Source of the DNA: a virus
Virus record (IMG/VR): IMGVR_UViG_3300005355_000015
Location: 1 to 32,511 of that record
Reading direction: 5' to 3' (one strand)
DNA: 32,511 nucleotides
Part shown: positions 1 to 32,511 of the stretch, piece after piece
Layout of the letters: each line of letters begins with the position of its first letter
Position numbering within the stretch: position 1 is the stretch's first letter
Notes under the pieces: generated by a model
What the model was told of the DNA's origin: nothing
The model's database searches: none
What the model saw: only the letters and a program-made list of their open reading frames with translations
Translations under genes and position numbers: made by a program

Positions 1-209
1 GCGACGGCGAGTACGTCGTCGAGTTTCACGTCTCGGAGCTCGCGCCGCTGAGCGCGACGATTCTCGGCTCGAGCTCGCTCCGCGGCGTCGAGTACGAGCA
101 GGGGGTCGAGCCGAATCTCTCGACCGCCCGCCGGACGATCGCGCTCGCGCGCCATCAGGACGGCCGCGCAACCTTCGACGAGGCTTTCGCCGTGACGCGC
201 GGCGTCTAA
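1..209 (+). CDS. Partial small phage protein, 3' end; paralogue of 31894-32205
   Basis: The frame beginning at base 3 reads DGEYVVEFHVSELAPLS and runs to TAA at 207-209, giving about 68 residues of a C-terminus. Bases 1-101 are identical to 32030-32130, inside a complete 103-aa gene near the other end of the window. After base 101 the copies diverge but stay homologous (PNL-TARRTIALAR-QDG in both), and this copy has about 12 extra C-terminal residues. The 5' end lies outside the window. No known domain is recognised. A terminator-like hairpin follows, and the next gene converges on it from the minus strand. Confidence 0.75.
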   Translation, partial: DGEYVVEFHVSELAPLSATILGSSSLRGVEYEQGVEPNLSTARRTIALARHQDGRATFDEAFAVTRGV

Positions 210-235
210 CGGTTCGGGGAGAGGGTAGGCGCGAG

Positions 236-260
236 CGGGCCCGCTGAGTCGGGCCCGTTT
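236..260. terminator. Hairpin terminator between convergent genes
   Basis: CGGGCCC (236-242) pairs with GGGCCCG (251-257) around an 8-nt loop, followed by TTT at 258-260 on the plus strand. It sits between the plus-strand gene ending at 209 and the minus-strand gene ending at 267, and so probably ends the plus-strand transcript. The T-run is short, and an inverted form could also serve the minus operon. Confidence 0.6.
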
Positions 261-266
261 CGCGTT

Positions 267-1169
267 CTAGAGCGGCTGCGGCGCCGGCTCGATGAACAGC
301 GAGTCGCCGGTGACGCGGAGATCAGATCCGACGAGAGCTGCGGCCGCAGTCAGCGGCTCGTGCCGCCACGGCCGCTCGCGCCAACACTCGATAAGCGCCT
401 CGACGTCGCGGCCGAGCCGTGCCGCCTGATAGCTCGCGTACCACCGCTCCTCGGCCCACCCGTTCTGACGGGCCCGCTTGCCGTACATCGCTTGCGCCGG
501 CCCGTGCAGCCCGAGGTAGCGGAGCGTTTCCGCGGTGTAGAACGTCGCGCGCGGATCGCCGGCCTCGAGCGCCGGTCGGAGCAGCTCGAGGTCGCGCTCG
601 AGCTTGACTGCGGTCGACGCGCCATCGCCGACGTGCTCGAGCTGCAGCCCGACGATATTCATAGCGTTCGGCACCTCGAGCGCTTCGTGCGTCGCGCCGA
701 CGTACCGGAGCTCCGCGTCGCCGCGCACGAGCCGCGGCACCCGGTACTCGAGCCCGTGATCGAACACGGATACCTGCCACGCGTCGACGGCGATCGCGCC
801 GGCGCCGGCGAGCCACTCGCGCAGCCCGTCGTTCACGAACCGGAGCACGTAGTCGGCGTCGACGACGAGCAGCCAATCGGCCGAGCCTCGAGCTCGTCGC
901 AGCGCGAGCGTCCGGTTATGTCCGAACGACCGCCACGTGTGCCGGTACAGCCGGCCGGGTTTCGAGCGCAGTAGGTACTTCACGAGCTCGCGCGTGCCGT
1001 CGGTCGATCCCGTGTCGCAGATCGTCCACGTGTCGACGAGGTCGGCCTCGAGGAACGACCGCAGGCACCGCGTCAGGATCGGTTCCTCGTCGCGGACGAT
1101 CATCACGAGCCCGAGCGTCGCACGCGCCGGCGGCGCCGCTCGCCGAGCTCGAGCTCGCCGTTCGCTCAC
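267..1169 (-). CDS. GT2-family glycosyltransferase (GT-A fold)
   Basis: This 300-aa protein is expected to transfer a sugar from a nucleotide-sugar donor. The N-terminus after an Arg/Ala-rich leader reads LGLVMIVRDEEPILTRCL, followed by DTGSTDGT, the usual start of a GT-A/GT2 domain. The metal-binding DxD motif appears as VVDAD near residue 105. The C-terminal third resembles the helical tail of GT2 enzymes that act on proteins or peptides, but the acceptor cannot be read from sequence. The GTG start at 1169 overlaps the stop of the upstream virion gene by 4 nt (GTGA). It is the last gene of the long minus-strand array, directly after the tail-fibre genes, which suggests modification of virion proteins (inference). 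Confidence 0.8.
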   Translation of the reverse strand: MSERRARARRAAPPARATLGLVMIVRDEEPILTRCLRSFLEADLVDTWTICDTGSTDGTRELVKYLLRSKPGRLYRHTWRSFGHNRTLALRRARGSADWLLVVDADYVLRFVNDGLREWLAGAGAIAVDAWQVSVFDHGLEYRVPRLVRGDAELRYVGATHEALEVPNAMNIVGLQLEHVGDGASTAVKLERDLELLRPALEAGDPRATFYTAETLRYLGLHGPAQAMYGKRARQNGWAEERWYASYQAARLGRDVEALIECWRERPWRHEPLTAAAALVGSDLRVTGDSLFIEPAPQPL

Positions 1170-2647
1170 AGCGGAACCGCGCCCTTATCGTTCACGCCGC
1201 CCGAGCAGTCGGCGCCGCCCATCAGCCCTTTAGTCGGCTCGGCCGTATCGCCGCCGTGACCGCCGAGCGTCGTCGCCGCGATCTCGATCGAGAGCGCGTT
1301 CACGGCCGTTGCAATCTGCGTGTACGTCTTTGTGAGCACTCCGCACGAATTCGTCTCGAGGTAGACCACGAGCCCCGGGAACACGTCCGGGTACGAGCCC
1401 GCCTCGAACAGCATCAGCTTCCCGGTCGACGCCTCGATCCCGGCGCCGGCGTAGCCGACATTCGCCGGCGACTCGATCGACCGGTACGTGCCGTCGGTCT
1501 CGGTCAGCACGACGTTAAACGGGTCGAGGTAACACGCGGCCGACGTGCTTTCGCCGTCGTGGTACAGGAACGAGATCTGATCGCCGTCGCAGACGATCCC
1601 GAACCCGTCGGCGACACTCATTCCCGTAGGCCACACGACCGAGCCGAGCGACGTATACACGCCGGCGTCGATCCGCCACAGCTCGAACGTCTTACTCGAC
1701 GAGCTCGTCGGCGTCGCGCTCGCGGCGTACCCGGTGACGGTGCCCGTGCCCGGGTCGACGAGCCGCGCGAAGATCCATATCGACTCGCCGATGCCCGGCA
1801 CGACGTGCACGAACACAGTCGCCCGGCAGCTCGACGCGAACGCCTGCCCGTCGTACCACGCGGTGCCGGTGCCCGACGCCGCGTGCCCGTCGTCGTATAG
1901 GTCGGCGTCGCCGGGAACGATCTCGTTCTGCATCCCGGCCGGCGGCGTCGTGCCGCTCGAGCCGGCGAACCCGACGAGCGAGCTCGACCAATCGTAGAGG
2001 GTCGACTGAATGTACGACGGCAGCGGCGGACCGAATACGGCCGTGAACGGCTGGAACGGCGCCCACGTCGCCGAGCCGCCGCCGACGACCCACCGCATTT
2101 GCAGCACGCAGCCGGTGATCCCGCAGCCGATGATCGGCGAGAACGGTCGCAGAATAACGGCGTGGTCGAGCGCCTGAATCGGGCCCGGCGTAGTCGCCGC
2201 CTGCGCGCAGTCGGGAGTGTTCGCGTCGAACCACCCGGTATCGAACGCGCCACTGTAGTACGTGCCGCTCGGATCGCTCGCGCCGCCGGTCGACGGGTTC
2301 ACGACGCCGATCTGCGCGGTGCCGAACGTGATCGTGCCCGTGACGCGCGCCTCGAGCTGATAGCCGGCTAGGACATTGTCGACGACGTTGTACGCCTCGA
2401 GGATCGGCATATCGGCCGACGGGATCTGAAACGGGCCGGCGCCGAACCCGGTCGAGTAGCCGATCGTCTGCGACGTCGGCGAGGGATCGCGCGGCGTGCC
2501 ACCACGGAACGGGCACGCGCGCAGCGCGACCGGGAAATCGTCCCATATGCACGAGGAGTCGGCCTCGAACTTGATCTGCGGCGAGTGAGCGCCCGAGCCG
2601 AGCGACACGCTCGCTTTCGGAGCTCCGGGGATCAGATCGAGCGGCAC
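1166..2647 (-). CDS. Large predicted virion or tail-tip protein, unknown
   Basis: This 493-aa protein starts at GTG 2647, three bases after the stop of the collagen-like gene. It is rich in Gly, Ser, Thr, Asp and aromatic residues, with few Lys, and has no signal peptide or membrane segment. This composition is typical of beta-structured tail or receptor-binding proteins. The N-terminus begins MPLDLIPGAPKASVSL; scattered cysteines (CIWDDF, CPF, CGITGC) are unusual for a phage fibre. No family is recognised. Position after the tape measure, minor tail and collagen-like genes supports a distal-tail role by inference. Its stop overlaps the start of the terminal glycosyltransferase. Confidence 0.65.
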   Translation of the reverse strand: MPLDLIPGAPKASVSLGSGAHSPQIKFEADSSCIWDDFPVALRACPFRGGTPRDPSPTSQTIGYSTGFGAGPFQIPSADMPILEAYNVVDNVLAGYQLEARVTGTITFGTAQIGVVNPSTGGASDPSGTYYSGAFDTGWFDANTPDCAQAATTPGPIQALDHAVILRPFSPIIGCGITGCVLQMRWVVGGGSATWAPFQPFTAVFGPPLPSYIQSTLYDWSSSLVGFAGSSGTTPPAGMQNEIVPGDADLYDDGHAASGTGTAWYDGQAFASSCRATVFVHVVPGIGESIWIFARLVDPGTGTVTGYAASATPTSSSSKTFELWRIDAGVYTSLGSVVWPTGMSVADGFGIVCDGDQISFLYHDGESTSAACYLDPFNVVLTETDGTYRSIESPANVGYAGAGIEASTGKLMLFEAGSYPDVFPGLVVYLETNSCGVLTKTYTQIATAVNALSIEIAATTLGGHGGDTAEPTKGLMGGADCSGGVNDKGAVPL

Positions 2648-2650
2648 GGC

Positions 2651-3742
2651 CTAGTTAAGCAGCTTGTATCGGAGGAACGAGCCGGCTCGAACGGTGACGC
2701 CGTTCGTCGAGCTCGTGACCTGCGCCCATTGCACCTTGAACGCGACCGCCGGCGACGGGCTCGTGAACATGCCGACGAATTGACACGTGCGGTCGGCGCC
2801 GTTCGGCTCGCACCCGAACGACTGCGACGCGTTCAGCTGAAAACCCGTAAACCCGGAGGTGATCGCGTTATCGGCCGTGTTGATACAGCCGAAGTGATAA
2901 CAGCCGCGGTACGTGTTATCGCAGCCGGCCGTAGCTTTGAAATCGGGATCGGTGCCGCCGGTCGCGCGCGCGTAAATGAGACCGATCTCGATCAGATACG
3001 ACTTGTTCGCGGTCGGCGTGAACGTGAGCTCGTTATCGTCCTGCAGCGTTACGGAGCTCGTGACGGTCTCGTCGACTGATTTCGTGATCGTCGTCCAATC
3101 CGAGCCGCCGGCGCCGGTCGGCCCCGTGGGCCCCGTGGGCCCGGTCGGCCCGGTCGGCCCGGTCGGCCCCGTGGGCCCGGTCGGCCCCGTGGCGCCCGTC
3201 GAGCCGGTCGCGCCGGTCGGCCCGGTCGGCCCCGTCGGCCCGGTAGGACCGGTCGCGCCGGTCGATCCCGTCGAGCCGGTCGGCCCGGTCGGCCCGACTG
3301 CCCCTTGCGCGCCGGCGGCGCCCGTCGCGCCCGTCGGGCCGGCGGCGCCCGTCGCGCCGGTCGGCGCCGATGCCATGTTGAACGTGACGTCGCCGGTCGA
3401 GCTCGAGATCGACCACACGACGACGTGCCCGGACGCGTCCGAGCCGATGAGGATCTCGTCCTCGTCGGGAATCCATGCCGTCGGCAGCGTGAACACGACC
3501 GAGCCGTCGGCGCCGCCGCTGATGAATCCCTGCAGCTCGAGCCCGGCCGGGTGATTGACGTTTCGGCGGAACCGCATTCGCCGTAGCCCCGTGCCGACGT
3601 TCGCCCACGAGTTTTGAAACGCCGGCGATTCGTCGGTCGTATCGTCGTCCGTCGGGTAGTCGCCGACAAAGATCCACGGCGCCGGGATCGGGTCGGCGCC
3701 CTCGGATCGGTGATCGCGTGCGTGTAGCTGCGGCTTTGGCAT
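2651..3742 (-). CDS. Collagen-like (Gly-Pro-Thr) tail fibre protein
   Basis: The start is set at ATG 3742, whose A is the last base of the upstream TGA (TGATG). This gives 363 aa ([15 protein letters not shown]...). A longer reading of the frame would run through the preceding tail gene and is rejected. Residues about 1-125 are globular and include [11 protein letters not shown] and [14 protein letters not shown]. They are followed by roughly 28 uninterrupted Gly-X-Y triplets, mostly GPT, GAT and GST. A C-terminal domain of about 150 aa contains several cysteines and ends SFLRYKLLN. Phage collagen-like stretches form trimeric stalks; the C-terminal domain is probably a trimerisation or receptor-binding head. 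The Y position is almost always threonine, which could be glycosylated. Confidence 0.85.
3111..3367 (-). repeat. Nine-base-period repeat encoding collagen triplets
   Basis: This is a tandem array of 9-bp units (variants of ggtcggccc/cgtgggccc on the plus strand) encoding Gly-Pro-Thr and Gly-Ala-Thr triplets. The near-identical units make it prone to slippage, so triplet number may vary between isolates or be misassembled. Confidence 0.9.
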
Positions 3743-5121
3743 CAGCTCGTCGGAAACGGGTTCGAGGTGAAGTAGGCCATAGGCGAGAGGTCGAGCGAGA
3801 GCGTGACGTCGTCGAGCGTGTAGTCGCCGGCGGAATCGGCAGCGCGGCCGACGACCTCCTCGTGCACGCCCTCGACGTAGAACGGTTCCTCGTTGAACCC
3901 GCCGCCGCCCGGCGAGCCGATCGTGATATCGACACGGTCGGCGATATCGATCTGCGCGAGCAGCTTCCACGTCGGGCCGGCTCGATCGTCGTCGTCGCGC
4001 ATCGGCCGGAACGAGCATTGCGTGACGCGGTTCCGCGGCTCGGCGTAGTTGTCGACGATGTATTGCGAGAACAGGAGCGTTTCGGCGAGAGCGGCGACGC
4101 CGCGGTCGAGCTCGGCGGTCGTGTACGACGTCGGATCGAGCAGCCCGTGCTTCGTGAGTAGGTTCTGTTTCGACCACGACCGCACGCCGCGGAGCCCGAT
4201 CGACGTCAGATCCTGCACGAGCTGCCCCGGGACGTCTTTGTCGCGAATGTTCAGCGGAGTAGCTAGCGCGCTGTTCAGCACCTTCGACCGGCCGCGATTG
4301 AACCCGAACCGCCGGAGGTGAGCTCGAGAGCTCGGACCGCCGGCGACGTAGGCGCCGTCGCCGACGTGCCAATGCTGGAAATCCCATCGGTCGGGGGTCG
4401 TCGACGCCGCGGTGCCGGCCGGGTCGAACTTCGCGAGCCGGCCGTGAAAGACGCCGCGGCCGAACCGGTCGGGGTAGAAGTTAGAGACGCCCGGGAACTC
4501 GGCGTCGACGCACTCCTGAATCGCCGTCAGCGCGGACTCGCCCGGCGAGTAGATCGTTTCCCATAGGTCGACGTTGCCGGAGAACACGACGAAAAAATCG
4601 ACCGGCAGCCCGGCGTCGGAGATCACTTGCAGGATTCGATCGTCTACGGCCGCGTTGTCGAAAAACACGTCGCCCTGATTCGCGATCGGCGGTACGTCGC
4701 CGAATTGCCCGGGCTGCATCTCGATTGTGTTCAGGATCTCGTAGATATCGACGAGCTCGAGCGTCAGCACGTTAACGCGCTGCGACGGATCGAATTCGTA
4801 ATCCCACTCGCCGACGAACCCGCGGAACCGCGTCTGCCACTCCTCGAGAACGGGGTTCCACCGCGCGATGCCGGCCTGCATCAGCGGCTCGATCAGCCCG
4901 TACAGATCGCCGCCCGTGTTCGTCGGGTCGAGCACGCCGGCGACGTCGCGGATCGTGACCTCGGCGCGACCGCCGTCCGTGAGGTCGAGCTCGAAATCGC
5001 GGCCCCGGTCGATCGTGTACGACGCGACCTTCGTATACCCGTCGTCGAGCCGCAGCCAATCCGGAGCGGGCTCGAGCGTCGAGTCGTTCGGCGCGATGCA
5101 CACGCCCTCGAGAGCGCCCAC
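3742..5121 (-). CDS. Minor tail protein
   Basis: This 459-aa protein starts with GTG at 5121, after a 3-nt gap from the tape measure stop. The N-terminal half carries the pattern common in actinophage minor tail proteins: [12 protein letters not shown], then [17 protein letters not shown], then a segment about a deformed tail-tip domain ([17 protein letters not shown]). These resemble distal-tail/baseplate hub proteins that follow the tape measure gene. It contains no membrane segments. The gene order of tape measure, minor tail, then fibres is the standard siphovirus order. Assignment is by motif and synteny; which hub component it forms is not known. Confidence 0.8.
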
Positions 5122-5124
5122 GCG

Positions 5125-7347
5125 CTACGGCCCTCGACGGAGCGCCGGTCTCGAGCGCTGCCGCTTCCGCATCTGCTGCTCGAATTGCCGCGGGTTCTGC
5201 ACGCCGTGAACGTGAACGGTCCCGATCGCGATCCCGCCGGCGCCGGCGAACGCCGGCGAGACCTTGCCCGGGAGCGTGCCGCCCTGCCCGACGGCCGCGA
5301 GACGAGCTCGAGCGATTCGGAGCTGCTCGGGTGAGAGCCCGAGCCCGGCGAGGATCTGCGACGTGCGCGCGTGCCGGAACTTCGTCTGATCGCCCGTGTG
5401 ATCCTTTAGCTGCTGATTGATCCCGTCGAGGATCTCTTTCACTTTCTGCCGAACGTCGCGGCCGACGGCGCCGAGCCCGCCGGCGAGCACCTTCCGGATA
5501 CGCGCGAGCACCGAGCGCGTGTGCTTCGTGTCGAGGAACGTCCCGGCGGTCGCGGTGTTCACGCGCGCGAGCTGTTTCTGCAGCGCCTTCACGCCGGCGA
5601 CGCGATCGTCACCGGTCGACGTGAGCCCGAGCGCCCGGAATTGCCGCGACTTCACGAGCTCGCGGCGATTGTCGGCGATCTGTTTCGTTAGGTCGCGCTC
5701 CTGCCCGAGCACGCCGACGAGTTTCTCCTCGAGGTCGATCGACCCTTTGTGTAGCCGGAGCTGCTCGCGCACGCTCGCCTCCATCGCCTTTAGCGCGACG
5801 AGGTCGTCCTGCAGCGACGTAGAGAGCTGCGCCTGCGAAAGCGTGAGCTGCAGCCGGCGCCACACCTTCTCGTATTTCTCGAGCCACGTAAGCGCCTTCG
5901 GCTTAGTGCCGGTCGAGTCGGTGAACTTCGGCAGCGGCCCGAGCCCGAGATTTCCGAGACCGCCGCCGCCGATCTTCGCGGCCTTGTCGACCTTCGCGCC
6001 GCCGGCGGCGAGCTGCGCGGCTAGCGCGTCCTGCTGCCGCTTGATCAGACGCACGTTCCCGGCGATGAAATCGGCGGCGTCGCCGATCTTGTCGGCGCCC
6101 GGAATCAGGTTCTTAGTGCCGAGCCCGGGGATAAAGATCTTGAGGTGCGAGCCGATCGAGTTAAACGCCTTGAGCACGAACAGCACGGCTTGATTCGCGC
6201 GGAGCTCGAACTCGAGCCAGAAATTCTCGAAATAGACTTTGACCTTGTTCCAATGCGTGATGATGTACGCGGCCGCGGCGCCGGCGGCGAGCGCGAGCGC
6301 CCCCCACCCGGTAGAGACGAGCGCGGCCCGCCACACGGACACGACCTCGCCGGCGGCGACGCGAGCGCTCACGGCCGCGACCTGATTCGCGACGATCGCC
6401 TGCACTTTGAATCCGACCCACGCGCCGGCGGCGAGCTCGAGCGCGGTCGTCCACCCGCCGACGGCGTCGGCGACTCGAGCGGCTAGCCCGACGAGCGGCC
6501 GCAGGAACGTAACCGCCGCTTTGATCGCGCCGGCGAGAGCTCGAAATATGCCGGTGAGCACGGCGACGATCTTCTGCTGATTCTTCGCGTTGTCGAGCCA
6601 ATCCGCGGCCCGAATGAGGAGCTGCGTCAGCTGCGGGAGGATGCCGCGCGCGATCGCCTCTTGCACGTTGTCGATCGCGTTCCGGAACCGGTCCATAGCC
6701 CCTTGCGCGGTGCGCCCGTACGCCGCAGCGGCGCCGGCGTACTTCTTTTGCAGGAGCTGCAGTAGCTGCGTCCCGGTCGCGCCGTTCTTTGCCGCGATCC
6801 CGACTCGCCGGAGCGCGCCGGCCATCCCGAGCGACGCGCGGATCACGAGCTGCGTCGCCGCCTGCAGATTGATGTTCCGGCCTCGAGCGACGTCGGCCGC
6901 GAGCGCGTTCAGCCGGAACGCCTTTCGGACGTCGCCGGTCCGGCGAATCAGATTCGAGAACGTGCCGAGGAGCTCCTCGTCGGAGAACGCCGAGAGCCTC
7001 GACTGTTTGAGCGCGGTCGCCTCGATCGATTTTCCGTACGTCGCCCACGACTGCCCCGCGTTTTTCACCGCGACCTCGGTCTGCGCGAGCACCCGCTGCG
7101 ACTCCTCGCCGGCCGAGATCGTCGATTTGATCGCCGCGACGATGCCGGCGCCGCCGAGGAACGACGCGCTCGCGAACGCGAGCGATCGACCGAGCCCGGA
7201 GTAAATGCCCGACGCCGCGATCGCGCCGCGCGTGCCGCGGCCTATCTCACTGTTGAACGCGTGCGCGCCGCGAGCCGAGCTCTTGAACGTCCGGAGCAGG
7301 CTACGGTCGTCGCCGGCGATCTCGACGAGGAGTTTCCGAGTCGGCAC
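5125..7347 (-). CDS. Tape measure protein
   Basis: The start is placed at GTG 7347, one base after the TAG of the upstream gene (VPTRKLLVEIAG...), giving 740 aa. The open frame extends further upstream, but that part is an Arg/Ser-rich shadow of the upstream gene. It is Ala/Leu-rich and mainly helical, with long coiled-coil regions and a phage tail tape-measure core (AADVARGRNINLQAATQL..., AAAAYGRTAQGAMDRF). It has a hydrophobic stretch in the middle (GWGALALAAGAAAAYII) as many tape measures do, and a Lys/Gln-rich helical C-terminal third. It sets tail length and assists DNA entry. It is the longest gene of the window and lies just after the chaperone genes, as expected. Confidence 0.92.
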   Translation of the reverse strand: MPTRKLLVEIAGDDRSLLRTFKSSARGAHAFNSEIGRGTRGAIAASGIYSGLGRSLAFASASFLGGAGIVAAIKSTISAGEESQRVLAQTEVAVKNAGQSWATYGKSIEATALKQSRLSAFSDEELLGTFSNLIRRTGDVRKAFRLNALAADVARGRNINLQAATQLVIRASLGMAGALRRVGIAAKNGATGTQLLQLLQKKYAGAAAAYGRTAQGAMDRFRNAIDNVQEAIARGILPQLTQLLIRAADWLDNAKNQQKIVAVLTGIFRALAGAIKAAVTFLRPLVGLAARVADAVGGWTTALELAAGAWVGFKVQAIVANQVAAVSARVAAGEVVSVWRAALVSTGWGALALAAGAAAAYIITHWNKVKVYFENFWLEFELRANQAVLFVLKAFNSIGSHLKIFIPGLGTKNLIPGADKIGDAADFIAGNVRLIKRQQDALAAQLAAGGAKVDKAAKIGGGGLGNLGLGPLPKFTDSTGTKPKALTWLEKYEKVWRRLQLTLSQAQLSTSLQDDLVALKAMEASVREQLRLHKGSIDLEEKLVGVLGQERDLTKQIADNRRELVKSRQFRALGLTSTGDDRVAGVKALQKQLARVNTATAGTFLDTKHTRSVLARIRKVLAGGLGAVGRDVRQKVKEILDGINQQLKDHTGDQTKFRHARTSQILAGLGLSPEQLRIARARLAAVGQGGTLPGKVSPAFAGAGGIAIGTVHVHGVQNPRQFEQQMRKRQRSRPALRRGP

Positions 7348-7348
7348 G

Positions 7349-7744
7349 CTACACAGCCTCCCAAACGCGGCCGACGGTGTCGAGCACGTGCCCGAGCCGC
7401 TCCTGCACCTCGCCGGCGTGCAGCTCGAGCGCCGGGACCATCGAGCGGCCGAGCAGGAGCTCGGCGAGGTTCGGCCGGCGTAGGTTCGGGTTGCGCCGGC
7501 TTTCCCGGCCGCGCTGTTTCGGCGCGACGTAGACGAGCCTCCGGGTGACGCCGATCCGCATTTCCGACCACGCATCGCCGATATGCGAGATACGTTCCCG
7601 CGCGAGCGACTCCGCGCTGCGGCCGACGGGTTCCGCGGCCTCGGCGAGCCCGACGCGTAACTCTTTCTGCTCGGTGCGCGACGCCGCGGCGAACGCCTTA
7701 TCGAGCTCCGCGAGCCCTCGTATGTGCACCGCTGAGACCATCAC
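7349..7744 (-). CDS. HK97 gp10-like tail completion protein
   Basis: This 131-aa protein starts at GTG 7744, which overlaps the stop of the frameshifted chaperone by GTGA; ATG 7741 is the alternative. It reads VHIRGLAELDKAFAAASRTE, a helical segment with paired charges, then RRLVYVAPKQRG. This is the usual layout of the HK97-gp10/neck family, with a conserved glycine-leucine start, an amphipathic helix and a beta C-terminus. The position is unusual, because gp10-like genes normally sit beside the head-tail connectors, upstream of the major tail protein. Here it lies between the chaperones and the tape measure. Confidence 0.55.
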   Translation of the reverse strand: MMVSAVHIRGLAELDKAFAAASRTEQKELRVGLAEAAEPVGRSAESLARERISHIGDAWSEMRIGVTRRLVYVAPKQRGRESRRNPNLRRPNLAELLLGRSMVPALELHAGEVQERLGHVLDTVGRVWEAV

Positions 7745-8001
7745 TCCCCCGAGTCGAGGTACCTAGCGTCGAAAAACAGATCGAGGTTCAGGAGATCCGC
7801 CGGCGTCAGGATTCCGACGGTGTCGGGCTGGACTCCGAGCGCTGCGAGTTTCCAACCGAAGTAAGTACGGGCCGGTCGACCGGTGCGGCCGTATCGTCGA
7901 TCGAAGGAGGTCCAGAACTCCTGCTCGAGCCGTCCGAGTTTCTCGGCGATGATTCGCCGAGCTCGCTCGTCAGCTCCGGCGTAGGGTCCTCCTCGGCCTC
8001 G
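7741..8001 (-). CDS. Tail assembly chaperone, -1 frameshift (T) extension
   Basis: The -1 frame relative to the chaperone is open from around 8010 to TGA at 7741-7743. It encodes a good protein: GGPYAGADERARR..., LGRLEQEFWTSFDRRYGRTG, TYFGWKLAALGVQPD, LTPADLLNLDLFFDARYL. It has no suitable start of its own, so it is most simply made as a G-T fusion of about 200 aa by -1 frameshifting, as in lambda gpGT and most siphoviruses. No canonical X-XXY-YYZ heptamer is evident; candidate slippage lies near GGGCCC at 8001-8006 or the following GAG-GAG-GAC-CCT. The T stop overlaps the next GTG start. Confidence 0.8.
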   Translation of the reverse strand, partial: RGRGGPYAGADERARRIIAEKLGRLEQEFWTSFDRRYGRTGRPARTYFGWKLAALGVQPDTVGILTPADLLNLDLFFDARYLDSGE

Positions 8002-8336
8002 GGCCCGTCGCCGACGTCGAGTGTCTCGACGGCCTCGACGAACACAGCGGCGCCGACGAGATCCCGAACGCGGCCGGCCGGCAGCTTCGGGTGCGCGCGA
8101 GCGTACGCGATGTGCATCAGCGCTCGCAGGAACCCGGGGTGCCGCGTCAGCTTGAGCACGCGCTCCTCGTGCTCGTCGTCGTCCTCGCCCTCGAGCGGAG
8201 CGAAATCCTCCTGCACTAGTTGGCAGTAGCCGTACAGGGTGTCGCGCTCGTCCATCGTCAGCGAGTCGATCTCGGGCAGCGGGTACACGCTGCCGTCGAT
8301 CGTGAATCCGGCCTCGGTGTTGTTTTCAGCGGCCAC
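7806..8336 (-). CDS. Tail assembly chaperone, zero-frame (G) product
   Basis: The start is GTG 8336 (VAAENNTEAGFTIDG...), preceded by AAAGGAAG, giving up to 176 aa. The first ~110 residues form an acidic then basic helical domain (TMDERDTLYGYCQLVQEDF, EGEDDDEHEERVLKLTRH). They end in an acidic linker, EAEEDPTPELTSELGE. The remaining zero-frame residues to 7806 are Ser/Pro-rich and low complexity. They overlap a much more protein-like -1 frame, so part of that tail may be translated rarely or not be functional. Position between major tail protein and tape measure is diagnostic of gpG/gpGT-type chaperones. Confidence 0.82.
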   Translation of the reverse strand: MAAENNTEAGFTIDGSVYPLPEIDSLTMDERDTLYGYCQLVQEDFAPLEGEDDDEHEERVLKLTRHPGFLRALMHIAYARAHPKLPAGRVRDLVGAAVFVEAVETLDVGDGPEAEEDPTPELTSELGESSPRNSDGSSRSSGPPSIDDTAAPVDRPVLTSVGNSQRSESSPTPSES

Positions 8337-8362
8337 GCGTGAGCACTTCCTTTCGTGTCGGT

Positions 8363-8779
8363 CTAGGTGCCGTCGGTCGACTGAATGCCGGTCTCGTCCG
8401 CGGCCTTGAATGTGCACGTCATCACCTGAACGTCGCCGCGGGTTGCGTTCGGGTTGAACGACCGCAGCTGCACGTTCCCGTAGTACGTCTCGCGGCTCGA
8501 GTCGATCAGCCCATTCGGGCGCCACACGACCTCGAACACTGTCCGGTCGTCGAACAGCGGCCACAGGATCGCCCACAGCTCCGGCGTGTAGAACGCCTCG
8601 CCCTCGAACGACTGCGCCCGCGTGCCCGAGAGCGACTCGTCGTTCCCGGTGACGCTGAACCCGGACACGTCGACGTCGGAATCCTCGCCGGCGAATCCGA
8701 ACGACCGAAACGCGTTCGAGACGTCGTTCCCGTCGATGTGAATCTCGTCGTGTAGCGCGATGCCCTTCGTGTAACTCAT
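8363..8779 (-). CDS. Major tail (tube) protein
   Basis: This 138-aa protein has an ATG at 8779 preceded by a perfect AGGAGG (8789-8794), the strongest ribosome-binding site in this region. That fits a highly expressed structural protein. It is beta-rich (IHIDGNDVSNAFRSFGF, VDVSGFSVTGNDESLSG, ...GNVQLRSFNPNATRGDVQV), typical of single-domain siphovirus tube proteins. It begins after a small ORF and is followed by the frameshifted chaperones and tape measure, the canonical order. It contains no Ig-like C-terminal extension. Confidence 0.82.
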   Translation of the reverse strand: MSYTKGIALHDEIHIDGNDVSNAFRSFGFAGEDSDVDVSGFSVTGNDESLSGTRAQSFEGEAFYTPELWAILWPLFDDRTVFEVVWRPNGLIDSSRETYYGNVQLRSFNPNATRGDVQVMTCTFKAADETGIQSTDGT

Positions 8780-8795
8780 CGCTTGTTGCCTCCTC

Positions 8796-9047
8796 TCACG
8801 CGGTAGAGACGCCGGTCGGCGCCTCGGTGGAATGCGGCCGTTCTGACCGCCACTCGGCCGGCGGTTCGTACTTCGCCGGCTCGACTGTAGGCGACTCGCG
8901 ACGCAGGAGCTCGATCGCGTTCCGCGCGATCGCGCGCTGCTCGACTGCGGGGTCGAGGTACGCCTCGAAAACTGTTCCGGGCTCGTGCCCGCGGTACTTG
9001 CGCCGGCCGATCACCCGATACACGCCGAACGGCCTCGAGCGCGTCAC
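8796..9047 (-). CDS. Small conserved-looking phage protein, unknown
   Basis: The start is GTG 9047, overlapping the stop of the upstream gene by 4 nt, giving 83 aa (VTRSRPFGVYRVIGRRKYRG...). The longer open frame is an Arg-rich shadow. Residues 1-60 carry HEPGTVFEAYLDPAVEQRAI, a pattern seen in short head-tail or tail-adjacent ORFs of actinophages. The C-terminus is Pro/Ser/Glu-rich. It has no membrane segment or cysteine. It lies between the sugar-modification cassette and the major tail protein. Function is unknown. Confidence 0.65.
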   Translation of the reverse strand: MTRSRPFGVYRVIGRRKYRGHEPGTVFEAYLDPAVEQRAIARNAIELLRRESPTVEPAKYEPPAEWRSERPHSTEAPTGVSTA

Positions 9048-9817
9048 GCTGCGACCGCCTCGGCGACGCCGTAGTGCGCGCGCATTTCCTCGAGCGCCTC
9101 GGCCGGGTAGTGCTCGGCGAGCTCGGCCCACGGGTCGACGTAGTCGGCGCCGCGACGCAGCCGGCCTATCTCGAGGTACCCGTTCAGCTGCTCGCCGCGC
9201 GATTTCCAATCGACGATTTGCCGGTCGTGTAGGTGCCGGTGCTCGATCCGCATTCGGTGCCCGAGGTGCCGCTGTAGGTTCGTGAGGATGCTCGTATCGC
9301 AGCCGCGAGATCGGTCCTCGTCGCCGGGCCGGTACCCGAGCTCGGCCATCAGCGCGCGCGGAAAAATCCGAATGCCGGCGCCGCCCGGGTAGTTGAGGTG
9401 AGCAGTCATCATTTCGCGGCCGTCCTCCCGTACGAACGACATTCGCTGAAACCCGTAGACAGTGTGATCGTCGGGGAGGTCGGCGAACAGCCGCCAATCG
9501 GCCCAATCGTCGGAACCGAACGGCACGACGTAGTCGGCCGGCCGCGGCGAGATCTTCGGGTCGAGCGCGCATTGAATGCCGTCGTTGAACTTGCGCGACA
9601 GGAACCGGTTATCGCGCTCGTACGTGCCGAACCCGAGCAGCCCCGCGCCGAGCCGGTGCGCGAGCTCGAGGAGGTTCTCGCGGTCGGTGATCAGGATCGC
9701 GCTCGCGTCGACGCCGGCGCCGGCGAGCTCGTCGCACGTCCTGCGGAGCTGCCGTAGGCAGATCGCGGCGAGGTCGTGCCGGCCGTGCACGGGTACGACG
9801 AACGCGAGCCTGCTCAC
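9044..9817 (-). CDS. Glycosyltransferase-like protein (GT-A fold)
   Basis: The start is GTG 9817 (GTGA overlap), giving 257 aa beginning VSRLAFVVPVHGRHDLAAIC, the GT-A opening strand and loop. It continues with ASAILITDRENLLELAHRLG, then VVPFGSDDWADWRLF, where SDD is in the place of the DxD motif. After this comes LNYPGGAGIRIFPRALM and a DTSILTNLQRHLG segment, as in GT2 enzymes that check an acceptor. Donor and acceptor are unknown. It is the last gene of a six-gene cassette of carbohydrate-active or modifying enzymes embedded between tail-terminator and major-tail genes. Confidence 0.7.
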   Translation of the reverse strand: MSRLAFVVPVHGRHDLAAICLRQLRRTCDELAGAGVDASAILITDRENLLELAHRLGAGLLGFGTYERDNRFLSRKFNDGIQCALDPKISPRPADYVVPFGSDDWADWRLFADLPDDHTVYGFQRMSFVREDGREMMTAHLNYPGGAGIRIFPRALMAELGYRPGDEDRSRGCDTSILTNLQRHLGHRMRIEHRHLHDRQIVDWKSRGEQLNGYLEIGRLRRGADYVDPWAELAEHYPAEALEEMRAHYGVAEAVAA

Positions 9818-10629
9818 GCGGCGAGCCTTTCGGCGGCGAATGCCCGAGCCCACCAATCCGGATGAATCAGCATGTGCAGCTGCCGCGGGTGGTCGGTCTC
9901 GGTCGGCAGCTCCTCGACGTCGAGCTGCTCGGCGAACTTCGCCGCGGTCTCGCCGAACCCGGGATTGAGCCACCGCCCGCCCGAGTCGGAGATCCTGAAC
10001 GGGAACGGGTACGCGCACCATACGGCGTCGTACTCGAGCCCGAAATCGGCGAGCGGCCGCGGCGCGATCTGCCGGCTAATCGCCCCGCGCGTGATCACAC
10101 GGTCGGACGGCCCCATGTTCACGCGTCGACACTCGAGAAATTGCTCGTCGTTCGCGAACGTGCCCTCGTCGATCCCGCGGTCGCGATTGCAGAACGGGTC
10201 GCCGTGCCCCGCGACGCCGCGCACGGGGTAGCCGAGCTCGCGCAGCCGCGCGATCGCGCGGTCGAGGATCTCGTCGGGATCTTCGCCGGTCCGGAGCGAC
10301 TCGGCGAGCGCGTTCGAGTGAATGCCGATCTCGTGCCCGTAGCCGGCGATCTCCTCGAGGAGCTGCGGAAACGCCGGCGACGTCCAATACGGCGACGTGT
10401 GCAGCACGTAGTACGTCGACCGGTAGCCGCGCTCGGCCTCCCACCGCGCCATTTTCGCCGCGGTCTCGATCGACTCGGCCGAGTCGCAGTCGTGCCGGAG
10501 CCCGATCACGTTCGGAGCTCGAGCTCCGGCTACGACGTCCGCCATCGCGACCACGCGCGCCGCCCGCGCGAGGAAACGACGGTCGAGCTCCTCGAGGTCG
10601 TCGGCCCTGAACGGTGCGCGGTCTCTCAC
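9814..10629 (-). CDS. Polysaccharide deacetylase-like (NodB-fold) protein
   Basis: This 271-aa protein starts at GTG 10629, overlapping the upstream stop by GTGA. VIGLRHDCDSAESI replaces the first metal-binding NodB motif (His-Asp-x-Asp). A segment GYRSTYYVLHTSPYW follows, then the second motif region GHEIGIHSNALAES, and further on GVAGHGDPFCNRD. This order is that of carbohydrate esterase family 4-related proteins, which remove N- or O-acetyl groups from sugars. The classical HxxxH is degenerate here (HSNAL), so activity is uncertain. It may trim an acetylated sugar made by its neighbours. Confidence 0.7.
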   Translation of the reverse strand: MRDRAPFRADDLEELDRRFLARAARVVAMADVVAGARAPNVIGLRHDCDSAESIETAAKMARWEAERGYRSTYYVLHTSPYWTSPAFPQLLEEIAGYGHEIGIHSNALAESLRTGEDPDEILDRAIARLRELGYPVRGVAGHGDPFCNRDRGIDEGTFANDEQFLECRRVNMGPSDRVITRGAISRQIAPRPLADFGLEYDAVWCAYPFPFRISDSGGRWLNPGFGETAAKFAEQLDVEELPTETDHPRQLHMLIHPDWWARAFAAERLAA

Positions 10630-11222
10630 GTGGTCGCCTCCCTGATCGCTCGAGCTCGGCGGATCGCCTCAGTCTTAAGCGCGACCGCGTCGTCGAGATT
10701 GCACATACGGTCGGGCGCCTCGGCCCACGGCAGCGCGTCGAACCGAATGTCGAGCTGTTTCGTCGGCGCGATTACGCCGATGATCGTGTCCGACCACAGA
10801 TCGAAAAACTCGTCGCGCGGCCACACGGCGAGATACCGATCGACCGCCTCGAGCCACACGTCGCGGTCGGCGATCGAGCCCGAGCCCGGGAACACGAGGT
10901 CGTCGTACCCGTGCTCGATCCCCTGCCGGCGAGCTCCGTCTGACCACTCCGACCACATACAGCCGGCGAGCACGCCCGGCTCGTACGCCTCGAGGATCGC
11001 GAGCTGATTCTCCGGCGTGTGCACGATATCGTCGTCCTGCGAGTAGATCACGCCGTGCTGCGCGCGCAGCGCTCCGAGCACGCGGCCGTGAGTCATCGCG
11101 TCGACGGGCTCGACCGAATTGTCATAGACGACGACGTCGTCGAAGATCAGCGATTCGAGCACGGGCTCGAGGTCGACGTCGCCCTTCGTGACGATCACGG
11201 CCGAGACGTTAGACGGGAACAC
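10626..11222 (-). CDS. Glycosyltransferase-like protein
   Basis: This 198-aa protein starts at GTG 11222 (VFPSNVSAVIVTKGDVDLEP). The Rossmann-like GT-A opening is followed by DDVVVYDNSVEPVDAMT. The acidic run SQDDDIVHTPEN is a plausible DxD site. Toward the C-terminus is a conserved-looking VFPGSGSIADRDVW. It is short for a GT2, lacking the C-terminal acceptor-binding part. It overlaps the upstream GT2 gene by 14 nt. Donor and acceptor are unknown. Confidence 0.65.
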   Translation of the reverse strand: MFPSNVSAVIVTKGDVDLEPVLESLIFDDVVVYDNSVEPVDAMTHGRVLGALRAQHGVIYSQDDDIVHTPENQLAILEAYEPGVLAGCMWSEWSDGARRQGIEHGYDDLVFPGSGSIADRDVWLEAVDRYLAVWPRDEFFDLWSDTIIGVIAPTKQLDIRFDALPWAEAPDRMCNLDDAVALKTEAIRRARAIREATT

Positions 11223-11853
11223 GGGTCTCCCTCGCGAGCATTTCCTCGAGGTGCTCGGCGCGCGCGCTGATCGTGAGCTCGGTCTGTCCGCGTGTCATTG
11301 CGTGCCGGCGATAGTAGAAATGCGACCGGCTGCTCGAGACGAACGACGCGCCGGCGCGCGCGAGCTCGCGCCACAGCGCCCAATCCTGCAGCGCGACGTC
11401 GGGGAACCCGCCCACCGCGCGCAGCGTCGACGCCCTGATGCACGAGCCGGCCACGAACGGGTTACGGTCGAGCTCGAGGAGCTCCGCGCCGGCGAGCTGC
11501 GGCGGTCGGTAGTCCTCGCCGTCGGAGCTCGTGTAGCCGAGCTGCCACACGTCGCCGGCGACGAGCTCGAGCCCCTCGAGCGCGTCAGAGAACGCGACGT
11601 CGTCGACGTCGAGCTGCCATACCCATTCGGTCCGCACGAGCTCGAGCGCCGCGTTCAGATACGCCGGCTGCGGATAGCGCCCGCCGGCGTCGGCCTCGAC
11701 CTCGAGCACGCCGCCGATCAGCCGCGGCCGGTCGGTTCCGACGATTACCCACGCCGGCGCCGGATCGAGCCCGCGGAGCGCGCGTACCCACTCGTCGACG
11801 TACTCGTCGTGCGAGTCGCCGTACAGGCACGAGATCACGGTCGCGTCGGTCAC
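11209..11853 (-). CDS. GT2-family glycosyltransferase
   Basis: The start is GTG 11853 (GTGA overlap with the GNAT-like gene), giving 214 aa starting VTDATVISCLYGDSHDEYV. The GT2 hallmarks are WVIVGTDRP, LNAALELVRTEWVWQLDVDDVAF with the DVDD metal site near residue 85, and GGFPDVALQDWALWRELARA, the GGF...D.xLW motif of GT2 enzymes. The frame extends upstream, but that part is an Arg-rich shadow. This is the best-supported glycosyltransferase of the cassette. Confidence 0.8.
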   Translation of the reverse strand: MTDATVISCLYGDSHDEYVDEWVRALRGLDPAPAWVIVGTDRPRLIGGVLEVEADAGGRYPQPAYLNAALELVRTEWVWQLDVDDVAFSDALEGLELVAGDVWQLGYTSSDGEDYRPPQLAGAELLELDRNPFVAGSCIRASTLRAVGGFPDVALQDWALWRELARAGASFVSSSRSHFYYRRHAMTRGQTELTISARAEHLEEMLARETRVPV

Positions 11854-12497
11854 AGCTGCCACTCGACCTCGCCGGCGGCGAACCCTAGCCGCTCTTTGTA
11901 GTACCGGAGCCCCTCGGTTCCGGAATCGTGCCGGTTGTAGTAGAACACGCCGCCGGCGCCGGCCTGATCCGCGACGACGCCGGCGAATAGGAGATACATC
12001 ACGTCGTCGGCGAGGTGCGCGCCGTGTCCGAGGATCATCGAGACGAGCGCGAGCTCGTGCACGCGGTACAGCGTCAGATAGGCGCGCAGCCGGTCGCCCT
12101 GCAGCACGCCGTATGTGCGGATCGCGTGCCTCGAGCACGGGTACTCGGGCAGCCGGCCGTGCCGGCGCCACGAGCGGTACCCGGCCTCCATCGGCCGGCC
12201 CTGCCGCGCGCTTAGCGACGTGTTGATCTCGTGAATGTCATCGTCGAACAGCGAGCGATCGATCTCGGCGAACGAGTAGCCGAGCCGGCCGCAGCGGTCG
12301 GCCCGCTTGCGCGCCGTCCGGTGCTCCGCGCGCCACTCCTCGAGCGACGCCGGCACGGCGAGCAGCGAGACGTTTTCGCGGTACTTCGGCGTATCGAGTT
12401 TCGCGCGCATCGTGCCGGCGAGCTCGAGACAGCCCGCGGCCGCGCACGATCCGAGGAGGTCGACGCGAGTCGCCTCGAGCGCTGCGACCTCAGACAC
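11850..12497 (-). CDS. GNAT-like acyltransferase
   Basis: This 215-aa protein starts at GTG 12497, overlapping the methyltransferase-like gene by 8 nt. The C-terminal half has hydrophobic strands (LYRVHELALVSMILGHG, MYLLFAGVVADQAG) and ends GLRYYKERLGF, the common last motif of GNAT proteins, which move an acyl group from acyl-CoA to an amine or sugar. The N-terminus has cysteines (GSCAAAGCLE) and a charged helical segment, not a canonical acetyl-CoA loop. In a sugar cassette it could acylate an amino-sugar, but a protein target is possible. Confidence 0.55.
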   Translation of the reverse strand: MSEVAALEATRVDLLGSCAAAGCLELAGTMRAKLDTPKYRENVSLLAVPASLEEWRAEHRTARKRADRCGRLGYSFAEIDRSLFDDDIHEINTSLSARQGRPMEAGYRSWRRHGRLPEYPCSRHAIRTYGVLQGDRLRAYLTLYRVHELALVSMILGHGAHLADDVMYLLFAGVVADQAGAGGVFYYNRHDSGTEGLRYYKERLGFAAGEVEWQL

Positions 12498-12972
12498 GAG
12501 TCAGGACCAACCACGACGCCGCCGGCGAGCGGACGATCGTCGACGCCTGCCACCCGTCGACCACGGGCGCCGGCGCGTCGAACGGAATCGTGACGGTCGC
12601 GACCTTGCGCGCGAGCTCGAGGAACGCCGGCAGATTCGCGCGCACTCGCTCCGTCGCGTCGCCGAGGAAAGGGTCGACACTGATCGCATCCCACACGCGG
12701 CCGGCAGCTCGAGCTCGCTCGACGAACTCGAACGCGTCGCCGGCGACGAGCTCGACGCACCCGGGATACACGGCGCGCATCTGCTCGAGCCGGCCGGCGT
12801 CGCGGTCGACGGCTACCGTCGCGATCCGCCGGCGCGCGAAATGCACGACGTCGTTCACGCCGAGGAACGCGGCCGCAAACAGACACAGCCCGGTCTCGCA
12901 GCCGGCGAGCAGCCACGCCGGGTATTCGCGAGCCTCTCGAGAGATCGCCGGCTCGAGCTCGGCGACGGTCAC
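12490..12972 (-). CDS. SAM-dependent methyltransferase-like protein
   Basis: The start is GTG 12972 (GTGA overlap), giving 160 aa (VTVAELEPAISREARE...). It has a class-I methyltransferase-like layout: GCETGLCLFAAAFLG near residue 24, ATVAVDRDAGRLEQM with the acidic ribose-binding Asp, then CVELVAGDAFEFVER and WDAISVDPFLGD. It lacks a clear GxGxG glycine loop, so binding of SAM needs testing. It is the first gene of the sugar-modification cassette and directly follows the tail terminator gene. Confidence 0.6.
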   Translation of the reverse strand: MTVAELEPAISREAREYPAWLLAGCETGLCLFAAAFLGVNDVVHFARRRIATVAVDRDAGRLEQMRAVYPGCVELVAGDAFEFVERARAAGRVWDAISVDPFLGDATERVRANLPAFLELARKVATVTIPFDAPAPVVDGWQASTIVRSPAASWLVLTRV

Positions 12973-13412
12973 GAGCGCGCTTTCACGACGACGAACGACC
13001 ACAGGCACCCGAGCCACCGCCCCTCGCCCGAGAGATCGGGAAACTCGCGGTACCCGCTGCGGCCGCGGAACGCGAGCGTGTCGGCGAGCCCGTTCAGCGT
13101 CGGATCGGTGATCGCATTCACGATCGAGAGCTCGTGCTCGTCGTCCATGAACCCGAGCAGGAGCGATTGCCCGGCGTCGATATCCGCAGCTGAGACGCGA
13201 GCTCGAACGGTGATCAGCTCGCCGCCCATCTGCTCGCCGAACGCGGCGAGCTCGGGCTCGTTCGACGGGTCGGCCGGGTAGATATCGATCGCCGGCGGCG
13301 ACGGTGCGAGGAGCCACCCGGGCTCGACTTGCACGTCGACGTCGGTCACGTCGTCGATCGTGTCGCGGATCTGATTCGCGAGCTCGGCGAGGATCTGCTC
13401 GAGCGTCGCCAC
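12969..13412 (-). CDS. Tail terminator / head-tail joining protein
   Basis: This 147-aa protein starts at GTG 13412, one base past the upstream TAA. It has an N-terminal helix (ATLEQILAELANQIRDTI), then VQVEPGWLLAPSPPAIDIYP and ITVRARVSAADIDAGQ. The last part is WSFVVVKARS. This alpha-beta layout and length match tail-terminator proteins in actinophages. It lies right after the head-tail adaptor, as expected, though the sugar-modification genes intervene before the major tail protein. Confidence 0.65.
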   Translation of the reverse strand: MATLEQILAELANQIRDTIDDVTDVDVQVEPGWLLAPSPPAIDIYPADPSNEPELAAFGEQMGGELITVRARVSAADIDAGQSLLLGFMDDEHELSIVNAITDPTLNGLADTLAFRGRSGYREFPDLSGEGRWLGCLWSFVVVKARS

Positions 13413-13413
13413 G

Positions 13414-14295
13414 TTACGCGAGCCCCCATTGCCGCTTTACGGTCGTGAGCCGCTGCGCGTACCGTTCCCACGAGTAGCGGGCCGGCTGTGCGATCGCGCC
13501 CTCGTCGCCGAGTAGCCCGGTCACGCCGGGGATCGACTCCGTGTGCCGCCACAGATCCGCCGCGCGGTCGAGGTTCACGCCGACACACAGCGCGGCCTCG
13601 TCGGCCGTGAGGTCGTCGACGGTCTCGCCGTCGGCGAAATCGATCTCGGCGACGATCTCGAGGAACGCGGTCTGCAGCACCCGCTCGGCCGACGCGAGCT
13701 GCTCGGCCGTCGGCTGCCGAATCTTGAGAATGCGGAACAGCTCGTCGGTCGTCGCGCCGACGAACGGCCCGCCGGCGTCACCCGAGCCGACGACCTCGAG
13801 CGCGACGGTGATCGATCCGCCCGACGGCACGGGCCCGTCGTCCTCCCACGTAATGCCGTTGTCGAGGATCGTCCCTCCGAACGCGCTCGACCAATCCGGC
13901 TCGACCGTGTCGGACGTGCCGACGTCGGTCGTCTGCCAATAGTGGCCATCGCCGATCAGGAGCACCGCGAGCTCGGAGCCGTCGTACGACTCGCCCGGCG
14001 CCCACGGCTCGGCGAGCCGGCCCCCGAACGTGAGCCCGGCCCGGATCGGGTCGGTAGCTACCGGGTTGTAAATGATCTGAACGAACGTCGAGAGCGCTCC
14101 GCTCGAGGTCTGCGCGAAGATCTGCGCGAGGGTCGGCGGCGCGCTGAACCCGATCTGCCCGCTGCCGTCCGGCGAGACCGGGTCGCCGTCGACGCTGAGA
14201 ACAGCCACGACCGCGGCGCCGGCGTCCGGCGTGTAGACCACGACCGAGCCGGTGGCGAGGTCGACTGCGTTTATCGGGTCGAGCTCGACGATCAC
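13414..14295 (-). CDS. Head-tail adaptor with an extra N-terminal region
   Basis: This 293-aa protein starts at GTG 14295, preceded by GAGAGGAG. The last ~110 residues are the gp6-like head-tail connector: QPTAEQLASAERVLQTAFLE, a helical LCVGVNLDRAADLWRH, then SWERYAQRLTTVKRQWGLA. Usual members are about 100-130 aa. Residues 1-180 are additional and contain a Trp/Gly-rich module (AEPWAPGESYDGSELAVLL, HYWQTTDVGT, PDWSSAF, GITWEDDGP) like small beta modules found on phage decoration and tail proteins. The fused part may decorate the head-tail junction (inference). Confidence 0.75.
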   Translation of the reverse strand: MIVELDPINAVDLATGSVVVYTPDAGAAVVAVLSVDGDPVSPDGSGQIGFSAPPTLAQIFAQTSSGALSTFVQIIYNPVATDPIRAGLTFGGRLAEPWAPGESYDGSELAVLLIGDGHYWQTTDVGTSDTVEPDWSSAFGGTILDNGITWEDDGPVPSGGSITVALEVVGSGDAGGPFVGATTDELFRILKIRQPTAEQLASAERVLQTAFLEIVAEIDFADGETVDDLTADEAALCVGVNLDRAADLWRHTESIPGVTGLLGDEGAIAQPARYSWERYAQRLTTVKRQWGLA

Positions 14296-14316
14296 GGTTT
14301 CAGCTCCTCTCGATCA

Positions 14317-14351
14317 GGGGGAGCGCCGGCGAACCGGCGCCCCCCTCTTTT
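14317..14351 (+). terminator. Strong hairpin between adaptor and capsid genes
   Basis: GGGGG-A-GCGCCGG (14317-14329) pairs with CCGGCGC-CCCCC (14334-14345) around a CGAA loop with one bulged A. TCTTTT follows at 14346-14351 on the plus strand. The T-run is on the strand opposite to the genes, so it would end antisense transcription. In the minus transcript the same hairpin sits between the capsid stop and the adaptor ribosome-binding site. There it may partly terminate transcription or protect the capsid mRNA. Confidence 0.6.
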
Positions 14352-14372
14352 GCCGTGTCCCTCGAGCTCGTC

Positions 14373-15605
14373 CTAGCTCGCGGTCGTGATCATCGAGAAC
14401 GCGCCCTCGTCGACGACGACGGCCTCGAATGCGCCGATGATGCCCACCTCGACGCCGCCGATCGCCGGCTCGACGACGCGGAGCTCGACCGGAGCTCCTG
14501 CCGTCTCGGCGACGAGCAGCCCGGCCGAGTCGCCGACGGCCATCACGCCGGAATCCATCCCGCGCGAGACAACCAGCTTGAGCGGCCCGACGTTGTCGCC
14601 GTTCACGGACGTGAACTGCGTGAACGCAGCCGACGTCAGCCCGAGCAGGTACCCGTACCGGTCCGGTGCGAGGTAGATCGTGTCCGCGATCCGCCCGCTG
14701 TTCGCGAACACCTCGGCGTAGCCGGCGCCGATCGCCGTCATGAACTCGGCGAACGTCGGCGTAGCCCCGATCGGCGAGCTGATGTTGAACGAGAACGCGC
14801 TGTGCTGCAGGACCTGCGCCGCGTCCTGCTCCGTCTTGAGCGCGTAATCGGCCGCGGCGAGCCGGAACCAAAGGTCGAGCGCGTCCGGCGTCGACCAATT
14901 GATCGCCTGCCACGAGAGATCGCCGCCGCCGAGGTACGTCGACGCCGTCGCGGTCTCCATGTCGATAACCATCCCCTGATCACCGGCCGCGGTCTTTTCC
15001 GACGCCTGCACCGCGACGACGGGCCGGGTCGTGACCTTCGGATAGGTGAGCGTGCCCCGCTCGAGCGTCGACCGCTGCCCGGACTCGACGAGCGGCCGCG
15101 TCGCGTTGATCACTTGGAAGATCTGCGCGATGTGCTGCGGAGGAGTGAGCCCGCCGACGTTCGACGAAAGCGTGTTGTTGACACGCTTCACGAGCTCGAG
15201 CCGCTGCAGCGCGTTTGCGATCACCTCGGGATCGCCGAACTGCGCGGCGATCTTCGACGCGACCGGCGACTGCCGGGTGAGGATGAAATCGCGAGCGTAC
15301 GCCGCCATCGTGCGATAGACGACGCCGTCCTCCTCGACCTCGGTCCCGTCGACCGCGCCGGACATTGCCCGCCGAACGGCCTTCGACCGCTCGAGCGCGG
15401 CCCGGTCGGCCTCCGCGGCCGACGTCAGCTCGCCGATCTCGTCGTCGAGCTCGACCATGCGCGAGCGGTACGCCTTCGCCTGCGTGAGCTGAGCGTCGTT
15501 CAGATCCTCCTCGCCCACGTCGCGCAGTAGCTCCTCGTGCAGCTGCTGCGTCGACTCGCGCTCGCCGATCCGAATCGCGAGTCTCTTTTCGGTTTCCGTC
15601 TGCAT
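14373..15605 (-). CDS. Major capsid protein, HK97 fold
   Basis: This 410-aa protein starts at ATG 15605, with GGAGG a few bases upstream. Residues 1-80 are an acidic, highly charged coiled-coil delta/scaffold domain, normally removed by the prohead protease. The mature domain follows with HK97 features: NTLSSNVGGLTPPQH, an E-loop and P-domain region (RSTLERGTLTYPKVTTRPV), and an A-domain with YLAPDRYGYLLGL, LKLVVSRGMDSGVMAVGD and VEVGIIGAFEAV. It lies directly after the protease gene as in HK97-like phages. The cleavage site near residues 75-95 is not determined. Confidence 0.9.
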   Translation of the reverse strand: MQTETEKRLAIRIGERESTQQLHEELLRDVGEEDLNDAQLTQAKAYRSRMVELDDEIGELTSAAEADRAALERSKAVRRAMSGAVDGTEVEEDGVVYRTMAAYARDFILTRQSPVASKIAAQFGDPEVIANALQRLELVKRVNNTLSSNVGGLTPPQHIAQIFQVINATRPLVESGQRSTLERGTLTYPKVTTRPVVAVQASEKTAAGDQGMVIDMETATASTYLGGGDLSWQAINWSTPDALDLWFRLAAADYALKTEQDAAQVLQHSAFSFNISSPIGATPTFAEFMTAIGAGYAEVFANSGRIADTIYLAPDRYGYLLGLTSAAFTQFTSVNGDNVGPLKLVVSRGMDSGVMAVGDSAGLLVAETAGAPVELRVVEPAIGGVEVGIIGAFEAVVVDEGAFSMITTAS

Positions 15606-15647
15606 TTCCTGGTCCCTCCGATCTAAGGATTTAGGTCGTCGGGATCA

Positions 15648-16355
15648 CTACTCGCCGTCGTTCGGGACGGGTGCCGGCTCGTCGTCGGGGGTGCCGGAGC
15701 CATCGTCCGGGGTGCCCTCGCCGGGGTGCGTCGCATATCTAGCCGGCAACTCTACGCCGAGCAGCCGACAACGCTCGACGAGCTCGGGATCGAGATCGAA
15801 CGCGAGCACCTCCTCGTCGAGAATGATCTCCTCGCGGATCGCGAGCACGGCAGCCCCCGGAATCGCCGGGCGCCGGCACAGCGCGACTTTGTCGAGGTGC
15901 GCTTTCACGCGCTGAACGATGCCCGCCGACGTGCGGACGGACCGCTTCGGGTACGCCTCGAGCGAGACGCCGCCGAGCACGCCCTCCTGCACGAGCTCGA
16001 GCGCTTTGTCGCCGTCCTGCCCGTCGAAGATCCGAAACGAGCCGTACAGCCCGTCCGACTGCGACTCGAGCCGCAGCCCTCGGCCGATCAGCCCGCCGAT
16101 GCCGGCCTGATGCTCGAAATTGAGCAGCACGTCGACGCGGTTCGCGGCGCGCAGCTGATCGTCGAACGCGCCGTGCATCCATTCCTCGCGGTAGCGCGGC
16201 CCGCCGTCCGAGACCTCGGCGGCGATGCCGTACGGAACGATCCGAAGATCGACGGTGCGGCCCTCGCCCGGCGCGAGCTCGGCGACGAACTCACGCAGGA
16301 GCGGCCCGCGCGCCTCGTTCTCGAGCTCCGGATTCTCGAGCTGAGTCGTGCTCAT
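15648..16355 (-). CDS. Prohead protease, HK97 (S78/U35) family
   Basis: The start is ATG 16355, preceded by AGGAGG and overlapping the portal stop by 4 nt (ATGA), giving 235 aa. The longer frame adds only a shadow. The protease domain carries VDLRIVPYGIAAEV at the N-terminus, VDVLLNFEHQAGIGGLIG with the catalytic His, and EGVLGGVSLEAYPK with the catalytic Ser in the usual GxS context. ALCRRPAIPGAAVLAIRE closes the domain. An acidic Gly/Asp/Pro-rich tail follows. It processes the capsid precursor during maturation. Confidence 0.9.
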   Translation of the reverse strand: MSTTQLENPELENEARGPLLREFVAELAPGEGRTVDLRIVPYGIAAEVSDGGPRYREEWMHGAFDDQLRAANRVDVLLNFEHQAGIGGLIGRGLRLESQSDGLYGSFRIFDGQDGDKALELVQEGVLGGVSLEAYPKRSVRTSAGIVQRVKAHLDKVALCRRPAIPGAAVLAIREEIILDEEVLAFDLDPELVERCRLLGVELPARYATHPGEGTPDDGSGTPDDEPAPVPNDGE

Positions 16356-17470
16356 GGCGTAGTACCTCCTACGGCTGTTAGTCGCGGCTGTTGCGCCGGC
16401 GACGCTTTCGCGACCGTCGACTCTTGCGGGTCGTCGGTTTCGCTGTTCGGGTCGAGCGGGAGGAACGTGTCGCCGGCGTCGAGCCACACGTACGAGCCGG
16501 CCGGGAGCATCTGCGCCGTGAACGCGTCGACGATCCGCTTACCGGTCGGCCGGAGCTCGAACCGCCACCACATTTCGCCGAGCGCGGCCGGGTTCTGATA
16601 CGTGAGCCCGCCCTGCAGCGCCATGTTCAGGAGCACCGCCGGCACGCCGTACGCGTTCGCGAGAACTTTCGCGTTCCACTCCTGCGTTTCGAGGAGCGCC
16701 ATATCGGACGGGTTGAACGCGAGCTCTTGCGGCTCGAGCTCCGGCGGCACGACCGGCGGCGCCCCGTTGCGCGAGCTCGTCGCCTGCATCCATTGCGTCT
16801 GAATGTCCTCGGCCTGCGCCTTTTGCAGCTTCCGCTTCGACTGCAGATACACCTTCGGCATCGCGCCCTGCGAGACCGCCATCGATTGATTTCCGGCGGC
16901 GAGCAGCCCCCACGCGTTCTGACTGAACGCCTCGAGCGCCGAGCAGCCGTGCGCGGCCGAGCCCGGGTTCCGGTCGATCTGCACGACGCGCCCCGGGTCG
17001 ATATCGGTCGAGCCGATCTTGTAGCTGCGACCGCCGTCGGCCGCGCGCCTGATCGTGAGCCTCGACGAGTCGAGCACGGTCCAGCGCCGCGGGAACCCGT
17101 CGGCGTAGAAATCGGTCACGTACAGGCACGCGAACCCCCACGCGTACAGCTGCGCGACAATCGAGAACATCGCGTCGCCGATCCCGTTCGGGTACCACAG
17201 CGGATCGGGTGAGCTCAGCCACGCCGGCGGCGTCGCCGATTCCGGCCCCTCGAACCGGACCGGCATCGACGCGATCTGCTGCGCGTTCAGCTGAATACAC
17301 CTCGACGACGTCCACACGCGCTCGGCGAGCCGGCCGTCGCCCGGCACCCATTGCTGCGAGAGCGAGAGCCCCTCCTGCGCCCACCACGCCGGGATGATCG
17401 TGTTAAACAGCGAAATGTTCGTGCCCTCGAGCGGCTCGACGTCACGCTTAAGAATCCTCGGCCAGCGCAT
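16352..17470 (-). CDS. Portal protein
   Basis: The start is ATG 17470, sharing a base with the terminase stop (TGATG), giving 372 aa beginning MRWPRILKRDVEP. It matches the HK97-type portal layout: an N-terminal wing (SRCIQLNAQQIASMPVRF), AYLYAWG-type core segments (QLYAWGFACLYVTDFYADG), then the clip/stem part (GCSALEAFSQNAWGLLAAG, QEWNAKVLANAYGVPAVLL), which is highly characteristic of the family. The C-terminal part is Pro/Glu-rich. It forms the dodecameric DNA channel at one capsid vertex. Confidence 0.9.
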   Translation of the reverse strand: MRWPRILKRDVEPLEGTNISLFNTIIPAWWAQEGLSLSQQWVPGDGRLAERVWTSSRCIQLNAQQIASMPVRFEGPESATPPAWLSSPDPLWYPNGIGDAMFSIVAQLYAWGFACLYVTDFYADGFPRRWTVLDSSRLTIRRAADGGRSYKIGSTDIDPGRVVQIDRNPGSAAHGCSALEAFSQNAWGLLAAGNQSMAVSQGAMPKVYLQSKRKLQKAQAEDIQTQWMQATSSRNGAPPVVPPELEPQELAFNPSDMALLETQEWNAKVLANAYGVPAVLLNMALQGGLTYQNPAALGEMWWRFELRPTGKRIVDAFTAQMLPAGSYVWLDAGDTFLPLDPNSETDDPQESTVAKASPAQQPRLTAVGGTTP

Positions 17471-18945
17471 CAGTAGATCACCACCTCGCCTATGTCTTGC
17501 CGGGTCGCGCTCCACACGGCGATAGACGACGCGACGAGCGGCCCGACGTCCGCGACCGATTTCGTACGAGACCACGCCCACCGGTCGACGAGCGGCCGCG
17601 TCCGAGCACCCTTCACCGCGACGTCGAGCTCCTCCTGCCCGATATGCCGCAGCGTCTTTTCGCCGACGCCGTCAGCGAACAGCCCGCACGCCTCGGCGTA
17701 CTCGCCGGCGGTCGTCCGCTTCACCTCGACGCCCGCGATCTCCTCGACGCGCGAGATCTGCGCCGCGGACGGCCCGAGCCCGTCGGTCGCGACCTCGAGC
17801 ACCTCGTGCCGCTCGAGCAGCTCGGCGAGCCGATCGGGCAGCCACCCGGTGCCGGCGCGAGCGTGAATCACCTCGACGTGCATTTCGCCGGCCTCGTTCA
17901 GCCCCGCAGCCGCGACCGAGGTACGCCGGCTCGGCGACACGTCCCACGCGAGACACACGGGATCGACGAGCACCGATGCCTCGTCCTCGACCTCGCGCCA
18001 CGCCTCGAGCGAGATCACGAGCTCGCTTGATCCGTCGGTCGCCGGCCAATCGCCAACGCCGAGGAGCTCCGTCAGGAACGCGCGCCGGCTTAGCGACGAG
18101 TGTTCGAGCTCCATCTGCTCGATCTGCACGCGGCCGCGGCCGATCGCGAAATTGACCTCGGCCCACCGCTCGCGGTCCTCGATCACCTCGTCGGGTACGT
18201 CGTCCGGGTGATCGAAATCGAGCGACCACTCGAAATATGCGAGCCGCTGATCCTCGCCCGCGAGCCCGCGCTCGCGTACACGCGCGAGAACGATCCCGTG
18301 CTCGTGCACGTCCTGATCGACCGCCGAGCCCGTGTACCACAGCTGCGGCCCGCGCTCGGCCTTCGACGCGCGAACGGTCGGCATCATCGCGCCGTGCGCC
18401 CACTCCGAGAGGATCATCGCCTCGTCGAGCACGAGCAGCGCGACGTCGTCGAATCCGCGCATCCCTGATTTCGTCCGGGTGCGAAACTCGATCTTTGATC
18501 CGTCGTCGAGCTCGAGCGCCTCGTCGCCGTGCGAGTACCGGAACCCGAGCAGCCGGCCCGAGCCGGCGCGCTTAACCCGCTTGAACAGCTCCGGGCAGCC
18601 CCGCACGACTGCCTCGAGCCGCTGCGAATGCCGCTCCGACGTCTTGAACTCGTGCGCCGAGTGAACGATGAATCGCTCGTCGAGCTCGTACAGCCCGAAC
18701 AGCTCGCGGCCGAGGAGTACCTCGCCCTTGCCGTTCTGCCGCGGCGCCGTGAATCCGACCTCGGGTGTCTGCCACCGCCCGCCGGCGTTCACGCCGAGCG
18801 AGCCGCGGAGCACGAGCTCCTGCTCGGGGTCCAGCTTGAGCCCGACGCGCCGGCAGAACTCGACCGCGCGATCGCCGAGCTCGTCGTCGGCAGCTTCCGG
18901 AACCCACTGAACCCGCGGCGCGATCAGATCGGCGACGACTACCAC
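17470..18945 (-). CDS. Terminase large subunit
   Basis: The start is set at GTG 18945 (VVVVADLIAPRVQW), which overlaps the HNH stop by 7 nt, giving 491 aa. The upstream open frame is an Arg-rich shadow. The ATPase has FTAPRQNGKGEVLLG as Walker A near residue 68 and VALLVLDEAM as Walker B. The nuclease part carries VCLAWDVSPSRRTSVAAAG, LEVATDGLGPSA and a last acidic cluster. It cuts and pumps genome DNA into the prohead. No separate small-terminase gene is recognisable next to it. Confidence 0.92.
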   Translation of the reverse strand: MVVVADLIAPRVQWVPEAADDELGDRAVEFCRRVGLKLDPEQELVLRGSLGVNAGGRWQTPEVGFTAPRQNGKGEVLLGRELFGLYELDERFIVHSAHEFKTSERHSQRLEAVVRGCPELFKRVKRAGSGRLLGFRYSHGDEALELDDGSKIEFRTRTKSGMRGFDDVALLVLDEAMILSEWAHGAMMPTVRASKAERGPQLWYTGSAVDQDVHEHGIVLARVRERGLAGEDQRLAYFEWSLDFDHPDDVPDEVIEDRERWAEVNFAIGRGRVQIEQMELEHSSLSRRAFLTELLGVGDWPATDGSSELVISLEAWREVEDEASVLVDPVCLAWDVSPSRRTSVAAAGLNEAGEMHVEVIHARAGTGWLPDRLAELLERHEVLEVATDGLGPSAAQISRVEEIAGVEVKRTTAGEYAEACGLFADGVGEKTLRHIGQEELDVAVKGARTRPLVDRWAWSRTKSVADVGPLVASSIAVWSATRQDIGEVVIY

Positions 18946-19253
18946 AGCCGCGACCGCCGCCGGCGACGCGTGTTCGTCCGGAGCGCGCCGTCGCGCCGGT
19001 TGCAGCTCGAGTGAGCGGGCCCGCGATACCCGCGCCGATCCGGCGTGTGATCGAGATCCCACTCGGCGCCCGCCTCGATCAGCTCCTCGCAGATCGAACA
19101 CGGCACGCATCCCCCGCGGACAATCGGCGCCCATCGCCGCCGTTCCGCCCGATGCCGCGCACCGAGACCTCGAGCCTCCGTCGACGGCCTCGAGCGCCGG
19201 AGATTCGACTCCGGGGAGAGAAATCCGCCTGCGGGGGTCATCAGCTGTTCCAC
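18939..19253 (-). CDS. HNH endonuclease
   Basis: Up to 104 aa from GTG 19253; ATG 19241 or a later start are possible, because neither has a good ribosome-binding site. The core is CSICEELIEAG, DLDHTPDRRGYRG and AHSSCNRRDG, the typical Cys-x2-Cys, His and HxxCN arrangement of phage HNH proteins. The N-terminal ~45 residues are Arg-rich. HNH proteins beside the large terminase assist cutting at cos ends in HK97-like phages. That placement and the inverted repeats upstream suggest a cos-type packaging site. Confidence 0.85.
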   Translation of the reverse strand: MEQLMTPAGGFLSPESNLRRSRPSTEARGLGARHRAERRRWAPIVRGGCVPCSICEELIEAGAEWDLDHTPDRRGYRGPAHSSCNRRDGALRTNTRRRRRSRLW

Positions 19254-19266
19254 GGCTTAAAAAAGG

Positions 19267-19341
19267 GTCTGCGTTGCGGCGCCGGCAGACGTCGCGCGGT
19301 CGACTCGGTTCGAGGTGAGCCTACGCGCGGACGTCTGCCGG
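19267..19341. other. Inverted-repeat cluster upstream of HNH-terminase
   Basis: CCGGCAGACGTCGCGCG (19282-19298) pairs with CGCGCGGACGTCTGCCGG (19324-19341), with one extra G and a 25-nt loop. GTCTGC at 19267-19272 can instead pair with GCAGAC at 19285-19290, so two exclusive hairpins are possible. On the minus strand a T6 run follows at 19264-19259, seventeen bases after the large stem, too far for a standard terminator. The 154-nt gap (19254-19407) is one of the longest in the array. It may hold a cos or packaging site, or an alternative-fold terminator for the terminase operon. Confidence 0.5.
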
Positions 19342-19407
19342 TAGTGATCCGTCACGCGGCCTAGTGTGCGTCGCGAGTCGGACGTTCGTCAAGCGGCGAG
19401 GTCGATC

Positions 19408-19995
19408 TCACTCGTGCATGTGTGCGAGCTCCTCGAGTGTCTTACGCTTGAGCTCGCGGAGGTCGTCGTCTCGTTGCTTGCGCTCCTGCGCGCAGCGTCG
19501 CATGTATGCCTCGGCCTCGAGCTCGGCTCGTTCGCCTCGTGGTCGGAGCTCGTGCCACCGGGTGAGCATCCGTTCGACTAGCGCCTCGTCGTCGCGGTAG
19601 TCGCCGAGGATGCCTCGGGTTCCGAACTCGTCGCCGAACAGCTCGGCCTCGACGTGCTCCTGCCGGTCGTAGTGCACGCCGGCGTTCTCGAGCCATCGTT
19701 CGGCTGCGGCTACTCGTCGTGTGCGTTCGCTGCCGACGTCGACTGCTGAGTCTCGGAGCGCTTGAGCTCCTCGCTCGAGTCGGGCCCGGAGAGCGGACCA
19801 CGCCCACGTGATCTTGCCGGCTGCGTGTGCGGTGGCTACCTCCTCGATCGCGCGTTGCACGAGCTGCGGTTGCACCTCGAATACGTCGATGATGATCGAC
19901 TCGTCCTCGGGTCTCGGTGTCTGCCCGTTGAACGATTCGACGGCGTCGATTCGGACGGTCGACCATGCGAGGTATCCCTCGAGGTCGCGTGTCAC
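19408..19995 (-). CDS. Unknown helical protein, possibly replication-associated
   Basis: This 195-aa protein from GTG 19995 is preferred because the GTGA overlap matches the neighbouring junctions; GTG 20004 would add three residues. Residues 1-70 read TRDLEGYLAWSTVRIDAVES and AIEEVATAHAAGKITWAWS, loosely like the C-terminal modules of phage replisome organisers. The C-terminal half is a charged coiled coil (AELEAEAYMRRCAQERKQRD...). It lies between the initiator-like gene group and the HNH-terminase genes, so a small-terminase role is also possible. No family is recognised. Confidence 0.6.
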   Translation of the reverse strand: MTRDLEGYLAWSTVRIDAVESFNGQTPRPEDESIIIDVFEVQPQLVQRAIEEVATAHAAGKITWAWSALRARLERGAQALRDSAVDVGSERTRRVAAAERWLENAGVHYDRQEHVEAELFGDEFGTRGILGDYRDDEALVERMLTRWHELRPRGERAELEAEAYMRRCAQERKQRDDDLRELKRKTLEELAHMHE

Positions 19996-20147
19996 GTCGG
20001 CCACTCGAGCAGCTGCGCGATCTTCGCGGCCTCGGCCGGCTTGAGCACGGTCGGTTCGGTCTGCAGTCGGTCGAGCAGGGCTCGGAGTGTTGCCTCGACG
20101 CAGTCGAGCCGGACGTGCGTCTCCTCGCGGATCGCGGATTTAGCCAC
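19992..20147 (-). CDS. Small 51-aa protein, unknown
   Basis: GTG 20147 with GGGAGG ten bases upstream opens a 51-aa frame: VAKSAIREETHVRLDCVEAT and so on, ending LKPAEAAKIAQLLEWPT, stop TGA 19992-19994. The strong ribosome-binding site and the coupled overlaps at both ends (8 nt upstream, GTGA downstream) argue that it is real. It is helical, without recognisable motifs. Confidence 0.65.
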   Translation of the reverse strand: MAKSAIREETHVRLDCVEATLRALLDRLQTEPTVLKPAEAAKIAQLLEWPT

Positions 20148-20277
20148 GGTCTGACCTCCCTCGTCGGATTGAATCGGTGATCACGAACGCGACCACGCCG
20201 GCGGCGATGCCGGTCACGAACGCGTGCGGTAGGACGCCGGCGCCGAGGATCGCTCCGAATGCGAGCAGCCGGATCAC
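20140..20277 (-). CDS. Small 45-aa hydrophobic protein
   Basis: GTG 20277 overlaps the stop of the initiator-like gene by 4 nt; TAA is at 20140-20142. The frame reads VIRLLAFGAILGAGVLPHAF, then TGIAAGVVAFVITDSIRRG, giving two short hydrophobic segments and a basic C-terminus. A small inner-membrane protein is likely. Position between replication genes is unusual for a holin, so no function is assigned. Confidence 0.6.
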   Translation of the reverse strand: MIRLLAFGAILGAGVLPHAFVTGIAAGVVAFVITDSIRRGRSDRG

Positions 20278-20939
20278 GACGTGCCCTCGGCGGCGACGCG
20301 CTCGAGCTCGGCTCGGGGGTCGAGCCGTTCGATCTCGTCGTCTGCTCCTGCTCCTGCACCGGTACCGCGGGAACCGTCGTCTGTAGCTACCGGTTCGGGT
20401 TCAGGTTCGGTTTCTGTGTTAGGTACGGACGGGACGGGTCGGGGACCGTGCGCGCGTGCCCGCGCGCCTGCGCGTGTAACCACTTCGGAACCGATCGGGG
20501 ACTGATTCGGAACCGGTTTCGGTACCGATTCGGAACCACTTTCGGAACCACTCCGGAACCGGCTAACCGCCGCAAGTATGCGCTTTCTCGAGCCTCGCAC
20601 CTCTCTAGCGACCTCGTTCGCGGTCGCGTTCGGGTGCTCCGTTATGTACGCGATCACGGCCTCGTCGAGCCCGGAATTCGGCGGATTGTAGACCTCCCAA
20701 TCGTGCACGACGAGAGCCCCGTCGGGCCTCCGATCGAGCCACGTAGCAGCCTCCGCTCGAGCGAGGAGCGAGCTCGTCGTCGACCTCGGGAGGATCGAGA
20801 GGTCGGCCGGGATCACGCCGGCGGTTTCGTAGCGCGCGCAATACTCGAACAGCTCGAGCAGCGCCCACTTTTGCGCCGGCGTCCACCCGGCGAACTTCGG
20901 GTGCTTCGTGAACCCGTCGTCGAGCCGTAGCCAGCTCAC
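20274..20939 (-). CDS. Replisome organiser / replication initiator-like protein
   Basis: The start is GTG 20939 (VSWLRLDDGFTKHPKFAGW), giving 221 aa. The opening resembles phage replisome-organiser N-termini, followed by a winged-helix-like part (WALLELFEYCARYETAGVIP). A second helical segment (ATANEVAREVRGSRKRIL) reads like another HTH. From residue ~130 there is a low-complexity linker (SGSESGSESVPKPVPN) encoded by iteron-like DNA repeats, then acidic/Pro tracts. Such proteins bind the phage origin and recruit helicase. No helicase loader is recognised nearby. Confidence 0.65.
   Translation of the reverse strand: MSWLRLDDGFTKHPKFAGWTPAQKWALLELFEYCARYETAGVIPADLSILPRSTTSSLLARAEAATWLDRRPDGALVVHDWEVYNPPNSGLDEAVIAYITEHPNATANEVAREVRGSRKRILAAVSRFRSGSESGSESVPKPVPNQSPIGSEVVTRAGARARAHGPRPVPSVPNTETEPEPEPVATDDGSRGTGAGAGADDEIERLDPRAELERVAAEGTS
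20484..20560. repeat. Six iteron-like TTCGGAACC repeats inside the initiator-like gene
   Basis: TTCGGAACC or one-mismatch versions occur at 20484-20492, 20506-20514, 20518-20526 (TTCGGTACC), 20529-20537, 20541-20549 and 20552-20560 (TCCGGAACC). The last five are spaced 11-12 bp, about one helical turn. Related GGTTCGG units lie at 20391-20412. Phages such as lambda carry the origin iterons inside the initiator gene, so this is a candidate origin. The repeats also encode a low-complexity peptide. Confidence 0.55.
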
Positions 20940-21043
20940 GGCGCCGCCCTCGGGAACTCGCGCACACGATCGGCGAGCTCGTCGTCGAGCCGGCGGCGCC
21001 GCCTGCTCAGCCTCCGCAGTAGCCGCAGAGCTCCGCGGATCAC
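20936..21043 (-). CDS. Small 35-aa Arg-rich peptide
   Basis: GTG 21043 overlaps the stop of the upstream gene by 4 nt and the TGA (20936-20938) overlaps the initiator-like GTG. The frame reads VIRGALRLLRRLSRRRRRLD, ending REFPRAAP. It fills an otherwise empty 100-nt gap and keeps the coupling pattern on both sides, which is the main support. It could be a nucleic-acid-binding peptide or only a coupling leader. Confidence 0.45.
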   Translation of the reverse strand: MIRGALRLLRRLSRRRRRLDDELADRVREFPRAAP

Positions 21044-21291
21044 GTACCCGGCTCGGTCGACGTGGCGCCGTAGTCGCGGAGCGCCTCGCCGACGATCGAC
21101 GCGAGATCACGTCGGAGGATCGGCTCGCCGGCCGCGAGCTCGTGCGCGAGCCCCGGGTCCTCGAGGTCGATATCGCCGGCCTCGGCGCGCTCCTCGAGCC
21201 CCTGCACGCGCCGCAGGATCAGCCCGAGCAGACTCGCGACCTCCTCGCGCGCGATCGCTCGTATACGGAGGATTTCCTCCTGCGTGAGCAT
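21040..21291 (-). CDS. Small 83-aa acidic helical protein, unknown
   Basis: ATG 21291 opens MLTQEEILRIRAIAREEVAS, four bases after the preceding TAG. The protein is acidic and mostly helical (LRRVQGLEERAEAGDIDLED), and ends DYGATSTEPGT. It has no known motif. It is coupled by a 4-nt overlap to the 35-aa ORF downstream. Confidence 0.65.
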   Translation of the reverse strand: MLTQEEILRIRAIAREEVASLLGLILRRVQGLEERAEAGDIDLEDPGLAHELAAGEPILRRDLASIVGEALRDYGATSTEPGT

Positions 21292-21295
21292 CGGA

Positions 21296-21598
21296 CTACG
21301 CCTCGGGTAGCGGCTTGATCACGAGCCGCGAGGTCGCCTCGGCCGTGAACTCGACGTGCCGCGCTTTCACGGGCCGGCGTGCCACGACGTAGTTACCGAT
21401 CCGCACGGGTGCGTCGGCGAGGTCGAGTTTCTCGAGCTCCTCGATCACGCGGTCGTGTGCGGTGCGCGCCCGCTTTCCTGCCTCCGACGCGGTCGCCTTT
21501 CGTTTCGCGCGCTCCTCGAGCAGCGCCTCGATCTCGGGGTTGTCGATCGTGGTCTCGTACAGGGACGTTTGCGGATCAGGGACTGCGGCAAGCGACAT
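21296..21598 (-). CDS. Small 100-aa protein, unknown
   Basis: ATG 21598 is preceded by AGAGGAG, a strong ribosome-binding site after a 74-nt gap, so it may start a transcription or translation unit. The N-terminal part is helical and charged (NPEIEALLEERAKRKATASE). The C-terminal part forms a strand-like VRIGNYVVARRPVKARHVEF. A similar layout occurs in small phage proteins near recombination genes, but no family is recognised. Confidence 0.65.
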   Translation of the reverse strand: MSLAAVPDPQTSLYETTIDNPEIEALLEERAKRKATASEAGKRARTAHDRVIEELEKLDLADAPVRIGNYVVARRPVKARHVEFTAEATSRLVIKPLPEA

Positions 21599-21672
21599 AG
21601 CGCTCGACTCCTCTCGTTAGTGGTCTCGGCCGGTCGAGCGCCGAGCGGGGGTTCGATATGTCTACTCGGTGT

Positions 21673-21882
21673 CTAGCTCGGATGCAAGGGTCGGCGATCA
21701 CCTCCGTTCGCTGCGAGCGCTTTTTCCGCGTCGATCGTCGAGAGCTCGGAGAGCAGCGCGCGGACCGCGGTCGCGTCGGCGAGCGACCATTGCGTGCGCG
21801 ACTGATTGCCGAGCGCGTCGTACACGCGCTGTATCCGCGTCGAGAGGTACCGGACGGCGTCGTCGGTCGCCGGCGAGCTCAC
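21673..21882 (-). CDS. Small 69-aa protein, unknown
   Basis: GTG 21882 overlaps the upstream stop by GTGA. The protein reads VSSPATDDAVRYLSTRIQRV, then a helical, polar remainder ending GDRRPLHPS at TAG 21673. The upstream frame is an Arg-rich shadow. No motif is recognised. Confidence 0.6.
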   Translation of the reverse strand: MSSPATDDAVRYLSTRIQRVYDALGNQSRTQWSLADATAVRALLSELSTIDAEKALAANGGDRRPLHPS

Positions 21883-22442
21883 GCTGCAGCCGCCACGCGT
21901 CGGAACAGCCATCGCGCCGGCGCCTCGAGCTCGGCGATCGTCACGAGGTGCATCGGAGCGACGGCGACGAACGCGGGCCCGTCGCGATCGCCTACGTCGA
22001 GCCGCGCGCCGGCGAGGAGCTCCTCGCGTGTCGCGATCCCGAGCAGGAGCAGCTCGTCGTCGGCGCCGGGCCGGTTCGCCGTGAACGCGAACTCGGGCGC
22101 CGTGCCGAGCTGAGCGTCGAACACGTGCACGGTGTAGTGCGGCTGTGCCGGCGTGCGCCGTATCCGGAACTTGACGCCGAGCCCGCGCCCCTCGACCTCG
22201 AGGTCGGGCAGCCCGTCGAACCCGCCGTGCACGGTGACGTCGGCGCCGCGGCCGCGCAGCCACTCGGCGAGCGCCTCCTCGGCGACGTAGCCTCGGAGGT
22301 TCGCGTCGAGCGTGCCGGCGCGTCGCACTTGCGATCTGAGCCCGTGCTCCGACGCGTGATTGTTAGCGGCCCACCGGTCACGAGCTCGACCTCGCATCGC
22401 CGGCGTGATCGGCATCCGGGCCCATTCGGCCGGCGAGCTCAC
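21879..22442 (-). CDS. Possible PD-(D/E)XK-like nuclease-fold protein
   Basis: The start is GTG 22442 (GTGA overlap with the RuvC-like gene), giving 187 aa. The middle reads RGYVAEEALAEWLRGRGADV, then FDGLPDLEVEGRGLGVKFRI. A helix with a Glu, a PD on a strand and a Lys on the next strand are arranged as in restriction-endonuclease-like folds. The usual acidic residue two positions before the Lys is replaced by Gly (GVK), so it may be inactive, or the fold may be different. The C-terminus continues FTANRPGADDELLLLGIATR and further strands. It may act on DNA with the neighbouring resolvase. Confidence 0.5.
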   Translation of the reverse strand: MSSPAEWARMPITPAMRGRARDRWAANNHASEHGLRSQVRRAGTLDANLRGYVAEEALAEWLRGRGADVTVHGGFDGLPDLEVEGRGLGVKFRIRRTPAQPHYTVHVFDAQLGTAPEFAFTANRPGADDELLLLGIATREELLAGARLDVGDRDGPAFVAVAPMHLVTIAELEAPARWLFRRVAAAA

Positions 22443-22966
22443 GTGCGCCCCTCGAGCTCGAGCTGCTCGTCGACCGGGTACGTCATCTGCAGCCCTGCGA
22501 GCGCGACGCAGTAGGCGTCGAACGCGTCCTGCGGCCACGACTCCGGGCAGCCCCTCGCGATCGCGTAGGTGCGCGTCGCGGCTTTCACGGCGTTTCGCTT
22601 GCCGCCGGCCGGGAGCCCGTTCGCGCGGCGCCACTCGGCCGGCGTGAACCGGACGACGGTCACGGTTCGATCGTGCGGCGACGGCAGACACGCGACGATG
22701 CCTCCCTGCACGCGCTGCAGCCCCGCAGACGCGCGGAACGTGTCCGAGTACGGCTGCTCGATCGCGACGAGCTCGACGCCCTCGTCGGCCCACGAGGAGC
22801 GCGCCGGCAGCACGTCGCGGATATGCCGGGCCCGCTCGAACGCGTCCTCGCCCTCGAGGAACGGGCCGGTGAGCTGATAGCGCCGGTGCTCGAGCGGCCG
22901 GCCGTCGTCGTCGACGAGCACGACGTCGATTCGCTTCGTGTCATAGTCGACGCCGGCGAAACTCAT
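22439..22966 (-). CDS. RuvC-like Holliday junction resolvase
   Basis: The start is ATG 22966, overlapping the upstream stop by 4 nt (ATGA), giving 175 aa (MSFAGVDYDTKRIDVVLVDD). It has the RNase H-fold resolvase motifs: GVDYDTK in strand 1, VELVAIEQPYSDTF as the second acidic motif, and WPQDAFDAYCVALAG as the final Asp-x-x-Asp helix. It would cleave branched replication or recombination intermediates before packaging. It is part of the DNA-metabolism block. Confidence 0.82.
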   Translation of the reverse strand: MSFAGVDYDTKRIDVVLVDDDGRPLEHRRYQLTGPFLEGEDAFERARHIRDVLPARSSWADEGVELVAIEQPYSDTFRASAGLQRVQGGIVACLPSPHDRTVTVVRFTPAEWRRANGLPAGGKRNAVKAATRTYAIARGCPESWPQDAFDAYCVALAGLQMTYPVDEQLELEGRT

Positions 22967-23178
22967 TCGACGCGCCCGTCGTACCGGTAGCGCCACACGC
23001 CCTCGAAATACTCCTCGCGGACGTACACGTCGCGCGAGAACGTGACGGGCAGCGGGTCGTCGTACGTGCCGATCGCGACCGTCGGCTCGACGGCGAACTC
23101 GAGCGTGTCGGGTGCGTCGTCGGCGCCGGCGATCCGAGATCCGTCCTGCGGCCCGCCGAGGAGCTCGAGCACGATCAC
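22963..23178 (-). CDS. Small 71-aa protein, unknown
   Basis: GTG 23178 overlaps the upstream stop by 4 nt; the frame begins MIVLELLGGPQDGSRIAGAD, a start shared by several small actinophage ORFs. The C-terminus is aromatic and charged (REEYFEGVWRYRYDGRVE). It is likely a small beta protein; function unknown. Confidence 0.65.
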   Translation of the reverse strand: MIVLELLGGPQDGSRIAGADDAPDTLEFAVEPTVAIGTYDDPLPVTFSRDVYVREEYFEGVWRYRYDGRVE

Positions 23179-23366
23179 GGCGTCACCTCGAGCCGCCGGC
23201 CGTCAGCGATCGCCGCGGCGAGGTTCTTAACGCGACGCGACTCCTCGCGGAGCTCGCGAGCCTCGAGCTCGAGCTCGGCCGCTTGCGCGTTCAGCGCGTC
23301 GGCCACCCGCCACAGCGCCGGCGCGTCGCCGTCGTGTAGCCCCGGATACAGAACGCGCTCGGTCAC
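23175..23366 (-). CDS. Small 63-aa coiled-coil protein, unknown
   Basis: GTG 23366 (GTGA overlap) opens VTERVLYPGLHDGDAPALWR, followed by a long helix (QAAELELEARELREESRRVK). The open frame before it is a shadow. No motif is recognised. Confidence 0.6.
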   Translation of the reverse strand: MTERVLYPGLHDGDAPALWRVADALNAQAAELELEARELREESRRVKNLAAAIADGRRLEVTP

Positions 23367-23584
23367 GCCGCGCCCTCGAGCGTGCCCTCGAGCGAGAGCT
23401 GCTCGGGCTCGCCCCACGTGTAGCCCCACGCGAGCCGGCGAATCGAATCGAGCACGCGGCCGTCGTCGTAGTAGTCGTCGAGCGCCGCGCGGACTGCGGT
23501 CGTCGCCGGCGTGCTGGCGCCCTTATGCGACGTGTACCACCGGCGCGCAGCGGCCGAGAGCTCGTCGGGTGAGTAGCGCGCCAC
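23363..23584 (-). CDS. Small 73-aa protein, unknown
   Basis: GTG 23584 shares its last base with the upstream TAG (TAGTG). The frame reads VARYSPDELSAAARRWYTSH, then VRAALDDYYDDGRVLDSIRR, and ends EQLSLEGTLEGAA. It is mostly helical with a Trp/Tyr-rich patch; no family is recognised. Confidence 0.6.
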   Translation of the reverse strand: MARYSPDELSAAARRWYTSHKGASTPATTAVRAALDDYYDDGRVLDSIRRLAWGYTWGEPEQLSLEGTLEGAA

Positions 23585-23829
23585 TACCGGGCCCGCCGGT
23601 GCACGTCGGCGTTCGGACACGTCGCGAAATGCGAGGTGTAGATCTCCTCGCCGGGCATCTGATCTCGCGTCGCGCTGATCACGAGCGGCCCGCCCGGGTC
23701 GTCGAGCTCGCGGAGCACGAACCCCTGCTGCACGGTCGCCGGCGCCGGCAGCGCGTCGATCGGCATTTTGCGGCCGTGCTCGGTTCGGGTCCACGTGATA
23801 GCGGCACGGCATGAACGGCAGAGCGCCAT
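23584..23829 (-). CDS. Small zinc-ribbon-like protein
   Basis: ATG 23829 shares a base with the upstream TGA (TGATG), giving 81 aa. CRSCRAAITWTRTEHGRKMP at the start and HFATCPNADVHRRAR at the end supply Cys, Cys and His/Cys ligands for a zinc ribbon. Similar C-x2-C...W...G-x-MP proteins occur in actinophages. A nucleic-acid or protein-binding role is possible. Confidence 0.65.
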   Translation of the reverse strand: MALCRSCRAAITWTRTEHGRKMPIDALPAPATVQQGFVLRELDDPGGPLVISATRDQMPGEEIYTSHFATCPNADVHRRAR

Positions 23830-24149
23830 CAGAACGGGATCTCGTTCGTCTGCGCGGAGCTCGAGCTCGGCGTCGCCGGCCCCCACACGCCGCCGCGGAG
23901 TGATTCCCACCGGCCCGAGCGCCGGCGAACGACGAGCCCTTTCCGCCGGAGCGCGACGAGCACGGCGCGACCTTCGTCCTCGCAGTACGAGCACGGCCGG
24001 CGCCCGTCGTGTTTCCCGCGGCGCGCGTGCAGCACGAGCCCGATATGCGTCGCGGTCGCGCCGCCGTTCAGCTCGACGAGCTCGAGCACGTAGCGCTGCC
24101 GGTCGGTCAGTTTCGGCTCGGACGGCACGAGCTCGAGCTGCTCAGCCAT
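23829..24149 (-). CDS. Winged-helix DNA-binding-like protein
   Basis: ATG 24149 opens a 106-aa protein. KLTDRQRYVLELVELNGG and THIGLVLHARRG form a helix-turn-helix segment. CSYCEDEGRAVLVALRRKGL, RRRSGRWESL forms the second helix and wing. A similar layout recurs in small actinophage proteins with a Cys-x2-Cys insert. It may regulate this gene block or help replication. The C-terminus is Ser/Gln-rich. Confidence 0.65.
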   Translation of the reverse strand: MAEQLELVPSEPKLTDRQRYVLELVELNGGATATHIGLVLHARRGKHDGRRPCSYCEDEGRAVLVALRRKGLVVRRRSGRWESLRGGVWGPATPSSSSAQTNEIPF

Positions 24150-24357
24150 GCCGGCAGCCCTTCGGGTACCACGTCGTGACGGCTTTCCGGCCGAGCTCGA
24201 TCGAGCTCGCGCCCGCGGTGCACGCCGGCGGCGACGAGTCGAACGCGCCGACGCGCCACGCGACGAACACGCCGACGCCGGTCCAGAACAGGAGACAGAA
24301 CGCGAGCGCGCCGGCGAGGATCAGCGTCCCGAATGCGTCGATCGGGTCGCGCCGCAT
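24142..24357 (-). CDS. Small one-TM membrane protein
   Basis: ATG 24357 shares a base with the upstream TGA, giving 71 aa. MRRDPIDAFGTLILAGALAF, then CLLFWTGVGVFVAWRVGAFD, make one long membrane segment with a basic N-terminus. The rest is outside with two cysteines. It follows the Rpf-like gene and may help anchor or export it; a holin-like role is also possible. The longer frame upstream is a shadow. Confidence 0.6.
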   Translation of the reverse strand: MRRDPIDAFGTLILAGALAFCLLFWTGVGVFVAWRVGAFDSSPPACTAGASSIELGRKAVTTWYPKGCRHG

Positions 24358-24794
24358 CAGAAACACACGCCGCGGCTCGGTGGCCATTGCCCGCGCAGCC
24401 ACTCGCGCGAGTAGTGCTCGAGCCGGTACGCGCCCTCGGCGAATCGCATCTGCTCGACCGCCGGCCACGTGTCGACCGTGCCGGCCGGGTGACGAACGCG
24501 GCTCGAGTAGTGAGGGATGAACCACCCGGTGCCGAGCTGCAGCCCGCCGAGGTACGGGGGATTCGGGTCGTTCCACGCTGTGCGCTCCTGCCGGTGCACG
24601 CACAGCCACAGCGAGAGGTGCGCGATCGCCGCCGGCGCCGGGTCGGGTTTCGGCCGGCGAGCTGCGAGCGCGTCGCCGGACGGCCGGAACAGCGCGAGCA
24701 GCACGAACACGATCAGCGCGAGCACGATCAGCGTCGCGAGCGCGAGCACGAGCGGCCAAATCGGCACGCGCGGAGGGTCGTCGCGTTCGATCAT
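24357..24794 (-). CDS. Membrane-anchored Rpf-like transglycosylase
   Basis: The start is ATG 24794, with ATGA overlap, giving 145 aa. Residues 12-36 are a membrane anchor (PIWPLVLALATLIVLALIVF...), followed by a Pro-rich spacer. The rest is a resuscitation-promoting-factor/transglycosylase-like domain: LWLCVHRQERTAWNDPNPPY, then YLGGLQLGTGWF, then WPAVEQMRFAEGAYRLE and RGQWPPSRGVCF. The Glu of HRQERTAW sits where the catalytic Glu of Rpf enzymes lies. Such enzymes cut peptidoglycan glycan strands. It is not next to the endolysin, so it may serve another step. Confidence 0.78.
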   Translation of the reverse strand: MIERDDPPRVPIWPLVLALATLIVLALIVFVLLALFRPSGDALAARRPKPDPAPAAIAHLSLWLCVHRQERTAWNDPNPPYLGGLQLGTGWFIPHYSSRVRHPAGTVDTWPAVEQMRFAEGAYRLEHYSREWLRGQWPPSRGVCF

Positions 24795-25729
24795 CGCGCG
24801 GCCCGATAGTGGTCGGCGTGCCATTGCGCGCAGTAGTACGAATCGCGGTGCGCGGCGAATCCCCACGCGTCGAGCTGCTCGAGCGTGCACGTCGTGCAGT
24901 CGCCGTCGCCGTAGGTCGCGGCGAGCGTGCCGGCGATCGGCAGCCCGTGGTACGAGACCGGCCCCCACCCGCAATTACGGTACGACTCCTCGATCGCGAT
25001 CACGCGGCCGTCGTTCACGCGCGCCTCGAGCTCGGCGTACAGCTGCGCGTCGGACGACTGAATGCCGTCGAGGTGCACGATCATCAGGTGCCCGGAGCCG
25101 CCGAGCTGATCCATCTTCGCGAACGACGCCCGGCACTCGCGCGCGAGCTCGGCCTGAAACATCGGCCGGTCGACGCCGAGCTCGTTCGCGAGCGCGACGA
25201 TCGCGTCCGGGCTCGTGCCGTCGCCCTCGGCGCGTGAGTCGCCCCACACGGCCGTTCGGATGCCGCGCGATTTCAGCGCGGCGATCTCCGCGCGGCTCGG
25301 GTGCGGATACGACGGGTCGGCCGTGAACGCGCGGCCGAAGTAGTCCGGCCCGACGAACGACTCGAGGTAGTCCTGCGCGATCACGAACCACGACTGCCCG
25401 AGCGCGAGCGAGTGTGCCGGCGCCGGGGGGTGCGGTGTCGGCTGCGGCGGTTGCGTGCTGTGCAGCGGAAACTTGTGCCGAATGTCGACGAGGAGCTGAA
25501 ACGGCGTATACGTCTGATCCCATTTCGGGACGACCTTCCACACGCCGGCCGGCCGCGGCCCGCCGACGTCGCGCCACGCGTGCCACCGATCGAACGCGGC
25601 CCACCGGTCGAGCACGTAGCCGTAGTCGCGCCGGGTGATCGACGGCACGACCGATTTCGGCGGTCGCGGCGCGAGCCCGTAGTGCGCTTTCGTCGCCGCC
25701 TCGAATTGCGGTGCGGATAGCTTCGCCAT
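24791..25729 (-). CDS. 312-aa protein of unknown function
   Basis: The start is ATG 25729, four bases after the upstream stop, with GAGGGC as a weak ribosome-binding site. It has an N-terminal basic, Pro-rich region (APRPPKSVVPSITRRDYGYV) and a Pro linker (STQPPQPTPHPPAPAH). The rest has alternating strands and helices (SWFVIAQDYLESFVGPDYFG, IAALKSRGIRTAVWGDSRAE, LMIVHLDGIQSSDAQLYAEL) that may be a TIM barrel. The end is Cys/Trp/His-rich (GDCTTCTLEQLDAWGF, YYCAQWHADHYRA). There is no signal peptide. Adjacency to the Rpf-like gene suggests envelope work; this is inference. Confidence 0.55.
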   Translation of the reverse strand: MAKLSAPQFEAATKAHYGLAPRPPKSVVPSITRRDYGYVLDRWAAFDRWHAWRDVGGPRPAGVWKVVPKWDQTYTPFQLLVDIRHKFPLHSTQPPQPTPHPPAPAHSLALGQSWFVIAQDYLESFVGPDYFGRAFTADPSYPHPSRAEIAALKSRGIRTAVWGDSRAEGDGTSPDAIVALANELGVDRPMFQAELARECRASFAKMDQLGGSGHLMIVHLDGIQSSDAQLYAELEARVNDGRVIAIEESYRNCGWGPVSYHGLPIAGTLAATYGDGDCTTCTLEQLDAWGFAAHRDSYYCAQWHADHYRAAR

Positions 25730-25733
25730 CGGT

Positions 25734-26798
25734 TCAGCCCTCCTCGCGGTAGGCCATCGAGCCTCGCGGCTCGTCGGGGATCGGGAACGCCGGCTGCTCG
25801 AGCTCGGCCGGATCGTCGGGCAGCATCGCGTCGAGCGCCGCGACCATCTTCTCGAGCCACTCGGCCGAGACCTTGCCGCCGTGCTTCGCCCGGAACGCGT
25901 CGACCGCGTCGGATGCCGTGCGGTGCTCGTCGGGCCCGACGCGCTTCGCGAGCTCGAGCATCGCGCCGACGTCGACGTCCGTCGCGAGCGGGGGATCACC
26001 GGCGCCGCTGCGGGGAGAGGCAGAGTCGCCAGAGGAACGACTCGGTACAGCGGCGCCGGTCTTGTCGCCGGCAGCCCATGCGGCTAGGCGCCGGCCGGTG
26101 TCCTCGTCGAGCTGCCGGTCGAGCGGCACGATCTCCTCGAACCGCCGCTCGAGCTTCACGGGTACAGGCACGCCCGGATTGTCCGGCGTGAGCACGACGG
26201 AGAGGGTCGCCTCGAACGGCAGCCGCCGCTCGCAGATCGGAATCCACCCGCCGGCGCCCGTGTACGACTGTTTCGGGACGACCTCGGTCCGACCGCCCAC
26301 CTTCACAATGTCGACTTTGTCCTCGGCCCGGTGACACACGATCACGTGCGGCCGAGCTCGCAGGAGAGCGGCGACGTAGCGCTTATGCCGCTGTTTCGGC
26401 CGGGCCCACGAGAGGAGTTTCGTGTTCTCGCCGCCGCCGAGCCGCGCGTGCTCCTCGAGCTGCAGATCGAGCACGCCGCCCTCGCCGTCGTACTCGTGCG
26501 AGCCGGAGTCGATCACGATCACGGCCGGGTCGAGCGCCTCCGCGGCGACGATCGCCTCGACGTAGCGCTCGGGTGAGAACGGCCCCTCGAGCGTCGCGTG
26601 CAGGAACCGGTAGTCGTCGGCCTTGTGCAGCATCCGGCCGCGCTCGGTGTCGATCGCGACGATAGTCCCGGTCTCGCCGGCGATGCCGGTCGCGATCCGC
26701 AGCGCGGACTCGGTTTTGCCGGTGCCGGTGCCGCCGGCGAGCAGCACGAGGAGCTGCGTCTCAGCGCGTACGGCGTCGCGGAACTCGAGCGGGCTCAT
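25734..26798 (-). CDS. RecA-fold ATPase, Sak4-like
   Basis: The start is ATG 26798, with ATGA overlap, giving 354 aa. QLLVLLAGGTGTGKTESALR near residue 20 is Walker A; ALDPAVIVIDSGSHEYDG is Walker B. Sensor segments follow (ARPHVIVCHRAEDKVDIV). A disordered Ser/Pro/Gly-rich linker leads to a helical C-terminal region (SAEWLEKMVAALDAML). This fits phage AAA/RecA-fold ATPases such as Sak4 annealing proteins, which often lie beside a RecE-like exonuclease. It does so here, so a recombination role is likely. Confidence 0.72.
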   Translation of the reverse strand: MSPLEFRDAVRAETQLLVLLAGGTGTGKTESALRIATGIAGETGTIVAIDTERGRMLHKADDYRFLHATLEGPFSPERYVEAIVAAEALDPAVIVIDSGSHEYDGEGGVLDLQLEEHARLGGGENTKLLSWARPKQRHKRYVAALLRARPHVIVCHRAEDKVDIVKVGGRTEVVPKQSYTGAGGWIPICERRLPFEATLSVVLTPDNPGVPVPVKLERRFEEIVPLDRQLDEDTGRRLAAWAAGDKTGAAVPSRSSGDSASPRSGAGDPPLATDVDVGAMLELAKRVGPDEHRTASDAVDAFRAKHGGKVSAEWLEKMVAALDAMLPDDPAELEQPAFPIPDEPRGSMAYREEG

Positions 26799-27010
26799 CG
26801 GACCATCCGTAGGACGTTGATCGGATCGCCGAACTCGAACGACGCCGAGCGGCCCGCCGTGTAGTGCATCGCCTCGAGCACGCCGGCGTAGACGACTTCC
26901 CACCGGTCGCGCCGGCGTAGCCACAGCCACCGCCAATCGCGCCGGCCGCGTCGCCGGCCGCGCAGCACGAGCACTTTCGCCGGCATCCCGGGTTGCAGAT
27001 TCGCGAGCAT
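26795..27010 (-). CDS. Small 71-aa basic protein, unknown
   Basis: ATG 27010 shares a base with the upstream TAA (TAATG), and TGA overlaps the ATPase start. The frame reads MLANLQPGMPAKVLVLRGRR, an Arg/Trp-rich centre (DWRWLWLRRRDRWEVVYAGV), then FGDPINVLRMVR. The basic centre suggests nucleic-acid binding; no family is recognised. Confidence 0.6.
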   Translation of the reverse strand: MLANLQPGMPAKVLVLRGRRRGRRDWRWLWLRRRDRWEVVYAGVLEAMHYTAGRSASFEFGDPINVLRMVR

Positions 27011-27918
27011 TAGCTGCCACCTCCGAAAACGTTGTAAGGGTCCTCGAGCTCGAGCTCGAGCCACCGCGATTCTTCGTACGCCGGCAGCGTCGCGAACGCG
27101 ACCGCGTCGCGATACGCCGGCCACGAGTCGCCGGCGACGCACTTCCGCCAGAGCTCGAGCGCGTAGTCGACTTTTTTCCGCGCGATCGTCTCGGCGTCGG
27201 GTGCGAGCTGCAGCACCGAGACCGCGTGCGGCTGCTCGAGCTCGACGACGACGAGCCGGAACGCCGGCCGGGTGCCGGTCAGCGTCTCGATTCCGCGCCG
27301 GTAGAACTCGGCCTGCACGTCGTACCCGAGCGAGAACACTTGCCGCGCCCACGACGCCGGGTGCGCCGATCGGCTCGTGACCTTTAGGTCGTCGATCACG
27401 GTCACGTCGGAGCGGAGCCAATCGAGCCGCGACCGGCAGAGCACCTCGTCGCCGAGCTCTTTCCATAGGACCGTGACCTCCGGATCGCCGTCGGCGAACA
27501 GCGGCGGATCGTCCGAGCGCGCCTCGAGCCGGCCGCGGAGCGTCGCGACCGTGTCGAGCACGAGCTGCCACTGATCGGAGAGGAGCGGTACGCGCCCTCG
27601 AGCTCGGATCTCGTCGCGCGCCTCCTGCGCGACCTTCGTCCGGTAGTCGGCCGCGTCGACGCACTCGACGACCTCGACGCCCTCGAGGAACACACTGTGC
27701 GCGGCCGTGCCGAGGTCGAACGCGACAGACGTCGCCGGCACGTGGTCGGGGTTCAGCCTCGGGTGCGCGGCCCACGCGTGCGCCGGCGACGCGCCGCAGA
27801 GCAGTTTCGCGATCGAGCTCGAGAGCGACGGCCGGCCGGCCGGGTCGGCGTCGGCCCACGGGTCGGCGTGGTACGTCGCGGCCGGGATGCCCTTCGCGAT
27901 TCCGCCGGCGACGGTCAC
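27010..27918 (-). CDS. RecE-like / PD-(D/E)XK exonuclease
   Basis: The start is GTG 27918, overlapping the upstream stop by GTGA, giving 302 aa (VTVAGGIAKGIPAATYHADP). It fits phage RecE/exonuclease VIII-like nucleases. SLSSSIAKLLCGASPAHAWA and FDLGTAAHSVFLEGVE form the N-terminal part with the His. CRSRLDWLRSDVTVIDDLKV carries the D...(D/E)xK-type site (DLK). QVFSLGYDVQAEFYRRGIE closes the core. It probably digests 5' ends to give single strands for the neighbouring ATPase. Confidence 0.8.
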   Translation of the reverse strand: MTVAGGIAKGIPAATYHADPWADADPAGRPSLSSSIAKLLCGASPAHAWAAHPRLNPDHVPATSVAFDLGTAAHSVFLEGVEVVECVDAADYRTKVAQEARDEIRARGRVPLLSDQWQLVLDTVATLRGRLEARSDDPPLFADGDPEVTVLWKELGDEVLCRSRLDWLRSDVTVIDDLKVTSRSAHPASWARQVFSLGYDVQAEFYRRGIETLTGTRPAFRLVVVELEQPHAVSVLQLAPDAETIARKKVDYALELWRKCVAGDSWPAYRDAVAFATLPAYEESRWLELELEDPYNVFGGGS

Positions 27919-28157
27919 GAGAGCGCCTCGCGAGCTCGACGCACAGCGGCGAAACACGCCTCGAGCTCGCCTTTCGCGATCGCGAGGTGATGCACGGCCA
28001 TATCGAACGCGTCGTCGGCGAGGAGCTCCTGCGCCGCGGTCTCGAATCCCTCGAGTTTCCCCTCGAGCTCGTACGCGAACCGCTCGAGCCGCGACCGGTG
28101 ATAGCCGACGTTCTCGCGGTAGCGTTTCGCGCGGATCTCGTCGAGCGTCACGGTCAC
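27915..28157 (-). CDS. Small 80-aa helical protein, unknown
   Basis: GTG 28157 (GTGA overlap) opens VTVTLDEIRAKRYRENVGYH. The rest is helical (AYELEGKLEGFETAAQELLA, MAVHHLAIAKGELEACFAAV). It may be a small coiled-coil or adaptor protein; no family is recognised. Confidence 0.6.
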   Translation of the reverse strand: MTVTLDEIRAKRYRENVGYHRSRLERFAYELEGKLEGFETAAQELLADDAFDMAVHHLAIAKGELEACFAAVRRAREALS

Positions 28158-28369
28158 GATCCCCCCTCTCGATCGCCTAGCCACGTGACCGTTATCCGGA
28201 ACCGGTCGCCGCTCGGGACGGTGATCTCAGCCTCGGCGCCCTGGTCGGTCTCACGGAGCGCGTCGGCGCCGATGCCCTGCCCGAGCGGGTCGTGCGAGAT
28301 CGAGAGCCCGCCCATCGCTGCGGCGAGCACGCCGACGGCTGCGCGCGGCCCCGTGTCCGGCGGCGTCAC
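28154..28369 (-). CDS. Small 71-aa protein, unknown
   Basis: GTG 28369 (GTGA overlap) opens VTPPDTGPRAAVGVLAAAMG. It continues LSISHDPLGQGIGADALRET and ends VTWLGDREGGS after a likely beta hairpin (FRITVTWLG). No family is recognised. Confidence 0.55.
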   Translation of the reverse strand: MTPPDTGPRAAVGVLAAAMGGLSISHDPLGQGIGADALRETDQGAEAEITVPSGDRFRITVTWLGDREGGS

Positions 28370-28620
28370 TTTCGCCCCGCGACGTAGTCGAGCCGAACGC
28401 CGAGCTCGCGGACGGCGAATGCGATCGCCTCGAGCCCGGCGAGGAGCGCGAGCGTATCCGGTTGCAGTAGCGGCGGTCGGTCGAGGAGCTCGCCGCTCGG
28501 GTCCTCGGCGAGCCGTGCGCGCGCCTGATCGAACGCGAGCTCGCGCGCGTTGTCGAGCCTCGCGAGCGCGTCGGTCGTCGCCGCTTGCGCGTCGTGTACG
28601 TCGCGAATATCTGCTGCCAC
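28366..28620 (-). CDS. Small 84-aa helical protein, unknown
   Basis: GTG 28620, preceded by GGTGGAGAG, opens VAADIRDVHDAQAATTDALA. It is helical throughout (ELAFDQARARLAEDPSGELL, TLALLAGLEAIAFAVRELGV). No family is recognised. Confidence 0.55.
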   Translation of the reverse strand: MAADIRDVHDAQAATTDALARLDNARELAFDQARARLAEDPSGELLDRPPLLQPDTLALLAGLEAIAFAVRELGVRLDYVAGRK

Positions 28621-28667
28621 CTCTCCACCTTTCCTCGAACCTCGACGCCGTCGCCGGCGCCCCCCTG

Positions 28668-28838
28668 TTACTCGCCGTGCCGGTTCGTCGCGAGAACGAT
28701 CCGCGCGACGTGCAGCTCGACGTCGAACCCGAACGCCGCGTGCCGGCACGCAGCGAGCACACGCCGGAACGCGTCCGGGTACAGCACCCGAGCCCGGTCG
28801 ACCGTGTTCTCGCGCTCGCGGTCGACGTGACGTGTCAC
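28668..28838 (-). CDS. Small 56-aa protein, unknown
   Basis: GTG 28838 (GTGA overlap with the XRE gene) opens VTRHVDRERENTVDRARVLY, then FRRVLAACRHAAFGFDVELH and ends ATNRHGE at TAA 28668. No motif is recognised. It is the second gene of the minus array. Confidence 0.55.
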   Translation of the reverse strand: MTRHVDRERENTVDRARVLYPDAFRRVLAACRHAAFGFDVELHVARIVLATNRHGE

Positions 28839-29053
28839 GCCGCGGCCCGCGCCGGCGCCGGCTCGTACGCGACGAGCTCGAGCTCGAGCCCGTACAGCTT
28901 CGCGATCCGCTCGACCACCGGCCGGCGAGCTCGGTTCGCCTTTTCCCACCGCTCGAGCGTTTTCGCGCTGATGCCGAGCGCGGCCGCGACCTCGAGCCGT
29001 GTCAAACCGGCGTGCTCGCGAGCTGCTCGGAGTGTGAATTTCGGATCACTCAT
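28835..29053 (-). CDS. XRE-family HTH regulator (Cro-like)
   Basis: This 72-aa protein starts at ATG 29053, the first gene of the long minus array. TLRAAREHAGLTRLEVAAAL, then GISAKTLERWEKANRARRPV, is a typical XRE helix-turn-helix. The C-terminal YGLELELVAYEPAPARAAA is short, so it has no effector domain. It diverges from a plus-strand operon across a region with an 11-bp inverted repeat. It probably binds there and controls both directions; which way cannot be read from sequence. Confidence 0.85.
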   Translation of the reverse strand: MSDPKFTLRAAREHAGLTRLEVAAALGISAKTLERWEKANRARRPVVERIAKLYGLELELVAYEPAPARAAA

Positions 29054-29060
29054 ACGGGGG

Positions 29061-29117
29061 AGGTAGACATTAGCGCGTCACGCCGACAATATACGGGTGT
29101 CGAGAAAATGTCTACCT
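29061..29117. promoter_or_regulatory. Operator-like inverted repeat in divergent promoter region
   Basis: AGGTAGACATT (29061-29071) and AATGTCTACCT (29107-29117) form a perfect 11-bp inverted repeat 35 bp apart, between the XRE gene and the plus-strand operon. A partly similar GGTCGACAC lies at 29127-29135. AT-richer stretches (CAATATAC, AAAATGT) in the gap could hold promoters, but no clear -35/-10 pair is assigned. The arms are likely binding sites for the XRE protein. Confidence 0.6.
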
Positions 29118-29135
29118 ACAGAGGAGGTCGACACA

Positions 29136-29366
29136 GTGAGCACCGATCGTTCCACCTTCCTATGCCCCGCCTGCAGGCAGGGACCGTTCGACAGCGCGAG
29201 CGTCGCCGTCGCGCATTGCCCGGCGCCCGTCGAGGAGCAGCTCGTCGGCGAGCCGATGTTCGAGCCGCTCCGCGCGCCTGCGTCGAACGTGGTCGCGCTC
29301 GAGCCGCTCGAGCCCGGCGTGCGGATCGTGAACGGCCAGCGCATGTATTCGGCGGCGTGGCTGTGA
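29136..29366 (+). CDS. Small zinc-ribbon-like protein
   Basis: GTG 29136 with AGAGGAGG upstream opens a 76-aa protein: STDRSTFLCPACRQGPFDSA, then VAVAHCPAPVEEQLVG, giving a short CPxC...HC metal-site-like set. The C-terminus ends RIVNGQRMYSAAWL. It is the first gene of a four-gene plus operon. Function is unknown. Confidence 0.7.
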   Translation: MSTDRSTFLCPACRQGPFDSASVAVAHCPAPVEEQLVGEPMFEPLRAPASNVVALEPLEPGVRIVNGQRMYSAAWL

Positions 29367-29545
29367 GCGTCGAGACGATCAGCGTCGGCGACGTTTTCGA
29401 TACGCCGTTCGAGACCGGCTGCCTCGCCGTCGGCGAGCTCGACGACTTCGGCTCGTTCGACGGCCTCGACTCCGACGGCGTGCTGTGCCGGTTCGTGCTG
29501 CCGATGGTCGAGCAGATCACCGGCACGCGTGAGGTGCCGTCGTGA
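29363..29545 (+). CDS. Small 60-aa acidic protein, unknown
   Basis: GTG 29363 overlaps the previous TGA by 4 nt. VSVETISVGDVFDTPFETGC and FGSFDGLDSDGVLCRFVLPM form a small strongly acidic, beta-like domain. The stop overlaps the next GTG. No family is recognised. Confidence 0.65.
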   Translation: MSVETISVGDVFDTPFETGCLAVGELDDFGSFDGLDSDGVLCRFVLPMVEQITGTREVPS

Positions 29546-30126
29546 GCCGCTCGACGCGCGAGCTCCTCGCCGAGCTCGATCTCCTCGAGACGTACAACTC
29601 GCGGCGCGAGCGGGCCGGCCACGACTACGGCGCCGGGCAGCGCGGCGCCGAGCTGATCCGCCGGCGCCGGCACCTCGAGGAGCTCGGGTACGCCGGCGAG
29701 GAGCTCGAGCTCGCCCTCGCCGATCTCTCGCCGGCCGAGCACGTCCGCGCGTTCGAGCGGATCGGCCGGCCGCGGCTGCGCCGGCTCGAGCGCGACAACT
29801 TCGGCACGGCGAGCTCGAACCGCAGCCTCGAGACGTGGCGCCGGATCGAACAGCGCCTCGAGATCGTGAAACTCGGCGTGCAGCCGCCGCGTGAGAGCTC
29901 GAGCGGCTCGCCTGCTGAGCCCCTCGCAGCCTCGCAGCCGTCAGACGGCCCGCAGCCCGCCGGAAACGGCAGAACGGCTTACAGCGCGTCGACGGTGAAA
30001 ACGGCCGACGGCCGGTTCCGCTCGTCGTGCCCGTGCTGCACTTACAGCACGGAGCGGTCGAAACGCGAGCCGGCCGAGCACGCGATCGCGCAGCACCTCG
30101 CGTACGCGCACGAGGTCTCGTCGTGA
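29542..30126 (+). CDS. 194-aa protein with C-terminal zinc-finger-like motif
   Basis: GTG 29542 overlaps the previous stop by 4 nt. Residues 1-115 form a charged helical region (STRELLAELDLLETYNSRRE, ELELALADLSPAEHVRAFER). A Pro/Ser-rich linker follows, and the end is FRSSCPCCTYSTERSKREPA...HLAYAHEVSS. CPCC with His-x3-His-like spacing resembles a C2H2/zinc-binding motif. It could bind DNA or a host protein; no family is recognised. Confidence 0.65.
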   Translation: MSRSTRELLAELDLLETYNSRRERAGHDYGAGQRGAELIRRRRHLEELGYAGEELELALADLSPAEHVRAFERIGRPRLRRLERDNFGTASSNRSLETWRRIEQRLEIVKLGVQPPRESSSGSPAEPLAASQPSDGPQPAGNGRTAYSASTVKTADGRFRSSCPCCTYSTERSKREPAEHAIAQHLAYAHEVSS

Positions 30127-30332
30127 CGCGCGCCGAACAGCGCGCGGTGCTCCTCGCGGTCGCGCGGTGGAATCCGACCGGGACGTCGATCGAGCTCGTC
30201 GACGCCGATCGGTCGAACCTACGCGAGCAGATCACGCTCGAGCTCGCCGCCGCGATCGGTGTCGAGCCCGAGTCAGCGCTGAACACGGTCGACGCGCTGC
30301 GAATGTCCGGCGCCGTCGACGAGCAGCCGTAG
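30123..30332 (+). CDS. Small 69-aa protein, unknown
   Basis: GTG 30123 overlaps the previous stop by 4 nt. It reads VTRAEQRAVLLAVARWNPTG, then LREQITLELAAAIGVEPESA and ends GAVDEQP before a strong terminator. It is helical and could be a small DNA-binding or regulatory protein; no family is recognised. Confidence 0.6.
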   Translation: MTRAEQRAVLLAVARWNPTGTSIELVDADRSNLREQITLELAAAIGVEPESALNTVDALRMSGAVDEQP

Positions 30333-30342
30333 AGTCAAGAGA

Positions 30343-30388
30343 GCCGGCCGGGCCTTTGACGCCTCTCGGGCCCGGCCGGCCCCCTTCG
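30343..30388. terminator. Strong bidirectional hairpin terminator
   Basis: GCCGGCCGGGCC (30343-30354) pairs perfectly with GGCCCGGCCGGC (30369-30380), 12 bp with a 14-nt loop. It lies between the plus operon ending at 30332 and the minus lysis genes ending at 30389. CCCCTTCGTT follows on the plus strand and TCTTGACT on the minus, so the T-runs are weak. The stem is very stable, and the convergent position makes it a likely terminator for both. Confidence 0.75.
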
Positions 30389-30568
30389 TTACTTCGAGAT
30401 CGCTTTCGACGTCGTGACGCCGGCGAGACCGCCGGCGAGCGCGAACGCGAGATCGGGTAGTCGCGTCTGCGTGAGCTCGCTCGCTCCGCTGATGATCGTC
30501 ACGGTGACGATCGCGGCCACGACGGCGAGCAGAGCGATTCCGAGCACGCCCTCGATCACGTACTGCAT
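30389..30568 (-). CDS. Small two-TM membrane protein, holin-like
   Basis: ATG 30568, preceded by GGGGAA, opens a 59-aa frame ending at TAA 30389. MQYVIEGVLGIALLAVVAAI continues into VTVTIISG as the first membrane segment, and LPDLAFALAGGLAGVTT is the second. The C-terminus is basic (SKAISK). The size, two hydrophobic segments and the place directly after the endolysin gene are typical of small phage holins, which make the membrane lesion that releases lysin. Confidence 0.7.
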   Translation of the reverse strand: MQYVIEGVLGIALLAVVAAIVTVTIISGASELTQTRLPDLAFALAGGLAGVTTSKAISK

Positions 30569-30589
30569 TCGGTGTTCCCCCTTCCCGGG

Positions 30590-31324
30590 TTAGTAGCCGG
30601 CGGCGTGCCGGCTCACGAAACGCGCGGTGTCTCGCGCGCACGTTCTCATTCGCGGCCCGTGCTCGCCGCAGTTATGCGGAGAGGTGTCGAACCGCGCCCA
30701 CGGCAGCCCCGGGATCGTGAACTCGATCCACACGTGATCGTTCGCCGCGTGCACGGTGAAGTAGAGACCGCGGCCGGGCTCGCCCCACGACTCGAACCAT
30801 TCGGCGACGTGCTGCGTCGACGAGCCGAGCAGCCCGTACTTCGCGAGCACGTCGGACGTCGAGCCCGAGCAGTCGGCGTCGATATGCGGCGAGTCGTTCA
30901 GCGGCGTACCGTCGTGACCGCCTCCCCACAGATAGGCGCCGTCCCACTCGCCGCAGTAGGCGTACAGCTGCCGCGCGATCTTGAGCTCGGGAGGATCGAG
31001 CGCGGCTTTCGCCTGATTGAACAGCTCGAGCGAAACCGAGTCGATCGCCGGCTCGCCGGCGTGCGGCTTGACCGCCTTCGCCGCGCATAGGTCCTTGTGC
31101 GTCTCGGAGGTGTAGACCTTCGACGCCTTACGGCCGTGCGCCGCGTTGAACTTCGCGACGGCGCCCGAAAATTTCTCGTTGTAGTCCTGATCGAACGCCT
31201 GCCACGGCCACAGCCCGCAGCGGCTCAGCGATCGCTTGACGGCGACGACGTCGACGCCGGCCTCGGACTTATTCGGCGAGCTCGGCGGATACAGCGGCCG
31301 AACGAACGGTGCCCTTACTGCCAC
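30590..31324 (-). CDS. Endolysin, NlpC/P60-like with N-terminal binding domain
   Basis: This 244-aa protein starts at GTG 31324. The N-terminal 85 residues resemble a peptidoglycan-binding-like helical repeat (VVAVKRSLSRCGLWPWQAFD, NEKFSGAVAKFNAAHGRKAS). The C-terminal part is an NlpC/P60-type amidase: AYLWGGGHDG, IDADCSGSTSDVLAKYGLL with the catalytic Cys, and NDHVWIEFTIPGLPWARFDT with the His. NCGEHGPRM follows. It would cut peptide stems of the cell wall at lysis. No signal peptide is present, so a holin is needed; one lies just downstream. Confidence 0.82.
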   Translation of the reverse strand: MAVRAPFVRPLYPPSSPNKSEAGVDVVAVKRSLSRCGLWPWQAFDQDYNEKFSGAVAKFNAAHGRKASKVYTSETHKDLCAAKAVKPHAGEPAIDSVSLELFNQAKAALDPPELKIARQLYAYCGEWDGAYLWGGGHDGTPLNDSPHIDADCSGSTSDVLAKYGLLGSSTQHVAEWFESWGEPGRGLYFTVHAANDHVWIEFTIPGLPWARFDTSPHNCGEHGPRMRTCARDTARFVSRHAAGY

Positions 31325-31357
31325 GGCTCGAGATTGTCTAACTAGTGTCGGACGGAC

Positions 31358-31747
31358 TCAGCCGCCGACGCCGATCAGACGCAGCACAGACGAGAGCGCG
31401 GCGATCGCGGCGAACGAGCCGGCGATGAATTTCTCTCGTCGGGTCCACGCGCTGCGCGCCGTGTCTCGAGCCTGATCGAGCGCCGCCTGCGCGATCGTCG
31501 CCGCCTGCGCGCTCGACTCGAGGTAGTGCACGCGATCGCGGAGCGTCGGCCGATCGGGGTTCCGCAGCCCGACCTTCGGAGCTCCTCCGACCTCGCGCTC
31601 GAGCTCGTCGACGGTCTCGGCCACATCGCGAAACCGCTCCATCAGCTCGCGTTGCCCCTCGCGGAGTTTCTCGAATCGGTCGTCGTCCCGCTGCTCGTGA
31701 GCCGCGAACGCCTCCTCGATCTGCACGCGAACGCGCGCCTCGCCCAT
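31358..31747 (-). CDS. Coiled-coil protein with C-terminal TM, possible lysis accessory
   Basis: ATG 31747 is preferred because GGGGGAA lies six bases upstream; GTG 31759 is the alternative. The 129-aa protein is a long charged coiled coil (RFEKLREGQRELMERFRDVA, VDELEREVGGAP) with a central Ala-rich helix. The end is REKFIAGSFAAIAALSSVLR and LIGVGG, one membrane segment. Position upstream of the endolysin in the same operon suggests a holin or lysis accessory role, though it could also be a virion-associated coil. Confidence 0.65.
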   Translation of the reverse strand: MGEARVRVQIEEAFAAHEQRDDDRFEKLREGQRELMERFRDVAETVDELEREVGGAPKVGLRNPDRPTLRDRVHYLESSAQAATIAQAALDQARDTARSAWTRREKFIAGSFAAIAALSSVLRLIGVGG

Positions 31748-31848
31748 TGATTCCCCCACGACGGACCTAGCGTATTGCCGCGGTCGGAGATCATTCTCCG
31801 AGCCTCCCTCGTCGCCGCCGGCTGCGGCCCCGGTGACGACGGTCGATT

Positions 31849-31894
31849 GTGATCACTCTCGGCCACTGACGGCAGTCACGGCCTCTCGAGAGTG
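31849..31894. promoter_or_regulatory. Dyads in divergent intergenic region
   Basis: The 146-nt gap between the minus lysis operon (31747) and plus gene (31894) holds GTGATCAC, a perfect palindrome at 31849-31856. CACTCTCG (31854-31861) pairs with CGAGAGTG (31887-31894) with partial inner pairing (TGAC/GTCA). They resemble regulator sites, and divergent promoters are expected here, but no clear promoter hexamers are assigned. Confidence 0.4.
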
Positions 31895-32205
31895 TGCCAA
31901 ACCCGCGCGGACGTTTCTACGTGGAATCCCTCGAACGGGTGATCGAGCTCGCGCTCGCCGGCGACGATGATCTGAACATGCCTACTTCACAGCTTCCCCT
32001 CGTGACCGCGATCGGCGGTCGTATGTACGGCGACGGCGAGTACGTCGTCGAGTTTCACGTCTCGGAGCTCGCGCCGCTGAGCGCGACGATTCTCGGCTCG
32101 AGCTCGCTCCGCGGCGTCGAGTACGAGCAGCACGTCGCGCCAAATCTTGAGACCGCGCGCCGGACGATCGCGCTCGCGCGGCTGCAGGATGGCACCTCGT
32201 GCTGA
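31894..32205 (+). CDS. Small 103-aa protein; paralogue of left-edge gene
   Basis: GTG 31894 opens MPNPRGRFYVESLERVIELA; ATG 31978 is an internal alternative. The middle (IGGRMYGDGEYVVEFHVSEL) and end (ARRTIALARLQDGTSC) match the partial gene at 1-209. Its 32030-32130 bases are identical to 1-101 of the window. It appears to be a small alpha/beta protein; function unknown. The last bases overlap the start of the next gene. Confidence 0.75.
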   Translation: MPNPRGRFYVESLERVIELALAGDDDLNMPTSQLPLVTAIGGRMYGDGEYVVEFHVSELAPLSATILGSSSLRGVEYEQHVAPNLETARRTIALARLQDGTSC

Positions 32206-32511
32206 TCCTCGTCGGCACCGGTCAGCCGCAATGCGAGGAGCACGCCGGCCCCGGGTTCGGCCGGCTCGTGCAGCCCCGCAGCTACGGCCGCGTGCGCGAC
32301 ACAGCCGCCGACGGCATCCCGTGGGCAGCCGATAACGACTGCTTTCAGGGACTCGACGAGCCGGCGTACGTGAAAATGCTCGACGCGATCGCCGGCCTGC
32401 CCGGGTGCCTTTTCGTGACGGCGCCCGACGTCGTCGGCGATTCCGGTCTGACTGATCTCTCGTTCGAGGAATGGGCGCCCGAGCTGATCGCTCGCGGCCT
32501 GCCCGTCGCGT
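32199..32511 (+). CDS. TGT/DpdA-like protein, 5' part
   Basis: GTG 32199, with AGGA nine bases upstream, opens LILVGTGQPQCEEHAGPGFG; it runs off the right edge after 104 codons. GIPWAADNDCFQGLDEPAYV and FVTAPDVVGDSGLTDLSFEE follow. This WAADN...APDVVGD arrangement is that of phage queuine tRNA-ribosyltransferase-like (DpdA family) proteins. Those with proven function insert deazapurine bases into DNA. Only the first half is visible, so catalytic residues and partner genes (queC-E, folE) cannot be judged. Confidence 0.6.
   Translation, partial: MLILVGTGQPQCEEHAGPGFGRLVQPRSYGRVRDTAADGIPWAADNDCFQGLDEPAYVKMLDAIAGLPGCLFVTAPDVVGDSGLTDLSFEEWAPELIARGLPVA

Follow-up and report, generated by a model that had tools for sequence, protein, structure and literature searches.

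A conserved set of predicted glycan-building and glycan-editing enzymes encoded in the structural operons of uncultivated phages

The stretch of DNA analysed here (the window, 32,511 nucleotides from a soil bacteriophage) encodes, between two tail genes, a set of putative glycosyltransferases together with deacetylase-like, acyltransferase-like and methyltransferase-like proteins. We found that this enzyme set is a conserved module, recurring in the structural operons of phages with unrelated capsids. On balance we think that the cassette assembles and edits a short glycan carried by structural proteins of the phage itself; the acceptor is most likely a tail protein, and the sugar is probably an edited amino sugar.

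Gene content of the cassette

The cassette consists of seven overlapping minus-strand genes, lying between the gene for the tail terminator on one side and that for the major tail protein on the other. A preliminary description of this DNA had named both flanking genes, and profile matches agree with it. The six ORFs that it reported between them are present, on the minus strand and overlapping by 4 to 14 bases, but it overlooked a seventh gene, sm84. In order from the tail terminator, the genes are:

12969–13412, minus strand: tail terminator, upstream flank (phrog_17840 in 16 of 18 relatives, best match 1.5e-10)
12490–12972, minus strand: MT, Rossmann/class I methyltransferase-like, 160 aa, the weakest assignment (PDB profile matches)
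11850–12497, minus strand: GNAT-family acyltransferase-like, 215 aa (Pfam Acetyltransf_6 in relatives and conservation in alignment A2)
11209–11853, minus strand: GT3, GT-A-like glycosyltransferase, 214 aa (profile matches to phrog_9549 and PDB 6p61)
10626–11222, minus strand: GT4, predicted GT-A glycosyltransferase, 198 aa (AF2 model and fold match to EXTL2)
9814–10629, minus strand: NodB-like, CE4-fold polysaccharide-deacetylase-like, 271 aa (AF2 model and fold matches)
9044–9817, minus strand: GT6, GT-A-like glycosyltransferase, 257 aa (profile A5 against PDB 3bcv)
8796–9047, minus strand: sm84, small conserved protein, 83 aa (position after GT6 in most relatives)
8363–8779, minus strand: major tail protein, downstream flank and possible acceptor (phrog_4574 and phrog_1407, 2e-4 to 2e-3)
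267–1169, minus strand: GT7, separate GT2 enzyme (PF00535, 2.6e-11)

The tail terminator gene overlaps MT by 4 bases, and the overlaps that follow are 8 (MT/GNAT), 4 (GNAT/GT3), 14 (GT3/GT4), 4 (GT4/NodB) and 4 bases (NodB/GT6); sm84 in turn overlaps GT6 by 4 bases and lies 16 bases from the major tail protein gene. A promoter and terminator scan gave no signal exceeding chance. Pfam and PHROGs searches with the window proteins gave almost no matches for most of the cassette genes.

The GT2 gene at 267–1169 had been counted as a further member of the set. It does encode a GT2 enzyme, but we rejected it as part of the cassette because no homolog was found in the records of 23 relatives, in a search that had no positive control and in records that may be fragments. 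GT7 overlaps an adjacent fibre-like gene (1166–2647), and the window also encodes a collagen-like fibre whose 27 GXY triplets are rich in GPT. In Bacillus BclA, GPT repeats carry O-linked glycans, so these genes could point to one particular fibre (a tail fibre or the collagen-like one), and not the capsid or tail tube, as the target of the cassette. We think this improbable: GT7 is not conserved, and the collagen-like run is absent from most cassette-bearing relatives (within the sequence available for each), for which reason we rejected the collagen-like fibre as a general acceptor. Fibre modification may apply to GT7 alone.

Predicted folds and conserved residues

The enzyme classes given in the preliminary description stand on different kinds of evidence: structure models for GT4 and the NodB-like protein, which have the expected GT-A and CE4 folds, and profiles for GT3, GT6 and GNAT, with the methyltransferase only weakly indicated. 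The AF2 model of GT4 (pLDDT 96.5) confirms a GT-A fold, its best fold match being EXTL2 (E 7.3e-5, Z 15.1, 186 residues). A QDDD motif, of the DxD type, is invariant in the GT4 alignment, and the GT4 protein of one relative (L072) exceeds the Pfam GT2 cut-off. Profile matches support the assignment of GT3 and GT6 as putative glycosyltransferases: GT3, which is restricted to a subgroup of relatives and has a conserved DxDD, matches a glycosyltransferase family (phrog_9549, 3e-9) and PDB 6p61 (0.024), and the profile of GT6, in which GSDDW is invariant (alignment A5), matches the glycosyltransferase 3bcv (3.3e-4). The sm84 gene is directly after GT6 in most relatives and is inserted in frame within GT6 in another (L027), which makes sm84 a probable partner of GT6.

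For the NodB-like protein, the AF2 model (pLDDT 93) confirms the CE4 fold, with Z-scores of 8 to 11 to many CE4 structures; the best VIA matches were HP0310, PplD and WbmS (Z 11.1). Motif 1 (RHDxD) is invariant in 20 of 20 sequences, with both aspartates present, and H77, H99, H104, H142, D215 and H256 are also invariant. Motif 2 has the invariant H104 but no histidine at position 108, which leaves the canonical CE4 HxxxH incomplete. We therefore call it a CE4-fold protein rather than a CE4 deacetylase, since without the second histidine its deacetylase activity is not assured; the invariant histidines 77, 99, 142 and 256 could substitute for the missing one. A trimming and acylating role for the enzyme set, as proposed in the preliminary description, is plausible.

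The GNAT protein of the window has no Pfam match of its own, and an NCBIfam search gave zero matches for the NodB-like and GNAT proteins. Acetyltransf_6 (PF13480) matches 2 of 24 relatives (best 1.4e-4) and a homolog in Chloroflexi (0.002), and these matches, with strong conservation in alignment A2, support assignment to the GNAT family. The MT profile (A1) matches PDB 3c0k (RlmI/YccW, 0.007) and further SAM methyltransferases over the same stretch. D56, D95 and D100 are invariant, and the classical GxGxG SAM-binding motif is not evident in the alignment; a class I SAM methyltransferase is weakly supported.

Recurrence in other phages and the candidate acceptor

Homologous blocks are present in dozens of contigs, so the cassette is not a chance arrangement. 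At least three cassette genes occur in all 11 contigs that were chosen by capsid protein alone, each extending at least 3.5 kb beyond the tail terminator and one being near-identical to the window. Among 41 NodB loci with the required 3 kb of sequence on each side, 36 have a GNAT gene within 5 kb, 30 have MT and 30 have GT6. This association bears on a reading in which the NodB-like protein would be a deacetylase carried by the virion and acting on host polysaccharide at entry, its neighbours being unrelated morons. CE4-fold domains are known as virion parts, for example in the HFTV1 turret, and a BFVD match to the minor tail protein of Arthrobacter phage Mudcat (4.6e-3) fits such a role. We nevertheless regard it as very improbable, because the protein stands alone at 271 residues, no tail-attachment domain was seen in it, and its frequent neighbour GNAT, which requires acyl-CoA, must act inside cells.

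The block is found in several kinds of structural context. It directly follows the capsid gene in two contigs with a different capsid family (L103 and L105; phrog_267 tested) and, judged by eye, in two others (L016 and L102). One contig (L125) has it upstream of terminase and portal, and another (L030) has GT6 and sm84 beside the tail terminator and major tail protein, with the remaining enzymes ahead of the portal gene. In three contigs (L123, L124 and L127) the set is near primase or replication-like genes, a position that counts against a role in virion glycosylation. Across 23 related contigs, GT6 divergence tracks that of the tail terminator (r 0.67, or 0.65 when capsid divergence is controlled for) but not that of the capsid (−0.03 when the tail terminator is controlled for), so in this sample GT6 evolves with the tail genes and not with the capsid.

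Virion glycosylation, which the preliminary description had favoured, thus gains support, since the block recurs among the structural genes of phages unrelated to one another. The same location speaks against hypermodification of phage DNA bases, or synthesis of a small sugar compound, as the function of the cassette. Phage glycosyltransferases of the T4 type can act on DNA, and acceptors are unreadable from sequence; even so, Pfam searches of ten window proteins outside the cassette showed no base-modification enzyme, and we give this alternative little credence.

If virion proteins are the acceptor, the glycan would be assembled in the cytoplasm late in infection. GT6, with sm84 as its docking or accessory subunit, would start the chain by linking a sugar to a virion protein (most likely a tail component), and GT4 would extend the glycan, as would GT3 in this subgroup. 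The CE4-fold protein may then strip the N-acyl group from an amino sugar. GNAT would attach another acyl group to the amine thus exposed, and the MT-like protein would methylate the product.

The module recurs in many uncultivated phages, which suggests that uncultivated soil phages commonly decorate their particles with edited sugars and that this has been overlooked because most of the module's genes score under standard annotation cut-offs. According to PMC12363180, which cites Freeman 2023, a few mycobacteriophages are reported to have glycosylated particles, and the glycosylation affects antibody recognition. The enzymes named here, their invariant residues and the candidate adaptor open the chemistry and purpose of the module to direct test in a laboratory expression strain.

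Comparison with known systems

Searches by tblastn of 50,697 phage records, covering NodB, GT4, GT6 and GNAT, gave no match to the four window proteins or to NodB of L133 and GT6 of L125, and a single weak partial match (0.004) to NodB of L021. The positive control, the capsid protein, recovered Corndog-like phages, the closest cultured capsid relatives. In the open literature we found no description of a phage NodB-GNAT-GT cassette; soil-virus studies class polysaccharide deacetylases as auxiliary genes (PMC6460857, PMC11924767).

Homologs of the CE4-fold and GNAT genes occur side by side in Chloroflexi contigs, mostly with 41–46% identity to the nearest phage members. These pairs are chromosomal, unlike the phage cassette, and MT, GT4 and GT6 were not detected with them; in two of the loci (L146 and L149) an additional C-terminal domain extends the NodB-like protein. 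Some are in surface-polysaccharide loci, and two of the three loci read (L146 and L148) adjoin an ABC-2 exporter, a setting that would fit action on host glycans as well. Serotype is commonly changed by deacetylation and acylation of surface sugars, and the phage enzymes might likewise remodel the host surface glycan, hiding or altering the receptor during infection (seroconversion or superinfection exclusion). We consider this unlikely. Next to the phage block we saw neither a flippase nor a GtrA/GtrB-like membrane protein nor an exporter, and the cassette proteins look soluble, with no clear membrane anchor (a single borderline hydrophobic stretch occurs in MT). The location among structural genes of unrelated phages and the evolution of GT6 with tail genes also count against such a role.

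By fold, rather than by motif alignment, the NodB-like protein can be set beside WbmS and ArnD (Z 10.2), although identity is low (16–19%) and the phage family is without the canonical second HxxxH histidine. The nodABCS genes provide a glycosyltransferase, an N-deacetylase, an N-acyltransferase and a methyltransferase (NodC, B, A and S, respectively), and the proposed logic of the cassette would be similar, but with the glycan presumably linked to protein. The likeness to Nod factor genes is one of activities only; in fold, GT4 of the phage is closer to soluble GT-A enzymes of the EXTL2 type than to membrane chitin synthases. More tentatively, the cassette could be a widespread phage module that crosses lineages and performs Nod-factor-like chemistry on a tail protein of the phage itself, sm84 being the adaptor that recruits the first glycosyltransferase to the growing tail; such a system is undescribed in cultured phages.

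The nearest parallel in gene arrangement is in the Corndog-like (cluster O) mycobacteriophages, whose capsid protein is a distant relative (28.5%) of the window's. Their head-tail operon likewise contains several glycosyltransferases and a methyltransferase: Catdawg has an O-methyltransferase and three glycosyltransferases between portal and protease. Separately, prophiGD91-2 has several glycosyltransferases and two methyltransferases just upstream of the terminase. The earlier statement that glycosyltransferases of known phages are usually single was therefore wrong. The cluster O enzymes have been proposed to modify capsid and tail tube (PMC4351075), and glycosylation of both is reported in passages of PMC11600133 and PMC12363180 that cite Freeman 2023. 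Alignment by hhalign of profiles A1, A3, A5 and A6 with Catdawg gp33–gp36 (six of the possible pairs) gave probabilities below 1%, in a comparison of single sequences with shallow profiles that has low sensitivity. The Corndog-like set is between portal and protease, whereas that of the window is between tail terminator and tail protein, and no CE4-fold protein, GNAT or sm84 is annotated in the Corndog-like region read. By gene arrangement, with glycosyltransferases and modifying enzymes inside a structural operon, the window cassette belongs to the known Corndog/Che8 kind; what appears to be new is the predicted pair of a deacetylase-fold protein and an N-acyltransferase, together with sm84.

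Gene order around the enzyme block

The structural operon lies on the minus strand of the window (32,511 bases, virus record) and contains the following genes.

13412-12969, minus: tail terminator (among relatives, 16 of 18 members match phrog_17840)
12972-12490, minus: methyltransferase-like (MT), overlapping the tail terminator gene by 4 bases
12497-11850, minus: GNAT
11853-11209, minus: glycosyltransferase GT3
11222-10626, minus: glycosyltransferase GT4
10629-9814, minus: NodB-like (CE4-fold)
9817-9044, minus: glycosyltransferase GT6
9047-8796, minus: small protein sm84
8779-8363, minus: major tail protein (among relatives, a few of 15 members match phrog_4574/1407)

Each gene from MT to sm84 overlaps its neighbor by 4-14 bases. 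The proposed block of coupled enzyme genes between tail terminator and major tail protein is thus present, and all six enzyme genes are where the preliminary description placed them, but a seventh gene, sm84, also belongs to the block.

Elsewhere in the window, a GT2 gene (267-1169) overlaps a neighboring fibre-like gene by 4 bases and has no homolog in 23 relatives' records. A second fibre-like gene, at 2651-3700, has a collagen-like, GPT-rich stretch (27 GXY triplets) that is not seen in most cassette-bearing relatives. A DUF3799 PDDEXK-like nuclease (27010-27957; 9.6e-21) and an AAA_24 ATPase (25734-26801; 1e-6) are possibly a recombination pair. Both window ends (3-209 and 31894-32205) encode a near-identical peptide, DGEYVVEFHVSELAPLSATILGSSSLRGVEYEQ, as a duplicated gene or end repeat.

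Enzyme identities

Because scans with single cassette proteins of the window gave almost no matches, we built protein families from related contigs and aligned them (A1-A7). The enzyme classes first suggested are supported at the level of fold by AF2 models for GT4 and the NodB-like protein and by profile matches for GT6, GT3 and GNAT; MT is weaker. The GT4 model (pLDDT 96.5) has EXTL2 as its top PDB match (E 7.3e-5, Z 15.1 over 186 residues), QDDD is invariant in its family, and one relative's homolog exceeds the Pfam GT2 cut-off. For the NodB-like model (pLDDT 93.1) the top VIA matches are CE4 proteins (HP0310, PplD and WbmS, Z 11.1; ArnD, 10.2). Its alignment has invariant RHDxD, H77, H99, H104, H142, D215 and H256, and lacks the second His of the HxxxH motif; PF01522 matches two relatives' records weakly (4-5e-4, under the family cut-off). 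GT6, with invariant GSDDW, matches the PDB glycosyltransferase 3bcv (3.3e-4), GT3 matches phrog_9549 (3e-9), and GNAT matches Acetyltransf_6 in 2 of 24 relatives (best 1.4e-4). A match to RlmI-type enzymes (0.007) hints that MT may be a methyltransferase.

Conservation and genomic location

The cassette is a real, conserved module that crosses phage lineages. Scanning IMG/VR for the capsid protein, we retrieved 56 relatives. All 11 that extend at least 3.5 kb past the tail terminator (including L022, near-identical to the window) have three or more cassette genes, and 15 of 17 that extend 0.7 kb have one or more. NodB searches gave 17 and later 67 loci; among the 41 with 3 kb on either side, partners within 5 kb of NodB were GNAT (36), MT and GT6 (30 each), GT4 (24) and GT3 (10), the last restricted to one subgroup of relatives. 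Several contigs (L144, L051, L105, L113) have only GT6, GNAT, MT and NodB.

In some relatives (L039 4868-8442, L051 4934-9623, L060 4911-14555) several kb of additional genes separate capsid from adaptor; some of these genes have sequence resembling fibre or decoration proteins, and L060 has a further GT2-like gene among them. In L071, L072 and L114 a major tail protein homolog directly follows the capsid gene rather than the cassette.

In unrelated phages, where genes were called by a codon-position script rather than a gene finder and functions lacking a PHROG number were assigned by eye, the cassette immediately follows a capsid gene of a different family (phrog_267; portal phrog_104) in L103 and L105; inspection by eye gives this gene order for L016, L097 and L102 too. 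It lies ahead of terminase and portal genes in L125, downstream of a terminase-like gene in L133, and between fibre-like and connector-like genes in L130. The exceptions are L123, L124 and L127, where it is close to primase or replication-like genes.

TBLASTN searches of 50,697 phage records found no match to the window's NodB, GT4, GT6 or GNAT, nor to L133 NodB or L125 GT6, and a single weak partial match to L021 NodB. The capsid protein hit 36 records at ~28-30% identity (mostly Corndog-kind mycobacteriophages among the matches listed), so this search can reach distant relatives. Scanning GTDB genomes, we found one Actinomycetota MAG contig of the same phage type (L144), and Chloroflexi contigs (L146-L150, L152) in which a NodB-like protein adjoins a GNAT homolog. 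Of three Chloroflexi loci read, L146 and L148 also have an ABC-2 exporter and other polysaccharide genes, and L149 is close to GroEL. The NodB-like proteins of L146 (9551-11452) and L149 (9749-11572) have an extra C-terminal domain.

Candidate acceptor and known parallels

In L027 (11402-12460; a contig shared with L120) a complete sm84 domain lies in frame within GT6, immediately before the GSDD motif, which makes sm84 a probable partner of GT6. Most relatives encode sm84 immediately 3' of GT6; L105 has it beside a tail protein with GT6 elsewhere, and in L030 GT6-sm84 is beside tail genes with the remaining enzymes ahead of the portal. Across 23 related contigs, a sample that makes the correlations suggestive only, GT6 pairwise distances correlate most with those of the tail terminator (Spearman 0.67), then major tail protein (0.39), capsid (0.21; partial correlation given tail terminator, -0.03) and NodB (0.18). 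GT4 distances correlate most strongly with NodB and GNAT. From the placement of sm84 and GT6 and the GT6-tail terminator correlation, we favor a tail protein as the putative first acceptor.

Virion glycosylation, as originally proposed, is the most likely function, with an edited amino sugar: the block lies in structural operons of phages with different capsids, the three loci close to primase or replication-like genes standing against it. We found no published description of this enzyme set, its genomic location or sm84, and no sequence kinship was detected between cassette and Corndog enzymes in the pairs compared. The window cassette is not the first with multiple glycosyltransferases, and the idea that phage glycosyltransferases usually occur singly fails for Catdawg, a Corndog-type (cluster O) mycobacteriophage with three of them plus an O-methyltransferase, proposed in 2015 to modify the capsid (PMC4351075). 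Passages citing Freeman 2023 (PMC11600133, PMC12363180) report modification of capsid and tail tube, and weaker antibody responses. Given these genes and this reported modification, a virion-glycosylation cassette is of a known kind. Both Catdawg and the window have several glycosyltransferases among structural genes, accompanied by an O-methyltransferase in Catdawg and a methyltransferase-like protein in the window, but Catdawg's set is between portal and protease, whereas the window's is between tail terminator and major tail protein.
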